From Herbiconiux ginsengi (lineage in GTDB: Bacteria > Actinomycetota > Actinomycetes > Actinomycetales > Microbacteriaceae), in assembly GCF_900107435.1 (NCBI RefSeq), contig NZ_FNPZ01000002.1:62001-126000 (forward strand): DNA of 64,000 nucleotides, in the 5' to 3' direction. A program made the position numbers and the translations under genes. Shown piece by piece: positions 1 through 64,000 of the stretch. A model generated the notes under the pieces. That model did no database searches and was not told the origin of the DNA. It saw only the letters and a program-made list of their open reading frames with translations. Positions within the stretch are counted from its first letter, which is position 1. Each line of letters begins with the position of its first letter.

Positions 1-215
1 ACGGCTTCAACCTCGTGCAGTACCTCTCGCCCGGCACCTTCGAGGACTTCGTGGAGCTCGTGGTGCCGGAGCTCCAGAAGCGCGGCCGCTATCGCACCGC
101 CTACACGCCGAACGAGACCCTGCGCGAGCGGCTCTTCGAGGGGCGCGGCCCGCTCCTCCCGGAGCGCCACCCGGGCGGCTCGCTTCGCGTCGGCCGGAAC
201 GCCGCGCGGGCCTGA
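1..215 (+). CDS. FMN-dependent monooxygenase (NtaA/SnaA/DszA type), C-terminal end
   Basis: Only the last 71 codons are in the window, read in frame from base 3. The tail GFNLVQYLSPGTFEDF followed by VVPELQKRG and an ending rich in R, E and L matches the C-terminus of bacterial luciferase-like, FMNH2-dependent monooxygenases of the nitrilotriacetate/DszA group. These oxidise small organic substrates with reduced flavin supplied by a partner reductase. The substrate cannot be told from this fragment. It runs convergently into the LuxR gene, with 60 bases between the stops. Confidence 0.75.
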   Translation, partial: GFNLVQYLSPGTFEDFVELVVPELQKRGRYRTAYTPNETLRERLFEGRGPLLPERHPGGSLRVGRNAARA

Positions 216-275
216 TCGCCTGCGGAACTCCGGCGCGACCCGGCGAGGCCGCGCGAAGCACGGCCCCGCCGGCAG

Positions 276-2450
276 CTAGAGCAGGCCGAGTTCGCGGGCG
301 CGGAGGATGGCGGCATCGCGGTCGGGGGCGTCGAGTTTGCGGTAGATGTGGGCCATGTGCGTCTTGATGGTGTTCACCGACACGAACAGCCGCGCCGCCA
401 GTTCGGCGTTGGAGTAGCGGCTGGGAAAGTAGGCGAGCAGCTCGCGTTCGCGATCGGTGAGCGGCACGGGCAGCGGCGAGATCGTGGCCGCGAGCGGCAC
501 CGCCTCGCGCGCGCGGGCGAGCTCGGCGGCCACCACCGGGGGCGGGGGCCCGATCGCCTCGTCGTCGACGAAGAGGTGACCCAGGATGAGGGTCTTCGCC
601 AGCCGCACCAGCCAGAGCAGCTGCGTGCGGTTGTCGAGGGCGGAGAGCGCCTCGGCGTCGCGCAGCGCCGCGATCGCCGCCTCGGTGCGGCCGAGCCCGA
701 TGGCCGCGAAACATCGAGCGAGGTGGGCGTCGGCGGGAGCCGGATGGCCGAGCAGCCCGACCTCGCGAGCGAGCGCGATCGCCTCGTCGGCGGTCTCGAG
801 ACCCCGGTCGAGGTCGCCTTCCCAGACATCCACGAGCGCGAGACTCCCGAGCAGATGGATGCGGTGGGCCGAGTACCGGCCGCCCGGCGTGTCCAGCCCC
901 CGCTGCAGCCACGACCGGGCCTCGGCCAGCCGGCCGAGGAGGAAGAGTGATCGCCCACCCGCCGCGAGCACGAACGGCCACAGCAGTTCGACGTTGGTGA
1001 GCCGGAGCAGATCGGGCACCGGAGAACCGTCGTGGTCGGTGAGCCGACGGAGGGCCTCTTCGGCGTCGGTCAACGAGAGCGCCGGGTTCGGCCGGAGCTG
1101 CACTCGCCCGGTGAGGTAGCACTGCGCCACGAGCTGCTGACCGGCGGTGAGGCCCGGATCGGCGCAGAGCTCCCGCAGGATGTCTTCGGCCTGCGCACCG
1201 TGGCCGCTCAGTCCGAGCAGGATTCCCCGCAGCAGCTGCGCATCCGGATTGCGGCGCAGCACGCGCTCCGGAACGGCATCGAGCCAGCGGAGCATGGTGG
1301 CCGTCTCGCCGCGTTCGAAGACGTCCGATCCGCGCGCCAGCAGCACGTCGAGCACCGAATCCCAGCGCTCCGCCTCGAGGAAGTACCCGATGGCCTTCTC
1401 GAAGGAGTCGTGCTCGAGCGACCATTCCGCGGCATGCACGAGCATCGCGGCCTCTTCGGCGGGGTCGTTCACGTGCAGCCGGTAGCGCAACAGCTCGCGG
1501 AAGAGGTGGTGGAAACGGTACCAGCCCGGCCTGCCGGCGACGGGCAGAACGAACATCGACTGCTCCTGCAGCGACTCGAGCAGCCCGGCCGCACGCGCCT
1601 CGCCGGTGCAGGCGGCCACCAGGTCGGCATTCATCTCCGTGAGGGCGGAGAGCCGCAGCAACATCTCGCGGCGGCCCTGCGGTTGCGCGAGCAGCACCTC
1701 CTCACCGAGGTAGTCGGCGATCAGTCGATCGCTGCCGACGAGCAGCGAGACGAAGGCCTCGGGGTCGCCGGTGTCGCGCAGGGTCAACGCCGCCAACTGC
1801 ACCCCGGCTGCCCAGCCCTCGGTGCGTTCGACCAGCACCGACACGGCTTCGGGGCTCAAGGCGCGGCCGCTGATGCGCGCGACCGCCTCCGCGGCATCCG
1901 CGTCGCCGAAGGCCAAGTGCGACTGCCGCAGCTCGAGGAGGTTGTAGCGCAGGCGCAACGGAGCCCACCCGAGCCGGAAGTCGCGCCGCGACGAGAGCAC
2001 CAGGTGCACCTGCTCGGGCAGGGTGTCGACGAGGGCCCAGAGATCGGCGAGCACCTTCTCGTTGGCCAGCAGGTGCAGGTCGTCGAGCACGATCTCGCAC
2101 TCGGGGAGGGGGCGCATCCGCTCGCTCAACGCATCGACGAACGGGCGGCCCAGCCCGCCGTCGGCTGCGACCACCTTCGCGACGAGGTCCTCGATGCCGG
2201 GGGAGAGCGAGTTGAGCGCGGAGGTGAGGCGGCGCGCGAAGTGCGCGGCATCCACGTCGTCGGGGCCGACGTCGATCCAGACGAAGGCTAGGTCGTCGTG
2301 GCCGGCGGCCCATTGACTGATCAGCACGGACTTGCCGGCGCCCGCCGGCGCCACGATCAACGTGGCCGGGCCGGTTCGGCCCTCGTCGAGCAGAAGGCGC
2401 AGGCTCGGTCGATCGACCGCGTGATGCGGAGGAACATGCCGCTGTGTCAT
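276..2450 (-). CDS. MalT-type LuxR-family ATP-dependent transcriptional regulator
   Basis: A 724-residue one-component regulator. An N-terminal P-loop APAGAGKS (about 34-41) and a Walker B segment IVLDDLHLL (about 120) form a STAND-type ATPase; a long helical, TPR-like middle follows; the C-terminus (about 655-720) is a LuxR helix-turn-helix with LTDRERELLAYF and SVNTIKTHMAHIYRKL. Family knowledge: such proteins activate transcription after binding an inducer and ATP. The start at 2450 is chosen because AGAGG lies a few bases upstream and the P-loop then sits near the N-terminus as in MalT; earlier in-frame ATGs give an unlikely extension. The inducer is unknown. Targets may be the genes carrying the shared dyad element upstream (2500-2522 and relatives). 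Confidence 0.9.
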   Translation of the reverse strand: MTQRHVPPHHAVDRPSLRLLLDEGRTGPATLIVAPAGAGKSVLISQWAAGHDDLAFVWIDVGPDDVDAAHFARRLTSALNSLSPGIEDLVAKVVAADGGLGRPFVDALSERMRPLPECEIVLDDLHLLANEKVLADLWALVDTLPEQVHLVLSSRRDFRLGWAPLRLRYNLLELRQSHLAFGDADAAEAVARISGRALSPEAVSVLVERTEGWAAGVQLAALTLRDTGDPEAFVSLLVGSDRLIADYLGEEVLLAQPQGRREMLLRLSALTEMNADLVAACTGEARAAGLLESLQEQSMFVLPVAGRPGWYRFHHLFRELLRYRLHVNDPAEEAAMLVHAAEWSLEHDSFEKAIGYFLEAERWDSVLDVLLARGSDVFERGETATMLRWLDAVPERVLRRNPDAQLLRGILLGLSGHGAQAEDILRELCADPGLTAGQQLVAQCYLTGRVQLRPNPALSLTDAEEALRRLTDHDGSPVPDLLRLTNVELLWPFVLAAGGRSLFLLGRLAEARSWLQRGLDTPGGRYSAHRIHLLGSLALVDVWEGDLDRGLETADEAIALAREVGLLGHPAPADAHLARCFAAIGLGRTEAAIAALRDAEALSALDNRTQLLWLVRLAKTLILGHLFVDDEAIGPPPPVVAAELARAREAVPLAATISPLPVPLTDRERELLAYFPSRYSNAELAARLFVSVNTIKTHMAHIYRKLDAPDRDAAILRARELGLL

Positions 2451-2499
2451 CGGGCCTCTTTTCCCGCCCCGAAGCCCAGTATGCCAGCGGGGGCAGAAG

Positions 2500-2522
2500 T
2501 CATCCATGGCGGATGACGTCTG
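2500..2522 (+). promoter_or_regulatory. Dyad element, copy 1 (upstream of small protein gene)
   Basis: TCATCC-N5-GGATGA followed by CGTCTG. It aligns without gaps to the elements at 3974-3998 (minus) and 6187-6211 (plus), sharing TCA-Y-CC and GGATGACG. It ends 45 bases before the GTG at 2568 and lies 49 bases upstream of the divergent LuxR start. Inference: operator or activator site. Confidence 0.55.
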
Positions 2523-2567
2523 GAATCGGCGTCCGGCGCACACTCGATGAGGAGGGAGGGCCCCTCC

Positions 2568-2801
2568 GTGGACGCACGGGAGGCACGGGTGCACGAGCAG
2601 ACCTTCGAGATCGTGGTGCGTGGCCGGTTGAGCCCCGAGCTCGCGGCGACGTTGACCGGCTACGACGTGTTCGTCGACGACGACTCGTTCACCCACGTCA
2701 CCGGACTCGTGATCGATCAGGCCGCCTTGCACGGACTGATCTCGATGTTCGGATCGCTGAACATCGACCTCGTGTCGGTCAACCCCGCGCCGGCCGGTTA
2801 G
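2568..2801 (+). CDS. Small conserved actinobacterial protein of unknown function
   Basis: A 77-residue acidic protein without membrane segments, divergent from the LuxR regulator. The pattern FEIVVRGRLSPELA, then TGYDVFVDDDS, then LVIDQAALHGLISMFGSL resembles a family of 70-90 residue actinobacterial proteins of the type 'DQAALHGLL...LGLDL', often beside transporters or regulators; no function is known to me. GTG at 2568 is preferred because GGAGGGAGGG lies just upstream; GTG at 2589 and ATG at 2547 are alternatives. Its 3' end overlaps the convergent AI-2E gene by 23 bases. Confidence 0.7.
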   Translation: MDAREARVHEQTFEIVVRGRLSPELAATLTGYDVFVDDDSFTHVTGLVIDQAALHGLISMFGSLNIDLVSVNPAPAG

Positions 2802-3921
2802 CCGCCTTCTGTGCCTTGGCCGACTTGCGGGCGGTCTTCTCGTCTACGTAGTCGGATTTCAGGATGCCGCGGGTCTCGGCCGTGGGCCCGAGCACCGGCC
2901 GCCACCACTGCGCATCCGGATTCGCGTCGATCAGGATCATCTTGCCGAGCAACGTCAACGGCACTGCGAGGATCGCCCCGATCGGCCCGATCACCACCGC
3001 CCAGAACAGCACCGAGAAGAAGGTGACGGTCTGGCTGAGCGAGACCGCCTGCCCCACCACCCGCGGCTGGATGATCGACTGCACCACCGCGTTGATCACG
3101 CCGTAGACGATCACGATGGCGATGACCGTCGGCCAGCCGCCCACCAGGAAGCCGAAGATGATCGGCGGGATGATGGCGAAGAAGTAGCCGATGTTCGGGA
3201 TGAAGCTCATCAAGAACGCGAGCAGCCCCCAGAGCAGCGCCGCGGGCACGTGCAGGATCGCGAGAGCGAGCGTGTTCAGCGCGCCCTGCACGATGCCGAG
3301 CACGGTGGTGACCACCATGTAGCGCCGCACGTTCGAGGTGTAGGAGGTGATCGCGGTGACGAGGTCGGGCTTGCGGGTCTTCAGTTGCCCGAGGATCGTC
3401 TTGGCGTAGACCGCGTCGGCGGCCATCAGGATCATCATGGTGAGCACGATCACGAGTGCCGCGGTGATGCCCGCGACGCTGCCGATCGCGCTGGTCACGG
3501 CGGCGATCACGTTGCCCGGATCGATCCCCTGCACCACGGCCTGGATCTGTTGCTGGTCGATGCCGAGCGTGGTCAGCCAGCCGGCGACGGTCTCGCCGAT
3601 CTGCTGGAACTGCGCGGCGTAGCCGGGCAGCATCGCCACGAACTGCGAGAAGGCGATCAGGATCGTGTAGGTGAATCCGGCCAGCAACCCGAAGACCACC
3701 AGGATGACCGCTCCCGTGGCCAGGCCTCGCGGCACGCCCCGCTTCTCCAGGCCCGTGCGCACCGGACTCGCGCAGATCGTGAGGATGAGGGTGAGCAGAA
3801 CCGGGGCCAGGATGCCGCGCAGCGAGCTGATGCCGATCGACACCACCACGGCCGAGGCCAGCCCCACCAGGATGATCGCCCCGCGCGGATAGGGCGATCG
3901 TGACTCGGTGCTGTCGGTCAT
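2779..3921 (-). CDS. AI-2E family (TqsA/PerM-like) membrane transporter
   Basis: A 380-residue polytopic membrane protein. Hydrophobic segments near the N-terminus (after SPYPRGAIILVG) and in the second half, the long soluble stretch between helices, and the conserved region around FLMSFIPNIGYFFAIIPP mark the AI-2E exporter/PerM family. Proposed roles in the family are autoinducer export or ion/proton coupling; the substrate here is unknown. ATG at 3921 has GGGAG upstream; an ATG at 3984 has no ribosome site and would overlap the shared dyad element. The gene is divergent from cardiolipin synthase, separated by 111 bases that carry dyad copy 2. Confidence 0.85.
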   Translation of the reverse strand: MTDSTESRSPYPRGAIILVGLASAVVVSIGISSLRGILAPVLLTLILTICASPVRTGLEKRGVPRGLATGAVILVVFGLLAGFTYTILIAFSQFVAMLPGYAAQFQQIGETVAGWLTTLGIDQQQIQAVVQGIDPGNVIAAVTSAIGSVAGITAALVIVLTMMILMAADAVYAKTILGQLKTRKPDLVTAITSYTSNVRRYMVVTTVLGIVQGALNTLALAILHVPAALLWGLLAFLMSFIPNIGYFFAIIPPIIFGFLVGGWPTVIAIVIVYGVINAVVQSIIQPRVVGQAVSLSQTVTFFSVLFWAVVIGPIGAILAVPLTLLGKMILIDANPDAQWWRPVLGPTAETRGILKSDYVDEKTARKSAKAQKAANRPARG

Positions 3922-3973
3922 CGGCGTGCTCCCGCTCGTTGAGATGCCCTCACGGTAGGCGGGCGGCGTCGGG

Positions 3974-3998
3974 ACTGTCGTCATCCCGTCAGGGTGAT
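3974..3998 (-). promoter_or_regulatory. Dyad element, copy 2 (between AI-2E gene and cls)
   Basis: On the minus strand this 25-base stretch is identical to the copy at 6187-6211 at all but one position. It ends 52 bases before the AI-2E start codon and lies 34 bases upstream of cls, so it could serve both divergent genes. Confidence 0.65.
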
Positions 3999-4020
3999 GC
4001 AGGCCGCACGCGCGATTGGC

Positions 4021-4032
4021 TAGGTTCCCCTC
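4021..4032 (+). promoter_or_regulatory. -10 hexamer for leaderless cls transcript
   Basis: TAGGTT is followed by exactly six bases and the ATG of cls. There is no Shine-Dalgarno sequence. This spacing places the transcription start at or next to the start codon. Confidence 0.45.
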
Positions 4033-5505
4033 ATGAGCGACGTGCTGTTCACCAATCTCGTCTGGATCGTGGTCGTCGCGGCCGATCTGGCCATCCGGAT
4101 CGCAGCACTCATCATCGTCCCCCGTGACCGCAAGCCCACCGCGGCCATGGCGTGGCTGCTCGCGATCTTCCTCATCCCGTTCGTGGGCATCCTGCTCTTC
4201 CTCGTGATCGGCCGCACGAAGCTGCCGAAGAAGCGACTCGCGCTGCAGAGCACGGTCGACGGGATGATCGCCGAGAGGGCCCGTGCGCTCGACCTCACAC
4301 CGCGGCGTGCCTCCTGGCCGGTGTGGTTCGAGAACCTGGTGATCCAGAACGAGCGGCTCACGCGCATCCCGCCGAGCGACGGCAACACGGCGGAGCTCTT
4401 CGCCGACTACGAGGGTTCGATCGCCGCGATGACGGCCGAGATCGAACGGGCGACCACCTTCGTGCACGTCGAGTACTTCATCGTCTCCTTCGACGCCACC
4501 ACGGCGCACTTCTTCGGCGCGATGGAGCGCGCCGTGCAGCGGGGCGTCACCGTGCGCCTGCTCGCCGACCACCTCTCCTCGACGCGCGCGGTGCACAGCA
4601 AGGAGACCTTCGCCGAACTCGACCGGATCGGCGTGGTCTGGTCGTACATGCTCCCGGTGCGGCCGTTCAAGGGCGAGATCCAGCGGCCCGACCTGCGCAA
4701 CCACCGCAAGCTCGTCGTGGTCGATGGCCGGGTCGCGTTCATGGGGTCGCAGAACCTCATCGACCGCACCTACAACACGGCCAAGAATCTCAAGCGGGGC
4801 CTCAAATGGCAGGAGCTGGTGACGCGGCTCACCGGCCCGGTCGTCGCGAGCGTGAACGCGATCTTCCTCGGCGACTGGTTCACCGAGACCGGTGAACTCA
4901 TCACCGAGGAGAACGTGCCCGCGATCGACCAGCCCCGCGCATCCGGCGACGACGCCCTGGAATGCCAGCTCGTGCCGAGCGGGCCGGGCTACACCTTCGA
5001 GAACAACCTGCGGATGTTCCTCGGCCTGATCTACGGTGCCGAGCGGAAGGTCATCATCACGAGTCCCTACTTCGTGCCCGACGAGGCGATGATGTACGCC
5101 ATCACGGCGGCGTGCCAGCGCGGACTCGACGTGCAGCTGTTCGTCTCCGAGATCGGCGACCAGGGTCCGGTGTTCCACGCACAACGCTCCTACTACGGTG
5201 CGCTGCTCGAGGTGGGGGTGCGGATCTTCCAATACCCGGCTCCGTTCATCCTGCACGCGAAGCACCTGTCGATCGACGACGACCTCGGGGTGATCGGATC
5301 GAGCAACATGGACATCCGGTCGTTCAACCTCGACCTGGAGATCTCGCTTCTCGTGCGCGGCCGCTCCTTCGTCGACGGGATGCGGGCGGTCGAGCAGCAC
5401 TACCGGGACATCGGGCGCGAGCTCACCCGGGAGGAATGGGAGCGGGAGCCGCTCAGCCGCACCGTGTTCGACGGGGTCGCCCGACTCACCTCCGCCCTGG
5501 AGTGA
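4033..5505 (+). CDS. cls: Cardiolipin synthase (phospholipase D family)
   Basis: A 490-residue membrane enzyme that joins two phosphatidyl groups to form cardiolipin and glycerol. Two N-terminal transmembrane helices (about 5-25 and 38-58) precede two PLD domains, each with an HxKxxxxD motif: HRKLVVVDG (about residue 224) and HAKHLSIDD (about 407), both followed by GS-N. Length and layout match bacterial ClsA-type enzymes. The GAP-family gene starts two bases after the stop, so the two are probably co-transcribed. The divergent neighbour is the AI-2E transporter. Confidence 0.93.
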   Translation: MSDVLFTNLVWIVVVAADLAIRIAALIIVPRDRKPTAAMAWLLAIFLIPFVGILLFLVIGRTKLPKKRLALQSTVDGMIAERARALDLTPRRASWPVWFENLVIQNERLTRIPPSDGNTAELFADYEGSIAAMTAEIERATTFVHVEYFIVSFDATTAHFFGAMERAVQRGVTVRLLADHLSSTRAVHSKETFAELDRIGVVWSYMLPVRPFKGEIQRPDLRNHRKLVVVDGRVAFMGSQNLIDRTYNTAKNLKRGLKWQELVTRLTGPVVASVNAIFLGDWFTETGELITEENVPAIDQPRASGDDALECQLVPSGPGYTFENNLRMFLGLIYGAERKVIITSPYFVPDEAMMYAITAACQRGLDVQLFVSEIGDQGPVFHAQRSYYGALLEVGVRIFQYPAPFILHAKHLSIDDDLGVIGSSNMDIRSFNLDLEISLLVRGRSFVDGMRAVEQHYRDIGRELTREEWEREPLSRTVFDGVARLTSALE

Positions 5506-5507
5506 CG

Positions 5508-6173
5508 ATGGCCGACGCGATCGGACGACTGTTGCCGCTCGCGGTGGCGTTGGCGATCAGTTCGGTGCCCATCCTCGTCACCGTGCTGATCCTGCTCTCA
5601 CCCAACGCGCGCCGCTCGGCGTTCCCCTTTCTGATCGGCTTCGTCGCGGGCGTCGCCGGTGTGTTCGCGGGATGCATCGCGCTCGCTCAGGTGATCCCGG
5701 TGCGGGTCGTGCGGCATCCTCAGGAGGCGCTCGGGATCGCGTTGATCGTGATCGGCGCCGCCCTGGTGGTGCTGGCGGTGGTCGGCGGGGTGCGGTCACT
5801 GCATGCCGAGGCCTCGGGCGTGCCGCGCTGGATGAGCCTGGTCTCGGGCTTCGGGCCGCTGCGGTCGGCGGGCCTCGGCGTGCTGCTCTGCTTCCGGCCG
5901 AAGTCGATCCTGCTCTGCGCGGCCGCCGGCCTCTCGGTGCGCGGCGAGCGACTCTCGCCGGGCGAGCTCGGCGTGCTGGTGACGGTGTTCACTCTTCTCG
6001 CCGCCTCGACCGTGATCGCCCCGATCGTCGTGGCCGCGGCTTCCCCCGAACACGCCCAGAACTGGCTGACGGCGATGCGGCACTGGATCGAGAAGAACAG
6101 TTCCACGGTTACCACCGTCATCCTGCTCATCATCGGCGTCGTCGTGGTCGGTGACGGGCTCACGCGGCTCTGA
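5508..6173 (+). CDS. GAP/Sap family membrane protein
   Basis: A 221-residue protein with about six transmembrane helices in two groups of three, beginning IGRLLPLAVALAISSVPILV. The pattern LSPNARRSAFPFLIGF, then a loop with SLVSGFGPLRSAGLG matches the GAP family, whose Mycobacterium members help move glycopeptidolipid or sulfolipid to the surface. A role in lipid or small-molecule export is therefore possible but unproven. It is the second gene of the cls operon (two-base gap). A paralogue lies at 41703-42377. Confidence 0.8.
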   Translation: MADAIGRLLPLAVALAISSVPILVTVLILLSPNARRSAFPFLIGFVAGVAGVFAGCIALAQVIPVRVVRHPQEALGIALIVIGAALVVLAVVGGVRSLHAEASGVPRWMSLVSGFGPLRSAGLGVLLCFRPKSILLCAAAGLSVRGERLSPGELGVLVTVFTLLAASTVIAPIVVAAASPEHAQNWLTAMRHWIEKNSSTVTTVILLIIGVVVVGDGLTRL

Positions 6174-6186
6174 CGCCGTGCAGCGG

Positions 6187-6211
6187 ATCACCCCGACGGG
6201 ATGACGACAGT
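6187..6211 (+). promoter_or_regulatory. Dyad element, copy 3 (upstream of DUF1254 gene)
   Basis: TCACCC-N5-GGATGACG followed by ACAGT. It differs at one base in 25 from copy 2 and ends 49 bases before the DUF1254 ATG, nearly the same spacing as in the other copies. Confidence 0.65.
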
Positions 6212-6260
6212 GCATCCGCCCTCCGATTGACTCGCTGCATCGACCCTGGAGGAACGACGA

Positions 6261-7595
6261 ATGACAGCGACAGATCCCGTCGAGATCCGAGAACGGGCGG
6301 CTGAGGCCTTCACCTACCTGTACCCGCTTGTCACGATGGACGTCACGCGGATGCAGCTCACCGACACCCGCGACCCCGCCGCCATCGGGCGCAGCGCTCC
6401 CAACACCTTCTCCCATGTGCAGCAGTTTCCGCCGGCCGATTTCCGGAGCGTCGTGGCGCCGAACTTCGACACGCTGTACAGCGTCGCCTGGCTCGATCTC
6501 GAGGAGAGCCCGATCGTGCTCGACGTCGCAGACTCCGGTGGCCGGTACTACCTGCTCCCGATGCTCGACATGTGGACCGACGTGTTCGCGGTTCCCGGTA
6601 AACGCACGACGGGCACCGGGGCCGGCTCCTTCGTGATCGCGGGACCCGATTGGAGCGGGAGCGTGCCGCCCGGGGCACAGCTCATCCGGGCCACCACCTC
6701 CACGGTGTGGCTGATCGGCCGCACCCAGACCGACGGTCCGGCCGACTACGACGCGGTGCACCGGTTCCAGCGTGGGCTGACGCTGCGCGCGCTCGACGGG
6801 GGCGAGCTCTCGCACGAGGTGCGGGCATCCGTCGCCCCGGAGAACCTCGACCTCACCGGCGACCCGCTGCACATCGTGAACGGACTCCCGGCGATCGACT
6901 ACTTCGGCTATGCGGCACGGCTCGTGCAGCTCTACCCGCCGCACGCCACCGACTTCTCGGTGCTCGCGCGGATCGCCCGCATCGGCTTCGTGCCGGGTGA
7001 CGACTTCGACGGCTCCGGATTCGACGCCGACGGTCTGGCCGCTCTCGAGGCTGGGAAGGCGGATGCGCTGGCTCACCAGCTCGCCGAGCTGCCCACGCTC
7101 GCCCGCGTGGCGAGCGGCTGGTCGATGAACACCGACACGATGGGCGTGTACGGCAACTTCTACACCAAGCGCGCCATCGTGGCGATGGTGGGTCTCGGAG
7201 CCAACCCGCCGGAGGACGCCGTGTACCCGATCGCGGTGGCCGATTCCGACGGCTCGCCGATCGTGGGTGAGAAGTCCTACGTGCAGCACTTCGAGAAGTC
7301 GGAGCTGCCCCCGGTCGGCGCCTTCTGGTCGGTCACCATGTACGACGCCGACAGCTTCCAGGTGGCGAACCCGCTGAACCGCTTCGCGCTCGGCGACCGC
7401 GATCCGCTGGTCTACGGCGCCGACGGCTCGCTCGACCTCTACTACGGTCCCACCGATCCCGGCGGCGACCGCACGGCCAACTGGCTGCCCGCACCGGCCG
7501 GGCCGCTGCGCATCATCATGCGGCTGTACGAGCCAGAAGCGGCGGTGCTCGACGGCGCCTGGAACCCGCCCGCGCTGAAAGCGGTGGCGCTCTGA
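6261..7595 (+). CDS. DUF1254/DUF1214 domain protein
   Basis: A 444-residue protein with no clear signal peptide. The N-terminal half carries DUF1254 features (YLYPLVTMDVTRMQLTD, PNFDTLYSVAWLDL, GRYYLLPMLDMWTDVFA); the C-terminal part has DUF1214 features (FWSVTMYDADSFQVANPLNR, LPAPAGPLRIIMRLYEPE). The family is widespread; some members are annotated as secreted or stress related, but the reaction is not known. GGAGGAACGACGA precedes the ATG. It leads an operon with the DUF2252 gene (13-base gap) and a small membrane protein, behind dyad copy 3. Confidence 0.9.
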   Translation: MTATDPVEIRERAAEAFTYLYPLVTMDVTRMQLTDTRDPAAIGRSAPNTFSHVQQFPPADFRSVVAPNFDTLYSVAWLDLEESPIVLDVADSGGRYYLLPMLDMWTDVFAVPGKRTTGTGAGSFVIAGPDWSGSVPPGAQLIRATTSTVWLIGRTQTDGPADYDAVHRFQRGLTLRALDGGELSHEVRASVAPENLDLTGDPLHIVNGLPAIDYFGYAARLVQLYPPHATDFSVLARIARIGFVPGDDFDGSGFDADGLAALEAGKADALAHQLAELPTLARVASGWSMNTDTMGVYGNFYTKRAIVAMVGLGANPPEDAVYPIAVADSDGSPIVGEKSYVQHFEKSELPPVGAFWSVTMYDADSFQVANPLNRFALGDRDPLVYGADGSLDLYYGPTDPGGDRTANWLPAPAGPLRIIMRLYEPEAAVLDGAWNPPALKAVAL

Positions 7596-7608
7596 TGGAG
7601 GAACGATC

Positions 7609-9069
7609 ATGACCACGAACTCGCGCGTGACCATCGCTCCCGACAGCGGGGTTCCGCTCTGGCGCGGCAACGCCGAGCGCATCGATGCGGGGCGCTCCGC
7701 CCGGGCGCTGTCGCCGCGCCGGAGCCACGCGACGTGGCGCCCGGCCGACGACCGCACCGACGTCGTGACCACTCTCGAAGAGCAGGCCGAGTCGCGGGTG
7801 CGCTCGCTCATCCCGCTGCGCTATCAGCGGATGCTGAGTTCACCGTTCGCCTTCTACCGCGGTGGCGCCGCGATCATGGCGGGCGATCTCGCCGCCCTGC
7901 CCGACTCGGGCATCAGGACCCAGCTCTGCGGCGACGCGCACCTGGCGAACTTCGGACTGTTCAAGACCCCCGAACGTTCGCTGATCTTCGACCTCAACGA
8001 CTTCGACGAGACCGCGCGAGGCCCGTTCGAGTGGGACGTGAAGCGGCTCGCGGCGAGCTTCGAGATCGCGACCCGGCACCGTGGCTTCCGCGACGCCGAC
8101 CGGCGTGCCACCGTGCTCGCCGTGGGAGGCGCCTATCGCAGCGCGATCCGGCGCGCCGCGCGCGGACGCGTGCTCGACAGCTGGTACGAGCGGCTCGACG
8201 TCGGCGAGATGCGTGCGCTGCTGCGCGAAGCCGCGGCCAGTGGCGCCGCGAAGCGCACGCAGGTGCGCCGGACGGAGTCGACCATCGCCTCGGCCAACGA
8301 GCACGACAGCGCCCGGGCGTTCTCGAAACTGGTGCGCGAGGTCGACGGGCGCCTGCGGTTCGTCTCCACGCCTCCGCTCATCGTGCCGATCGAGGAGCTG
8401 CCGCCCGACGAAGGCGGATTCGGCGACGGCGACCTGATCGACGATCGCGCCGCCATCCCGGGCCTGCTGAGTGGCTACCAGTCCACGCTGCTCGACCGGC
8501 CGCATCCGCTGCGGGAGTTCAGCTACCACCATCTCGCGCGGAAGGTCGTGGGGGTCGGCAGTGTGGGCACGCGGGCCTGGGTCATCCTGTTGCAGGGAAC
8601 GGATGCCGGCGATCCTCTGCTGCTGCAGGCCAAGCAGGCCCAGCGGTCGGTGCTGGAACGGGGAACGGATGCGCCCGAGTACGACAACCACGGCGAGCGC
8701 GTCGTGCGCGGCCAGCGCTTGATGCAGGCCGCGAGCGACAGCTTCCTCGGCTGGCAGCGGGTGGACCGCACCGACGGCACCTCGCGGGACTATTATGTCC
8801 GGCAGCTCAGCGACGGCAAGGCCTCGTTCGACATGGAGCGGGCACAACCGGCCGGTGCCCTGATCTACGCGCGGCTCTGCGGGGAGACGCTCGCCCGGGC
8901 CCACGCCCGTGCCGGTGCGCGCCTCGAGATCAGTGCCTACCTGGGCGCGCGCGACGTGTTCGACCAGGCGGTGGCCGAGTTCGCCGAGCACTACGCTGAT
9001 CAGAACGACGCGGACTACGAGAGTGTGCGGGCGGCGGCCGCGTCGGGGCGGATCACAGTAGACGGATAG
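7609..9069 (+). CDS. DUF2252 family protein (kinase-like fold)
   Basis: A 486-residue cytoplasmic protein. Hallmarks are SSPFAFYRGGAAIMAGDLA, QLCGDAHLANFGLF (about 104-117) and FDLNDFDETARGPFEWDVKR (about 126-145), followed by a distal YYVRQLSDGKAS. The family is uncharacterised; its GDAHxxNFG and DFDE motifs recall the catalytic loop and metal-binding residues of aminoglycoside-phosphotransferase-like kinases, so phosphotransfer is a reasonable guess only. GGAGGAACGATC precedes the ATG. It is the second gene of the DUF1254 operon. Confidence 0.88.
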   Translation: MTTNSRVTIAPDSGVPLWRGNAERIDAGRSARALSPRRSHATWRPADDRTDVVTTLEEQAESRVRSLIPLRYQRMLSSPFAFYRGGAAIMAGDLAALPDSGIRTQLCGDAHLANFGLFKTPERSLIFDLNDFDETARGPFEWDVKRLAASFEIATRHRGFRDADRRATVLAVGGAYRSAIRRAARGRVLDSWYERLDVGEMRALLREAAASGAAKRTQVRRTESTIASANEHDSARAFSKLVREVDGRLRFVSTPPLIVPIEELPPDEGGFGDGDLIDDRAAIPGLLSGYQSTLLDRPHPLREFSYHHLARKVVGVGSVGTRAWVILLQGTDAGDPLLLQAKQAQRSVLERGTDAPEYDNHGERVVRGQRLMQAASDSFLGWQRVDRTDGTSRDYYVRQLSDGKASFDMERAQPAGALIYARLCGETLARAHARAGARLEISAYLGARDVFDQAVAEFAEHYADQNDADYESVRAAAASGRITVDG

Positions 9070-9086
9070 CGGGGGACGGATAGCGG

Positions 9087-9581
9087 ATGGTGTCGGAACG
9101 AACCCTGCGTCAGACCCTCGTCACGCCCGAGCTGGTCTCGGGGATCGTTCTGGTCAGCGTCTTCGTGGCCGTCGCCGACCAGAACGACGGCGTGCTCGAC
9201 GTCTTCGCCATCACCGTCGTCAGCGTGCTCGTGTTCTGGTTCACCGAGGTCTTCGCACACACCGTGGCGGAGCAGCGTCGACGGGCCGTCGACGACTCGG
9301 TCGACCTCGGCGCCTCGCTCCGGGTCGCCCTGGTGAAATCGCGCGGATTCCTGTTCGCGGCGATCCTGCCCACCGTCTTCCTCGTGATCGGACTGTTCGG
9401 CGTCAACGAGGGAGTCGTGGCCTACTGGGCGGCGCTCTGGGTGGGGGTGGCCTCGCTCGCCGTGATCGGCTGGATCGCGTTCAAGGGGCGCGGGGTGGGC
9501 TGGTACTGGCGGGTCGGTGGAGCGCTCGCCACCGCGTGCCTCGGGTTGATGGCGGTTCTGCTCAAGATCCTGGTGCACTGA
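9087..9581 (+). CDS. Small integral membrane protein, unknown function
   Basis: A 164-residue protein with about four to five hydrophobic helices (for example SGIVLVSVFVAVA, FAITVVSVLVFWF, FLFAAILPTVFLVIGLFG, VGVASLAVIGWIAF) and an amphipathic loop rich in charged residues after the second helix. It starts 17 bases after the DUF2252 gene and is likely the last gene of that operon. I do not recognise a family. The final codons and stop lie inside the first unit of an 18-bp tandem repeat. Confidence 0.7.
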   Translation: MVSERTLRQTLVTPELVSGIVLVSVFVAVADQNDGVLDVFAITVVSVLVFWFTEVFAHTVAEQRRRAVDDSVDLGASLRVALVKSRGFLFAAILPTVFLVIGLFGVNEGVVAYWAALWVGVASLAVIGWIAFKGRGVGWYWRVGGALATACLGLMAVLLKILVH

Positions 9582-9639
9582 GTAGTCCTGGTGCACTGAG
9601 TAGTCCTGGCGCACTGAGAAGTCCTGGTGCGCTGAGAAG
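9568..9639 (+). repeat. 18-bp tandem repeat, four units
   Basis: Four head-to-tail units begin at 9568, 9586, 9604 and 9622, each starting TCCTGG. Units 1 and 2 are identical; units 3 and 4 differ at two positions each. Each unit carries TGA in the frame of the upstream gene. A partial fifth unit begins at 9640. The array joins the end of a membrane protein gene to a broken acetyltransferase and looks like local slippage. Confidence 0.9.
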
Positions 9640-9660
9640 TCGTGGACGCCACCGAACGCC

Positions 9661-10093
9661 TCGCTCGCGATCGACGTTCCGCTGCCCGAGGGCGTGACGC
9701 TGCGCCGGGTGACCGGGGAGTCGGAGGTGTGCGCGATGAGCGCGATGCACGACGAGGTGTTCGGCGATCCGCCCTCCGACGAGATGTTCGGCGATCCGCC
9801 CTCCGACGAGATGGCGGACGCGCTGATCCGGCGGCTCGATTTCGGCGACGGGATGGAACTGTGGGTGGCGGAGGAGGAGGGGCGGATGGTCTCCGCGGGC
9901 CGGCCCGAACCGATGGCCGGGACGGCGTTCGCCGGCATCTGGGGCGGGGCGACGCGTGAGCAGTGGCGGGCCCGGGGTGCGAATCGCGCTCTGACGGCCG
10001 CCCGGGCCCGATCGGCTCGAGCGTTCGGGGCTCGTGAAGGTCTCGACCGCGACACCGTACCGCTGGCGGCGCACTGCGGGCGCCACGGTGTAA
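9661..10093 (+). pseudogene. GNAT acetyltransferase pseudogene
   Basis: The reading frame from about 9661 encodes IDVPLPEGVTLRRVTG, then MELWVAEEEGRMVSAGRPEP and TAFAGIWGGATREQWRARG, a typical GNAT fold with acetyl-CoA loop. After ALTAARARSA homology stops at about 10018 and resumes in another frame (10019-10093) as ERSGLVKVSTATPYRWRR, the expected C-terminus. About twenty residues that normally sit between (the second half of the acetyl-CoA site) are missing with a frame change. There is also a 27-bp duplication (9757-9810) giving FGDPPSDE twice. No convincing start codon exists; the upstream frame opens inside the tandem repeat. The enzyme should be inactive. Confidence 0.8.
9757..9810 (+). 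repeat. 27-bp tandem duplication inside GNAT pseudogene
   Basis: Two adjacent copies (9757-9783 and 9784-9810) differ only at the first base and each encode FGDPPSDE preceded by V or M. Normal GNAT relatives would have one copy. Confidence 0.85.
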
Positions 10094-10095
10094 GT

Positions 10096-10132
10096 GGATG
10101 CCCCGGGCGCCGGACCTGGGCCCGGGGCATCC
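10096..10132. terminator. GC-rich hairpin downstream of GNAT pseudogene
   Basis: GGATGCCCCGGGC (10096-10108) is a perfect 13-base complement of 10120-10132, with an 11-base loop, three bases after the old stop codon at 10091-10093. No T-run follows. It would stop transcription from the left, possibly both ways. Confidence 0.6.
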
Positions 10133-10315
10133 GGTCGGTGGCGGGTGGGACCAGCCGATGTCTGCTTGGCGCAATCCGGAGACCGCCTGAAACCCGGTGT
10201 TCCCGCTCTTACCTCACGGCAGACCGGAGGGCCGCGACAGGTGCATCCCGGCTCTCACGAACTCTGACCGCTCGGCCTCGCCATCCGTGACGGGTCGGCA
10301 TGGTGACGGATGTGT

Positions 10316-11071
10316 TCATTGGGTCTGATCGGTGGGACGGATGAGGATCTCGTTCACCGAGACATGCGCCGGTTGCGTGACGGCGTAGAGCACGGCGGCC
10401 GCGACGTCGTCGGGCCGGAGCGTGCGCATCCGGGTCGCCAACTGGGTGGCCATCGCGCGCGACGCCGGGTCGGAGATGTGGTCGGTGAGCTCGGTCGCGG
10501 TGAAGCCCGGTTCCACCACGACCACACGCACGCCGTGCGCCGTGACCTCCTGCCGGAGCGATTCGGAGAAGGCGTTCACGCCGAATTTCGTGGCCGCGTA
10601 GACGCCGCCACCCGCGTTCGCGACGCGACCGGAGGTGGAGGAGAGCTGCACGAGCGCGCCTTTGCTCTCGAGAAGGTGGGGGAGGGCGGCGTGAGTCATG
10701 TACATCGTGCCCAGCAGGTTGGTGCCCACCATCCGCTCCCACTCCGCCGTGTCGGCGCCGTCGATCAAGCCGGTCAGCATGAGGCCCGCGTTGTTCACGA
10801 GCACGTCGAGGCGTCCGAACCGCTCGATCGTCGCTGCCACTGCGGCCCGAACGGAGCTCTGGTCGGACACGTCGAGCCGGAGCGCCAGCATCTCGCCCGG
10901 TGCGCTCTGCGCCAGCACGTCGAGTCGGTCGACCCGTCGCGCCCCCACGGCGACCCGTGCGCCCGCCGCGGACAGCGCGAGCGCCACCGCCTCTCCGATC
11001 CCGGATGACGCGCCGGTGACGAGCGCGACCTTTCCGCTCATCGTCTGGTTGGTGTTCGACATGTCCGTCAC
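10316..11071 (-). CDS. SDR-family NAD(P)-dependent oxidoreductase
   Basis: A 251-residue classical short-chain dehydrogenase. It shows TGASSGIG (19-26) for NAD(P) binding, VLVNNAG (about 90-96), the catalytic YAATK (about 157-161) and a C-terminal half typical of YdfG-like enzymes acting on small hydroxy compounds. The GTG at 11071 has AAGGAG nine bases upstream. The gene is divergent from a TetR regulator across 112 bases that contain two matching operator-like palindromes, so the regulator probably controls it. The substrate is unknown. Confidence 0.9.
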   Translation of the reverse strand: MTDMSNTNQTMSGKVALVTGASSGIGEAVALALSAAGARVAVGARRVDRLDVLAQSAPGEMLALRLDVSDQSSVRAAVAATIERFGRLDVLVNNAGLMLTGLIDGADTAEWERMVGTNLLGTMYMTHAALPHLLESKGALVQLSSTSGRVANAGGGVYAATKFGVNAFSESLRQEVTAHGVRVVVVEPGFTATELTDHISDPASRAMATQLATRMRTLRPDDVAAAVLYAVTQPAHVSVNEILIRPTDQTQ

Positions 11072-11104
11072 TGCTTCGATCTCCTTGAGGTCCCCGGGTC
11101 CGAT

Positions 11105-11168
11105 AACCGGACCACTCGGTCATGTTGATCGTAACCGCACTCCGGACGGTAATCGGACCATTGGGTCA
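11105..11168. promoter_or_regulatory. Two TetR operator candidates between SDR and TetR genes
   Basis: GACC-N4-GGTC palindromes lie at 11110-11121 and 11156-11167, each within a longer direct repeat TAAYCGGACCAYTSGGTCA; starts are 46 bases apart. The right one ends five bases before the TATCCT hexamer of the regulator. This is the usual arrangement for repression of both divergent genes. Confidence 0.7.
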
Positions 11169-11171
11169 GGT

Positions 11172-11183
11172 TATCCTGGAGCC
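11172..11183 (+). promoter_or_regulatory. -10 hexamer for TetR gene
   Basis: TATCCT then six bases (GGAGCC) then ATG. The six bases could also act as a short ribosome site, but the spacing equals that of the leaderless starts elsewhere in the window. Confidence 0.4.
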
Positions 11184-11831
11184 ATGAGCGAACAGCGTGC
11201 GACGACCGCGCAGGAGCCGCCATCCGCCCTCCGACAGGATGCCCGGCGCAATCGCGAGCGCCTGCTCGCGGCCGCGGGCGAGCTGCTGGCGCGTGACGGG
11301 ACGGAGGTCTCGATCGCCGACATCGCCACCCGGGCGGGCGTGGGCAAGGGCACGGTGTTCCGGCACTACGCGTCGAAAGACGCCCTCGTCGCCGAGGTCG
11401 TCTGCGAGGTGCTCGAGACGTTGCTCGCACAGGGCCAGGAACTCGCGGCGACGCTCCCGCCGGCCGACGCGCTGCGGGAGTTCATGACCGCGGCGATCCA
11501 TCGGCAGGCCGACGATCGCGCGTTCTGCGAGGTCGTGGCGGGAGCGTCCGCCGACAACGAGCGGGTGCAGGGATCGATCCGGCGGTTGTACGCCCTCGTC
11601 GACGGGCTGACCGCGCGAGCGCGGGACGCCGGCGCCATCCGTGTCGACGTCACGGGCGACGACATCGCCCTCCTGCTGAGCGGCATCTACCAGACGGCGG
11701 CCCCTCTCGCCCGTACCGATCCCGATCTGTGGCGCCGCTACCTCGCGCTGACGCTCGACGGCCTGTTGCCGCGGCACGCGAACCCGTTACCGCATCCGTC
11801 GCCCCACCTCGCATCAGGGGGCGGCGACTAG
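11184..11831 (+). CDS. TetR/AcrR family transcriptional regulator
   Basis: A 215-residue repressor with an N-terminal helix-turn-helix (about 20-65; RERLLAAAGELLARDG, SIADIATRAGVGKGTVFRHY) and a helical ligand-binding C-terminal domain with SGIYQTAAPLARTDP near its end. Family knowledge: it binds DNA as a dimer and releases it on ligand binding. Two palindromes between it and the SDR gene are the likely operators, giving self-repression and control of the dehydrogenase. The ATG at 11184 gives the normal short N-terminus; the frame stays open further upstream without meaning. Confidence 0.92.
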   Translation: MSEQRATTAQEPPSALRQDARRNRERLLAAAGELLARDGTEVSIADIATRAGVGKGTVFRHYASKDALVAEVVCEVLETLLAQGQELAATLPPADALREFMTAAIHRQADDRAFCEVVAGASADNERVQGSIRRLYALVDGLTARARDAGAIRVDVTGDDIALLLSGIYQTAAPLARTDPDLWRRYLALTLDGLLPRHANPLPHPSPHLASGGGD

Positions 11832-11898
11832 TTACCACCGATTTGAAGGAGACCGGTGCCGTATAGGCCACCGCTCCTCCTCGAATCTGTAGTAACTC
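11831..11898. repeat. Imperfect inverted repeat after the TetR stop
   Basis: Arms of about 21 bases (starting GTTACCACCGATTTGA at 11832; complement ends GTAGTAAC near 11896) with a few mismatches and about 25 bases between. It sits just after the TetR stop, between two convergent genes, so it may act as a terminator. Confidence 0.4.
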
Positions 11899-11899
11899 A

Positions 11900-12030
11900 T
11901 CAGCGATCCATGCCCGGCGCGTGCCCGGAATCGGTACCACGCCCTGCGCCATCAGCCACGCCAGCGCGATCTGAGCCTTCGACGCACTCTTCTCGGCCGC
12001 GATCGCGTTAACCCGGTCGACGGGCGCGGC
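11900..12030 (-). pseudogene. Aldo/keto reductase C-terminal remnant
   Basis: On the minus strand, directly in frame after the FAH stop codon, the sequence reads VNAIAAEKSASKAQIALAW and then LMAQGVVPIPGTRR (about 12012 to 11913). This is the conserved helix and VPIPGT motif of aldo/keto reductases, with nothing of the TIM barrel before it and no normal C-terminus after it. It has no start of its own. It is a leftover from a deletion that joined this end to the FAH gene. Confidence 0.7.
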
Positions 12031-12915
12031 TCAGTCCTCGATGACGCGGCAGTGCGTCGTGAGCTGGCCGATGCCGTCGATCCAGATGGTCACGGTCGAG
12101 TGGTTCTTGAGGAAGATCTGCGGTTTGCGCGAGTAGCCGGCGCCGGCCGGCGATCCGGTCGAGATCAGGGTGCCGGGCAGCAGCGTGGTCGACTGGGAGA
12201 GCACGCTGATCAGCTTCGCGACGCTGTGGATCATCTCGCTGGTCGACGAATCCTGCACCGTGCGGCCGTCGAGCACCGTGCCCAGCCGCAGGTCTTGCGG
12301 ATCGGGCACCTCGTCGGCCGTGACCACCACCGGTCCGACCGGGGTGAACCCGTCGAAGCTCTTGCAGCGGATCCACTGCGCCTCACTGAACTGCACGTTG
12401 CGAGCGGTGATGTCGTTCACGATCGTGTAGCCGAAGACGTGATCGAGCGCATCCGCGATGCTGACGTCTTTGGCCGGCTTGCCGATGATGACGCCGAGCT
12501 CGGCCTCGTAGTCGACTTCGGCGCTGAGTGACTGCGGCCAGCTCGTGGTGCCCTCGTGCGGTGCCAGCGAGCTCGGCCAGAAGGCGAAGACGGTGGGCGC
12601 GGCCGCCATGTCGAGGTTCAACTCGGAGGCGTGGGCGCCGTAGTTCAGGCCGATCGCGATGATCGCCGGCGGGCGGGAGACAGCGGGCGCGTGCTCGAAG
12701 TCGGCGAGGTCGAGCGCGTCGTGCCAGCCGTGCGCCGCGACGGCCGCGCGAAGGCGATGGAGTTCGCCGTCTCCGCGCTCGATGAGCTCTTGGAGGTCGC
12801 GCGGCGGATCGTCGGTCACCGCACCGACCGGCAACACCCGGTGCCCGTCGACGACGTAGAAGCCTGCGGCCTCCCTTCCGGCTGCGGAACGGGGGGACAG
12901 GTGCGCGAATCTCAC
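12031..12915 (-). CDS. Fumarylacetoacetate hydrolase family protein
   Basis: A 294-residue enzyme of the FAH superfamily, which hydrolyses or decarboxylates C-C bonds of acyl-pyruvate type substrates with a divalent metal. Visible features are AIGLNYGAHASE, the acidic metal site in DYEAELGVIIGK (about 133-144), NDITARN, and a C-terminal LISTGSPAGAGYSRKP. Members of this branch include ureidoglycolate lyase-like and homoprotocatechuate enzymes; the exact substrate is unclear. GTG at 12915 follows TAGCCT by six bases, so it may be leaderless. It is divergent from the PrsW gene. Confidence 0.88.
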   Translation of the reverse strand: MRFAHLSPRSAAGREAAGFYVVDGHRVLPVGAVTDDPPRDLQELIERGDGELHRLRAAVAAHGWHDALDLADFEHAPAVSRPPAIIAIGLNYGAHASELNLDMAAAPTVFAFWPSSLAPHEGTTSWPQSLSAEVDYEAELGVIIGKPAKDVSIADALDHVFGYTIVNDITARNVQFSEAQWIRCKSFDGFTPVGPVVVTADEVPDPQDLRLGTVLDGRTVQDSSTSEMIHSVAKLISVLSQSTTLLPGTLISTGSPAGAGYSRKPQIFLKNHSTVTIWIDGIGQLTTHCRVIED

Positions 12916-12927
12916 CCCTCCAGGCTA
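12916..12927 (-). promoter_or_regulatory. -10 hexamer for FAH gene
   Basis: On the minus strand TAGCCT, six bases GGAGGG, then GTG. The GGAGGG touches the start codon and is too close to work as a ribosome site. Confidence 0.45.
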
Positions 12928-13013
12928 TCGGGCCCCACCGGCCCCCCGGATATCGCGCCCGGACAAGCCGGAGTCCGCTACGCTGTCGGATAATGCCAAG
13001 GTGAGGATTGCTC

Positions 13014-14243
13014 TTGACGGTTTTCGATCCCCGATCCGCGCCCGCTCCGGCGCCGGTTCTCGCGCCCGATGTCGCGCTCCCGCCGATGCCCGAGATCGCC
13101 CCCGGTCCGCCTCCGCGCCGCACCCGCACCGGAGTGTTCGTGCTGGCGATCGTCGGCATCATCCTGCTCGGCTTCGTCTTCCTTGCCGTCGTCGGCTACC
13201 TCGTGCTCGGGCTGGGGCCGGCCGCATTCGTCATCTGCGCCATCCTGGCCCTGGTGCCGCTCGCGGTCGTCATCACCGCCATCACAATCATCGACCGGTG
13301 GGAACCCGAGCCCCGGCCGGCGCTCTGGTTCGCCTTCCTCTGGGGCGCTGCGGCATCCATCGCCATCGCCTTGATCGTGGATTTCGGGGTGCAGGTGGCC
13401 GTCGCCGTCGCCAGCGACGGGCAGAGCACCACGAGCGACCTCTGGGGCTCGGTGATCCAGGCGCCCATCGTCGAAGAGGGGGCGAAGGCCGTCGGCGTGC
13501 TGATCCTCCTGCTGTTCTTCCGCAAGCAGTTCGACGGACCCGTCGACGGGCTGGTCTACGGCGCCACGGTGGCCGCCGGTTTCGCGTTCACCGAGAACAT
13601 CCTCTACTTCGGCCAGGCCCTGATCGAGTCGGGCGGTGTCGGCCTCGGCTTCACCTTCGTGCTCCGCGGCATCATGTCGCCGTTCGCGCACGTCATGTTC
13701 ACGGCCTGCACCGGCGTCGCGCTGGGCTTCGCGGCCCGCCGCAAAGGATTTCTGAAGGGTGTCGGCATCTTCTTCGCCGGGCTCGTGCTGGCCATGGCGC
13801 TGCACGCGCTGTGGAACGGCTCCTCGTTCGTGGTGGAGGGGCTCGACGGCTTCTTCCTCGTCTACTTCGTGGTGCAGGTGCCGTTGTTCGCGCTGGCGGT
13901 GGTGTTCGTGGTGCTGCTGCGCAAGTCCGAAGCCAAGCTCACCCGCGCCAGGCTCACGGAGTATGCCGAGGCCGGCTGGTTCAGCGCCGCCGAGGTCGAC
14001 ATGCTCTCGTCGGGGGCGGGGCGGCGGCAGGCGCGGCGCTGGGCGCACACCCTGCCGGGTGGCAACGGGCCCGCCGCTCTGAAGTCGTTCATCCGGCATT
14101 CCACCCGCCTGGCATTCACCCGGCAGCGCCTGCTCGTCGACCGCGCGAACATCGCGCCGCAGCACGACGAGGCCGAACTGCTCGACGCGATCCTCGGCGA
14201 TCGCGTCGCGCTGGCCGCCGCATCCGCCGGCCACCCGGTATGA
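13014..14243 (+). CDS. PrsW-family intramembrane metalloprotease
   Basis: A protein of about 409 residues with a proline-rich cytoplasmic N-terminus and about eight to ten transmembrane helices. The PrsW signature is complete: EEGAK (about 154-158), FAFTENILYF (about 190-199), a histidine in FAHVMFT (about 225) and LHALWNG (about 262). In Bacillus PrsW cleaves an anti-sigma factor; the target here is unknown. TTG at 13014 is chosen over TTG at 13008 because GTGAGGA lies six bases upstream. The C-terminal 110 residues are soluble and basic. Confidence 0.88.
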   Translation: MTVFDPRSAPAPAPVLAPDVALPPMPEIAPGPPPRRTRTGVFVLAIVGIILLGFVFLAVVGYLVLGLGPAAFVICAILALVPLAVVITAITIIDRWEPEPRPALWFAFLWGAAASIAIALIVDFGVQVAVAVASDGQSTTSDLWGSVIQAPIVEEGAKAVGVLILLLFFRKQFDGPVDGLVYGATVAAGFAFTENILYFGQALIESGGVGLGFTFVLRGIMSPFAHVMFTACTGVALGFAARRKGFLKGVGIFFAGLVLAMALHALWNGSSFVVEGLDGFFLVYFVVQVPLFALAVVFVVLLRKSEAKLTRARLTEYAEAGWFSAAEVDMLSSGAGRRQARRWAHTLPGGNGPAALKSFIRHSTRLAFTRQRLLVDRANIAPQHDEAELLDAILGDRVALAAASAGHPV

Positions 14244-14298
14244 CGGCGGATGTGCGGGCTGCTTTGACCTGACCCCGGCGGTGGGATTGGATGGACTC

Positions 14299-14673
14299 AT
14301 GACAGATCCCATCGGCTCCAAGCCCGAAATCGAATTCCCCGAGGGCCCGGCCCCCACCACCCTCGAGATCGTCGACATCGTCGAGGGCACCGGCGCCGAG
14401 GCGACGCCGGGCGCCACCGTCGAGGTGCACTACCTCGGCGTCGAGTACGACACCGGCGAGGAGTTCGACTCCTCCTGGAACCGTGGCGAGACCATCACCT
14501 TCCCGCTGAACGGCCTGATCGCCGGCTGGCAGGAAGGCATCCCCGGCATGAAGGCCGGCGGTCGTCGCAAGCTCACCATCCCGCCCCACCTCGCGTACGG
14601 CCCCGAGGGCAGCGGCCACTTCCTCGCCGGCAAGACGTTGATCTTCGTGATCGACCTGGTCGAGGTCCCGTAA
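14299..14673 (+). CDS. FKBP-type peptidyl-prolyl cis-trans isomerase
   Basis: A 124-residue single-domain cytoplasmic FKBP. The motifs VEVHYLGVEYDTGEEFDSSW, FPLNGLIAGWQEGIPGMKAG and LTIPPHLAYGPEGSG contain the residues lining the proline-binding pocket. It speeds folding at X-Pro bonds. Length and the N-terminal KPEIEFPEGPAP are typical for the small actinobacterial FKBPs. It stands alone, 55 bases after the PrsW gene and followed by a strong hairpin. Confidence 0.95.
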   Translation: MTDPIGSKPEIEFPEGPAPTTLEIVDIVEGTGAEATPGATVEVHYLGVEYDTGEEFDSSWNRGETITFPLNGLIAGWQEGIPGMKAGGRRKLTIPPHLAYGPEGSGHFLAGKTLIFVIDLVEVP

Positions 14674-14685
14674 CTGCATCGTCTT

Positions 14686-14710
14686 GTGCGCCGCCGCTTC
14701 TGCGGCGCAC
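14686..14710. terminator. Hairpin after FKBP gene
   Basis: GTGCGCCGC (14686-14694) pairs perfectly with 14702-14710 across the loop CGCTTCT, 12 bases after the stop. The central 20 bases CGCCGCCGCTTCTGCGGCGC also form the core of the repeat at 39451-39586 and, with one loop change, its copy at 34267-34426. Confidence 0.7.
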
Positions 14711-14872
14711 CGTGCGGTAGGTCCCGGCGCGCCAGCCTTGTGGCCGCTCTCACGGCGCGAGGCGACGTCCACGCCGCCGCCTCGCGCCGCCGATTCACCA
14801 TCCGGAAACCTCGCCCCGGCATCCTCCCGGCAATCCGCGCGTAGAATAGCTTGCCGGATTCTGGGAGGTGCC

Positions 14873-17110
14873 GTGGCGGACGAAGAACTGGCGCGCGAGC
14901 GCGACTACGTTGCGGGACTCTATGCGCGCCTCGACCAGCTGCGGGCCGAGGCCGAAGCGGAATTGACCGTGGTGCGCCGCGAGAACGTGGGCGGAAACCA
15001 CCAGAGCCGATCCGAGCGCGACGCCTTCGCCCGGGCCTACGAGGATCGCATCCATCAGCTCCGCGAGGTCGGCGAGCGACTGGCGTTCGGCCGCCTCGAG
15101 CTGATCGATCCGGATGACGACGGCTCCCGGCTGCGTTACATCGGCCGCATCGGGCTGCGCGACGAGAATCTCGAGCCGTTGCTGCTCGACTGGCGCGCGC
15201 CGCAGGCCCGCGCCTTCTATCAGGCCACGGCGGCCACACCGCTCGGCGCCCGCGCGCGCCGGCATCTGACCACACGCGGTCGCGAGGTCGTGCGCATCGA
15301 AGACGAGGTCTTCGACTCCGCCCTCCTCGACGAAGAGGGAACGCAGTTGCAGGGTGAGGGCGCGCTGCTGGCGGCACTCTCCGCACAGCGCACCGGGCAG
15401 ATGCACGACATCGTGTCCACCATCCAGGCCGAGCAGGATCGCGTCATCCGTTCCGAGCTCGGGGGCGTGCTGGTGGTGCAGGGCGGACCGGGAACCGGCA
15501 AGACCGCGGTGGCGCTGCACCGCGCCGCCTACTTGCTCTACACCTACCGCGAGCGGCTCGGTTCGAGCGGCGTTCTCGTGGTCGGCCCGAGCCCGGCCTT
15601 CCTGCAGTACATCAACGCGGTGCTGCCGAGCCTCGGCGAGACCGGCGTGGTGCTCTCGAGCCTCGGACAGCTCTATCCCGGTGTCGATGCGCTCGACGAG
15701 GATGCGCCGGCGGTGGCCGCCCTGAAGGGCTCGGCCGAGATGGCCGCGCTCGTGCGACGCGCCGTGCGGTCGCGGCAGCGGGTGCCCGAGGAAGCCATTC
15801 CGCTCGAGATCAACGGCGAGAAGCTGCTGCTCGAACCCGCGCTGATCGCGGAGGCGATGGCCAAGGCGCGCGAATCGGGCAAGCCCTACAACGAGGGTCG
15901 CGTGCAGTTCGTCAAGAACGTGCTCGCGCAGCTCACCCGGCAGCTGGCCGAGCAGCTGCGGCGCCGTGGCAGCACGGTCGACGATTCCGATCTCGCGTAT
16001 CTCCGCGAAGACATCCGCACCGCCTACGACGTGCGCGTCGCGTTGAACACCGCCTGGTTGCCGCTCACGCCCGAGAAGCTGGTCGAAGACCTCTACGCCC
16101 GCCCGCAGTGGCTGGCCACGATCACCGGCCACTGGTCGAAGGCCAAGCGCGAACTTCTGCGGCGCGAGCGCGGCAGCGCCTTCACCGTGTCCGACGTGCC
16201 GCTGCTCGACGAAGCGGCCGAGCTGCTGGGCGAGTACGACCCCGGCAACGCCGCCGCGCGTCGTGCCGAGAAGGCGCAGCGCAAGCGCGACCTCGAGAAC
16301 GCGAAGAACGCCATCCGCAACATGGATGTCGCGGGCATGGTCTCGGCGGAGGCCGTCGTGGCGGGGTTCGAGGAATCGACGGTGCGGCTCACCACGGCGG
16401 AGCGTGCGGCATCCGATCGCACCTGGACCTACGGGCACATCGTGGTCGACGAGGCGCAAGAGCTCTCGCCGATGCAGTGGCGGGTGCTGTTGCGCAAGTC
16501 GCCGTTGCGGTCGTTCACGATCGTGGGCGATGTCGCGCAGGCGAGCTCGGCGGCCTCGTCGACGAGCTGGTCGTCGACGTTGCAGCCTCTGATCGGTGAG
16601 AACTGGCGGCTCGAGGAACTCACGGTGAACTACCGCACCCCCTCGCAGATCGTGGATGCCGCAGAGCGCGTGGCGCACGCCAGCGGGCTCACCGTTACGC
16701 GGTCGCGCTCGGTTCGCACCACGGAGTGGCCGGTGACGGCGCGACCGAGCGTGTCGGAGGCGTCGCTGCTGGCGGATGCGGCGGCCGAGGCCTCCGAGAT
16801 GGCCGCGGCCGGTGGCACCGTGGCGGTGATCGCGCCGGTGTCGCTCATCCCCTCGTTGACGCCGGTGCTGACGGATGCGTTCGGCTCGGCCGTGGGGGTC
16901 GGTGTCGCCGGACTGTCGCGCTCGGTGGCCCTGCTGGAGCCCGCCGAGGCGAAGGGGCTCGAGTTCGACTCGGTCGTCGTGGTGTCGCCGGCCGGCATCG
17001 TGGCGGAGAACACGCGGGGGGCTTCAGCCCTCTACGTCGCCATGACACGCCCCACACAGCGCCTGACACTCCTGCTGGCACCGGGCGAGGAGCCGCCGGT
17101 GGGACTGTGA
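14873..17110 (+). CDS. HelD-like UvrD/Rep-family ATPase
   Basis: A 745-residue superfamily 1 ATPase. An N-terminal coiled region (ELARERDYVAGLYARLDQLR) followed by LDWRAPQARAFYQA is typical of HelD, the RNA polymerase recycling factor, rather than of true UvrD helicases. Walker A is GGPGTGKT (about 204-211), Walker B VVDEAQEL (about 524), and motif VI lies in ALYVAMTRPTQRL near the end. HelD uses ATP to free stalled RNA polymerase from DNA; some relatives protect against rifamycins. GTG at 14873 has GGGAGG upstream. TAGAAT at 14842-14847 is a likely -10. Confidence 0.88.
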   Translation: MADEELARERDYVAGLYARLDQLRAEAEAELTVVRRENVGGNHQSRSERDAFARAYEDRIHQLREVGERLAFGRLELIDPDDDGSRLRYIGRIGLRDENLEPLLLDWRAPQARAFYQATAATPLGARARRHLTTRGREVVRIEDEVFDSALLDEEGTQLQGEGALLAALSAQRTGQMHDIVSTIQAEQDRVIRSELGGVLVVQGGPGTGKTAVALHRAAYLLYTYRERLGSSGVLVVGPSPAFLQYINAVLPSLGETGVVLSSLGQLYPGVDALDEDAPAVAALKGSAEMAALVRRAVRSRQRVPEEAIPLEINGEKLLLEPALIAEAMAKARESGKPYNEGRVQFVKNVLAQLTRQLAEQLRRRGSTVDDSDLAYLREDIRTAYDVRVALNTAWLPLTPEKLVEDLYARPQWLATITGHWSKAKRELLRRERGSAFTVSDVPLLDEAAELLGEYDPGNAAARRAEKAQRKRDLENAKNAIRNMDVAGMVSAEAVVAGFEESTVRLTTAERAASDRTWTYGHIVVDEAQELSPMQWRVLLRKSPLRSFTIVGDVAQASSAASSTSWSSTLQPLIGENWRLEELTVNYRTPSQIVDAAERVAHASGLTVTRSRSVRTTEWPVTARPSVSEASLLADAAAEASEMAAAGGTVAVIAPVSLIPSLTPVLTDAFGSAVGVGVAGLSRSVALLEPAEAKGLEFDSVVVVSPAGIVAENTRGASALYVAMTRPTQRLTLLLAPGEEPPVGL

Positions 17111-17152
17111 CGGCCGCCGCCGTGCGGTCGCGCGCCCGGCTCCGGCTCGGTG

Positions 17153-18523
17153 TCAGGGACGCGGGTCGAACGCGTCGTAGGCACGGAACGAGTGCACCAG
17201 ACGCAGGATGAGCGTCGCCGCCACGAGAATCACGAGTCCGCCGAGCAGCGGCGGGAACCACAGCGCGGCGAACACGGAGAGCACGCCCACGTAGAGGTCG
17301 CCGATCCGCGGTCCGCCGGTCACGACCACCGTGAACACGCCCTGCAACCGCCCCCGCATGTTGTCGGGAACCGCGGTCTGCAGCATGGTGCCCCGGTAGA
17401 TGGCGCTCACCTCGTCGGCCGCTCCGGCGCCGATCAGGCCGAGGGCGGCGAGCACCAGGGCCACGACGTTCGCGTCGTCGAGCTCCTGCGAGACGGGCGA
17501 GCCGCCTGCGGATGCGACGAGCACCACCACGCCGAACGCCACGACGAACCCGCCGTAGACCTGCACCGCGTGCGCGATGGCGCGTCCCTGCATCCGCACG
17601 TGCCCGAGCCGGCCCGAGAACACCCCGGTGAGCGTGGAGCCGATGGCATAGGCCGCGGTGAGCACGCCGACCGTGATGGCGCCGCCGCCGAGCACCAGCA
17701 CCCCGATCGCCGGGAAGAGCACGCGCGGCTGCCCGAAGGTCATGGCGAAGATGTCGATCAGGAACGATGCGCGGATGTTCGGCGCGCCTTTCAGGAACGC
17801 GAATCCGTAGCGCAACGACGCGAGTCCGGGTCGCTGCACCTCGCCCTCGGGCAGGATGCGCGGCAGGCTCGCGATGCCGAGGAACGCGGCGACGAAGAGC
17901 ACGACGTCGACCGAGTAGGTCCAGCCGAAGCCCACGGTGGCCACGAGCACGCCGGCCAATGCCGGACCCACGGTCACCATCACGCCGAAGGTGATGCCGT
18001 TCAGCGCCGCCGCCGCGGGAAGCAGCTCGCGGGGGAGCAGGCGGGGGAAGATCGCCGACCGCGTGGTGGTGATGACGGTCGCCGCCACCGCGTTCAGCGT
18101 CGAGAGCGCGTAGAGCGCTGCGACGCTGTCGGCGCCCGTCCAGGCGAGGATCGCGATCGCCGCGGTCGACGACCAGGCCACGATGGCCGCGATCAAGGCA
18201 ACGGCACGCCGGTCGAACGCATCCGCCAGCATGCCGCCGTAGAGCCCGAACACGATCATCGGCACCAGCGCGAACAGGGCGACGCCCGACACGGCGAGCG
18301 TCGATCCGGTGAGGCGGTAGATGTCGAGACCGACCGCCACGATGGTCATCTGGCTGCCGATGCCCGAGATCGCCTGGCCGGCCCACAACCGCGCGAACGC
18401 CGGGCTGGCCCGGAGAGGAGTGAGGTCGGCGAACGGGTTGCGCCGTCGCGCGGGTTCGGCCGCGGCATCCGAGACCGGGGAGGGCGCCGGTTCGGACGAT
18501 CCGGAGTCGGGGTGCCCGCTCAC
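17153..18523 (-). CDS. MFS transporter (EntS/multidrug-like)
   Basis: A 456-residue protein with 12 predicted transmembrane helices and a hydrophilic N-terminal tail. Features such as FARLWAGQAISGIGSQMTIVA and a loop with GGMLADAFDRRAV (helix 2-3 loop) fit the DHA3-type major facilitators that export siderophores, macrolides or other drugs. The substrate is unknown. Its GTG start overlaps the stop of the upstream 2OG-oxygenase gene (GTGA), so translation is coupled. It converges with the HelD gene. Confidence 0.88.
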   Translation of the reverse strand: MSGHPDSGSSEPAPSPVSDAAAEPARRRNPFADLTPLRASPAFARLWAGQAISGIGSQMTIVAVGLDIYRLTGSTLAVSGVALFALVPMIVFGLYGGMLADAFDRRAVALIAAIVAWSSTAAIAILAWTGADSVAALYALSTLNAVAATVITTTRSAIFPRLLPRELLPAAAALNGITFGVMVTVGPALAGVLVATVGFGWTYSVDVVLFVAAFLGIASLPRILPEGEVQRPGLASLRYGFAFLKGAPNIRASFLIDIFAMTFGQPRVLFPAIGVLVLGGGAITVGVLTAAYAIGSTLTGVFSGRLGHVRMQGRAIAHAVQVYGGFVVAFGVVVLVASAGGSPVSQELDDANVVALVLAALGLIGAGAADEVSAIYRGTMLQTAVPDNMRGRLQGVFTVVVTGGPRIGDLYVGVLSVFAALWFPPLLGGLVILVAATLILRLVHSFRAYDAFDPRP

Positions 18524-19572
18524 TCGGCGTCGTGCGCGGGCGCAGCGGCCTTCGACAGGAGATCGGCGTGGTGGATGGCGGCGACGTCCGGATGCGCACG
18601 CAATCGGCTCTTCAGCACGTTCTCGCCGTAGGTGGTGAAGATGGGGTTGTCGGGATCGGCGGTGATGCCGGTGGCCTGTGCGGCCAGCTCCGGCGGCAGG
18701 GGGAGCACGGGGATCGTCGCATCCAGAGCCGGGCTGTAGAAGAAGGGGATGGAGATGCGGTCGTCACCGATTCGCGGTGAGATCACGCGGTGCACGGTGG
18801 CTTTGAGGTAGCCGTTGGTGGCGACCTCGAGCAGTTCGCCGATGTTCACCACGAAGGCACCCGGGATCGGGGGAGCGTCGATCCACGCGCCGTCCTTCTC
18901 CACCTGCAATCCGCCCTTGCCGGCCTCGACCAGCAGCAGCGTGAGGACACCCGAGTCCTTGTGCGCGCCGACGCCCTGCTTGGGTTCGGGGTCGCTCTTG
19001 CCGGGGTAGCGCACGATCTTGATGAGGGTCGAGGGGCGCTCGGCGAAGGCAGCATCGAAGACGTACTCGTCGGCGCCGAGTGAGAGCGCCCATTCGCGAA
19101 GCAGAGTGAGGCTCACCCGCGTGAGCTCGTCATACCACTCGGTCACGACCTCCTGCAGTTCGGGCAGCGCCGCCGGCCACTGGTTCGGGCCCTCGAGCCG
19201 CATGTAATCCGGGGTCTCGGGTGTGATCTCGACGGGCTCGCGCTCCGTGCCGATGTCGATCTGCTCGCGCCAGTCGACTTTGCCCTGGGTCAGTTCGCCG
19301 CCGATGCGGGTGTAGCCGCGGAAATGCGGGCTCTGCAGGTTCTCGATGGCCATCTTGTCGGCCTCGGGGAGGTCGAAGAAGCGGCGGGCGGTGAGCATGA
19401 TGCGGTCGATCAGCTCTTGGGGCACGCCGTGGCCTACCAGGTAGAAGAACCCGTAGTCGTGAGTGGCCTCGCGGAGCTCGGTGCGGAAGGCCTCGGCCTC
19501 CGCGTCGCCCTGCGTGAGGCGGGAGAAGTCGAGCACGGGAAGGGTGGCCGTGCTGAGGGTGTTCTGAGTCAT
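18520..19572 (-). CDS. Isopenicillin N synthase-like 2-oxoglutarate/Fe(II) oxygenase
   Basis: A 350-residue non-haem iron dioxygenase. The N-terminal DIOX_N part reads DYGFFYLVGHGVPQELID; the catalytic core has HKD (HxD, about 204-206), a distal His in VHRVISP (about 260) and the oxoglutarate-binding RISIPFF (about 272). It oxidises a small organic substrate with O2; family members range from IPNS to plant hormone enzymes, and the name does not mean antibiotic synthesis. It is coupled to the MFS transporter by a 4-base overlap, which suggests that its product or substrate is transported. Confidence 0.88.
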   Translation of the reverse strand: MTQNTLSTATLPVLDFSRLTQGDAEAEAFRTELREATHDYGFFYLVGHGVPQELIDRIMLTARRFFDLPEADKMAIENLQSPHFRGYTRIGGELTQGKVDWREQIDIGTEREPVEITPETPDYMRLEGPNQWPAALPELQEVVTEWYDELTRVSLTLLREWALSLGADEYVFDAAFAERPSTLIKIVRYPGKSDPEPKQGVGAHKDSGVLTLLLVEAGKGGLQVEKDGAWIDAPPIPGAFVVNIGELLEVATNGYLKATVHRVISPRIGDDRISIPFFYSPALDATIPVLPLPPELAAQATGITADPDNPIFTTYGENVLKSRLRAHPDVAAIHHADLLSKAAAPAHDAE

Positions 19573-19672
19573 GAAGTAATTCCGTTCCGTCAACGACCAA
19601 CGCGTTTCTACTATGGTGTGTTCCCGGTCCGGAGTCGATTCGGCGGCCGGAATGTTACGGGCACGTTTCTGG

Positions 19673-19678
19673 TAGGAT
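19673..19678 (+). promoter_or_regulatory. -10 hexamer for rpsO
   Basis: TAGGAT, about 93 bases before the rpsO start, identical to the proposed pnp -10 at 29518-29523. The leader then carries AGAAAGGGG as ribosome site. Confidence 0.4.
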
Positions 19679-19770
19679 CTACAGGTTGCCGTGAAGACGG
19701 CCGCGGATAAAGAGAGCCACAGCATCCGGCTGACTGGCACCGCGCAACGAGAAGAAAGGGGATCCCATCT

Positions 19771-20040
19771 ATGGCACTCGAAGCAGACGTCAAGAAGGCG
19801 ATCATCGAAGAGTACGCGACCCACCCCGGTGACACCGGATCCCCCGAAGTTCAGGTTGCGATCCTGACCAAGCGGATCAAGGATCTCACCGAGCACCTCA
19901 AGGAGCACAAGCACGACCACCACTCGCGTCGTGGTCTGCTGCTGCTCGTGGGCCAGCGTCGCCGCCTGCTGGGTTACCTGCAGGACATCGACATCGACCG
20001 CTACCGTTCGCTCATCGAGCGACTCGGTCTGCGTCGCTAG
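19771..20040 (+). CDS. rpsO: 30S ribosomal protein S15
   Basis: An 89-residue protein with the full S15 pattern: [34 protein letters not shown] and the C-terminal [12 protein letters not shown]. It binds 16S rRNA early in small-subunit assembly. AAAGGGG lies about 11 bases upstream of the ATG. In most actinobacteria pnp follows closely; here 9.7 kb lie between them. A terminator follows at 20075-20106. Confidence 0.99.
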
Positions 20041-20074
20041 TCGACCGGCACTTCGCGCCTCGCGATCTCCTTCA

Positions 20075-20106
20075 GAAGGCCGTCACCCTGCGGGGTGGCG
20101 GCCTTC
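20075..20106 (+). terminator. rpsO terminator
   Basis: GAAGGCCGTCACCC (20075-20088) pairs with 20093-20106 with one mismatch and a TGCG loop; GTCGTT follows. It lies 35 bases after the rpsO stop and also faces the convergent HNH gene. Confidence 0.75.
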
Positions 20107-20139
20107 GTCGTTCACCCTTCTCGTCAAGCGACCTTCCCA

Positions 20140-21537
20140 TCAAGCAACCCCCTCAGGCGTAGCCTCGGGCACGAAGCTCGGGCGCGCTGAACGTCGTCTG
20201 TATGCATGCGGTGTCGTGACGTAGTGGCGCCCGGTGGGTGATCTCCACTCGAGGGTGCGGCCGGGGTGCGCAGTGACGTCCCATCCGGTCGAGTCGTGTT
20301 TCAGGTGGTGGTGCTTGGGGCAGAGGTGGTGCAGGTTGGCGCGCTCGGTCTCACCGCCGTGGGCCCAGTCGGTGGTGTGGTCGAGTTCGCAGGATTCGGC
20401 GCGCCGGTTGCAGTTCGGGAACCGGCAGGTCTCGTCGTCGAGGAGCAGCGCGAGCCGCAGGTCGGGTGGTGGCCGGTATCGGGTTCGGCCGACGGAGAGC
20501 GTCTCGCCGGTGTCGGGATGGGTGAGGATGCGCACGAAACTCGGCGCGCGGGCCGCGAGTCGGCGGGCGGTGTCGATGTCGATGGGCCCGAACCCGTGCA
20601 ACTCGGCCTGGCCGCCGTCGTGGCCGAGTAGGGACAGTGCGGGCACCGTCAGCACGACCGTTGGCACGATCCCCAAGAATTCGTCGTCGACGGTGATTCG
20701 GCCATTGTCGACCGCGGGCGATTCTTCTTCACCAGCCGGTTCGTCAACGTCTACCGAGTCATGGACCGGTGCATCGTCCCCCTCCGTGTGGTCGCCCGCT
20801 GTAATCGTGTCATCGCCTGCATCCGGCCTGGGCGCAGAGGCAGCGACGACCGGTCGTGTGGCACCGCCACCGAGAAGGAGCGTCGTGAGCACATCGGCGC
20901 GGAGCTGCGTGTGCGTGCGGGACTCCGTCGCATTGTGCGCAGCGCGGGCAATGCGGCTGAGGAGGCTGTCGATGGCCACCGCAGCCACCGCTGGGAGGTG
21001 ACAGGTGAGCCAGGCCATCCCATCGGCATCCGGCGTGAGCACTACGTCACGTTCGGCGGTCGCCGCCCGAGCGCGCACATCGATCGATTCAGGGTGGAGC
21101 CGCTCGCGTTCGCGACGGGCGGTGCGTTCGAAACGGGCAGCCGTCGTGGATTCCGCCTCCGGCAGGAGGGCGAGCTCGAACTCGCTCCGCGCTTCACTGG
21201 GGAGCGGAACGACGGCATCGACCATCTTTTGGGCGTGACGGTAGCTGATCGCGCCGCTCGACAGGGCCTCCAGAGTGGCCGGAAGCGCGTGCACGAGGAT
21301 CTCGGCGTCGTTGAGGAGGCGGATCACGGCGCGCTCCGGCAGCCGGGTCGCGCACGAGATCTCCGCGACGAGCGAGCGCATCGCCAGCCCGTGCGCATCC
21401 GACCGCGATTCGGCCAGCCGCAACGTCGTCGCTTCGGCCAGCAACGCGGCGCTACGCGCTGACGACGCTGCCCGAATCGCCTCCTCGGCGACCAATTCGT
21501 CGAGGATGGCGTCGATCCGCATCCCGTTCTCGTTCAT
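20140..21537 (-). CDS. DUF222 and HNH nuclease domain protein
   Basis: A 465-residue protein. The N-terminal two thirds are DUF222 (EISCATRLPERAVIRLLNDA, LEALSSGAISYRHAQKMVD); the C-terminus (about 370-410) holds an HNH zinc site with CRFPNCNRR, CELDHTTDWAHGG and NLHHLCPKHHHLKH. An acidic linker lies near residues 245-275. Such genes occur in many copies in Microbacteriaceae and mycobacteria and are often linked with mobile or repeat DNA; the physiological role is not established. It marks the left edge of the accessory block between rpsO and pnp. Confidence 0.9.
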   Translation of the reverse strand: MNENGMRIDAILDELVAEEAIRAASSARSAALLAEATTLRLAESRSDAHGLAMRSLVAEISCATRLPERAVIRLLNDAEILVHALPATLEALSSGAISYRHAQKMVDAVVPLPSEARSEFELALLPEAESTTAARFERTARRERERLHPESIDVRARAATAERDVVLTPDADGMAWLTCHLPAVAAVAIDSLLSRIARAAHNATESRTHTQLRADVLTTLLLGGGATRPVVAASAPRPDAGDDTITAGDHTEGDDAPVHDSVDVDEPAGEEESPAVDNGRITVDDEFLGIVPTVVLTVPALSLLGHDGGQAELHGFGPIDIDTARRLAARAPSFVRILTHPDTGETLSVGRTRYRPPPDLRLALLLDDETCRFPNCNRRAESCELDHTTDWAHGGETERANLHHLCPKHHHLKHDSTGWDVTAHPGRTLEWRSPTGRHYVTTPHAYRRRSARPSFVPEATPEGVA

Positions 21538-21673
21538 GAGATTAATTCAATCACCACCCACTGACACTGACGCTTGTTCGACCTTGGTGGATCGTCCATT
21601 GCCAGGATGTCTGGAACGCTGGGCAGAACGCCTGAGTAACGAATGCTCATACTCATCGGTGACGATCGGTTCC

Positions 21674-21685
21674 TACGGTTGACCC
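21674..21685 (+). promoter_or_regulatory. -10 hexamer for PadR gene
   Basis: TACGGT, six bases, ATG. No ribosome site is visible. Confidence 0.35.
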
Positions 21686-22033
21686 ATGGTGTTCAGAAGG
21701 TTCCGCGCACGACGTTCACTCGATCTGCGAGTCCTCGAATCCGTGGCCGCCTTCAATCATCTGCATCTGCCGGCGTATGGCTACGCCATAGCGAAGGAAC
21801 TCGCCTCTGATGGGTCGCACAAGCTCATCTCGCATGGGATGCTCTATCGCGCACTCGACCGCTCGATCGATCGAGGTCTGCTCGAGGCGCGATGGCAGAC
21901 CGATCCCGATCGGGTCGAACGTCCACCGCGACGGGTCTACCGCATCACCCCGTCGGGCTCGGTGGTGGTCTCTGAAGGATCCCTGCGCTCCGAGCCGCAG
22001 AGCGTCGCCGCTTGGCTCAGTCCTCGAGTATGA
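21686..22033 (+). CDS. PadR-like transcriptional regulator
   Basis: A 115-residue winged-helix protein: LRVLESVAAFNHLHLPAYGYAIAKEL is the first helices, ISHGMLYRALDRSIDRGLLEA the recognition part, and PPRRVYRITPSG the wing. PadR proteins are small repressors that respond to phenolics or cell stress. It overlaps the next gene by ATGA, an arrangement common for PadR regulators with a membrane partner. Base composition is slightly less GC-rich than in the core genes. Confidence 0.85.
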   Translation: MVFRRFRARRSLDLRVLESVAAFNHLHLPAYGYAIAKELASDGSHKLISHGMLYRALDRSIDRGLLEARWQTDPDRVERPPRRVYRITPSGSVVVSEGSLRSEPQSVAAWLSPRV

Positions 22034-22641
22034 GCTATCGAGTCGACCTACCGCATGATCGTTCGATGAGCCTCATTCTGCGCTGGTGCGAGTGGTACAC
22101 GCGCAGTCTGCCGCCTGATGTGGTGCAGGATCGTCTCGATGAGATCGCATCCGATCTTCACGAACACGAGGCCGACCTGCGTTTCGCGTGCGTCGACCCG
22201 CTCACGTGGCGGCGTCTCATCGTGAGTCGGGCGATCCGGGGCGTGCCTGCCGATCTGGCTTGGCGCGAAGGTCGGCTCCGGCGGATGGAGGCAATGCGCC
22301 TGGGGCTCGCGCCGACCCGCGAGGTGGCCTTGACGACGCGAGTCGTGACGGGTGCCGTCGCGCTGGGCGGGATCGCGGTCGCAATAGGCGCCGTCGCCTG
22401 CATGCGGGCGATCGCGATCGGGGCCATACCTGCAGGGCTCGCTTCGGTGACCCTGGTATTAGCGGTCGCACTGGTCCTCTTCACTCGGCCGACGACGCGC
22501 GTCGTGGGAGCTGCTGCAGCGAGCGTCGCCCTCATCGTGGAAGGCTGGCTGGTCGTCGGTTCGATCGGTGCTGTTGCCGCGATTCCGGCTTCCGCTCTGG
22601 TCATCGCGGCGGGAGTCCTGGTCGCCCGATTGAGGCGGTGA
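22030..22641 (+). CDS. Membrane protein paired with PadR regulator
   Basis: A 203-residue protein. The N-terminal third is soluble and amphipathic (CEWYTRSLPPDVVQDRLDEI, SDLHEHEADLRFACVDP), followed by about four transmembrane helices from residue 105. This layout, a helical domain with a membrane tail coupled to PadR, is seen in many actinobacterial PadR pairs; the function is unknown. ATG at 22030 overlaps the PadR stop by four bases, which decides the start. Confidence 0.7.
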   Translation: MSYRVDLPHDRSMSLILRWCEWYTRSLPPDVVQDRLDEIASDLHEHEADLRFACVDPLTWRRLIVSRAIRGVPADLAWREGRLRRMEAMRLGLAPTREVALTTRVVTGAVALGGIAVAIGAVACMRAIAIGAIPAGLASVTLVLAVALVLFTRPTTRVVGAAAASVALIVEGWLVVGSIGAVAAIPASALVIAAGVLVARLRR

Positions 22642-22656
22642 TCGAGCGGGAATAAG

Positions 22657-22703
22657 TTCGACGCCCCGTTGTTGAGAGTAATATTCATGCAAACGCATTG
22701 AAT
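22657..22703 (+). promoter_or_regulatory. Promoter and operator-like dyad of the LLM/FMN reductase operon
   Basis: TTCGAC (22657-22662) and TAATAT (22679-22684) are spaced by 16 bases. An AT-rich dyad ATTCATGC-AAAC-GCATTGAAT (22683-22703), perfect except for one extra base, overlaps the -10 and the predicted start. The regulator is unknown. Confidence 0.45.
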
Positions 22704-22740
22704 TGAGAAACTTCAGCAGAGAGACAGCAGCGAGGTCGAC

Positions 22741-23940
22741 ATGCAGTTCGGAATCTTCACCGTCGGAGACGTCACCACCGACCCGACGAACAACACCACC
22801 CCCACCGAGGGCGAGCGCATCAAGGCGATCCTGACGATCGCGCAGAAGGCCGAAGAGGTCGGACTCGACGTCTTCGCCACCGGCGAGCACCACAACCCGC
22901 CGTTCGTGCCGAGCAGCCCCACCACCATGCTGGGCTACGTCGCCGCCAAGACCGAGAAGCTGATCCTCAGCACCTCGACGACGCTCATCACCACGAACGA
23001 CCCGGTGAAGATCGCCGAAGACTTCGCGATGCTCCAGCACATCGCCGACGGCCGCGTCGACCTGATGATGGGCCGCGGCAACACCGGCCCGGTCTACCCG
23101 TGGTTCGGTCAGGACATCCGGCAGGGCATCCCGCTCGCCATCGAGAACTACGCCCTGCTCCGCCGCCTCTGGGACGAAGAGGTGGTCGACTGGGAAGGCC
23201 AGTTCCGCACGCCGCTGCAGGGCTTCACGAGTACCCCGCGCCCACTCGACGGCGTCGCGCCGTTCGTGTGGCACGGCAGCATCCGCAGCCCCGAGATCGC
23301 CGAGCAGGCGGCCTACTACGGCGACGGATTCTTCGCGAACCACATCTTCTGGCCGAAGGAGCACTTCCAGCGCCTGATCGCCTACTACCGCCAGCGCTTC
23401 GAGCACTACGGTCACGGCAAGGCCGACCAGGCCTTCGTGGGTCTCGGCGGGCAGGTCTTCATGGCCAAGAACTCGCAGGACGCGGTGAACCAGTTCCGCC
23501 CCTACTTCGACAACGCCCCGGTCTACGGACACGGCCCGAGCCTCGAGGACTTCACCGAGCAGACCCCGCTCACCGTCGGCAGCCCGCAGCAGGTGATCGA
23601 CCGCACCCTCACCTTCCGTGAGACCTTCGGCGACTACCAGCGCCAGCTGTTCCTGATGGACCACGCCGGCCTGCCCCTCAAGACCGTGCTCGAGCAGCTC
23701 GACATGCTCGGCGAGCTCGTGGTGCCCACTCTCCGCAAGGAGCTCGACGCCAAGCGCCCGGCACACGTGCCCGACGGTCCCACCCACCAGAGCGAGATCG
23801 AGCGGATGAGCGCCCGCGAGGCCGCTCGCCAGGTCGCCGACCTCGACGGCCAGTCCGCCGTCGCAGCCGAAGCGGCACGCGCGGAAGGCACCGCCACCCA
23901 CACCGGCGCCGCCTTCGGCATCAAGGGAGCCCAGTCATGA
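22741..23940 (+). CDS. LLM-class flavin oxidoreductase, CE1758 family
   Basis: A 399-residue luciferase-like TIM-barrel enzyme. MQFGIFTVGDVTTDPTNN opens the protein; EEVGLDVFATGEHHNPPF, GRVDLMMGRGNTGPVYPWFG and VWHGSIRSPEIAEQAAYYG are diagnostic. It should bind reduced FMN and oxidise an unknown substrate. The four-base overlap with the next gene, a CE1759-type FMN reductase, forms the known two-gene module in which the reductase supplies FMNH2. A GAGG site precedes the ATG. Confidence 0.92.
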   Translation: MQFGIFTVGDVTTDPTNNTTPTEGERIKAILTIAQKAEEVGLDVFATGEHHNPPFVPSSPTTMLGYVAAKTEKLILSTSTTLITTNDPVKIAEDFAMLQHIADGRVDLMMGRGNTGPVYPWFGQDIRQGIPLAIENYALLRRLWDEEVVDWEGQFRTPLQGFTSTPRPLDGVAPFVWHGSIRSPEIAEQAAYYGDGFFANHIFWPKEHFQRLIAYYRQRFEHYGHGKADQAFVGLGGQVFMAKNSQDAVNQFRPYFDNAPVYGHGPSLEDFTEQTPLTVGSPQQVIDRTLTFRETFGDYQRQLFLMDHAGLPLKTVLEQLDMLGELVVPTLRKELDAKRPAHVPDGPTHQSEIERMSAREAARQVADLDGQSAVAAEAARAEGTATHTGAAFGIKGAQS

Positions 23941-24581
23941 CCGACACCACCCCAATCGCCCCGAAGCAGCTCGTCGCGATCTCCTCGGGCCTCAGCCAGC
24001 CCTCGTCCACCCGGTTGCTGACCGACCGGCTCGCGGATGCGACGGTGGCCGACCTCCGCGACCGCGGCATCGACGTGGAACTGCGCACGATCGAGCTCCG
24101 CGACATCGCCCAGGACATCACGAACAACCTGGTGACCGGCTTCCCGAGCACCAAGCTGCAGAGCGCGCTCGACGCGGTCGCCGGCGCCGACGGGCTGATC
24201 GCGGTGACGCCGATCTTCACCGCCAGCTACAGCGGTCTGTTCAAGTCGTTCTTCGACGTGATCGACAACACCGCCCTCACGGGTCTGCCGACGCTGATCG
24301 CCGCCACCGGCGGAACTCCGCGTCATTCGCTGGCCCTCGAGCACGCCGTGCGCCCGCTGTTCAGCTACCTGCGCGCGCCCGTCATGCCGACCAGCGTCTA
24401 CGCCTCGTCGGAGGACTGGGGGAGCGGAGCCGACGGCGTCGCCTCCCTGCCCGATCGCATCCACCGTGCTGCGAGCGAGCTGGCCGATGCGGTGCAGCGC
24501 TCCGACCGGTCGAGCCGGGTCGTCGACCCCTTCGCCCTCGACGCGTCGTTCAGTCCGGTCGGCGGCTACGGAGCGCAGTAG
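23937..24581 (+). CDS. CE1759-family NADPH-dependent FMN reductase
   Basis: A 214-residue flavodoxin-like reductase. KQLVAISSGLSQPSSTRLL is the phosphate-binding start, ADGLIAVTPIFTASYSGLFK the flavin-ring loop, and LIAATGGTPRHSLALEHAVR a family signature. It provides reduced flavin to the LLM enzyme encoded just before (ATGA overlap). No terminator is seen before the polyketide synthase operon. Confidence 0.92.
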   Translation: MTDTTPIAPKQLVAISSGLSQPSSTRLLTDRLADATVADLRDRGIDVELRTIELRDIAQDITNNLVTGFPSTKLQSALDAVAGADGLIAVTPIFTASYSGLFKSFFDVIDNTALTGLPTLIAATGGTPRHSLALEHAVRPLFSYLRAPVMPTSVYASSEDWGSGADGVASLPDRIHRAASELADAVQRSDRSSRVVDPFALDASFSPVGGYGAQ

Positions 24582-24640
24582 CGCCGACGGATACGAACAG
24601 ATGCGGGCCTCCGGCACCACCCGCATCCGACATTGCTGAG

Positions 24641-24682
24641 ATAGGCCCATGCAGGCACATGATCGTGCTTACATGGGCCTAT
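24641..24682. promoter_or_regulatory. 42-bp dyad overlapping the type III PKS start codon
   Basis: ATAGGCCCATG (24641-24651) and its exact complement (24672-24682) flank an inner pair GCAC/GTGC around ATGATC. The right arm runs into the ATG at 24681 and includes TTACAT (24669-24674), six bases before the start. As DNA it fits a large dimeric operator; as RNA it would hide the start codon. Confidence 0.6.
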
Positions 24683-25931
24683 GGCAGTGAGCGTGCGAAC
24701 CATCCAGACCGCGGTTCCGGCCACGGTGCTGACCCAGCACCTGGTGCGTGACGTCTTCGCCGCCCAGGAGGGGCTGACCCGCCTCGGCCGGCGCCTGGTG
24801 ACGGCGTCGTTCGACGGCTCCGCCATCGAGACCCGCTACTCCGTGATCGACGAGCTCACCCTCGATCGGCAGTTCGACGACCCGCAGTTCTTCGACCTCG
24901 CCTCGGGCGCCCTGCTCGCGCCCTCCACCCGGGTGCGCAACGAGCTTTACATCGAGCGCGCCTCGCTGCTCTACATCGAAGCGGCCCGCAAGGCCCTCGA
25001 CGCGGTGCCCGGCCTCACGGCCGCCGACATCACGCATGTCGTCACCGTCTCGTGCACGGGCTTCTTCGCGCCGGGTCCCGACTACGTGCTGGTGCGCGAG
25101 CTCGGCCTCGCGCCCAGCACCCTGCGCTACCACGTCGGTTTCATGGGCTGCTACGCGGCCTTCCCCGCGCTCCGGATGGCGAAGTCGTTCTGTGAAGCGG
25201 ATCCGGATGCCGTCGTGCTCGTCGTCAGCGCGGAGCTCTGCACCCTGCATGTTCGTTCCTCGAACGAGCCCGACCAGATCGTCGCCTCCTCGGTGTTCGC
25301 CGACGGGGCCGCCGCCGCGATCGTCACCGCACGGGACATGCCCGCCGGGCCCGAAGACGGATTCGTGCTCGACCTCGACTTCTTCGAGAGCGTGCTCACC
25401 CCGGTGGGCGAGCAGGACATGGCGTGGAAGATCGGCGACGAGGGTTTCGAGATGATCCTCAGCTCCTACGTGCCGAAGATCATCGACGAGCACATCACGG
25501 GCGCACTCGAACCACTGCTCGCGCGAGACGCCTCGCTCGGCGCCGAAGCGAGCACCGAGATCGCGCATTGGGCCGTCCATCCGGGCGGGCGGAGCATCCT
25601 CGACAAGGTCGAGTCGAAGCTCGGACTCTCCGAGCAGCAGATGACGGCGTCACGTGAGATCCTGCGCGACTACGGCAACATGTCGAGCGCCACGATCCTG
25701 TTCGTGCTGAAAGCGATCCTCGAGTCCGCCACTCCGCCGAGCGGCGGCGACCGTGTCTGCGCCATGGCGTTCGGGCCCGGGCTCACCGTCGAGACCGGAC
25801 TGATGACCGTGCGCTCGGTGCCCGCGGAGTCATCCATCGAGGTGCCGGTCGAGCGCCCCGCGTCGTCGGTGGCGGCCCGGGAACCGGAGACCGCGACGCC
25901 GCGGGTGCTGGCCGAGGTGTCGGAGGCGTAA
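24681..25931 (+). CDS. Type III polyketide synthase
   Basis: A 416-residue chalcone-synthase-like enzyme. The catalytic triad is complete: Cys157 in VGFMGCYAAF, His300 in WAVHPGG, Asn333 in YGNMSSAT. VTVSCTGFFAPGPDYVLV resembles the bacterial alkylresorcinol/alkylpyrone and THN synthases. It condenses a starter acyl-CoA with malonyl-CoA; the starter cannot be read from sequence. The last 35 residues are an extra tail rich in E, P and A. Methyltransferase and flavin monooxygenase genes follow at once, as in srs-type phenolic lipid or quinone operons. Confidence 0.92.
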   Translation: MAVSVRTIQTAVPATVLTQHLVRDVFAAQEGLTRLGRRLVTASFDGSAIETRYSVIDELTLDRQFDDPQFFDLASGALLAPSTRVRNELYIERASLLYIEAARKALDAVPGLTAADITHVVTVSCTGFFAPGPDYVLVRELGLAPSTLRYHVGFMGCYAAFPALRMAKSFCEADPDAVVLVVSAELCTLHVRSSNEPDQIVASSVFADGAAAAIVTARDMPAGPEDGFVLDLDFFESVLTPVGEQDMAWKIGDEGFEMILSSYVPKIIDEHITGALEPLLARDASLGAEASTEIAHWAVHPGGRSILDKVESKLGLSEQQMTASREILRDYGNMSSATILFVLKAILESATPPSGGDRVCAMAFGPGLTVETGLMTVRSVPAESSIEVPVERPASSVAAREPETATPRVLAEVSEA

Positions 25932-25933
25932 TC

Positions 25934-26668
25934 GTGGCCCGATCGACACTCCGCCGGCGAGCCGTCGACGCGCGCGAGCTGATGGACGACCCGAACTGCG
26001 ACCCGGTTCTGCTCACCCGCACCTACGAGCAGTTCCAGGTCGTGAACGCGATCGTCTCGGGCTGGCACGGCACCTACCGCGACCGCATCCGCCCCCTGCT
26101 CTCGCCGGTGCTCCCCTCGACCCTGCTCGACGTCGGCTGCGGTGGCGGTGACATCGCCCGCGCTCTGGCGCATTGGGCGGCCACCGACGGTCTGCAACTG
26201 CAGGTCACCGGAATCGATCCCGACGCGCGGGCGCTCGATTTCGCGACGCGTACCCCGAATCCCGACGGCGTGCGCTTCCTCCTCGCCGAGAGCAGTGAAC
26301 TGGTGGATGCCGCGCAGCGCTTCGATTTCGTGATCTCGAACCACGTGCTGCATCACTTGAGCGCCGAACGATTCGCCGACCTGCTGATCGACAGCGAACT
26401 GCTCTGCCGCGGACTCGCCCTGCACAGCGACATCCGCCGCAGCGCCGTCGCCTACGGCGTGTTCTCGGTGGGAACGCTCCCGTTCTTCCATCACTCGTAC
26501 ATCCGTGAAGACGGCCTCACCTCCATCCGGCGCAGCTACACCACGGCCGAACTCCGGATCGCGGCCCGCCGCGGCTGGACCGTCGAGGCGCACGCGCCGT
26601 TCCGCAACCTGCTGAGCTATGCCGCGAGCACCGCCGCCCGAAGCGGGGGACCGGAGCCGGATGCATGA
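25934..26668 (+). CDS. Class I SAM-dependent methyltransferase
   Basis: A 244-residue enzyme. The SAM-binding motif I is LLDVGCGGGDIARAL (about 65-79), followed by VTGIDPDARAL and a catalytic segment FDFVISNHVLHHLSAERFADL. It resembles UbiE/UbiG-like methyltransferases acting on aromatic polyketides or quinones. The GTG start lies two bases after the synthase stop, and the 3' end overlaps the monooxygenase by eight bases, so it belongs to this pathway. It probably methylates the polyketide ring or hydroxyl. Confidence 0.88.
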   Translation: MARSTLRRRAVDARELMDDPNCDPVLLTRTYEQFQVVNAIVSGWHGTYRDRIRPLLSPVLPSTLLDVGCGGGDIARALAHWAATDGLQLQVTGIDPDARALDFATRTPNPDGVRFLLAESSELVDAAQRFDFVISNHVLHHLSAERFADLLIDSELLCRGLALHSDIRRSAVAYGVFSVGTLPFFHHSYIREDGLTSIRRSYTTAELRIAARRGWTVEAHAPFRNLLSYAASTAARSGGPEPDA

Positions 26669-27857
26669 CGTCGCCGTGGTGGGTGCGGGGCCGGCCGGGC
26701 TCTTCCTGGCCGCCGCACTCGCCCAGCGCGGCATCGACGTCGTGGTGCTGGAGCGGCGTGGCGGCCCCCGCCTGCACTCGCGCGCCATCGGCATCCATCC
26801 GCCCTCGCTCGCGGCCCTTGACCGTCTCGGCGTGCTCGACGCGGTGCTGGCAGCGGGCGTGCGCATCGACCGCGGCATCCTGCGCATCGACGGCGAGGTC
26901 GTGGCCGAGCTCGAGTTCGGCGGAGTGCCCGAGCCGTTTCCCTTCGTCGTGTCGTTGCCGCAGGTGGCGACCGAGCGCATCCTGAGGTCGCAGCTGGCGA
27001 CGGGGGCGCCGGATGCGCTGCGAGGCGGCGTGCGGGTCGAACGGTTCCAGCACCATGCGGGCGGCGTCGCGGTGCTCGGACACACGGCGCGAGGCGACGG
27101 GCTGCGGGTCGATGCCCGGTTGGTGGTGGGGGCCGACGGACCACTCAGTCTGGTGCGGGCGGCGGCGCGCATCCGCGACACCGTGTATCCGTACCCGTAC
27201 CGCTATGTGATGGGCGACGTGATCGATCAGACGTCCGAAGGCCCGGTGGCGGTGTTGCACCTGCATCCGAAGGGCATCGTGGAGTCGTTCCCGTTGCCGG
27301 GCGGGCGGCGTCGCTGGGTGACGCACCTGCCCGCCGGCATCGCATCGCCGGATGGTGCCCTGCCGGATTCGGGGGAGACCAACGACCCAGGGGTGGCTGC
27401 GGAGCTCTCGCGGCTGATCCTCGAGCGCACGGGAATCGTGACCGATCCGCGCACCTCCACCATGACGAGCGTGTTCGGCGTGCGCCGTCGCACGGTGCCG
27501 CGGATGGGCGACGGCCGGATGCTGCTGATCGGCGACGCCGCGCACGAGGTGAGCCCGATCGGCGGGCAGGGCATGAACCTCGGGTGGCTCGACGCGGAGG
27601 CGCTGGCCGGGTTGATGCCCGAACTGCTCGCGGCTCCGAAGAGCGCCCGCTCCCGTGCTTCGGGGCTGCTGCGCGACTTCGAACGCACCCGCCTGCGGTC
27701 GGCGGCTCGGGCTTCGCGCACGGCGGAGTTCAACATGCTCATGGGGCGGCCGACCTCGGCCCTGGGCTTCGCCGCGCGCCGCCTCGTGGTGCGCGCGGCG
27801 GCGGCCCCGGCCCTGCACGACCGCCTGGCCAGGGCCTTCACCATGCACAGTCTCTGA
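26661..27857 (+). CDS. FAD-dependent aromatic monooxygenase
   Basis: A 398-residue flavoprotein hydroxylase. GAGPAGL (8-14) is the dinucleotide site, VLERRGGPRLHSRAIGIHP follows, ARLVVGADGPLSLVRAA is the middle DG motif, and LLIGDAAHEVSPIGGQGMNL (about 289-308) is the GD motif. These are class A hydroxylases such as SrsC-like enzymes that turn a resorcinol ring into a hydroquinone or quinone. It is the last gene of the type III PKS operon. ATG at 26661 is favoured because it begins two residues before the beta strand of the FAD fold. Confidence 0.9.
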   Translation: MHDVAVVGAGPAGLFLAAALAQRGIDVVVLERRGGPRLHSRAIGIHPPSLAALDRLGVLDAVLAAGVRIDRGILRIDGEVVAELEFGGVPEPFPFVVSLPQVATERILRSQLATGAPDALRGGVRVERFQHHAGGVAVLGHTARGDGLRVDARLVVGADGPLSLVRAAARIRDTVYPYPYRYVMGDVIDQTSEGPVAVLHLHPKGIVESFPLPGGRRRWVTHLPAGIASPDGALPDSGETNDPGVAAELSRLILERTGIVTDPRTSTMTSVFGVRRRTVPRMGDGRMLLIGDAAHEVSPIGGQGMNLGWLDAEALAGLMPELLAAPKSARSRASGLLRDFERTRLRSAARASRTAEFNMLMGRPTSALGFAARRLVVRAAAAPALHDRLARAFTMHSL

Positions 27858-27954
27858 TCGTTCCGCGCGACAGATGTCGAGTCGTGCCTTGTTCGGGGGT
27901 GCTGGCTCTGCCAAACTGACCTCGAGACAGGGCACGGCGAGACGAAGGATGGTC

Positions 27955-28407
27955 ATGGGTCTGTTCGGTAAATCGAAGAATGCGTTCGGCGGGCACGACA
28001 TGGCGGCCCAGGCGGCCGCCGCGCAGGCGATGGCCGATCAGGCCCTGCGCGACGCGGGTTACAGCGACGGGGGTCCGGTCACGATGGCCAACGCCGGAGC
28101 GGTGGGCGCGCAGATGTCGGCCGATCACGACGTGCTGAACGCGTACGGCCAGGAGCTCAATCGCATCATCGCGATCGGCGCGCCCGGCTCATCCGTCATC
28201 CGCAGCGCGGTCGACACGGGGGAGCGCACCTCGGGCAACCCCTGGTACCAGCTCGAGATCGAGGTGACGCTGCCGGGCCAGGCGCCCTACACGGTCTCGA
28301 AGCGCGAGATGGTGCCGCCTCAGTTCCTCGCGAACTACGCCGAGGGCACCGCTCACACCGTGGCCGTCGATCCGGCGAACCCGCAGGCGATCGCCCTCAC
28401 CAGCTGA
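27955..28407 (+). CDS. Unknown protein, paralogue of the next gene
   Basis: A 150-residue protein beginning MGLFGKSKNAFGG, with an Ala/Gln-rich helix (AAQAAAAQAMADQALRDAG), then a beta-rich C-terminal half YQLEIEVTLPGQAPYTV and TAHTVAVDPANPQAIAL. ATG at 27955 has AAGGA five bases upstream; ATG at 27949 is less likely. The C-terminal half is related to that of the gene at 28420, with the same pattern of 'V-LPG..PY' and a final 'V-P-....LL/M'. No signal peptide or membrane helix. I do not recognise a function. Confidence 0.7.
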   Translation: MGLFGKSKNAFGGHDMAAQAAAAQAMADQALRDAGYSDGGPVTMANAGAVGAQMSADHDVLNAYGQELNRIIAIGAPGSSVIRSAVDTGERTSGNPWYQLEIEVTLPGQAPYTVSKREMVPPQFLANYAEGTAHTVAVDPANPQAIALTS

Positions 28408-28419
28408 GCGGGTGCGCTG

Positions 28420-28842
28420 ATGGGTGTCTTCAACGACGTGTGGCGGCTCGTCAAAGCCGGCGCCGAGCAGACGGCGCGCACCGATTACGCCGAGAACCTG
28501 CGGCAGTCGGCCGACCTCGCCGAGCAGTTCGCCGGTGCAGACCCCAATGCGCCGATCGGCACCCACGGTGCCGCAGCGGCGAATCCGTTCGTGAACATGA
28601 GCATGTTCGCGTCGATGATCCAGGGCTCGGGCACCGTCGTCGCCCTGCACGACACCGGCGGCCGGATCGGTCTCGACACGATCTACGCGGTCGACCTCGA
28701 CATCACGCTGCCGGGCGCCGAGCCGTACCGCACCGTCTACAAGACCGTGATCGCGCAGGCCGCGCTCCCGAATTGGCAGCCGGGTGCGATGTACCCGTTC
28801 CGGGTGAGCCCCACCGATCGTGACTCGGTGATGCTGGGCTGA
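28420..28842 (+). CDS. Unknown protein, paralogue of the previous gene
   Basis: A 140-residue protein: a charged N-terminal helix (VFNDVWRLVKAGAEQTARTD), a small linker, then YAVDLDITLPGAEPYRTVYK and QPGAMYPFRVSPTDRDSVML. Twelve bases separate it from its paralogue. The C-terminal halves probably share a small beta-barrel fold seen in other actinobacterial proteins of this kind. No known function. Confidence 0.7.
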   Translation: MGVFNDVWRLVKAGAEQTARTDYAENLRQSADLAEQFAGADPNAPIGTHGAAAANPFVNMSMFASMIQGSGTVVALHDTGGRIGLDTIYAVDLDITLPGAEPYRTVYKTVIAQAALPNWQPGAMYPFRVSPTDRDSVMLG

Positions 28843-28877
28843 GCTGCCGGCGTTCGCGCCCACGGCAGAATAGACCC

Positions 28878-29465
28878 ATGAACCTCACCCGCCGATGGAA
28901 ACCGTTCTGGCGCTGGGAGGCCTTTCTCTTCGCGATGGTGCTCGTTCTGGCGATCGCCGCGAGCTTCGTGACCCGCGCCGACTGGCCGGTGGTGGGCCCG
29001 ATCCTCGGGATCGTGCTGCTCGTGCTCGCCGTCGTGATCGCGGTGCTGCTGTTGTTGCCGCTGTTCCACCGCAACGGCCGTGACAGCGAGAACACGCGCA
29101 AGAGTCTCGAGGGCGTCGAGCTGCTCGAGGTCGAACCGGAGAAGACGCTTCGGGTGGTCGAATCCGACCGGCGGCAGAACGCGATCGACGCGGCCCGCGC
29201 GAAGACCACCGGTCCGCTCTCTGCGGTGCTCACTCCGGATGCGAGTCGCTGGCTCGGCCGGGAACTGCGCGTGGCCGTCGATCTGATCGCGGGCGACGGC
29301 CAGATCTACCGCGCCGGCTTCGTGCCCCGCGAGGTCGACATCGAGCTGGGAACCGAGCTCCGAGCCCTCGCGGCACGCCGGGCGGCCATCGTCGTGCCCG
29401 TGACCATCACCGGATCGGGCCGGCCGTTCACGGTCGATTTCGGGCTCGGCCCCATCCCGGCCTGA
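28878..29465 (+). CDS. Membrane-anchored protein of unknown function
   Basis: A 195-residue protein with two N-terminal transmembrane helices (about 15-32 and 40-62) and a soluble C-terminal domain containing TLRVVESDRRQNAIDAARAK and REVDIELGTELRALAARRAA. The helices are joined by TRADWPVV. CAGAAT lies six bases before the ATG. It follows the two unknown soluble proteins in the same direction, so they may act together. No family was recognised. Confidence 0.65.
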   Translation: MNLTRRWKPFWRWEAFLFAMVLVLAIAASFVTRADWPVVGPILGIVLLVLAVVIAVLLLLPLFHRNGRDSENTRKSLEGVELLEVEPEKTLRVVESDRRQNAIDAARAKTTGPLSAVLTPDASRWLGRELRVAVDLIAGDGQIYRAGFVPREVDIELGTELRALAARRAAIVVPVTITGSGRPFTVDFGLGPIPA

Positions 29466-29517
29466 GTGCCGGCTGCACACGCGGCGAGCGTTCCTCGGTT
29501 CCCGCGCCCCCGCCTGT

Positions 29518-29759
29518 TAGGATGGAGAGGTTGAGAGCAGGCTGGCAGGAAGCTGGTCCTCGGTGGTGGATTTCCGAATCGCGCGTTCCTGAAGAGCGTG
29601 GGCGTCGGAGGCCTTCTACTGGTGGCCAGCATGTGTTCATTCACAGCGTCGCCCTTCCACACACGTAACGGCACGTTTCGCCTGCCGTCATGCCTGCTCC
29701 CACGCGAGGAGTCGCACGCCCACACGGGGCCGCGACGCTAAACAAAGGAGACAGACCTC
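29518..29759 (+). promoter_or_regulatory. pnp promoter and structured leader
   Basis: TAGGAT (29518-29523) starts a leader of about 230 bases. GCTGGC (29541-29546) pairs with 29625-29630, and inner segments GGAAG and CCTC can pair with GAGG and TTCT, giving an extended stem. PNPase genes in other bacteria are autoregulated through such a leader stem that is cut and then degraded. AAAGGAG lies before the TTG start. Confidence 0.5.
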
Positions 29760-32051
29760 TTGGAAGGTCCTGAAATCAAATTCGCCGAAGCCGTTCTCGA
29801 CAACGGCAAGTACGGCACCCGCACGGTTCGCTTCGAGACCGGCCGCCTCGCGCAGCAGGCCCAGGGCGCCGTCGCCGCTTACCTCGACGAAGAGACCATG
29901 CTTCTCTCCGCCACGAGCGTGAGCAAGCACCCGAAAGACAACTTCGACTTCTTCCCGCTGACGATCGACGTCGAAGAGCGTTCCTACGCCGCCGGCAAGA
30001 TCCCCGGCTCGTTCTTCCGCCGCGAGGGCCGCCCCTCGACCGAGGCCATCCTGGTCTGCCGTCTGATCGACCGGCCGCTGCGTCCGTCGTTCGTCAACGG
30101 CCTCCGCAACGAGGTCCAGGTCGTCATCACCGTTCTGAGCATCGCTCCCGACGAGTTCTACGACTCGCTGGCGATCAACGCGGCATCCGCCTCGTCGCAG
30201 ATCTCGGGCATCCCGTTCTCGGGCCCCATCGGCGGCGTGCGCCTCGCGCTCATGCCCGGCTACGGCACCGAGCCCGACCAGTGGATCGCATTCCCGAAGT
30301 ACTCGCAGCTCGAGGAGGCCGTGTTCGACCTCGTCGTGGCCGGCCGGGTCGTCACCAACAAAGACGGCAGCCAGGATGTCGCGATCATGATGGTCGAGGC
30401 CGAGGCCACCGAGAACAGCTGGAACCTCATCAAGGGCGGCGCCACCAAGCCGAGCGAGTCGGTCGTGGCCGAGGGCCTCGAGGCCGCCAAGCCCTTCATC
30501 AAGCAGCTCGTCGAGGCTCAGGCCTCGATGGCTCAGCAGGCCAACAAGGCGGTGCAGGAGTACCCCGTGTTCCTGCCCTACACCCAGGCCGGTTACGACG
30601 CCGTCGCGGCTCTCGCCTACGACGAGCTGGTGGGCATCTACCAGATCGCCGACAAGATCGAGCGCCAGAACGCCGACGACGCGCTGAAAGACCGCGTCAA
30701 GGCCGCCATCGCTGCGAAGGTCGAAGCGGGCGAGCTCGACGCCGACATCCTGCCGACGGTCTCGGCCGCCTACAAGTCGGTCACCAAGGTGGTCGTGCGC
30801 GGTCGCATCCTGAAGGACGGCGTGCGCATCGACGGCCGTGGGCTCGCGGACATCCGCCCGCTCGACGCCGAGGTCGCGGTCATCCCGCGCGTGCACGGTT
30901 CGGCGATCTTCCAGCGCGGAGAGACCCAGATCCTGGGTGTCACCACGCTGAACATGCTCAAGATGGAGCAGCAGATCGACTCGCTGAGCCCGATCACGAA
31001 GAAGCGCTACCTGCACCACTACAACTTCCCGCCCTACTCGACCGGTGAGACCGGCCGCGTGGGTTCGCCGAAGCGTCGCGAGATCGGGCACGGCTTCCTG
31101 GCCGAGCGCGCCCTCGTGCCGGTGCTGCCTTCGCGCGAGGAGTTCCCGTACGCCATCCGTCAGGTGTCGGAGGCCCTCGGGTCGAACGGTTCCACCTCGA
31201 TGGGTTCCGTCTGTGCCTCCACCCTGTCGCTCCTCAACGCCGGTGTGCCGCTGCGCGCCCCGGTCGCGGGCATCGCCATGGGCCTGGTGTCGGATGAGGT
31301 CGACGGCGAGACGCGCTACGCGGCTCTCACCGACATCCTCGGCGCCGAAGACGCTCTGGGCGACATGGACTTCAAGGTCGCCGGAACCAGCGAGTTCATC
31401 ACCGCGATCCAGCTCGACACGAAGCTCGACGGCATCCCGACCTCGGTTCTGGACGGCGCTCTCAAGCAGGCCAAGGCCGCTCGCGACGCGATCCTCAACG
31501 TGATCAACGCCGCGATCGACGCGCCCGACGAGATGGCCCCGACCGCGCCCCGCGTGATCTCGGTGCAGATCCCCGTCGACAAGATCGGCGAGCTGATCGG
31601 CCCGAAGGGCAAGACGATCAACGCCATCCAAGACGAGACCGGCGCCGACATCTCGATCGAGGAAGACGGCACCGTGTACATCGGCGCCGTCGACGGTCCG
31701 TCGGCCGAGGCCGCGCGCCAGCAGGTCAACGCCATCGCGAACCCGCAGAACCCGGAGATCGGCGAGCAGTTCCTCGGAACCGTCGTCAAGCTCGCCACGT
31801 TCGGCGCGTTCATCTCCCTGCTCCCGGGCAAGGACGGCCTGCTGCACATCTCCGAGGTGCGCAAGCTCGCCGGTGGCAAGCGTGTCGAGAACGTCGAAGA
31901 CGTGCTGGGCGTCGGCCAGAAGATCCTCGTGGAGATCACGAAGATCGACGACCGTGGAAAGCTGTCGCTCGCCCCGGTTCTCGCCGAGGCCGCCGACACC
32001 GAGGGCTCCGCTGCGCACAGCGAGGGCCCGGAGGCTCCCGCCGAAGGTTAG
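29760..32051 (+). CDS. pnp: Polyribonucleotide nucleotidyltransferase (PNPase)
   Basis: A 763-residue phosphorolytic 3'-5' exoribonuclease. Two RNase PH domains are visible (first with [20 protein letters not shown], second with [17 protein letters not shown] and [19 protein letters not shown]), then a KH domain with [19 protein letters not shown] (about 612-630) and an S1 domain (about 660-735, [20 protein letters not shown]). It degrades mRNA as a trimer. The start is TTG with AAAGGAG upstream. The M16 peptidase gene follows after a strong terminator-like hairpin. Confidence 0.98.
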
Positions 32052-32070
32052 GTTCTACTCAGCTCCATCC

Positions 32071-32105
32071 GGATGCCCGTCCCACCACCCGTGGGGCGGG
32101 CATCC
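32071..32105. terminator. pnp terminator hairpin
   Basis: GGATGCCCGTCCCAC (32071-32085) pairs with 32091-32105, with one G-U pair and a CACCC-type loop, 20 bases after the pnp stop. GTCGTTCT follows. Confidence 0.7.
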
Positions 32106-32222
32106 GTCGTTCTGGCCACGGGTACGGGGGTGCCGCCTCGCCCTTCCCGGGTCGTCGAGCGCGGCCCGCGGCTTGCCATCTCCTCCTCGCCTTCTTGGGA
32201 GGACGGGCGGGTAGGGTAGAGC

Positions 32223-33587
32223 GTGATGAACAGCGCCGTACCTCTCCCCTTGGACCTTCCGGAACTCTCGATCGGCACTGTCGCCGAAGGGTTGGTGCGG
32301 CGAACGATCCTGCCGAGCGGGGTGCGCATCCTCACCGAGCACATCCCGGGCAGCCGCAGTGCCACGATCGGCTACTGGGTGGCCGCCGGTTCGCGCGACG
32401 AGCTGGGCGCCGTCGCCGGCATCCCGTCGCGTTTCGGATCGACGCACTTCCTCGAACACCTGTTGTTCAAGGGCACGCCGAGCCGCACGGCGCTCGACAT
32501 CGCGATCTCGTTCGACTCGGTCGGCGGCGAGCACAACGCCGTCACGGCCAAGGAGTACACCTGCTACTACGCGAAGGTGCGCGACGCCGACCTGCCGATG
32601 GCCGTCACGGTCATCGCCGACATGCTCACGTCGTCGCTGCTGGAGCACGGCGAGTTCGAGACGGAGCGCGGCGTCATCCTCGAAGAACTCGCGATGGCCG
32701 AAGACGACCCGTCGGATCTCGTGGGCGAGCGCCTGTTCGAGGCGGTGCTGGGCGAGCATCCGCTCGGCCGCCCGGTCGGCGGCACGCCCGAGACCATCCG
32801 CGCGGTCACCCGTGACGCGGTGTGGGAGCACTACGCGGCCTCGTACCGGCCCAATGACCTCGTCGTCTCCGCGGCCGGCGCCGTCGACCACGACGTGCTC
32901 GTGGCGGCCGTGACGGCGGCTCTGGACGCCTCGGGCTGGGATCTCTCCACCTCCGCCGATCCCCGCCCTCGCCGCTCCGTCGAACCCGCCGCGCTGGTCG
33001 CGGGCCGGCCGGTCAGCGTCGTCAACAAGCCCACCGAGCAGGCCAGCGTCATGGTCGGCATGCCCGGCCTCGTGGCCACCGACGAGCGCCGCACCACCAT
33101 GGCGGTGTTGAACTCCGCGTTCGGCGGCGGGATGTCGTCGCGCCTCTTCCAGGAGGTGCGGGAGAAGCGCGGCCTGGCCTATTCGGTCTACTCCTACGCG
33201 CCGAGCTACTCGGATGCCGGTGTCTTCACCATGTACGCCGGGTGCACGCCCGAGCGCTCCGGCACCGTCAGCGAACTCTTGCTGAGCGAGCTGCACCGCC
33301 TGGCCGCCGACGGCATCACGGCCGACGAGCTCGACCGCGCCCACGGTCAGCTCTCCGGTTCGGCCGCGCTCGCGCTCGAAGACTCCGACACCCGGATGTC
33401 GCGCCTCGGCCGCTCCGAACTCACCATGGGCGAGTTCGTCGACCTCGACGAGAGCGTGCGGCGCCTGATGGCCGTGACGCGCGACGACGTGCAGGAGCTC
33501 GCGCAGGAGCTCGCGGCGCATCCGGTGAGCATCGCTGCGGTCGGTCCGGTCGACGACGACGCGTTCCGTCAGGTGGTGAGCACCTGA
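32223..33587 (+). CDS. M16-family zinc peptidase
   Basis: A 454-residue pitrilysin-like peptidase. The inverted zinc motif HFLEH (75-79) is followed by LLFKGTPSR and the distal Glu region in ETERGVILEELAMAEDDP. The C-terminal half carries RLFQEVREKRGLAYSVYSY. These enzymes (PepR type) sit beside pnp and dapB in most actinobacteria and cleave short peptides or signal fragments. GTG 32223 and ATG 32226 are both possible starts. The next gene overlaps by one base. Confidence 0.93.
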   Translation: MMNSAVPLPLDLPELSIGTVAEGLVRRTILPSGVRILTEHIPGSRSATIGYWVAAGSRDELGAVAGIPSRFGSTHFLEHLLFKGTPSRTALDIAISFDSVGGEHNAVTAKEYTCYYAKVRDADLPMAVTVIADMLTSSLLEHGEFETERGVILEELAMAEDDPSDLVGERLFEAVLGEHPLGRPVGGTPETIRAVTRDAVWEHYAASYRPNDLVVSAAGAVDHDVLVAAVTAALDASGWDLSTSADPRPRRSVEPAALVAGRPVSVVNKPTEQASVMVGMPGLVATDERRTTMAVLNSAFGGGMSSRLFQEVREKRGLAYSVYSYAPSYSDAGVFTMYAGCTPERSGTVSELLLSELHRLAADGITADELDRAHGQLSGSAALALEDSDTRMSRLGRSELTMGEFVDLDESVRRLMAVTRDDVQELAQELAAHPVSIAAVGPVDDDAFRQVVST

Positions 33588-34189
33588 TGGCGCACACGCT
33601 CTACCTCGTGCGGCACGGCGAGCAGCTCGACGCCGAGCACGGCGTCGACGACGGACCGCTCTCGCCCCGCGGCCAGCGCCAGGCGCGGCTCATCGCCGAC
33701 CGCCTCGGCGGTGTGCCCTTCGACAACGTCTGGCACTCGCCGCTGCAGCGTGCCGAGCAGACGGCGCTCATCATGAGCGAGCACCTGCCGGCGCTCGACC
33801 CGAAGCCCAGCGCCCTGCTCTTCGACTGCGTGCCCACCGGATATTCGCCGCAGATGCCGCACACCTTCGAGCCCTTCTTCAACTCGGTCACGGAAGACGA
33901 GGTGGAGGCCGGCCGCGCCCAGATGTCGGATGCGGTGGCCGAGTTCTTGACGCCCTCCCGCGCCACCACCCACGACCTCCTGATCACGCACAACTTCGTG
34001 ATCGCCTGGTTCGTGCGCGAGGCGATGGATGCGCCGGAGTGGCGCTGGGCCGGCCTCAACCAGGCGCACGCGGGTCTCACGATCATCCGCTACAAGGCGG
34101 GTCGCCTGCCCGAACTCGTTGCCTACAACGACCTCGGCCACCTGCCGGTGGAGCTCCGAACCGGCGTCAACGACCCCCAGCCGTACTAG
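33587..34189 (+). CDS. Histidine phosphatase family protein
   Basis: A 200-residue phosphoglycerate-mutase-like phosphatase. The catalytic LVRHGEQ (7-13) and the second His in LITHNFVIAWFVREAM are present, with SPLQRAEQTALIM between. It could hydrolyse a small phosphoester; the substrate is unknown. The ATG overlaps the M16 stop (TGATG), so the two are translated together. A dispersed repeat follows the stop. Confidence 0.9.
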   Translation: MAHTLYLVRHGEQLDAEHGVDDGPLSPRGQRQARLIADRLGGVPFDNVWHSPLQRAEQTALIMSEHLPALDPKPSALLFDCVPTGYSPQMPHTFEPFFNSVTEDEVEAGRAQMSDAVAEFLTPSRATTHDLLITHNFVIAWFVREAMDAPEWRWAGLNQAHAGLTIIRYKAGRLPELVAYNDLGHLPVELRTGVNDPQPY

Positions 34190-34266
34190 CTCAGTTCAGC
34201 GTTTCCCTCTTGTCCCTTCGCCAAGTGTCGGGGAAACGAGAACGCAGGCCGCGGGCCGCGCTCGCT

Positions 34267-34426
34267 GACCCAGGGTGAGCGCGCGGCCGGAGGGCACGAC
34301 CGCAGGCCGGGCTCTCCGACCGCACGCGAACATGTCGCCCGGCGCCGCAGCAGCGGCGGCGCCGGCAAAGAGCGCCCGACCGACCGAAGGCCGGCCGGGC
34401 GCGGGAAAGCGGCGAAGCGGTACCCC
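34267..34426 (-). repeat. Dispersed intergenic repeat, copy A
   Basis: On the minus strand it runs from GGGGTACCGCTTCGCCG (34410-34426) to the GGGTC end at 34267. A central 44-base core (34323-34366) matches the core at 39508-39551 at 43 of 44 bases. The core holds the perfect stem GGCGCCGC/GCGGCGCC. It lies between two convergent genes, 78 bases after a stop. Confidence 0.8.
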
Positions 34427-34446
34427 CTTTCCCATCCCCGAAACAC

Positions 34447-34920
34447 TCAGAGCGGCTTGCAGTACCACCTTGTGGCGTTGGGGTTCCTGTTGTACGGGAG
34501 GATCTGCTCGTACCCGAGCCGCGCGTAGAGGCGGGCGGCACCATCGAGGGAGTCGTGGGTGTCGAGCACGAGTTCGGTGGCCCCGAAGGCGCGCGCCCGA
34601 TGCTCCAGCTCGCTCATCAGCGCGCCGGCCCAGCCGCGGCCGCGCGCGGCGGGGGAGAGCCAGACGTGCTTGACCTCGAAGCGCACCACCCCCGCATCGG
34701 CGTCGGCGAGCATCCGGATGCCGCCGCAGCCCACCGGTGCTCCCTCGTCGTCGTCGACCACCAGGAAGACGCCGTTCACGCCGTCGAAGTCGACGGGCGA
34801 CGGGTAGGACACCGTGTACGGGCCGTCATTCTGCGGAAAGGCCGCGGCGCGGAAGGCGAAGTAGTCGTCGAGCAGTGCTCGTTCGGGGCCGGCCGAGACG
34901 TCGCCGGGACGGATGCGCAT
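34447..34920 (-). CDS. GNAT-family N-acetyltransferase
   Basis: A 157-residue acetyltransferase. VKHVWLSPAARGRGWAGALM gives the acetyl-CoA loop (R/Q-x-x-G-x-G/A), and LVLDTHDSLDGAARLYARLG the second part of the fold. The acceptor substrate is unknown. It is intact, unlike the GNAT remnant near 9700. It is divergent from dapB. Confidence 0.9.
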   Translation of the reverse strand: MRIRPGDVSAGPERALLDDYFAFRAAAFPQNDGPYTVSYPSPVDFDGVNGVFLVVDDDEGAPVGCGGIRMLADADAGVVRFEVKHVWLSPAARGRGWAGALMSELEHRARAFGATELVLDTHDSLDGAARLYARLGYEQILPYNRNPNATRWYCKPL

Positions 34921-34990
34921 GCCTCCAGCCTACGAGGACGCGGCGGGCGCGCGGGCGTCGCGGTCGGTGGCCCCGGGTAGATTGGTGGCT

Positions 34991-35833
34991 ATGACTACGA
35001 AGGTTGCCGTCGTCGGCGCGACAGGGAAGTTGGGTCGGCTGATCTCCGGCCTCGTGGAGGAGTCGCCCGAGTTCGAACTCGTCGCGGCGCTGGATTCGCG
35101 GAGCACGCTCGACGACATGCTGGTGGCCGATCTGGTGGTCGACGTGACCATCCCCGGCGTCACCCAGAAGGTCGTCGAGTTCGCGGTGGCGAACGGCAAG
35201 AACGTGCTCATCGGCACCTCGGGCTGGTCGGCCGACCGGATCGCGGGCCTCCGCCGCAGCCTCGGCGACGAGCCCGCATCGGGCATCGTGGTCATCCCGA
35301 ACTTCTCCCTCGGTTCGGTGCTGGCCACCTCGTTCGCGGCGATGGCGTCGCGCTACTTCGACTCGATCGAGATCATCGAGACGCACGCCTCCACCAAGGT
35401 CGACTCGCCTTCGGGCACCGCGGTGCGCACGGCCGAGCTGATGGGCGCGGCGCGAGCCGCCCTGGGCCCCGTCGCCGCTCCCCACACCGACCAGCGCGCG
35501 CGGGGACAGCAGGTGGCGAGCATCCCGATCCACAGCCTGCGTCTCAACGGCATCGTCGCCAAGCAGGACGTCGTGTTCGGCGGAACGGGCGAGGTGCTCA
35601 CCATCACCCACGAGACCATCTCGCCGAGCGCCTACACGGCAGGAATCGGTGTGGCCCTCACCGCAGCGGCCACCGCGCGCGGCGTGATCGTGGGCCTCGA
35701 CCAGCTGATCGGCCTCGGCGGGCAGGCAGGCTCGGCGGCCCAGGATGACGCCTCCGGGACTCCGGCCCCCACCGACCCCGACCCCGAGAACGTTTCCGGC
35801 CAGGCGGCGACCGCCACGAGCGTGCATCCGTGA
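34991..35833 (+). CDS. dapB: 4-hydroxy-tetrahydrodipicolinate reductase
   Basis: A 280-residue enzyme of lysine and diaminopimelate synthesis, reducing HTPA with NAD(P)H. VAVVGATGKLGRLI is the nucleotide site; IPNFSLGSV and ETHASTKVDSPSGTAVRTAE form the substrate site. The first of the usual His-His pair is kept (general acid) while the second is Ala; the Lys and SGTA are conserved. The last 35 residues are an extra tail. Its stop overlaps the next gene (GTGA). dapA is not nearby. Confidence 0.96.
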   Translation: MTTKVAVVGATGKLGRLISGLVEESPEFELVAALDSRSTLDDMLVADLVVDVTIPGVTQKVVEFAVANGKNVLIGTSGWSADRIAGLRRSLGDEPASGIVVIPNFSLGSVLATSFAAMASRYFDSIEIIETHASTKVDSPSGTAVRTAELMGAARAALGPVAAPHTDQRARGQQVASIPIHSLRLNGIVAKQDVVFGGTGEVLTITHETISPSAYTAGIGVALTAAATARGVIVGLDQLIGLGGQAGSAAQDDASGTPAPTDPDPENVSGQAATATSVHP

Positions 35834-36273
35834 AGAACCGCTTCGCCGCGCTGTTGATGGCGGTGCTCCTCGCCGTCTACATCGTGCTCGTCGGCGTACG
35901 CGCCGTGCAGTTCGTGCTGACGGGGGTGCCGATCGCCGTCGCGATCGGAGTGGTGCTCATCATCCTGCCGATCGTCGGGGCCTGGGCGCTGGTGCGCGAG
36001 CTGATGTTCGGACTGCGCACCCAGCAGCTGGTCGAGCAGCTCGAGCGCGAGGGGGAGTTGCCGGTCGACGACCTGCCGAAGAAGGCGAGCGGGCGGCCGC
36101 TGCGAGCGGCGGCCGACGAGGAGTTCCCGGTCTACCGCGACGCCGTCGAGGCCGACGACACCGACTGGCGCGCCTGGTTCCGCCTGGGCCTCGCCTACGA
36201 CGCGAGTGGGGATCGCCGGAGAGCTCGTGGAGCCTTGCGTACCGCGATCGCTCTGGAGCGCGCGCAGCGCTGA
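35830..36273 (+). CDS. Membrane protein with TPR-like C-terminus
   Basis: A 147-residue protein with two N-terminal transmembrane helices (about 7-28 and 34-57) and a soluble end WRAWFRLGLAYDASGDRRRARGALRTAI that looks like one to two TPR helices. This type often follows dapB in Microbacteriaceae. It is translationally coupled to dapB by GTGA. It may be a membrane scaffold; no function is known. Confidence 0.75.
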   Translation: MKNRFAALLMAVLLAVYIVLVGVRAVQFVLTGVPIAVAIGVVLIILPIVGAWALVRELMFGLRTQQLVEQLEREGELPVDDLPKKASGRPLRAAADEEFPVYRDAVEADDTDWRAWFRLGLAYDASGDRRRARGALRTAIALERAQR

Positions 36274-36313
36274 CTGTCGCGCGGCGGCTGGGGTGGTTCT
36301 GGGGGCGGGGTGG

Positions 36314-37213
36314 CTAGACCGCGGCCAGCGCCTTTTCGAGGGTTTCGTCTCGGAAGGTGAAGCCGTCGGCCGCGAGCATCTGACTGGAGACGTCCTGGTC
36401 GGACAGGAGCAGGTCTTTGCCGGCGTCGGCCAGCGCCGCCTTCAGCGCCCACGCGGGCGTCTTCAGCCAGTAGGGGCGGTGCAGCTGCTCGGCCAGTTCG
36501 CGCACCACGAGGCTCGCGGGAGCGGGTTCGGGACCGGTCAGATTCACCGGTCCGCTGAGCGACGAGTCGAGCAGGTGCCGGAGGGCGGCCGCCTCGTCGT
36601 GCAGGCTGATCCACGGCCAGGTCTGGTCGCCCGAGCCGAGCGGCCCTGCGAGACCGGCCTTGGCCATGAGCCGCAGCGGCTTCAGGGCGCCGCCGTTGGC
36701 GGCGACGACGAGCCCGGTGCGCGCCAGCACCACCCGGGTGCGGGCGGCGGCGGGTGCGGCGGCCCGCTCCCAGGCCTCCGCGACCTTGGCCAGGAAGCCG
36801 TCGCCCACGGGCGCGGTCTCGGTGAGCAGCTCGCCGGGCCGGTCGCCGTAGAATCCGACGGCCGAGCCGCTGACGAACACCTCGGGCGGCGATTCGGAGC
36901 GCAGGATCGCATCCGCCAGCGTCGACGTGGCCTGGAGGCGCGACTGCAGGATCTCCCGCTTGTACGACAGCGTCCAGGGCAGGCGTGCGATGGACGCGCC
37001 GGAGAGGTTCACCACGGCATCCGCGCCGTCGATGATGCCGGTCTTGATCCAGCGGGCCTCGGGATCCCACGTGCGTTCGGTCGGCGTGCGCGCCGGGCGG
37101 CGCACCAGGATGAGCACGGTGTGCCCGTCGGCGCGCAACTGGGCGGCGAGTTCGGTTCCGATGAACCCGGAACCACCGGCGATCAGCACGGTGCGCGGCC
37201 CGGTCATCGACAC
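36314..37213 (-). CDS. TIGR01777-family epimerase/oxidoreductase
   Basis: A 299-residue atypical SDR (YfcH/SDR39U1 type). GGSGFIGTELA (13-23) is the nucleotide loop, ADAVVNLSGASIARLPWT and VFVSGSAVGFYGDRPGE are family signatures, and the C-terminal DUF1731-like part has WALKAALADAGKDLLLSDQ. The reaction is not established; YfcH-like proteins bind NADP. The start GTG-TCG-ATG lies at 37213; ATG two codons later is also possible. Confidence 0.9.
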   Translation of the reverse strand: MSMTGPRTVLIAGGSGFIGTELAAQLRADGHTVLILVRRPARTPTERTWDPEARWIKTGIIDGADAVVNLSGASIARLPWTLSYKREILQSRLQATSTLADAILRSESPPEVFVSGSAVGFYGDRPGELLTETAPVGDGFLAKVAEAWERAAAPAAARTRVVLARTGLVVAANGGALKPLRLMAKAGLAGPLGSGDQTWPWISLHDEAAALRHLLDSSLSGPVNLTGPEPAPASLVVRELAEQLHRPYWLKTPAWALKAALADAGKDLLLSDQDVSSQMLAADGFTFRDETLEKALAAV

Positions 37214-37247
37214 GTCCCCACTCCCGTGTGAGCTTCCGCCGCGACCA

Positions 37248-37673
37248 CTACGCGAGGCTCGCTTCGAGGGTGATCGGGATGCCGGCCAGCGCCCGCGAGA
37301 TCGGGCAGCCGGCTTTCGCCTCTTCGGCGATGCGCTGGAAGTCGGCTTCCGAGATGCCCGGAACGACGGCGCTCACGAGCAGGTGACTGCCCGTGACGCC
37401 CTCAGCGGGGTCGAAGGTGACGGCAGCGGTGGTCTGCAGCGATTCGGGAGTGGTGCCGAATCGGGTGAGCGCGTTCGCGAACGCCATCGAGAAGCAGGAG
37501 GCGTGCGCCGCGCCGAGCAGCTCCTCGGGCGTGGTGACGCTGTCGGCGCCCTCCGAGCGGGCCTTCCAGTTCACAGCGAAGGTGCCGGCCTCGGAGGTGT
37601 CGAGCGTGGTCGTTCCCGACCCGGTGAGGAGATCTCCTCGCCAAACGGTCGTGGACTCGCTGGTGACAGTCAT
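37248..37673 (-). CDS. OsmC/Ohr-family peroxiredoxin
   Basis: A 141-residue thiol peroxidase that reduces organic peroxides. The two redox Cys are Cys60 (AAHASCFSM) and Cys123 (AKAGCPISRAL). ATG at 37673 is chosen over 37679 because GGAGAGG is then well spaced. It lies 34 bases upstream of the epimerase gene and in the same direction, so they may be co-transcribed. Confidence 0.93.
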   Translation of the reverse strand: MTVTSESTTVWRGDLLTGSGTTTLDTSEAGTFAVNWKARSEGADSVTTPEELLGAAHASCFSMAFANALTRFGTTPESLQTTAAVTFDPAEGVTGSHLLVSAVVPGISEADFQRIAEEAKAGCPISRALAGIPITLEASLA

Positions 37674-37736
37674 GGGCATACCTCTCCGTCGGTGCTTCCA
37701 GACTATTCGGCTTTGCCCGGAATCGTCAGGCCCGAA

Positions 37737-38210
37737 TCAGGTGCGGCGCGAAACCGGGCGTGCGCGCACCAGCAGCAGATAGAGCTGGCAGCCGATGCAG
37801 TATCCGAAGACCGAGTTGAGAAAGGCGGCGACGAAGGCGAGCGAGGCGAAGATCGTGATGGCATACGGAACCCCGAGAGCCCCCAGCACGAGACCGGCGA
37901 ACGTGACGACGAAGCCGACGAATTGCGCGAAGGTCGGCGGCTTCGGATCTTCGAGTTCGGTCGGCGGGGCGAGTCGAGGGCGCACCAGCGTGCGGAACAG
38001 CCAGCCGAACGGGTGCCGCTTGACGCCCGCGGTGGCGCCCCAGAGGAAGAGCAGGCTGAGGGCGGCGAGCAGCAGGAAAGCGGGGGAGAGGATGCGCGCA
38101 GCCGGCTCGATCTGCGGATCGGTGGGATAGGCGAAGCTCAGCACGATGGTGACGAGCAGCAGCACGGCGGTGATGCCGGCGGTGAAGCGCGGCGCGCGGG
38201 GGTCGATCAT
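37737..38210 (-). CDS. DUF4395 membrane protein with CxxC
   Basis: A 157-residue protein with four transmembrane helices. The C-terminal GYCIGCQLYLLL holds a CxxC at the membrane edge. DUF4395 proteins are usually encoded next to a thioredoxin-like protein, as here (ATGA overlap), and may take electrons across or within the membrane. The partner's exact role is unknown. Confidence 0.85.
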   Translation of the reverse strand: MIDPRAPRFTAGITAVLLLVTIVLSFAYPTDPQIEPAARILSPAFLLLAALSLLFLWGATAGVKRHPFGWLFRTLVRPRLAPPTELEDPKPPTFAQFVGFVVTFAGLVLGALGVPYAITIFASLAFVAAFLNSVFGYCIGCQLYLLLVRARPVSRRT

Positions 38211-38638
38211 GCGAATTCCTTCAATCGGGTCTCCACCACGGCCCGGCGCACCGCGCCGCCGATGCGCGTGCGCACCACGCCGTCGCGATCGAGGATGAGG
38301 GTGGTGGGGGTCTGCAGGATGGAGAAGTGGCGAACCAGGTCGGGCCGATTCGTGACGTCGACGTCGAGGTAGGAGACGCCGCTCGTGCTGGTGGAGATGT
38401 CGGAGAGCACACGGCGGGTGGAGGGGCAGCTCGAGCAGAACTCGGTGGAGAACTGCACCAGCGTGGCCCGCTCGCCGAACCGCGCGGGCGCATCGGGAGC
38501 GTCGAGGAGTGCGGGTGACACGGATGGCTGGGCCGCCACGGCACGAGCGGCGCCCTGCCGCGACCTCCACCCGAAGCCCACGAGGGTGCTGACACCCACG
38601 AGTGCGACGAGGAACGCGATGGCGAGGAGAGGGTTCAT
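38207..38638 (-). CDS. Membrane-anchored thioredoxin-like protein
   Basis: A 143-residue protein with one N-terminal transmembrane helix (about 3-22) and a thioredoxin fold outside: FSTEFCSSCPSTRRVL with Cys68 and Cys71, cis-Pro in LQTPTTLILDRDG. It would form or reduce disulfides at the outer face together with the DUF4395 protein. ATG at 38638 gives a compact anchor; ATG at 38683 is an alternative, with TAATAT five bases before it as a possible leaderless promoter. Confidence 0.82.
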   Translation of the reverse strand: MNPLLAIAFLVALVGVSTLVGFGWRSRQGAARAVAAQPSVSPALLDAPDAPARFGERATLVQFSTEFCSSCPSTRRVLSDISTSTSGVSYLDVDVTNRPDLVRHFSILQTPTTLILDRDGVVRTRIGGAVRRAVVETRLKEFA

Positions 38639-38710
38639 GGTGATCGCAGCGTAGGCCGAGGCCGACCCGATGCATCCGTTCATGACGAATATTACGAACC
38701 GCAGGGAAGC

Positions 38711-38722
38711 TAACCTGAACAC
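38711..38722 (+). promoter_or_regulatory. -10 hexamer for leaderless thyX
   Basis: TAACCT, six bases, GTG. The same hexamer and spacing precede the leuA leader peptide. Confidence 0.5.
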
Positions 38723-39451
38723 GTGACTGCGATCGAATTCCGAAGCGATGTGACCGTCGAGCTCGTGCGCTCGAGTGCCCACGACTCCGACGTGCTGTTC
38801 GCGGCGCGCGTGTCGACGCAGGGCGAGCAGACCCTGGAGGCCGCCGAGACGGGGGCCGAGGCCGATCCGAAACGCGACCGCGGCCTGATCAACTACCTGA
38901 TGCGCGACCGCCACGGATCGCCGTTCGAGCACAACTCGATGACCTTCTACGTGCAGGCGCCGATCTTCGTGTTCCGCGAGTTCATGCGGCACCGCATCGC
39001 CAGCTACAACGAGGAGTCGGGTCGCTACCGGCAGCTGCGCCCGGTGTTCTACGTGCCCGGGCCGTCGCGCAACCTCGTGCAGGTGGGCAAGCCCGGCGCC
39101 TACGACTTCCTGCCCGGCACGCCCGAGCAGACCGCGCTGGTGGCCGCGGAGGTGCAGGCCGCGAGCACGGCCGCCTTCGAGTCGTACGAACGGATGCTCG
39201 AGGCCGGCGTGGCCCGTGAGGTCGCCCGGATCGTGCTGCCCCTGAACATCTACTCCTCGATGTACGTCACGATGAACGCCCGGTCGCTGATGAACTTCCT
39301 GTCGCTGCGCACGAAGCGCGCCGACACGCACTTCCCGAGCTTTCCGCAGCGCGAGATCGAGATGTGCGCCGAGAAGATGGAGGAGATCTGGGCGGAGCTG
39401 ATGCCGCTGACGAGCGCGGCGTTCGACGCGAACGGGCGGGTGGCGCCGTAG
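38723..39451 (+). CDS. thyX: Flavin-dependent thymidylate synthase
   Basis: A 242-residue FAD enzyme that makes dTMP from dUMP. The ThyX motif RHRIASYNEESGR (from residue 89) is complete, and HGSPFEHNSMTFYV and LPLNIYSSMYVTMNAR line the active site. The GTG follows TAACCT by six bases and has no ribosome site, so translation is likely leaderless. In related genomes dapA often follows; here a dispersed repeat begins right at the stop codon. Confidence 0.97.
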   Translation: MTAIEFRSDVTVELVRSSAHDSDVLFAARVSTQGEQTLEAAETGAEADPKRDRGLINYLMRDRHGSPFEHNSMTFYVQAPIFVFREFMRHRIASYNEESGRYRQLRPVFYVPGPSRNLVQVGKPGAYDFLPGTPEQTALVAAEVQAASTAAFESYERMLEAGVAREVARIVLPLNIYSSMYVTMNARSLMNFLSLRTKRADTHFPSFPQREIEMCAEKMEEIWAELMPLTSAAFDANGRVAP

Positions 39452-39586
39452 GGGTACCGCTTCGCCGATTCCCGCGATGCGCGGCCTGCGGTCGCGCGTC
39501 GCTCGTTGCCGGCGCCGCCGCTTCTGCGGCGCCGGGCGACATGTTCGCGTGAGGTCGCTGACGCGGCCTCGCGCTCACCCTGGGTC
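39451..39586 (+). repeat. Dispersed intergenic repeat, copy B
   Basis: It starts with GGGGTACCGCTTCGCCG at the last base of the thyX stop and ends CGCGCTCACCCTGGGTC. The 44-base core (39508-39551) differs from copy A by one loop base and contains a perfect 8-base stem with a 7-base loop. It would also act as a thyX terminator. Confidence 0.8.
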
Positions 39587-39715
39587 GTCGAGTACGGCCT
39601 GTTGCGTTCGGTCTCGCGCTCGACTCCGCGGCCGCGGGGTCTCTCCGGGTCGTGCGGGAGGGGGCTGTGGCGTTTGGTGTTGTGTTCGACTTCTGGAGCG
39701 AGCACCGCGTCGTGA

Positions 39716-39727
39716 TAACCTGATCTC
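39716..39727 (+). promoter_or_regulatory. -10 hexamer for leuA leader transcript
   Basis: TAACCT followed by six bases and the GTG of the leader peptide; transcription should start at that codon. Confidence 0.5.
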
Positions 39728-39772
39728 GTGTTCTACGGTTTGCTCCTTCTTAGCTGCCGCGACGAGTCCTAG
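39728..39772 (+). CDS. leuL: leuA leader peptide (attenuator)
   Basis: A 14-residue open frame MFYGLLLLSCRDES with four consecutive leucine codons TTG CTC CTT CTT, three of them rare in this GC-rich genome. The Leu run ends a few bases before a stem (39757-39766 with 39785-39794). This is the classical arrangement in which ribosome stalling for lack of charged tRNA-Leu changes mRNA folding upstream of leuA. The start is probably leaderless. Confidence 0.65.
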   Translation: MFYGLLLLSCRDES

Positions 39773-39794
39773 TTTCAGGCCTCCCTCGTCGCGG
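39757..39794 (+). promoter_or_regulatory. leuA attenuator stem
   Basis: CCGCGACGAG (39757-39766, inside the leader peptide frame) pairs perfectly with 39785-39794 across an 18-base loop. AGTTTGCTGTT follows. Since its left arm is covered by a ribosome that finishes the leader, its folding depends on leader translation. Confidence 0.55.
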
Positions 39795-39824
39795 AGTTTG
39801 CTGTTGGCTGACCACCACTCTTGA

Positions 39825-41606
<1,782 letters not shown>

Positions 41607-41618
41607 CCCGCGCCGCCG

Positions 41619-41669
41619 GGTAGCGCGAAGTGCGACTTCTGGTCGCCTCATGTCGCACTTCGCGCTACC
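41619..41669. terminator. 18-bp perfect inverted repeat after leuA
   Basis: Arms 41619-41636 and 41652-41669 are exact complements with a 15-base loop, 12 bases after the leuA stop. The stem is longer than common terminators and has no T-run. Confidence 0.6.
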
Positions 41670-41690
41670 TGGCATCGGTCGCGAGACCGC

Positions 41691-41702
41691 TAGAGTGAGC
41701 CC
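41691..41702 (+). promoter_or_regulatory. -10 hexamer for second GAP gene
   Basis: TAGAGT, six bases, ATG; no ribosome site. Confidence 0.45.
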
Positions 41703-42377
41703 ATGTTCTGGCATGCCTTGGGGGAGGTGCTTCCTCTCGCTTTCGCGGTGATCATCTCGCCCATGCCGCTGGTGGCCGTGATCACGCTGCTGCTCGGCCC
41801 GCGGGGCCGGCGCAACGCCGTCGCCTTCACGGTCGCCTTCGTGGTGGCGTTCTTCGCCCTCACACTGGCCCTTTCTTCCGGATCGAAGGGCACCACGCAG
41901 AACGATTCGTTCTTCGCGACGGTGTTCCACCTCGTGATCGGCTTCGCGTTCGCCGCGCTCTTCTTCTACCTCGCCTTCCGGAGCTGGCAGAAGCGGCCGA
42001 AGAAGGATGCCGCGCCCGTCGAGCCGAAATGGCTCGCCGCCATGGACTCCTTCGGTGTGGTCAAGTCGGCCGGTCTCGGTGCGCTGCTCGGCGTCGCGAA
42101 CATCAAGAACGTGCCGATCGCCATCGCGGCCGGTTCGGTCATCGGATCGGTGGACCTGGCCTGGTCGCTGGTGTTCCTCTGCACTGCCGTGTTCGCGGTC
42201 GTCGCCGGTCTCGGGCTGATCCTGCTCACCATCGTCGGAGGCTCGACGTCGCCGCGCATCGCGGGCGGACTCGCCTCGGCCAAGGCCGGCCTGATCCGCC
42301 ACAACAACGTGATCCTCGCCGTGCTCTTCGTCTTGCTCGGCGCTCTGCAACTCGGGCGGGCGTTCGAGGCCTTCTGA
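41703..42377 (+). CDS. GAP/Sap family membrane protein (second copy)
   Basis: A 224-residue protein with about six transmembrane helices (LPLAFAVIISPMPLVAVITL at the start; MDSFGVVKSAGLGALLGVAN in the middle loop). It is a paralogue of the protein at 5508-6173. It stands alone between leuA and recO, where it interrupts an otherwise conserved housekeeping order. Export of a lipid or small molecule is a family-based guess. Confidence 0.8.
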   Translation: MFWHALGEVLPLAFAVIISPMPLVAVITLLLGPRGRRNAVAFTVAFVVAFFALTLALSSGSKGTTQNDSFFATVFHLVIGFAFAALFFYLAFRSWQKRPKKDAAPVEPKWLAAMDSFGVVKSAGLGALLGVANIKNVPIAIAAGSVIGSVDLAWSLVFLCTAVFAVVAGLGLILLTIVGGSTSPRIAGGLASAKAGLIRHNNVILAVLFVLLGALQLGRAFEAF

Positions 42378-42435
42378 TCCGGGTCGACTCCGGGTCGCTC
42401 GGCTCTCCGTCGGTGGCGCGGGGGATACTTGACAG

Positions 42436-43185
42436 GTGCCCGTTTACCGAGATGAAGCCGTCGTGCTGCGCACCCACAAGCTGGGTGAGGCCGATCGCAT
42501 CGTCACGCTGCTCACCCGGCAGCACGGCAAGGTGCGGGCCGTGGCCCGCGGAGTGCGGCGCACCGCCTCGAAGTTCGGCGCGCGGCTCGAGCCCTTCATG
42601 GTGGCCGACGTGCAGTTCTACGAGGGGCGAACCCTCGACACCATCACCCAGGCGGTGACGATCGGGTCGTACGGCGCCGAGATCACGGCCGACTACGCCA
42701 GTTACACCGCGGCGAGCGCGATGGTGGAGACGGCGGACAAGCTCACCGAGGAGGAGCCCTCGCTGCAGCAGTACCTGCTGCTCGTCGGCGCCCTGCGCTC
42801 GCTGGCGCGCGGCGAGCACGGACCCACGCTCACCCTCGACTCCTACCTCCTGCGTGCGCTCTCGATGGCCGGCTGGGCGCCGAGCTTCCACGACTGCGCG
42901 GTGACGGGCGAAGCCGGGCCGCATTCGGCCTTCGTCGTGCAGCTCGGCGGCGTGGTGAGCGACGAGGTGGCACCACCCGGCACCCCGCGCCTCGATCCCG
43001 GCACCCTGGGCCTGCTCGGCGCCCTGCTCACGGGCGATTGGGCCACGGCCGACGCCTCGGAACCCGGCACCCGTTCTCGAGCGAGCGGTATCGTGGCGGC
43101 GTACACCCAATGGCACCTGGAACGCGGGCTCCGATCGCTCGAGCACGTCGAACGGTCGCAGACGAAGAAGGTCCAACCCACGTGA
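42436..43185 (+). CDS. recO: DNA repair protein RecO
   Basis: A 249-residue protein of the RecFOR pathway that helps load RecA on gapped DNA. The OB-fold N-terminus [20 protein letters not shown] and [20 protein letters not shown] are diagnostic; the zinc Cys set is mostly lost, with only one Cys in [16 protein letters not shown] lies six bases before the GTG. The stop overlaps uppS by four bases. Confidence 0.94.
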
Positions 43186-44018
43186 GTCCCGTTCGCAAGA
43201 CCTCCCCGCTGGCGGAGCCCTTCCGGCCCCTGGACTGGACGGGGCTCCAGCCGCCCGAGGTGCCTGCCGCCGCGGTGCCGAAGCACGTGGCGATCGTGAT
43301 GGACGGCAACGGCCGCTGGGCCAACCAGCGCGGCCTCACCCGTATCGAGGGGCACCGAGCGGGTGAAGCGGCGCTGCTCGACGTGGTGGCCGGCGCCATC
43401 CAGATCGGCGTGAAGCACGTCTCGGTCTACGCGTTCTCCACCGAGAACTGGAAGCGCTCGCCCGAAGAGGTGCGCTTCCTCATGGGGTTCAACCGGGAGG
43501 TGCTGCACCGCCGCCGCGACCAGCTGAACGAGTGGGGGGTGCGCATCCGCTGGGCCGGCCGCAAGCCGCGACTGTGGGCATCCGTCATCAAGGAGCTGCA
43601 ATTCGCCGAGCGGCTCACTGCGGCGAACTCGACGCTGACGCTCACCATGTGCGTCAACTACGGCGGCCGCAACGAGATCACGGATGCGGTGCGGTCGATC
43701 GCCGACGACGTGGCGGCGGGGCGCATCCGTCCGTCCGCGGTGTCGGAGAAGCTCATACAGAAGCGCCTCTACGTGCCCGAGCTGCCCGACGTCGACCTGT
43801 TCGTGCGGTCGTCGGGGGAGCAGCGCACGTCGAACTTCCTGCCCTGGCAGTCGGCCTACGCCGAGATGGTGTTCCTCGACCGGCTCTGGCCCGACTTCAC
43901 ACGGGTCGACCTGTGGCAGGCGATCGAGCGCTACGCCGGCCGCAACCGGCGGTTCGGCGGGGCGGTGGATGCGCCGCGGGCGGCCGGTGACGACCTCGAC
44001 GACGACATCGGCGAATGA
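43182..44018 (+). CDS. uppS: Isoprenyl (undecaprenyl/decaprenyl) diphosphate synthase
   Basis: A 278-residue cis-prenyltransferase that makes the lipid carrier for cell wall synthesis. [17 protein letters not shown] holds the catalytic Asp; [19 protein letters not shown] and [19 protein letters not shown] are conserved. Actinobacteria often make decaprenyl chains, so the chain length is open. GTG at 43182 overlaps the recO stop (GTGA). Confidence 0.96.
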
Positions 44019-44066
44019 ACGCGCGCATCGCGGAATGAGATCGCGAATGCGCGGGTTGGCTTCTGT

Positions 44067-44735
44067 GTGAGTGACGCCATCAAGATCGACATCTGGTCCG
44101 ACATCGCCTGCCCCTGGTGCTACATCGGCAAACGCAAGCTCGAGTACGGCATCGCCGAGTACGAGGGCGACGAGGGTGCCGTGCCCGTCGAGATCGAATA
44201 CCACAGCTTCGAGCTCTCGCCTGACACGCCCGTGGACTTCCACGGATCGCACGAGGAGTTCCTCGCCACGAAGGGCTTCCCGCCGGAGCAGATCGGGCCG
44301 ATGCTCGAGCGCGTCACCGGCATCGCCGCGTCTGTGGGGCTCGACTACGACTACGGCAACCTCAAGCACGCCAACACCGTGCTCGCCCACCAGCTCATCC
44401 ATTACGCCAAGGCGCGCGGAATGCAGCTCGAGGCGAAGGAGCGTCTCCTGAAGGCCTACTTCGTCGACGGCCGGCAGGTCGGCACGATCGACGGCCTGGC
44501 CGACCTCGCCGTGGAGCTCGGGTTCGACCGCGACGACGTGGTGCGCTCGCTCAGCAGCGACGAGTACCTCGCCGACGTGCGGGCCGACCAGCAGACCGCG
44601 ATCGCCTACGGCATCCAGGGCGTGCCGTTCTTCGTCGTCGACGGCAAGTACGGCGTCTCGGGCGCGCAAGATCCGGCGACCTTCGCGCAGGTGCTGCGCC
44701 AGGTGACCGACGAGAAGACAGAGGTCGGCGCATGA
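44067..44735 (+). CDS. DsbA-family (FrnE-like) oxidoreductase
   Basis: A 222-residue cytoplasmic thioredoxin-fold protein. The active site is CPWC (15-18) in SDIACPWCYIGKRKLE, and the cis-Pro lies in QGVPFFVVDGKYGVSGAQ. FrnE-like enzymes act as isomerases or in polyketide pathways and stress. There is no signal peptide. GTG start; ATGA overlap with the following tiny gene. Confidence 0.93.
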   Translation: MSDAIKIDIWSDIACPWCYIGKRKLEYGIAEYEGDEGAVPVEIEYHSFELSPDTPVDFHGSHEEFLATKGFPPEQIGPMLERVTGIAASVGLDYDYGNLKHANTVLAHQLIHYAKARGMQLEAKERLLKAYFVDGRQVGTIDGLADLAVELGFDRDDVVRSLSSDEYLADVRADQQTAIAYGIQGVPFFVVDGKYGVSGAQDPATFAQVLRQVTDEKTEVGA

Positions 44736-44863
44736 CCCCCGATGCCGCAGACGAGGTCGAGCCGAACCCCCAGCCCGTGCAGATCCTGCCCCGGATGCCC
44801 CTGACGCTCACACTCATCGGCGATGCGGGCGCCGCCTGCGAGGGCGACGCCTGCGCGATCTGA
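44732..44863 (+). CDS. Tiny 43-residue protein with CEGDAC motif
   Basis: ATG at 44732 overlaps the DsbA stop (ATGA). The product is acidic and proline-rich at first, then LPRMPLTLTLIGDAGAA and CEGDACAI at the end, a CX4C pair. The coupling to a CPWC oxidoreductase makes a redox substrate or metal-binding partner plausible. Similar short C-terminal EGD-C endings occur in Microbacteriaceae small proteins, from memory. A long hairpin follows. Confidence 0.6.
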   Translation: MTPDAADEVEPNPQPVQILPRMPLTLTLIGDAGAACEGDACAI

Positions 44864-44878
44864 CCCCGCGCAATCGTG

Positions 44879-44937
44879 TCGACCCGTCAGTTGGTGCCGC
44901 TATGAACGTCGGATAGCGGCATCAACTGACGGGTCGA
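44879..44937. terminator. 25-bp inverted repeat between convergent genes
   Basis: Arms 44879-44903 and 44913-44937 match with one G-U pair and a 9-base loop. It fills nearly the whole gap between the tiny gene and the convergent YbaK-like gene, so it probably ends transcription in both directions. Confidence 0.7.
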
Positions 44938-44939
44938 TG

Positions 44940-45428
44940 TCAGTCTCGGGGCGGGAGCGGGTCGGAGATGTCGGCGACCACCGCGTCCAGGCCCGTGGCC
45001 AAGGCGTCGGCGTCGACGAACGCGCTGTGACCGTGCGCTCCGGCGCCCATCGCCACACGCTTGCCGGTGAAGGAAGCGTCGAGGTAGACCGGCCAGGCGG
45101 TGCTCGAACCGAGCGGGGTGATCGTGCCGCGCTCGTAGCCCGTGGCCTCCAGCGCGACATCCTGATGCGGCATCGAGAGTTTGTTGACTCCCACCAGGGT
45201 GCGCAGCTTCGGCCAGCTGATCTGGCGGTCGCCCGGGATGAGGGCGAACAGGAAGTCGCCGTCATGGCGCTTCACGACGAGACTCTTCATGATGTCGCCG
45301 GGCGCGAGGCCGAGCAGCGCCGCGGCGCCTTCCAGCGAGTCGGCGGCCGGCCGCTCCACGATCTCCACCGGGATGCCCCGGGCCTCGGCGTCCTGCTGCA
45401 CTCGGTCGATGCCGTTCTGGTTGTTCAC
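44940..45428 (-). CDS. YbaK/EbsC-family aminoacyl-tRNA deacylase
   Basis: A 162-residue editing-domain protein. DIMKSLVVKRHDGDFLFALI contains the key Lys, and VNKLSMPHQDVALEATGYERG and GSSTAWPVYLD shape the pocket. The family removes wrong amino acids from tRNA (for example Cys or Ala from tRNA-Pro). GTG at 45428 is the most likely start; no good ribosome site is visible. Confidence 0.85.
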   Translation of the reverse strand: MNNQNGIDRVQQDAEARGIPVEIVERPAADSLEGAAALLGLAPGDIMKSLVVKRHDGDFLFALIPGDRQISWPKLRTLVGVNKLSMPHQDVALEATGYERGTITPLGSSTAWPVYLDASFTGKRVAMGAGAHGHSAFVDADALATGLDAVVADISDPLPPRD

Positions 45429-45509
45429 AATCCGGTTCAACCGCCCGGTTGTCCACAGGATTCCCGTTCCCGACACACCCCCGGCGCCAGTCTGGGAGAA
45501 TTGACCACG

Positions 45510-46736
45510 ATGTCCACTCCAACACTCACTGCTCCCGCGCTCGACGGCGTCGGCGACCCGTCGACCGCGCTCGACGAGAAGCTCGCCATCGGGCCCATCC
45601 GGCTCGACGTGCCGGTCGTGCTCGCGCCCATGGCGGGCATCACGAACACCGCGTTCCGGCGGCTCTGCCGCGAATTCGGCGCGGGGCTCTACGTCAGCGA
45701 GATGATCACGAGCCGTGCGCTGGTCGAGCGCACGCCCGAGACGATGCGGCTCATCGCGCACCACCCCTCCGAGACGCCGCGCTCCATCCAGCTCTACGGG
45801 GTCGATCCGGCCACCATGGCGCAGGCCGCGCGCATCCTCGTCGAAGAAGACCGCACCGACCACATCGACATGAACTTCGGCTGCCCGGTGCCCAAGGTCA
45901 CGCGCAAGGGCGGGGGAGCGGCACTGCCCTGGAAGCTCGATCTCTTCCGCGAGATCGTGGAGTCGGTGGTGGATGCGGCGGGAGACATCCCGGTCACCGT
46001 CAAGATGCGCAAGGGCATCGACACCGATCACCTCACCTACCTCGAGGCGGCCCGCGCCGCCGAAGGCGCCGGGGTGAAGGCCATCGCCCTGCACGCGCGC
46101 ACCGCTGCCGACTTCTACAGCGGGCAGGCCGACTGGTCGGCCATCGCGCGGCTCAAAGAGACCATCACGAGCATCCCGGTGCTCGGCAACGGCGACATCT
46201 GGTCGGGCGAAGACGCGCTTCGCATGGTCGACGAGACCGGATGCGACGGGGTCGTCGTCGGCCGGGGATGTCTCGGGCGGCCGTGGCTCTTCGGCGACCT
46301 CGCGGCGGCGTTCCGGGTGCGGGCCGGCGAGCTCACGGCCGAGGATGCCGAGGCCCTGCGGGCGGCGCCCTCGCTCGGAGACGTGGCGCGCACACTGCGT
46401 CGGCACACCGAGCTGCTGGTGGAGTTCTTCGGCGACGAAGACCGCGCCTGCCGCGACATCCGCAAGCACATCGCGTGGTATCTGAAGGGCTACCCCGCGG
46501 GCCACGAGGTGCGCGCGGCGCTCAGCACGGTCACGAGCCTTACGCAGATGGACGAGATCCTCGCCACCCTCGACTGGTCGGAGCCCTACCCGGGCGCCGA
46601 CGCCGAGGGCCCGCGCGGCCGGGCCGGCAGCCCGAAGAACCCGGCACTGCCGGAGGGCTGGCTGCAGTCGCGTTCGCTCGAGCAGGCCGGGCGGGTCGAT
46701 CTCGCCGAGGCAGAACTGAGTCACAGTGGTGGCTGA
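45510..46736 (+). CDS. dusB: tRNA-dihydrouridine synthase
   Basis: A 408-residue FMN enzyme that reduces uridines in the tRNA D-loop. VVLAPMAGITNTAFRRLCRE, the catalytic Cys125 in MNFGCPVPKV, VKMRKGID, and GNGDIW plus VVGRGCLGRPW are as expected for DusB. A C-terminal helical domain follows. A TTG nine bases earlier is possible. The dgt gene overlaps its end by 11 bases. Confidence 0.95.
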   Translation: MSTPTLTAPALDGVGDPSTALDEKLAIGPIRLDVPVVLAPMAGITNTAFRRLCREFGAGLYVSEMITSRALVERTPETMRLIAHHPSETPRSIQLYGVDPATMAQAARILVEEDRTDHIDMNFGCPVPKVTRKGGGAALPWKLDLFREIVESVVDAAGDIPVTVKMRKGIDTDHLTYLEAARAAEGAGVKAIALHARTAADFYSGQADWSAIARLKETITSIPVLGNGDIWSGEDALRMVDETGCDGVVVGRGCLGRPWLFGDLAAAFRVRAGELTAEDAEALRAAPSLGDVARTLRRHTELLVEFFGDEDRACRDIRKHIAWYLKGYPAGHEVRAALSTVTSLTQMDEILATLDWSEPYPGADAEGPRGRAGSPKNPALPEGWLQSRSLEQAGRVDLAEAELSHSGG

Positions 46737-48048
46737 GCCCCTGCACAACCTGTCGACCGCCACGCCCACGAAGGGCTACTCCGAGGCCGACGCCGAGCGA
46801 TTCCGGCCCGAGGAGCACTACACCCGCCGCAGCGACTTCGCGCGCGATCGGGCGCGCATCCTGCACTCCTCGTCGCTGCGCCGACTGGCAGCCAAGACCC
46901 AGGTGCTGAGCCCGGCCGTGGTGGCCGACTTCGCGCGCAACCGCCTCACCCACTCGCTCGAGGTGGCACAGGTGGGTCGTGAACTCGCGAACAGCCTCGA
47001 CCTCGATCCCGACGTGGTCGACAGCGCGTGCCTCGCGCACGACCTCGGCCATCCGCCGTTCGGCCACAACGGCGAGCGGGCGCTCAACGACTGGGCTCGC
47101 GACATCGGGGGGTTCGAGGGCAACGCACAGAGCCTGCGCATCCTCACGCGGCTCGAGCCGAAGGTCTTCGACGACGAGGGGCGCAGTGTCGGGCTGAACC
47201 TCACGCGGGCGAGCCTCGACGCGAGCTGCAAATACCCCTGGACGGTCTCCGACCCGGTCCCGGACGCCAGCGGTCGGCTGAAATACGGCGTCTACGACGA
47301 CGACGCGCCGGTGTTCGACTGGCTCCGCCGGGGCGCTCCGGCGCGCAAACTCTGCGTCGAGGCGCAGGTGATGGACCTGTCCGACGACATCGCCTACTCG
47401 GTGCACGACTTCGAAGACGCGGTGCTGAACGGCTACATCGACGTCTCGGTGCTCGGGGCGCGCGCCGACCACTCGGCGCTCATCCGCAGCATCCACTCCC
47501 GCGCCGGCGGGGCGTTCAGTCTCGACGACCTCACCGAGGCCTTCGAACGCCTCGACTCCCTCCAGGTCTGGCTCTCGGAATGGAACGACTCGCGGCAGGC
47601 GCACGCGAAGCTGAAGAACCTCACCAGCCAACTCATCGGGCGATTCGCGGGCGCGGCCACGCGGGCCACCCGGGAGTCGTTCCCGGCCACCAGCATCACG
47701 CGCTACGGCGCCGACGTGGTGGTGCCGCCCTGGGTCGAGGCCGAGATCGCCACGCTGAAGGGCATCGTGTCGGTGTTCGTGATGAGCAACGACGCTCGGC
47801 AGCCCATCTACTCGAAGCAGCGCATTCTGCTGCTCGAACTGGCCGACGCCCTCTGGGAATCCGACGGCCGGGCGCTCGACACGGCGTTCGCCGACGACTG
47901 GCGCCGCGCCGCCGGGGACGCCGAGCGCAAGCGCATCGTGGTCGACCAGGTGGCGAGCCTCACCGACCAGACCGCCGAGGCCTGGCACGCCCGGTTGGTC
48001 GAAGTCCACGCCTCCGGCCTCCGTGTCGGTAGCCGGAACGTATCCTAG
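46726..48048 (+). CDS. dgt: Deoxyguanosinetriphosphate triphosphohydrolase-like protein
   Basis: A 440-residue HD-domain phosphohydrolase that turns dNTPs into deoxynucleosides and triphosphate. NRLTHSLEVAQVGRELA (His about 76) and CLAHDLGHPPFGHNGE (HD about 105) hold the metal ligands; QVMDLSDDIAYSVHDFED supplies the last Asp. The order dusB-dgt-dnaG is standard in actinobacteria. GTG at 46726 or 46729. Confidence 0.94.
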   Translation: MVAEPLHNLSTATPTKGYSEADAERFRPEEHYTRRSDFARDRARILHSSSLRRLAAKTQVLSPAVVADFARNRLTHSLEVAQVGRELANSLDLDPDVVDSACLAHDLGHPPFGHNGERALNDWARDIGGFEGNAQSLRILTRLEPKVFDDEGRSVGLNLTRASLDASCKYPWTVSDPVPDASGRLKYGVYDDDAPVFDWLRRGAPARKLCVEAQVMDLSDDIAYSVHDFEDAVLNGYIDVSVLGARADHSALIRSIHSRAGGAFSLDDLTEAFERLDSLQVWLSEWNDSRQAHAKLKNLTSQLIGRFAGAATRATRESFPATSITRYGADVVVPPWVEAEIATLKGIVSVFVMSNDARQPIYSKQRILLLELADALWESDGRALDTAFADDWRRAAGDAERKRIVVDQVASLTDQTAEAWHARLVEVHASGLRVGSRNVS

Positions 48049-48052
48049 AGAC
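48041..48052 (+). promoter_or_regulatory. -10 hexamer for dnaG
   Basis: TATCCT, six bases, ATG; it overlaps the dgt stop codon region, so dnaG may have its own leaderless transcript. Confidence 0.4.
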
Positions 48053-50086
48053 ATGGCAGGGCTGATACGTCGGAGCGACATCGACGAAGTCCGCTCCCGG
48101 ATCAACATCGCCGACGTCGTGGGCGACTACGTCACGCTGAAGAGCGCGGGTTCCGGCTCGTTGAAGGGGCTCTGCCCGTTCCACGACGAGCGGTCGCCGA
48201 GTTTCCACGTGCGTCCGCAAGTCGGCTTCTACCACTGCTTCGGGTGCGGCGAGGGCGGCGACGTCTACAAGTTCTTGCAGCAGATGGACCACGTGACCTT
48301 CGCCGAGGCGGTGGAGCGCCTCGCCGCGAAGATCGGCTATCAGCTGCACTACGAAGACGGCGGTGCCGCGGTCGACCAAGGCAATCGGGCACGCCTCCTG
48401 GCGGCCAACGAGGCCGCGCGGGAGTATTTCGCCGAGCAGCTCACCATGCCGGGGGCCGACACGGCGCGGGCCTTCCTCGGCGAACGCGGCTTCGATGCAT
48501 CCGTCGCCGCCCACTTCGGGGTGGGCTACGCGCCGCAGGGGTGGGACAACCTGGGCAAGCACCTCAAGAGCCGCGGCTTCACCGAGAAGGAGCTCAGCGA
48601 AGCCGGGCTGCTGAGTTCGGGCGATCGGGGCACCTACGACCGCTTCCGCGGGCGGCTGATCTGGCCGATCCGCGATCAGACCGGCCAGACGGTCGGCTTC
48701 GGCGCCCGTCGCCTGTTCGACGACGACAAAGGGCCGAAGTACCTCAACACCCCCGAGACGCTGGTGTACCACAAGGCGCAGGTGCTCTACGGGCTCGATC
48801 TCGCCAAGCGCGACATCGCGCGCAGCCGACAGGTCGTGGTGGTGGAGGGCTACACCGATGTGATGGCCTGCCACCTCGCCGGCGTCACCACGGCGGTGGC
48901 CACCTGTGGCACCTCCTTCGGGGTCGAGCACATCAAGATCATGCGCCGGGTGCTCTCCGACGACAGTGCGGGCCTCGGCGAGGTCGTCTTCACCTTCGAC
49001 CCGGATGCCGCCGGCCAGAAGGCCGCCCTGCGCGCCTTCAGCGAGGAGCAGCGCTTCGCCGCCCAGACCTACGTGGCCGTCGGGGTCGATGGCCTCGACC
49101 CGTGCGACCTCCGCCTCGCCAAGGGCGACGACGCGGTGCGGCGGATGGTCAAGGGCAAGAAGCCGATGTTCGAGTTCGTGATCAAGCAGAAGCTCTCGGC
49201 CTACGATCTCGAGACCGTCGAGGGGCGCGTCGCGGCGTTGCGGGATGCGGCGCCCATCGTGGCCGACATCCGCGACTCCGCCCTGCGGCCCGCCTACACC
49301 CGCCAGCTCGCCAAGATGCTCGCGATGGAGCTCGACGACGTGCGGCGCGCGGTGGAGAGCGCGTCGCGAACGCGCAGCGCTTCCGGCGGCGACCGGAACG
49401 AGCGGGGCGGGGCGGAGCGCGGCCACGGCGACCGACCGATCCGTGAGCTCTCCGGCACTCCCGGAGGCTCGGGCACCAGCGGCCCGGGCGGCCACGGAAC
49501 CCCGGGAGCGCCCGGCACTCTCGTGATCACCGACCGTCGGGTCGACCCGGCCGGCGATCCGCTCGTCGCCTCTGTCACCTCGTTGCAGGAGGCGCCCGTG
49601 GTGCGCCCCAGCGTCACGATCACGCAGCTCCCGGGCACGACCGCCGCGCGCACGGAGCGCGACGCGCTGATGGCGATGCTGCAGGCGCCGACCGTGGTGG
49701 GTCAAGACCTGCTGCTGCAGGCCAGCGCCTGCGGGTTCAGCAACGCGCCGCTCGCGGCGATCCGCGACGCGATCGGTCGCAACGTCGACTCCTTCGAGCG
49801 GCAGGACTGGGTCACCGTGATCCAGGCCGACTTGCCGGAGGAGTACCGCCGGCTGGTCGAGGAGCTCGCCGTCGCGCCGATACCTGAGCGCCCGGATCGC
49901 GAGCCGCAGATCTACCTGCGCCGCATCACGCGCGACCTCATCCAGCGGCATCTCCTGCGCCGTAAAGAAGACGTGAAGGGGCGGCTGCAGCGAACCGACG
50001 CGGTCGAGAATCCCGTGCTCTACCGGGAGATCCAGCGCGAACTCGTGCAACTCGAGGCCGACCGCCGCGCCTTGCAAGCCGACTAG
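48053..50086 (+). CDS. dnaG: DNA primase
   Basis: A 677-residue primase. The zinc ribbon LCPFHDERSPSF with YHCFGCGEGGD (about 40-66), the RNA polymerase core with RLIWPIRDQTGQTVGFGARR, the TOPRIM segment VVVEGYTDVMACHLAG (about 262-277) and FTFDPDAAGQKAA, and a C-terminal helicase-binding domain are all present. A Gly/Pro-rich linker (about 450-490) precedes the last domain. It makes RNA primers at the replication fork. Confidence 0.97.
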   Translation: MAGLIRRSDIDEVRSRINIADVVGDYVTLKSAGSGSLKGLCPFHDERSPSFHVRPQVGFYHCFGCGEGGDVYKFLQQMDHVTFAEAVERLAAKIGYQLHYEDGGAAVDQGNRARLLAANEAAREYFAEQLTMPGADTARAFLGERGFDASVAAHFGVGYAPQGWDNLGKHLKSRGFTEKELSEAGLLSSGDRGTYDRFRGRLIWPIRDQTGQTVGFGARRLFDDDKGPKYLNTPETLVYHKAQVLYGLDLAKRDIARSRQVVVVEGYTDVMACHLAGVTTAVATCGTSFGVEHIKIMRRVLSDDSAGLGEVVFTFDPDAAGQKAALRAFSEEQRFAAQTYVAVGVDGLDPCDLRLAKGDDAVRRMVKGKKPMFEFVIKQKLSAYDLETVEGRVAALRDAAPIVADIRDSALRPAYTRQLAKMLAMELDDVRRAVESASRTRSASGGDRNERGGAERGHGDRPIRELSGTPGGSGTSGPGGHGTPGAPGTLVITDRRVDPAGDPLVASVTSLQEAPVVRPSVTITQLPGTTAARTERDALMAMLQAPTVVGQDLLLQASACGFSNAPLAAIRDAIGRNVDSFERQDWVTVIQADLPEEYRRLVEELAVAPIPERPDREPQIYLRRITRDLIQRHLLRRKEDVKGRLQRTDAVENPVLYREIQRELVQLEADRRALQAD

Positions 50087-50111
50087 GGGTTAGCGAATAG
50101 GCTCGAATCCT

Positions 50112-51038
50112 ATGGCTGACCGATACGTACTCACCGCCTCCGACGTCACCATCGAATACCCGGCCCACAGCGTGAGCTCGGCGTTCACGGCGGTGAAGGG
50201 CTTCACTCTGACGATCGAACCGGGCGAGATCGTGGGCCTCGTCGGTTCCAGCGGCTCGGGAAAATCGACCCTGGCCCACGTGGCATCCGGTCAGGCCGCC
50301 GTTCGCGGCTCGAAGGACAACTCGCCCCGAATCATCGGCGGCAGCCTCGACGTGCTGGGCTTCGAGATGCGCGGCCTCAAGCGGTCGAAGCTCAACAAGC
50401 TCACGCTCGGCGTCGGGTACGTGGCGCAGGATGCCGGGTCGAACCTCACCTCGAACATGACGGTGGCCGAGCTGGTGGCCGAGCCCCTCTTTCTTCGCGA
50501 CAAGCGTTACAACCGCCACGAGGCGGGCCTGAAGGCGGCCACGCTGGTGGATGCGCTCCTGCTGCCCGTGGGTTCGATGCTGAAGCAGCCCCACGAGCTC
50601 TCCAGCGGCCAGCGGCAGCGCGTGGCGATCGCGCGCGGACTCATCCTCGATCCCGTGCTGCTGATCGCCGACGAGCCCACGGCGGGCGTCGACGTCTCGG
50701 TGCGCGGCGCCGTGGTCGACGTCATCGCCGGGCTGCAGCGTTCGCGCGGGGCCAGCGCGCTCATCGTCAGCCACGACCTGGCTGCGCTGCGGCGTTCCGT
50801 CGACCGCATCGCCGTCATCCACGAGGGTGTCGTGGTCGGGCTCGGCGGAATCGACGAGGTGCTCTCCGATCCGCGCCACCCCTACGTCGCGGGCCTCGCC
50901 CGCGAGACCTACAGCGACGAGGCCGACGACGACTTCGACGACGACGAGGACGACGAGGGCGAGGGCGAGGGCGACGGAGACGAAGACGGCAGCGAGTCCG
51001 ACGCGGGAGCCGCACCCGACCGCGACGAGAACCGCTGA
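50112..51038 (+). CDS. Orphan ABC-transporter ATPase with acidic tail
   Basis: A 308-residue ATPase of the oligopeptide (Opp/Dpp) type. Walker A GSSGSGKST (about 47-55), Q-loop VGYVAQDAGSNLTSN, signature LSSGQRQRVAIARG (about 162), Walker B LLIADEP and the H-loop IVSHDLAAL are intact. The final 40 residues are almost only D, E, G and S. No permease or binding protein lies nearby, so it either serves a remote transporter or is not a transporter part. Confidence 0.9.
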   Translation: MADRYVLTASDVTIEYPAHSVSSAFTAVKGFTLTIEPGEIVGLVGSSGSGKSTLAHVASGQAAVRGSKDNSPRIIGGSLDVLGFEMRGLKRSKLNKLTLGVGYVAQDAGSNLTSNMTVAELVAEPLFLRDKRYNRHEAGLKAATLVDALLLPVGSMLKQPHELSSGQRQRVAIARGLILDPVLLIADEPTAGVDVSVRGAVVDVIAGLQRSRGASALIVSHDLAALRRSVDRIAVIHEGVVVGLGGIDEVLSDPRHPYVAGLARETYSDEADDDFDDDEDDEGEGEGDGDEDGSESDAGAAPDRDENR

Positions 51039-52042
51039 TGGCGCGCCCCGCCTACACGAGCCGCCACCGGGAGGTGCTCGCGGTGCCCGCCGAGGCCCTC
51101 CCTGCCGGTGACCGGCCGCAGCCGGGCCCCGTCGCGGTGCTCCCGACCGAATCGCCGCTGTTCGTGCAGGCGATCGAGGCGGCCGGCGGCATCGTCGGGG
51201 CGCTGGATGCCGACACCCGCGGCATCGTCTGGCTGACGTCCGACGGAGCCGACGAGTTCGCCCGCGCCCTCGAGGCCAACCCGCAGGTGCAATGGGTGCA
51301 ATTGCCGTGGGCCGGCGTCGACGCCTTCGCCGAGGTGATCCGCACCCACGACCGCCCCGACCTCATCTGGACCAGCGCCAAGGGCGCATACGCCCAGCCG
51401 GTGGCCGAGCACGCGCTGATGCTCACCCTGGCTCTCCTGCGCGACCTGCCCGACCGCATCCCGGCCACCACGTGGGGAGAGAAGTCGGGCTGGTCGCTCT
51501 ACGGTCTGAACGTCGTCGTCATCGGCGCGGGCGGCATCGCCCTCGAGCTCCTCCGCCTGCTCGAGCCCTTCGGCGTCGAGTCGACCATCGTGCGCCGCTC
51601 CGAGCAGGTCGTGCCGAGTGCTGACCGCACCGTGACGAACGACCGACTGGACGATGTGCTGGCCGATGCCGACGTCGTGGTGGTGGCTGCGGCGCTGACA
51701 TCCGGAACCGAGAAGCTGCTCGGCGCGTTGCAATTCGAACGTATGAAGCGAACGGCATATCTCGTGAACGTCGCCCGCGGAGGCCTGGTCGACACGGATG
51801 CCCTCGTCGCCGCGCTGGCCGCCGGGGAGATCGCCGGCGCCGGGCTCGACGTGACCGATCCGGAGCCGCTGCCCGACGGGCATCCGCTCTGGTCGGAGCC
51901 TCGCGTGATCATCACCCCGCACACCGCGGACACGCCCGAGATGACGGCTCCGCTGCTCGCCGCGCGGGTGCGGCACAACGTGCGTGCCCTGCTCGGCGAC
52001 GGCGACTTCGCTGGACGGGTCGACCCCCGGGCGGGCTACTGA
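51038..52042 (+). CDS. D-isomer-specific 2-hydroxyacid dehydrogenase
   Basis: A 334-residue NAD(P)-dependent enzyme. The Rossmann motif is VVIGAGGIALELLRLL (about 160-175); VNVARGGLVDTDALVAAL and ITPHTADTPE hold the catalytic Arg and His regions (the Glu-His pair). It resembles glyoxylate/hydroxypyruvate-type reductases. The ATG shares one base with the ATPase stop (TGATG). The substrate is unknown. Confidence 0.88.
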   Translation: MARPAYTSRHREVLAVPAEALPAGDRPQPGPVAVLPTESPLFVQAIEAAGGIVGALDADTRGIVWLTSDGADEFARALEANPQVQWVQLPWAGVDAFAEVIRTHDRPDLIWTSAKGAYAQPVAEHALMLTLALLRDLPDRIPATTWGEKSGWSLYGLNVVVIGAGGIALELLRLLEPFGVESTIVRRSEQVVPSADRTVTNDRLDDVLADADVVVVAAALTSGTEKLLGALQFERMKRTAYLVNVARGGLVDTDALVAALAAGEIAGAGLDVTDPEPLPDGHPLWSEPRVIITPHTADTPEMTAPLLAARVRHNVRALLGDGDFAGRVDPRAGY

Positions 52043-52098
52043 GTGGTCAAACCCGCCGCCGAATCAGTGATATTGTATTGAAGCTGTTTCAGCAACAT

Positions 52099-52171
52099 TC
52101 CTCGATAGCTCAATTGGCAGAGCAGCCGGCTGTTAACCGGCAGGTTCTTGGTTCGAGTCCAAGTCGGGGAG
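52099..52171 (+). tRNA. tRNA-Asn (GTT)
   Basis: A complete 73-base cloverleaf: acceptor TCCTCGA pairs with TCGGGGA (one G-U), D-arm AGCTCAATTGGCAGAGC, anticodon loop CTGTTAA with GTT, and T-loop TTCGAGT. The 3' CCA is not encoded. Confidence 0.95.
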
Positions 52172-52173
52172 CG

Positions 52174-52203
52174 AAGGCCTCGCGGCTCCACCCGCGGGGC
52201 CTT
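52174..52203 (+). terminator. tRNA-Asn terminator
   Basis: AAGGCCTCGCGG pairs with 52192-52203 with one mismatch, followed by TTCTTCGTTTCG. It begins three bases after the tRNA. Confidence 0.8.
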
Positions 52204-52291
52204 TCTTCGTTTCGGGCCGTGCGCCCCGGCGCGCTGTCGGGCGTCGCTCGAGGCCGCCCGGGCTCGGGCGGATAGGGCAGACGGGGCCGGA

Positions 52292-52597
52292 TCAGCCCGC
52301 GACGCGATGACGTGCGGCAGGCGTCATGATGGGCGTCGCCGGGTGCGCGGGAGCGGGCTGGATCGGGGTCTTCTCGCTCGCCGTACCCACCTCGATCTCG
52401 CTCACGGCGACCCGGGTCAGCGGCCCGATCAAGAGCAGCTCGACTCCGCCCTTGTGCAGGAGCGGCACCAACTCGGTGTCGCCGCGTTCGGCCGTGTCGC
52501 GGGCGTGCGCGATAAAGATGTCGGACATCGTGGTGGTGGCGAAGAAGCTGCGTCCACCGTGGTGGATCACCCGGCTGTACTCGTGTTCAATCGGCAT
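52292..52597 (-). CDS. Small conserved protein, unknown function
   Basis: A 101-residue soluble protein: HEYSRVIHHGGRSFFATTTM, AHARDTAERGDTELVPLLH and GGVELLLIGPLTRVAVSEIE suggest a small alpha/beta fold, with a Pro-rich tail. ATG at 52597 has GGAAAG upstream. I do not recognise a family. It is divergent from the AzlCD operon. Confidence 0.65.
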   Translation of the reverse strand: MPIEHEYSRVIHHGGRSFFATTTMSDIFIAHARDTAERGDTELVPLLHKGGVELLLIGPLTRVAVSEIEVGTASEKTPIQPAPAHPATPIMTPAARHRVAG

Positions 52598-52714
52598 GGA
52601 CCGTCTGCTTTCCACTGTGAGTAGTAGCACTGCGTCGAAACAGAATCTACGCCGACCGAATCGCGGTGCAAAGGGGTTGTTTTCCCAGTTTCGGATGCAC
52701 TCTGCCATCATCGG

Positions 52715-53443
52715 ATGATGCCCCGCGCTCCCCGGCGAACCCCCGACGAGACAGCCGCCATCCGGGCCGCTCTGGCGGTCGGCGTGGCCACGGCCGCATA
52801 CGGAGTCTCCTTCGGGGCCCTCGCTACGCTGTCTGGTCTCGACATCTGGCAGACTTGCTTCCTCAGCCTCGTCATGTTCACCGGCGGCTCCCAGTTCGCC
52901 CTCATCGGCGTGCTCGCCTCGGGGGGTCTCGCCGCCGGCCCCGCAGCGGTCACGAGTGCCGCCCTGCTCGGCACACGCAACGTCTTCTACTCGATCCGGA
53001 TGTCGCCCGTCATCGGCCCCGGATTCTTCAAGCGCGCCGCCGCCGCGCAGATCACGATCGACGAGTCGGTCGCGGTCTCGACCGCCCAGCGCACGCCCGC
53101 GGCCCAGCGGGTGGGCTTCTGGGCGACCGGCATCCTGATCTACCTCGGCTGGAACCTCACCACCCTGGTCGGCGCCCTCATCGGCGACCTGCTGGGCGAC
53201 GTGAGCGCCTACGGGCTGGATGCCGCGGCCGCCGCAGCCTTCCTCGGCCTGCTCTGGCCCCGGCTGAAGGAGCGCCAGACCCAAGCCGTGGCGGTGGGGG
53301 CCGCGTTCGTCGCGGCGATCCTCACGCCGTTCCTCACGCCAGGGCTGCCGGTGCTGGTGGCAGCGGTGGTGGCCGTCGTGGTCGGCGCGTTCAACCTGCT
53401 CGACCGCAGTCGCCGAACGCCCGGCCAGGAGGGCGCCTCGTGA
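52715..53443 (+). CDS. azlC: AzlC-family branched-chain amino acid exporter, large subunit
   Basis: A 242-residue membrane protein. AVGVATAAYGVSFGALATLS, LVMFTGGSQFALIGVLASGG and SAALLGTRNVFYSIRMSPVI are AzlC/YgaZ signatures; about seven helices follow. With the small AzlD partner it exports branched-chain amino acids or their analogues. Starts at 52715 and 52718 are equivalent. The stop overlaps azlD (GTGA). Confidence 0.92.
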   Translation: MMPRAPRRTPDETAAIRAALAVGVATAAYGVSFGALATLSGLDIWQTCFLSLVMFTGGSQFALIGVLASGGLAAGPAAVTSAALLGTRNVFYSIRMSPVIGPGFFKRAAAAQITIDESVAVSTAQRTPAAQRVGFWATGILIYLGWNLTTLVGALIGDLLGDVSAYGLDAAAAAAFLGLLWPRLKERQTQAVAVGAAFVAAILTPFLTPGLPVLVAAVVAVVVGAFNLLDRSRRTPGQEGAS

Positions 53444-53745
53444 GCGCCTGGAACGTCGTCATCCTGGCTTCGATCATCTGCCTGGCGCTGAAGGTGGCGG
53501 GCTACCTCATCCCGCCGCGCGCCTTCGAACACCCCACGGTCGCGCGCATCGCGAACCTCATGACGGTCGCGCTCCTGGCCGCACTGATCGCGGTGCAGAC
53601 GCTCGGTGCCGGGCAGTCGATCCAGGTGGATGCGCGGCTGCCGGCCGTGCTGGTGGCGGCGGGACTCTATGCGCTCCGCGTGCCGTTCGTCGTCGTGGTG
53701 ATCGCCGCAGCGGCGGTCGCGGCCCTCATCCGCGCGCTCACCTAG
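53440..53745 (+). CDS. azlD: AzlD-family small exporter subunit
   Basis: A 101-residue protein with four transmembrane helices; VVILASIICLALKVAGYLIP opens it, and LPAVLVAAGLYALRVPFVV ends it, as in AzlD/YgaH. It forms a two-part exporter with AzlC. GTG start coupled by a four-base overlap. Confidence 0.9.
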   Translation: MSAWNVVILASIICLALKVAGYLIPPRAFEHPTVARIANLMTVALLAALIAVQTLGAGQSIQVDARLPAVLVAAGLYALRVPFVVVVIAAAAVAALIRALT

Positions 53746-53750
53746 ACCGA

Positions 53751-53770
53751 CGCGGCATCCGGATGCCGCG
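53751..53770. terminator. 20-bp perfect palindrome between convergent genes
   Basis: CGCGGCATCCGGATGCCGCG, five bases after the azlD stop and two before the def stop. As RNA it folds with a four-base loop on either strand, fitting a short two-way terminator. Confidence 0.55.
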
Positions 53771-53772
53771 GC

Positions 53773-54339
53773 TCACGCGTCGAGGTCGTCGATCCCGGGC
53801 AGCCAGGAGTTGCCCTCGACGCCCCAACCTTTCTTGCGGGTGATCTTCGTCACCGCTTTCGCATACGCCCGGTCGAGCCGGTCGATGTAGAGCAGGCCGT
53901 CGAGGTGGTCGAACTCGTGCTGGAAGATGCGGGCCAGCCATCCGTCGGCTTCGATCTCGAACCCCGTGCCGTCGAGATCGGTGGCGCGCAGGATCGCCGC
54001 CGCACCGCGCGCCAGCGGGAAGCGCGGGCCCGGGAAGGAGAGGCAGCCCTCCGACTCGGTGTCGGGGTCGGCCGGTTCGATCGAGGTGGGGGTGACGAAC
54101 AGCTCGGGGTTGATCGCGACGCCGCGGTGGAGAACGTCCTGATCGTCCGTCCAGCTGTAGACGAACAGGCGCAGCGGCACGCCCACCTGCGGTGCGGCGA
54201 GGCCGACGCCCGGAGCGGCATCCATGGTCTCGAACATGTCGTCGACCAGGCGGCGCAGTTCGTCGTCGATCGCGGAGACCGGGGAGGCGGGGGAGTGCAG
54301 AACAGGATCTCCGGAGATCCGAATCGGGAGAACGGCCAT
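53773..54339 (-). CDS. def: Peptide deformylase
   Basis: A 188-residue metalloenzyme that removes the N-formyl group from new proteins. All three motifs are present: GVGLAAPQVG (44-53), EGCLSFPG (Cys99) and HEFDHLDG (His141, His145). TAGGCT lies six bases before the ATG with no ribosome site. It is divergent from the DMT transporter across 42 bases. Confidence 0.97.
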   Translation of the reverse strand: MAVLPIRISGDPVLHSPASPVSAIDDELRRLVDDMFETMDAAPGVGLAAPQVGVPLRLFVYSWTDDQDVLHRGVAINPELFVTPTSIEPADPDTESEGCLSFPGPRFPLARGAAAILRATDLDGTGFEIEADGWLARIFQHEFDHLDGLLYIDRLDRAYAKAVTKITRKKGWGVEGNSWLPGIDDLDA

Positions 54340-54381
54340 TCGCTAAGCCTAACGGCGAGGCTTCCAGGGTACTGTCGATGG
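54340..54381. promoter_or_regulatory. Back-to-back leaderless promoters of def and DMT gene
   Basis: On the minus strand TAGGCT (54346-54351) is six bases before the def ATG; on the plus strand TACTGT (54370-54375) is six bases before the DMT GTG. The 42 bases leave the -35 of each inside the other's promoter. Confidence 0.5.
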
Positions 54382-55296
54382 GTGCCTCCTGAACTGTTCG
54401 AGCTCAGCGATCAGATCGCGCTCGACCCGAAGCAATTCATCGGCATCCCGATCGCTCTGGTCGGCGCGATCTTCCTCAGCCTGGGCGCGCAGTTCCAGCA
54501 CCGCGGGGTCACCAAGGTCGAGGCGAACACCCACGATGCCGACAAGGGTCTGAGCGTGCGCCAACTGATGGCGCTGCTCAGCCGCCCGTCGTGGGTCATC
54601 GGCACCCTGATGCTCGGGCTCGCCATCGTCTTCCAGCTCACCAGTCTCGGTTTCTCGCCGATCATCGTGGTGCAGCCGCTCGGCGCGGTGGCCCTCGTGA
54701 TCACGGCCATCCTGAACTCGCGAATCAGTCGCGTGAAGCTGAACCGCAGCTCCGTCATCTCCATCGTGCTCTGTGTGGGCGGCGTGGGCCTGTTCGTGCT
54801 CGTGGCGGCCTTCACCGCGGTCGACAAGCCGGTCACCACGGCCGACCTCATCATCATCCTGATCGTGCTGGCCATCGTTCTGCTGCTGTTCGCGGCGACC
54901 TTCGTCTTCTTGCGCAAGCGCTTCAAAGCCATCGCCTACATCGTGGGCGCCGGCGTGCTCTACGGATTCGTCGCCACACTCGCGAAGGTCGTCATCAGCC
55001 GCATCTTCCAGGCGCATTTCGAGTGGCTCACCGTGCTCGCGCTGGTGGGGCTGCTGGCCGCCGCAGCGCTCGGCGGCTACTTCGTGCAGAACGCCTACGC
55101 CTCCGGGCCGCCCGACCTCGTGATCGCCGGGCTCACCGTGATCGATCCGCTGGTGGCGGTGGCGATCGGCATCATCGTGCTCGGTGAGGCGTCGCAGGCG
55201 CCGCTCTGGGCGAACTTCGCGTTCCTCGCCTTCGGCCTGGTGGCGATCCTGGGAGTGTTCGGCCTGGCGCGCTACCACCCTCAGGCCCAGCGCTAG
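54382..55296 (+). CDS. DMT-superfamily (EamA/NIPA-like) transporter
   Basis: A 304-residue protein with about nine to ten transmembrane helices. IGIPIALVGAIFLSLGAQFQ near the start and SLGFSPIIVVQPLGAVALVI in the middle resemble NIPA-like magnesium carriers and EamA exporters; the second half repeats the fold (AIAYIVGAGVLYGFVATLA, SGPPDLVIAGLTVIDPLVAV). The substrate is not certain. GTG start, apparently leaderless. Confidence 0.82.
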   Translation: MPPELFELSDQIALDPKQFIGIPIALVGAIFLSLGAQFQHRGVTKVEANTHDADKGLSVRQLMALLSRPSWVIGTLMLGLAIVFQLTSLGFSPIIVVQPLGAVALVITAILNSRISRVKLNRSSVISIVLCVGGVGLFVLVAAFTAVDKPVTTADLIIILIVLAIVLLLFAATFVFLRKRFKAIAYIVGAGVLYGFVATLAKVVISRIFQAHFEWLTVLALVGLLAAAALGGYFVQNAYASGPPDLVIAGLTVIDPLVAVAIGIIVLGEASQAPLWANFAFLAFGLVAILGVFGLARYHPQAQR

Positions 55297-55371
55297 GGTA
55301 AGTTCTTTCACAGCCCCCGAGACGCCGAGCCACGAGCGACGCCCCCGGAACCCGAGCAAGAGAGATACGGT

Positions 55372-56664
55372 TTGACAGACTCCCGAGATCCGCACACTCG
55401 CACGGATGCGCCTGACGCGCCCGGCACGACGAGCCGGCCTCTCCGGATCCTGATCGGCGCAGACACCTTCTCGCCCGACGTGAACGGGTCGGCTCGCTTC
55501 GCCGAGCACCTCGCTTCCGGCCTCGCCTCACGCGGTCACGACGTGCACGTCGTCGCCCCCTCGGCGAAGCTGCCCACCGGCGCCCACATCGAGGTCTACG
55601 ACGGCCAGAAGATCACGGTGCACCGCCTCTACAGCTGGCGCTGGTATCCGCACGACTGGCTGACCTTCGCGCTGCCATGGCGCATCAAGCAGAACAGCGC
55701 GAAGATCATCGACGAGGTGAAACCCGACGTCGTGCACTTCCAGTCGCACATCATCGTGGGGCGCGGTGTCTCCACCGAGGCCAAGAAGCGCGGCATCCGC
55801 ATCGTGGGCACCAACCACGTCATGCCCGAGAACCTGCTCGCCTTCACGGTGATCATCCCGAAGTTCCTGCAGAACTGGGCCATCGGCCTGGCCTGGGCGG
55901 CCGCGCGCCGCTCCTTCAGCCGAGCGGATGCGGTCACCGCGCCCACCCGCCGCGCCGCTGACTTCTTCGAGAAGGCCACGGGCATCGACAACGTCTATGC
56001 CATCTCGTGCGGCATCAACGTCGACAACTACGTTCCCGACTTCACCCCCCGCACCGAGAACCGCATCCTCTTCGTCGGCCGGGTGGCCGGCGAGAAGCAG
56101 ATCGACGTGCTGCTGAAGGCCGTGCAGCTGCTGCCGGCCGATCTCGACACGAAGATCGAGATCGTGGGCGGCGGCGACCAGCTGCGCAACCTCCAGAACA
56201 TGGCGAACCAGCTCGGCCTCGGCGATCGAGCGACGTTCACCGGCTACGTCACGGAGGAAGAGCTGCGCAGGGCCTACACGCGTGCCACGATCTTCGCCAT
56301 GCCCTCGATCGCCGAACTGCAGAGCATCGCCACGATGGAGGCGATGGCCAGCGGTCTGCCCGTGGTCGCCGCCGACGCGATGGCCCTGCCGCACCTCGTG
56401 CACGACGGCAAGAACGGCTTCCTGTTCGAGCCCGGGAACGCGCAGCAGCTGGCCGACCGGCTCGAGCACATCCTGCGCCTTCCCCAGGAGGAGCTCGATG
56501 TGCTGAAGCGCGAGTCGCTCGACATCGTGGCGGCGCACGACATCCAGCGCACCCTGAACACCTTCGAGCACCTCTACCGTGGAGAGCCGGTGACGGCTCC
56601 TGTCGTGGTGCAGCCGCCGACGGCGGAGAAGTCCGAAGACACCCCGGCCGAGAAGCGGGCCTGA
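55372..56664 (+). CDS. GT4-family glycosyltransferase
   Basis: A 430-residue GT-B enzyme. The donor domain has LFVGRVAGEKQIDVLLKAVQ and AMPSIAELQSIATMEAMASG (the E-x7-E motif), and the acceptor domain begins with ILIGADTFSPDVNGSARFAEH. It resembles actinobacterial mannosyl/glucosyl transferases making glycolipids. The TTG start and AAGAGAGATACGG upstream are weak signals; TAAGTT at 55299-55304 may be the -10. It precedes a tRNA gene. Confidence 0.9.
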   Translation: MTDSRDPHTRTDAPDAPGTTSRPLRILIGADTFSPDVNGSARFAEHLASGLASRGHDVHVVAPSAKLPTGAHIEVYDGQKITVHRLYSWRWYPHDWLTFALPWRIKQNSAKIIDEVKPDVVHFQSHIIVGRGVSTEAKKRGIRIVGTNHVMPENLLAFTVIIPKFLQNWAIGLAWAAARRSFSRADAVTAPTRRAADFFEKATGIDNVYAISCGINVDNYVPDFTPRTENRILFVGRVAGEKQIDVLLKAVQLLPADLDTKIEIVGGGDQLRNLQNMANQLGLGDRATFTGYVTEEELRRAYTRATIFAMPSIAELQSIATMEAMASGLPVVAADAMALPHLVHDGKNGFLFEPGNAQQLADRLEHILRLPQEELDVLKRESLDIVAAHDIQRTLNTFEHLYRGEPVTAPVVVQPPTAEKSEDTPAEKRA

Positions 56665-56715
56665 ACCGACCAGAGCGCGGGCCGCGGTATCGTAGTCTGG
56701 CGCTCCTGGGCGCGC

Positions 56716-56789
56716 GGGGCGGTAGCTCAGCTGGTTAGAGCAGCGGACTCATAATCCGTCGGTCACGGGTTCAAGTCCCGTCCGCCCTA
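56716..56789 (+). tRNA. tRNA with CAT anticodon (Ile2 or elongator Met)
   Basis: A 74-base cloverleaf: acceptor GGGGCGG with CCGCCCT (pair 1-72 is G-U), D-arm AGCTCAGCTGGTTAGAGC, anticodon stem GCGGA/TCCGT with CTCATAA loop, and T-loop TTCAAGT. The sequence AGAGCAG...CGGTC around the anticodon arm resembles tRNA-Ile2, whose C34 is changed to lysidine, more than initiator Met. A partial CC follows. Confidence 0.9.
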
Positions 56790-56812
56790 CCGATCGGCCC
56801 TGTCCGGTTTCG

Positions 56813-57268
56813 TCAAGCGACCGCCCTTGTGACCAGAGCCGCGATCTGCTTCTCCACGGCGTCGGTGATCTCCACGATGGCGAAGGCGGTGGGCCACATG
56901 GGTCCGTCGTCGAGTTGCGCGGCCTCGTTGAAGCCGAGCGTCGAATACCGGGTCCTGAACTTGGATGAGCTCTGGAAGAAGCACACCACCTGGCCGTCCT
57001 TCGCGTAGGCGGGCTGGCCGTACCAGGTGCGGGGCTCGAGATCCGGCCCGGCCGCGGTGATCACGGCGTGCACGCGTTCGGCGATGGCGCGATCCTCGTC
57101 GGGCATCTCGGCGATCTTCTCGAGCAGGTCGGTGAGCCCGTCGACCTTCTTCGACCGCGCGGGCCGGCGCGCGGCCGTCTTCAGCTCCTTGGCGCGCTCC
57201 TTCATGGCCTCCCGCTCCTCGGCGGTGAATCCGTCGTACTTCTCGCCGGCCTTCTGCGTGTCGGTCAT
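56813..57268 (-). CDS. DUF1801/YdhG-like protein
   Basis: A 151-residue cytoplasmic protein. A charged N-terminal helix (EEREAMKERAKELKTAARRP) is followed by a YdhG/CyaY-like fold with RTWYGQPAYAKDGQVVCFFQ and TLGFNEAAQLDDGPMWPTAF. The family has been linked to iron handling, but no function is shown for this branch. AGGAG lies seven bases before the ATG, which fixes the start. Confidence 0.85.
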   Translation of the reverse strand: MTDTQKAGEKYDGFTAEEREAMKERAKELKTAARRPARSKKVDGLTDLLEKIAEMPDEDRAIAERVHAVITAAGPDLEPRTWYGQPAYAKDGQVVCFFQSSSKFRTRYSTLGFNEAAQLDDGPMWPTAFAIVEITDAVEKQIAALVTRAVA

Positions 57269-57498
57269 CGGTGATCTCCTTCGTGAGCGATTCGTGGGCT
57301 GGTCTCCCATGCTACGGATCGGCTGTCACGGGAGCTTCTCGATTCCTGCTCGATGGGCGCTCGTGGCGAGGAGCATCCGCGACGGCGGTGGTTGCTCTTT
57401 GTTAACCAGTAGTCAATCTCTCGTCCTCCTGGCCGCCCTAGCGTGCGATCGTCGGATCGCCGATGGCGGTGATCGCGACATCGACAGAGGAGAACGAC

Positions 57499-59319
57499 GT
57501 GACCAGACGAATCCGTGTCGCCCCGGCGGCCCTTGCCACCGTGGGCGTGCTCGCCGGCGTGTGCCTGTTCGGCGCACAGCCTGCCCTGGCCGCCCCCGCG
57601 TCCGCACCCGCGGAGGCCGCGCCGGTCGGCACCGACGCATCCGTCGCCCCCGGCGGCCGGCTCAGCGCGAACGCCTTCGGTGGCGGCGCCGATGCCGGCT
57701 ACACCCGCGCGGTGATCAGCCACACCGAGCCGGCGAACGGCGCCCTGACGATCCTCCCGAACGGCGACTACGACTACACGCCGAAGGCCGGATTCACCGG
57801 AACCGACAGCTTCACCGTCTCGAGCTCCGACGCCGTGAAGCTCTATGAGACGAACGGCGCCGACCTCGGCGTGTTCGGTGGCGTGCCGGTCACCGGCAAC
57901 GGCTACGGCTCCTCGGTGGTCGCGGTGCCGGGCAAGCCCGGGTTCATCTACGGTCTCACCGACCGCGGCCCCAACGTCGACGGCGCCGGCGGAGTCAAGG
58001 TCGAGCCGATCCCCGATTTCACCCCCGCGATCGGCGAGTTCCAGCTGGTCGGCGGCACAGCGGTGCTCGTGCGCGACATCCCGCTGAAGGATGCCGACGG
58101 TACGCCCCTGAACGGACAGGTCAGCACCGAGGCCACCACCGGCGAGACCATCGTCGACCTCGACGGCCACACGCTGCCCGCCTCGCCCTACGGCTTCGAC
58201 TCCGAGGGCCTCGTGGCCATGCCCGACGGCACCTTCTACGTCTCCGACGAATACGGCCCGTACATCGCGCATTTCGACGCGAACGGCAAGCGCCTCGAGC
58301 AGTTCTCGCCCTTCGACGGCAGCCTGCCCGCAGAGTTGAAGAACCGCACCGCCAACCAGGGCATGGAGGGCCTCACCATCACGCCCGACGGCTCCACCCT
58401 CGTGGGCATCATGCAGAGCGCGCTCAAGCAGCCCGACCTGGCCGGCGTGAATGCGAAGAAGGTGCCCGCCACCCGCATCGTCACGGTCAGCCTGGTCGAC
58501 CACTCGGTGCACGAATACCTCTACCTCACCACCGACCCGGCCACCACCGCCGACGCGTCGAGCGAGATCACCGCGCTCTCGGCCACGGAGTTCCTCGTGC
58601 TCGAGCGCGACGGCAACCTGCCGCCGGCGCCCAACCGCAAGATCGTCTACAAGGTCGACATCAGCGGGGCGACGGATGTCGGCCCCGACTCGACCCTGGC
58701 CGACTCCACCTACGACGCGGCGAACGGCGGCCTGCGGCTCGATGACCAGGGAGGCAAGACCCTGGAGAGCTTCGTCGGAGCCGTCACGACGGATGCGGCG
58801 CACGCGGCCCTGACCGCACGCGGCATCACGCCGGGCGCGAAGTCGGACTACCTGAACCTCACCGACACCCTCGCCGAGCTGAGCCCCGAGGGCACCTTCT
58901 TCGGGCACGACAAGGTGGAGGGGATCTTCCCGATCGACGGCGGCAGCAAGCTCTTCATCTCCAACGACAGCGACTTCGGGTTGAAAGGAACGGTCGAGGG
59001 TGAGACGAACCCGTTCGTTCTCGACCCCAAGATCAACGCCGACGGCACGCAAGACCAGGGGGAATACCTCGAGGTCGACCTGACGAAGTTGCCGGCCACC
59101 CAGACGGTCACCACCGTGACGATCACGGTGGCGGCGGCAGTCGCGACGCCGGGCGGCCCCACGGTCACGGGCGGAACCGGTGGCTCGGGTTCCTCGACGA
59201 CCCTCGCCGCCACGGGCGCCGTCCCCACCCCCGCGCTCGGCCTCGCCGCCGCCGCCCTGCTCGCGGGTGCGGCAGCCATCGGCGCGGGGCGACTGCGCCG
59301 ACGCCACCGCGCGCGCTGA
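57499..59319 (+). CDS. Secreted phytase-like esterase domain protein with sortase signal
   Basis: A 606-residue exported protein. Signal peptide 1-31 ends at ALA; a short Ig/cadherin-like segment (SHTEPANGALTILPNGDYDY, FTGTDSFTVSSSD) precedes a beta-propeller of the 'esterase-like activity of phytase' family (DSEGLVAMPDGTFYVSDEYG, NRTANQGMEGLTITPDG). The C-terminus has LAATG (about 569-573), a hydrophobic helix and RRRHRAR, matching class E sortase signals. It is therefore likely cell-wall anchored and may release phosphate. GTG with AGGAG upstream. Confidence 0.88.
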   Translation: MTRRIRVAPAALATVGVLAGVCLFGAQPALAAPASAPAEAAPVGTDASVAPGGRLSANAFGGGADAGYTRAVISHTEPANGALTILPNGDYDYTPKAGFTGTDSFTVSSSDAVKLYETNGADLGVFGGVPVTGNGYGSSVVAVPGKPGFIYGLTDRGPNVDGAGGVKVEPIPDFTPAIGEFQLVGGTAVLVRDIPLKDADGTPLNGQVSTEATTGETIVDLDGHTLPASPYGFDSEGLVAMPDGTFYVSDEYGPYIAHFDANGKRLEQFSPFDGSLPAELKNRTANQGMEGLTITPDGSTLVGIMQSALKQPDLAGVNAKKVPATRIVTVSLVDHSVHEYLYLTTDPATTADASSEITALSATEFLVLERDGNLPPAPNRKIVYKVDISGATDVGPDSTLADSTYDAANGGLRLDDQGGKTLESFVGAVTTDAAHAALTARGITPGAKSDYLNLTDTLAELSPEGTFFGHDKVEGIFPIDGGSKLFISNDSDFGLKGTVEGETNPFVLDPKINADGTQDQGEYLEVDLTKLPATQTVTTVTITVAAAVATPGGPTVTGGTGGSGSSTTLAATGAVPTPALGLAAAALLAGAAAIGAGRLRRRHRAR

Positions 59320-59366
59320 TCGTCACGGCACATCGAGCGGGCACGAATCGTCGCGCCTCAGCCGGG

Positions 59367-60104
59367 TCACCGACGAAACGTGCCCTCTCGATCGGCCAGC
59401 AGGAGTTCGGCGAGCTGGTCGGGGCGCACCAGCGCGGTCAGGTGCCCCGTGTCGATGACCTCGGGCTCGACGTCGAGACGCTCGCGGGCGATCCGGCGCA
59501 CGAATTCGAGCGGGAACAGGCGGTCGTAGCGGCCGGCGATCACGCGAGTGGGCACATCCGGCCAGCCATCCGTCACCCAGACGGAGGAGAAGGGGGTGTC
59601 GGCCGGTTCCGCGCTCTCGTGCTCGGCGCTCTCGGCCACCAGGTCGGCCGGGAGATCGTGCAGGAACACCTCCTCGACGTCGAACGCGGCACCCGGATCG
59701 CGGCCCTCGTCGACGGCGAAGGCACGCATCGCGCTCCCTTGTCCGGTGTTCTCCCACCAGGTGCCGGGCGTCTCGCCGGGCGCCGGGATCATCGGGGCGA
59801 GCAGCACGAGCTCCGACACGTCGAGTCGCTCGCACACCTGCACAGCGACGAACGCGCCCATCGACTGGGCGACCAGCACGATCGGCTGTGCGGGCGCATC
59901 CGGCGAGGCGCCCTGCGACGCGGTCTCCGCCGACCTGATCGCATCGACCACCAGGTCGGTGTATTCCGGCAGGCCGGCCCGCTCGTCGGCCCAGGGGAGA
60001 TCGACGGTCAGCACCTCGTGGCTGGCGGCCGAGAGCCGCGGCACGAGGAGGTGCCAGAACCAGGAGTCGCTACCCGCTCCGGGCAGCAGTACGAACCTCG
60101 CCAT
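59367..60104 (-). CDS. Alpha/beta hydrolase
   Basis: A 245-residue serine hydrolase: VLLPGAGSDSWFWHLLVPRL with the oxyanion loop, nucleophile Ser81 in VAQSMGAFVA, Asp in GRYDRLFP (about 196) and His221 in DTGHLTAL. It resembles small salicylate- or EstC-like esterases. The substrate is unknown. AAAGGCGG precedes the ATG. Confidence 0.88.
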   Translation of the reverse strand: MARFVLLPGAGSDSWFWHLLVPRLSAASHEVLTVDLPWADERAGLPEYTDLVVDAIRSAETASQGASPDAPAQPIVLVAQSMGAFVAVQVCERLDVSELVLLAPMIPAPGETPGTWWENTGQGSAMRAFAVDEGRDPGAAFDVEEVFLHDLPADLVAESAEHESAEPADTPFSSVWVTDGWPDVPTRVIAGRYDRLFPLEFVRRIARERLDVEPEVIDTGHLTALVRPDQLAELLLADREGTFRR

Positions 60105-60194
60105 CCGGCACCGCCTTTCAGGGCTATCGCAAATGTCGGTGTGTGAGCCTATCGTGGAAGCGACGGCGCGAGCCGTGGATCCACGAGGAGCGAT

Positions 60195-60592
60195 GTGCGC
60201 GAGACGACCGACGACAGGGAGTTCGACTCCCGGTTCGACGCCGCCTTCCAGCCCGGGTTCGACGACTCGTTCGGAATCGGCTTCGCCGAGGCCGTCCGGA
60301 GCGTCGAGACGGCTCCCCGCACGGGTCCGCTCGAGGGGGCACCCGCCCCTCGTGCCCGGCCGCTCGTCGACCGGTTCGTGATCGCTCTCTGGGTGATCGG
60401 GGCGGGTCTCCTGGGGCTCGGCTTGGTCGGAGTCACCAACGCGATGGTGAGCTTCAGCAGCTCGTACGGACCGACGCCCGATTACCTCATCGGAGTGGTC
60501 TTCGCCCAGCTGGCACCCTGGCTGGTCGCGATCGGGTTGGCGACCCTGATCGGCACCCTCTTCCTCCTCGCCATCCGATGGGAGCACCGTCC

Positions 60593-60596
<4 letters not shown>
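60195..60596 (+). CDS. Small membrane protein leading the MoxR operon
   Basis: A 133-residue protein: an acidic, Phe-rich N-terminus (DSRFDAAFQPGFDDSFGIGF), a proline-rich linker, then two transmembrane helices (about 62-82 and 100-125). GTG with GGAG upstream. It overlaps the MoxR gene by ATGA. Similar two-helix proteins often head moxR-DUF58-tgpA operons; no function is known. Confidence 0.75.
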
Positions 60597-61633
<1,037 letters not shown>

Positions 61634-61637
61634 TCGC

Positions 61638-62963
61638 ATGGCTCGAGCGCGATCCACCAGCACCGTGCCGCGTCTCACCGTGCGCGGCTGGGGGCTGATC
61701 GCGGCCGCCATCGTGGCGTTCGTGCTCACGCAGGTGTTCCGGCGGCAGGAGATCGCCTATCTGGCCTGCTTCCTGCTGGCCGTTCCGGTGTTCTCCCTCG
61801 CCTGGGTGGCGCTCCGGCGGGTCGCGCTGAAGGTGCGCCGGCGGTTCTCGCCCGAATCGGGCTCGGTGGGGCAGACCGTCACGGCGACGATCTTCGTGCA
61901 GAACTGGGGCAGCCTCCGCAGCCCCGCCGCGGTGTGGGTGGAGAAGGCGGCGGCGCCGCTGCAGTCGAGCGACCCGGCGCCTCTTCCGGCGCTGCCGGGC
62001 TATACCTCGTCGACGCTCGACGAACCGGCGCTGCACCAGCTGCGCTACCGGCTCGACACCTCCTACCGCGGAGCCCACCAGATCGGGCCGTTCGAGGTGA
62101 CCCTCACCGATCCGTTCGGCTGCGCCATCCGCCGGGTGCGCTTCGGCGGCACCGATACCGTGCTGGTGACGCCGACGGTCTTCGAACTGGCGCGCATCGA
62201 TCTGCGGCTCTCCACGGGCGACGGCGCCGAGCAGGTCTCGCGTCGTCTCGTGGGGGCGGGGGAGCAGGACGTGATCGCCCGTAAGTACCTGCCCGGCGAC
62301 TCGATGCGGCGCGTGCACTGGCCCGCCACGGCCAAGCATGGCGAACTGATGGTGCGGCAGGACGACCAGCGCAACGACCAAGACGCCGTGATCGTGCTCG
62401 ACGCCCACTCCTTCGTGCGCGACTCTGCGGTGCGCTGGAAGGCGGGTTCCGACGACGACACCGACCCGGCCTTCGAATGGGCGGTCAGTGCGGTTGGGTC
62501 GGTCGCGGTGCACCTCATGAACGAGGGCTACGGCGTGCGTCTCGTCGGCCACGCGCCCGGCCAGGTCTCCGACGACGAGGAGGTCTTCACGGCCCCGCAC
62601 GGACTCTCCCGCGCGGTGCGCGACCTGGCCTTCGCCACCCGCGACGCGCTGCACGACCCGCTCGACTTCCGCGAAGCCGTCGAGGCCGCCGCGTTGACCA
62701 GTCCGGATGCGCCGCCGGTGTTCGCGATCGTGTCGTCGGCGCCGGGGGCCGCCGGCCGCATCCGTGAGCTCGCGGCGATGTCGTCGCATCCGATCGCTTT
62801 CGTCGTGGGCGGAGACGCCGCGGCCGGCCGCGCGGGCCTCGGCACCGACCGCAGCGTGGCCACCGAGTTGCGCGCGGCCGGCTGGTCGGTTCTCGAGTGC
62901 GGTGCCCACGACGACCTGCCCTCGCTCTGGAAGGCGCTGGGCGACGCGCGGGGGATCGGATGA
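61638..62963 (+). CDS. DUF58 domain protein
   Basis: A 441-residue membrane protein with two N-terminal helices (about 15-60) and a DUF58 domain: FEVTLTDPFGCAIRRVRFGG, and the hallmark RKYLPGDSMRRVHWPATAKH. A VWA-like fold follows with DAVIVLDAHSF. It is the usual partner of MoxR. It overlaps the transglutaminase gene by ATGA. Confidence 0.93.
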   Translation: MARARSTSTVPRLTVRGWGLIAAAIVAFVLTQVFRRQEIAYLACFLLAVPVFSLAWVALRRVALKVRRRFSPESGSVGQTVTATIFVQNWGSLRSPAAVWVEKAAAPLQSSDPAPLPALPGYTSSTLDEPALHQLRYRLDTSYRGAHQIGPFEVTLTDPFGCAIRRVRFGGTDTVLVTPTVFELARIDLRLSTGDGAEQVSRRLVGAGEQDVIARKYLPGDSMRRVHWPATAKHGELMVRQDDQRNDQDAVIVLDAHSFVRDSAVRWKAGSDDDTDPAFEWAVSAVGSVAVHLMNEGYGVRLVGHAPGQVSDDEEVFTAPHGLSRAVRDLAFATRDALHDPLDFREAVEAAALTSPDAPPVFAIVSSAPGAAGRIRELAAMSSHPIAFVVGGDAAAGRAGLGTDRSVATELRAAGWSVLECGAHDDLPSLWKALGDARGIG

Positions 62964-64000
62964 GCGCCTCGCGCCGCCGTAGCGCGGCCCAGCAGCGCCG
63001 AGAGGAGAAGACCGGCGCGTGGAAGAGCACGCTCGCCGTCGCGGTGGCGATCGGCGCCGCCCTGATCGGCCTGACCCCGTTGCTGCAAGGCTTCGGATGG
63101 TGGTTCGCCACGATGGCGATGGTCGTGCTGCTGCTCGGCGTCGCGGCAACGCTGCGCGGGCGCGGGGTGCCGGAGGTCACCGTGGTCGCCGTCACCGCCA
63201 TCGTCTGGGGCGGTCTGGTGGTAGTGCTCTACGCCGGATCGACCCTGTGGTTCCTGCTTCCGACGCTCTCGACCCTCACCGACATCTCCGGCGATCTCGC
63301 CGACGCACGCCTCTCCATCGCGCAGCAGGAGGTGCCGGCGATCGCCGACGGCGCCATCACCCAGCTGATCGTGATGTCGGTGGGGCTGATCGCCGTGATC
63401 GCCGACGAACTCGCCACCGGCCTCCGCACCCCCGTCTTGAGCGGTATCGGGCCGCTGGCCGTGCTCGCCATCGCCCCTCTCGTGCGCAAGACGGAGCCGA
63501 ACGTGGCGGTGTACGTGCTCACCGCGGCGGCGTTCCTGGCGGTGATCTGGTGCAGTTCGCGCATCGGCTCCGGGCCGCCCCGGCTGAAGACGAGACCCAC
63601 GGTGAAGGGCGGCCGCAACCCCGCCCTGGCCTTCGGGATCGCCGCGGGCGCCGTCGCCACGATGATCGTGCTGCCGGCGATCACCCCCGGACTCACGGCG
63701 GAATCGCTCGCCGACGACGGTTCGGGCAACCGCTTCCCTTCGGTCTACGCGACCGGAATCGACCCCACCATCCAGCTCGGCCGCGACCTGCGGCGCAGTG
63801 ATCCGGTGCTTTCCCTGACCTACACCACCACCTCCACCGAGGGTCTCTACCTCAAGATGGTGAACCTCGGCGACTTCTCCGGGGGAACCTGGCAGCCCGA
63901 GCTGCCCCTCAACGCCGTCGGCTACGACGGGCAGGACTTCGGCACCCCTCCCGGCCTCGCGCCCGACGTTCCGGTCGAGGAGGTGGCGACCACGGTGTCG
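62960..64000 (+). CDS. TgpA-like transglutaminase membrane protein, N-terminal part
   Basis: The first 347 codons. A basic N-terminus (SASRRRSAAQQRREEK) is followed by about seven transmembrane helices and the start of an outer domain (DPVLSLTYTTTSTEGLYLKM, FSGGTWQPELP). This is the TgpA_N layout; the Cys-His-Asp transglutaminase core should lie beyond the window. It is the last visible member of the MoxR-DUF58 operon. Confidence 0.85.
   Translation, partial: MSASRRRSAAQQRREEKTGAWKSTLAVAVAIGAALIGLTPLLQGFGWWFATMAMVVLLLGVAATLRGRGVPEVTVVAVTAIVWGGLVVVLYAGSTLWFLLPTLSTLTDISGDLADARLSIAQQEVPAIADGAITQLIVMSVGLIAVIADELATGLRTPVLSGIGPLAVLAIAPLVRKTEPNVAVYVLTAAAFLAVIWCSSRIGSGPPRLKTRPTVKGGRNPALAFGIAAGAVATMIVLPAITPGLTAESLADDGSGNRFPSVYATGIDPTIQLGRDLRRSDPVLSLTYTTTSTEGLYLKMVNLGDFSGGTWQPELPLNAVGYDGQDFGTPPGLAPDVPVEEVATTVS

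Follow-up and report, generated by a model that had tools for sequence, protein, structure and literature searches.

Inverted MalT-box dyads as predicted operators of a MalT-type LAL regulator and its small regulon in a Microbacteriaceae genome

Three copies of the palindrome TCAYCC-N5-GGRTGA in the 64,000 nt stretch of DNA analysed here (the window) are in our view operators of the adjacent MalT-type LAL regulator, activating promoters whose -10 boxes start 23-24 nt downstream; we give this reading a probability of roughly 0.85. The sites, the geometry of their -10 boxes and their co-occurrence with the regulator were all found by computation. What we infer is that the regulator binds there and that it activates and does not repress, as well as any signal. 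The regulator, presumably a dimer, would bind two inverted MalT-box half-sites (GGRTGA) with a 5 bp gap over the -35 position. When active it would set its HTH pair on these half-sites and recruit RNA polymerase over the -35 position, a step proposed because the Actinoplanes and the enteric MalT proteins are described in this way.

The operator as such is already described in the main text of a study of Actinoplanes (PMC7567727), and what is new is the content and the spread of the regulon. An observation from Actinoplanes and close relatives becomes a testable regulon in another family, and the poorly known families DUF1254/DUF1214, DUF2252, DUF7144, SfLAP and small SHOCT proteins would gain a common regulator and possibly a link to stress, as would DUF6325 via bare dyads.

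Predicted operators and flanking genes

The first-pass annotation had placed three copies of the dyad at 2500-2522 (+), 3974-3998 (-) and 6187-6211 (+), and a pattern search returned these same positions; reading the sequence also confirmed that 3974-3998 (-) and 6187-6211 (+) are identical at 24 of 25 bases. The palindrome itself occupies 2500-2516, 3981-3997 and 6188-6204. Operator 1 (2500-2516, no strand assigned) is an exact TCATCC-N5-GGATGA between the regulator gene and a small ORF. Operator 2 (3981-3997, no strand assigned) is bidirectional, and both it and operator 3 (6188-6204, plus strand, TCACCC-N5-GGATGA) have C for T in one half-site.

With up to two mismatches the dyad matched six times in the window, compared to a mean of 1.73 in 100 shuffles, one of which reached six. 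The matches at 2498 minus and 3981 plus are opposite-strand readings of these palindromes, and the one at 10992 is unrelated. Exact TCAYCC-N5-GGATGA was found at five places in the genome of 4,853,715 bases, namely the three window dyads, C3:410033 and C4:111731. Over the whole genome the bare dyad is enriched, yet not specific, with 42 strand-hits at up to one mismatch vs 12 for the reversed control. We also varied the gap at 22 distinct loci that surround the regulator's relatives (367,857 bases, all outside the window): a gap of 5 bp gave 27 sites matching at least 13 of 14 positions, the other gaps from 0 to 12 gave 0-4, and the reversed control gave none.

The regulator gene (276-2450, minus strand) encodes 724 aa with a P-loop NTPase domain and a C-terminal GerE HTH. 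On the other side of operator 1 lies the small conserved ORF of 70 aa (2589-2801, plus strand), with a homolog in 18 of the 22 loci around the regulator's relatives. GTG 2589 is a more likely start than 2568, as the N-termini of relatives, called in this analysis, align there. The gene of the AI-2E family transporter (2779-3921, minus strand; PF01594, 1.5e-46) lies before operator 2, and beyond this operator follow cls, encoding a cardiolipin-synthase-like PLD protein (4033-5505, plus strand; PLDc_2, 3.7e-34), and the gene of an SfLAP family membrane protein (5508-6173, plus strand; PF11139, 5.7e-34), which is probably in one operon with cls. Behind operator 3, domain profile searches identified a DUF1254/DUF1214 protein (6261-7595, plus strand) and a DUF2252 protein (7609-9069, plus strand). 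This operon probably ends with the gene of a small protein (9087-9581, plus strand), an ORF call with no Pfam match. At L031 and L158 a homolog of this protein is encoded close to a relative of the regulator.

Structure prediction for the 70 aa protein gave a beta-alpha-beta-beta-alpha-beta order with mean pLDDT 90.3, i.e. a predicted ferredoxin/ACT-like fold. A fold search in PDB returned nothing at E<=0.001, the best matches being ACT-type, HMA, acylphosphatase and PII-like ferredoxin folds, which suggests a fold class, not a function. That this protein might be a sensing partner is a guess. Further downstream we noted tandem arrays at 9568-9645 (18 bp x 4.3) and 9750-9813 (27 bp x 2.4). The latter falls within an ORF (9694-10290) that matches no Pfam family; its middle by eye resembles part of an acetyltransferase, and it is perhaps a decayed gene.

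Promoter sequences

To describe the promoters we used 67 site-gene pairs, for which the sole criterion was a dyad at a distance of 30-150 nt from a called gene start, and scored TANNNT at each offset from 1 to 49. The box began at offset 23 in 14 pairs and at offset 24 in 12 (26/67), and at the remaining offsets it was seen four times in total, once each at four offsets. The conserved feature is this promoter geometry, a -10 TANNNT starting 23-24 nt past the dyad, and not the distance to the start codon. Start-codon spacing, which the first-pass annotation had taken as conserved, was rejected, as it differs greatly between relatives, covering 32 to 145 nt in the 67 pairs, vs the fixed -10 offset. 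Its arithmetic for the three window sites (45, 52 and 49) is right, but the first distance becomes 66 if GTG 2589 replaces 2568. The offset agrees with the motif-to-TSS distance of 34.4 +/- 1.0 nt given in the main text for Actinoplanes (PMC7567727), and with a TSS predicted from the -10 box the dyads here would likewise overlap -35, some 34 nt ahead of the TSS.

It had been assumed that each dyad faces one start and that the middle site serves the AI-2E gene alone. Operator 2 instead points both ways, with a -10 box at the right distance on both sides: TACCGT (3952-3957, minus strand) lies 24 nt after it towards the AI-2E gene and TAGGTT (4021-4026, plus strand) at +24 towards cls, both exact TANNNT, so cls at 4033 is served too. 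The cls ATG follows TAGGTT by 6 nt, hence we predict the cls mRNA to be leaderless.

The other two operators have weak -10 boxes with one mismatch, CACACT (2539-2544, plus strand) on the small-ORF side of operator 1 and TTGACT (6227-6232, plus strand) behind operator 3, each at a distance of 23 nt. Operator 1 is also about 50 nt upstream of the regulator gene; on this side CATACT is found at +17 and no canonical -10 at offset 23-24. The weak boxes of operators 1 and 3 and the regulator's side of operator 1 count against our preferred reading. Regarding autoregulation, operator 1 is just a candidate site for the regulator gene, whose own promoter has no canonical -10.

The predicted regulon in the present genome

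The first-pass annotation had suggested a genome-wide motif search. For this we used a composite of dyad plus -10 with up to one mismatch, which gave ten hits in the 4.85 Mb genome and none for the reversed control; eight have a gap of 22 nt and two of 23 nt, with both controls at zero. Nine of the ten are located at two loci 340 kb apart, four in the window locus and five at C3:405852-410049. The tenth (C2:905650) is inside a called ORF. This operator-plus-promoter rule lists the targets in this genome with one doubtful hit in ten. As to the worry that the motif is spread at random through coding DNA, bare dyads do occur there, but composites rarely do (one of ten in this genome, and a hit in G141).

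At the second locus we found divergent promoters for SDR-MFS and an alpha/beta hydrolase, divergent promoters for a YrhK protein and a glutamate decarboxylase, and one more for a class-II glutamine amidotransferase. The decarboxylase scores 612 bits with TIGR01788 (cut-off 380). Its site has one half-site mismatch and TAGTGT at +23, and an in-frame-looking ATG follows 6 nt on, upstream of the called start. The locus includes a MarR protein and a helicase-like protein, and among 13 of its 14 called genes (all except a 78 aa ORF) none encodes a LuxR-type regulator. The regulon as predicted from these sites would comprise nine promoters at two loci, driving the small ORF, AI-2E, cls-SfLAP, DUF1254-DUF2252, alpha/beta hydrolase, SDR-MFS, YrhK, glutamate decarboxylase and class-II amidotransferase.

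Properties of the regulator

The C-terminal HTH matches PF00196 (GerE) at 1.1e-11 over residues 663-717. The N-terminal P-loop NTPase was detected by AAA_16 (1.3e-06) and AAA_22, at E<=5e-05 and with both below their Pfam gathering scores; G37, G39 and K40 are invariant in 22 of 22 rows of the regulator profile A1. No TPR family was found in the central region at E<=0.001. Similarity to the relatives ends near residue 650 and restarts in the HTH. Together with the length of 724 aa, shorter than the open frames of the relatives, this break makes it seem as if a piece between the sensor region and the HTH is missing. Among the 22 relatives the longest open frames measure 742 to 1115 aa, with 20 between 814 and 1000.

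Compared to E. coli MalT the protein is 31% identical in the NTPase part (412 aa) and 42% in the HTH (59 aa), and it scores 262 bits with the MalT model NF003420, below the curated cut-off of 537. None of the genes that were annotated at the sites is a maltose gene. Judged by sequence, the product is best described as a MalT-type LAL regulator with an operator of the Actinoplanes type, not as MalT sensu stricto.

Distribution in other genomes

The comparison of motif and LuxR gene in related genomes, proposed from the outset, was made in 199 genomes of the same family (Microbacteriaceae) using A1, a regulator profile of 22 rows, with four candidates scored per genome. In one member of the family, G102, the locus is identical in DNA to that of Leifsonia flava. 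A1 splits ten clear orthologs (at least 724 bits) from a second group (at most 454 bits). The composite is present in 22 of the 199 genomes: in all ten with the ortholog (42 hits) and in 12 of the 189 without it (15 hits; Fisher p=3e-11), with a single hit for the reversed control, in G155. The ten ortholog genomes belong to seven genera and are not ten independent events, and the -10 offset was partly learned from loci of genomes in the family test, so that this test is not independent, whereas the class test outside the family is. Both the ortholog and the composite are missing from three genomes of the same genus (G011, G093 and G155). The strict palindrome alone was tried as a regulon marker and is weaker, being present in 36 of 199 genomes, of which nine are among the ten ortholog genomes and 27 among the other 189.

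Around the regulator's relatives, the full core dyad was found in 20 of 22 loci. Together with the co-occurrence of the ortholog and the Actinoplanes operator this gives good support to the original proposal of one regulon with the MalT-type protein at 276-2450 as regulator. At the two exceptions, L155 and L162, a full core dyad is absent over 8 kb; L162 is from G191, whose protein belongs to the weaker second group (438 bits). One culturable carrier of a related regulator gene is Microbacterium rhizomatis JCM 30598 (L020).

In the class set of 296 genomes the composite occurs in 24 genomes (37 hits, with three control hits). Outside the family 16 of the 70 genomes that encode an A1-type LAL (E<=1e-60) have it, vs four of the 212 that do not (p=1e-7). 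One class-set genome of our own family (G342) has an ortholog at 891.6 bits and no composite. A dyad adjoining the LAL was also looked for and is mostly absent outside the family: the core dyad is present at four of 26 LAL loci there (1.5 kb flanks), and three of the seven class loci with a core dyad (7/30) are from the own family, which supplies four of the 30 loci. As the dyad is seldom beside the LAL outside the family, the class-wide association is one at genome level only, and any A1-type LAL there is just a candidate reader of the dyad. The association could partly reflect genomes rich in LALs.

Several sites outside the ortholog genomes are in coding DNA or by unrelated genes, as seen among 20 such loci, which were viewed with seven from LuxR-positive genomes. 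Conservation of the motif in genomes lacking the LuxR gene had been named as evidence against the regulon. This is partly the case, as at least five genomes without the ortholog (G060, G122, G063, G129 and G182) keep composites before the same gene families and count against exclusivity of the regulator: the composites precede a SHOCT gene in G060, decarboxylase, YrhK and ClC genes in G122, and the amidotransferase gene in G063, G129 and G182, the last three genomes carrying second-group LALs. Hence another MalT-like protein probably reads the composite there, and the link between operator and targets appears broader than this regulator clade.

Alternative explanations

These five genomes raise an unlikely explanation for the present genome as well, namely that the operators are real and belong to a single regulon, but that their main reader is a different MalT-like LAL encoded elsewhere in the genome, the neighbour being a target and not the activator. 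Three further MalT-like proteins are indeed encoded (C2:1387304, 1339766 and 984089; 90-103 bits). However, only the window protein matched A1 at E<=1e-40 in this genome, among the four of 72 first-look candidates that were scored, the paralog loci L191-L193 have no core dyad within flanks of about 1.5 kb, and the three same-genus genomes named above lack ortholog and composite together.

We find it rather improbable that the dyads are operators of a repressor covering the -35 position. A dyad in that place could block RNA polymerase, and a repressing LAL does exist in SCO6993, as described in PMC9628970, but in Actinoplanes the same dyad at the same distance activates, since deletion of the regulator lowers and overexpression raises the genes according to the main text of PMC7567727. 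Chance similarity, or a dispersed palindromic repeat with no regulatory role, would fit the bare GTCAYCC-N5-GGRTGAY present in 91 of 296 actinobacterial genomes, some copies being in coding DNA, but is hardly credible given the gap specificity, the zero or near-zero controls, the fixed -10 offset and the clustering at two loci.

Related regulators

Operators of the adjacent regulator, as we prefer to read the dyads, have partial parallels. With E. coli MalT the present system shares the LAL architecture, the half-site core GGA(T/G)GA, the similarity in the HTH and a box over -35. The E. coli MalT boxes are described as direct repeats, unlike the inverted repeat with a 5 bp gap found here, and the missing maltose genes and the score below the MalT model cut-off further separate the two. 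To our knowledge, operators with a clear consensus have been described for few LAL regulators.

For the MalT protein of Actinoplanes sp. SE50/110 (ACSP50_3915), TCATCC-N5-GGATGA is reported ahead of 17 start sites at a TSS distance of 34.4 +/- 1.0 nt; its deletion lowers 42 of 51 genes and its overexpression raises 39 of 51, maltose genes being unaffected (PMC7567727, main text). In the same text the authors link the palindrome to the MalT box GGGGA(T/G)GAGG, report the motif in four related species as well, list arginine deiminase genes for the maltose-regulated region and leave the maltose response unexplained. Going by that text, the likeness covers the operator sequence, its overlap with -35, a MalT-like LAL encoded amid the target genes, a regulon without maltose genes and a class II glutamine amidotransferase in both. 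The present case differs in belonging to another bacterial family, in having TCACCC/GGGTGA half-sites too and in comprising two small loci compared to a region of 51 genes. The terms DUF and cardiolipin are absent from the main text of PMC7567727, and AI-2E, cls, DUF1254, DUF2252 and glutamate decarboxylase were not met in that account.

SCO6993 of Streptomyces coelicolor is likewise a large LuxR regulator (LAL), and it binds palindromes, including one in its own promoter; unlike the regulator proposed here it represses, and its sites share no common consensus (PMC9628970). We found no report of this regulon in Microbacteriaceae in the open-access literature, where PMC7567727 was covered by its main text, and by title only that paper reports a TCATCC/GGATGA operator among the matches listed.

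Target genes and possible function

For an overview of targets we took 79 distinct composite sites, a subset of all hits, of which 61 have a called gene start 25-260 nt downstream. Assigned by best match to reference targets (a set drawn partly from the same loci, with 13 of 53 being self-matches), the families behind the 61 sites are 15 small SHOCT membrane proteins, 10 glutamate decarboxylases, eight DUF7144, five MFS, four class-II amidotransferases, three DUF1254-type, two AI-2E and two YrhK proteins, and one each of DUF1269, LuxR, alpha/beta hydrolase and sulfatase. Eight of the 61 have no reference match, three of these being a MIP channel, a ClC channel and a sulfite-dehydrogenase-like protein. 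The 10 decarboxylases are from 10 genomes, and six show 35-36 nt from dyad to start, i.e. a leaderless spacing. DUF6325 and SulP genes follow bare dyads.

The regulon probably activates membrane-related genes, and possibly acid-resistance genes. The recurrent glutamate decarboxylase hints at acid stress, and from this enzyme, the ClC channel (one relative), cardiolipin synthase, the small membrane proteins and the Actinoplanes arginine deiminase genes we infer acid or envelope stress, these enzymes serving acid resistance. Going further, we speculate, with considerable doubt, that one branch of MalT-like LALs might switch on a widespread actinobacterial acid-stress regulon via inverted MalT boxes, often with leaderless mRNAs, and that the Actinoplanes 'maltose-regulated region' might be a case of it, maltose acting through acidification and not as inducer. 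Its targets would then be the enzymes glutamate decarboxylase and cardiolipin synthase, channels of the ClC and aquaporin types, YrhK and small SHOCT membrane proteins. If this were true, an explanation could be offered for the unexplained maltose response.

Some single loci may be mentioned. In G028 (L229:8312-9160) a MIP aquaporin-type gene lies between the decarboxylase and YrhK genes, each with its own composite operator. In G122, where no ortholog was found, the ClC chloride channel and the sulfite-dehydrogenase-like protein are behind composites (L241 and L242). A perfect GTCACCC-N5-GGGTGAC is present in G168 (L187, 7163-7181) about 220 nt upstream of the called start of a distant LAL (about 30% identical), with a SulP-permease-like gene (by eye) nearby and no canonical -10. 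Finally, L024, on a contig labelled as an Acidimicrobiales MAG, encodes a regulator at 46% identity, as close as the Microbacteriaceae ones, along with two dyads, and is perhaps a mis-binned contig or a transfer.
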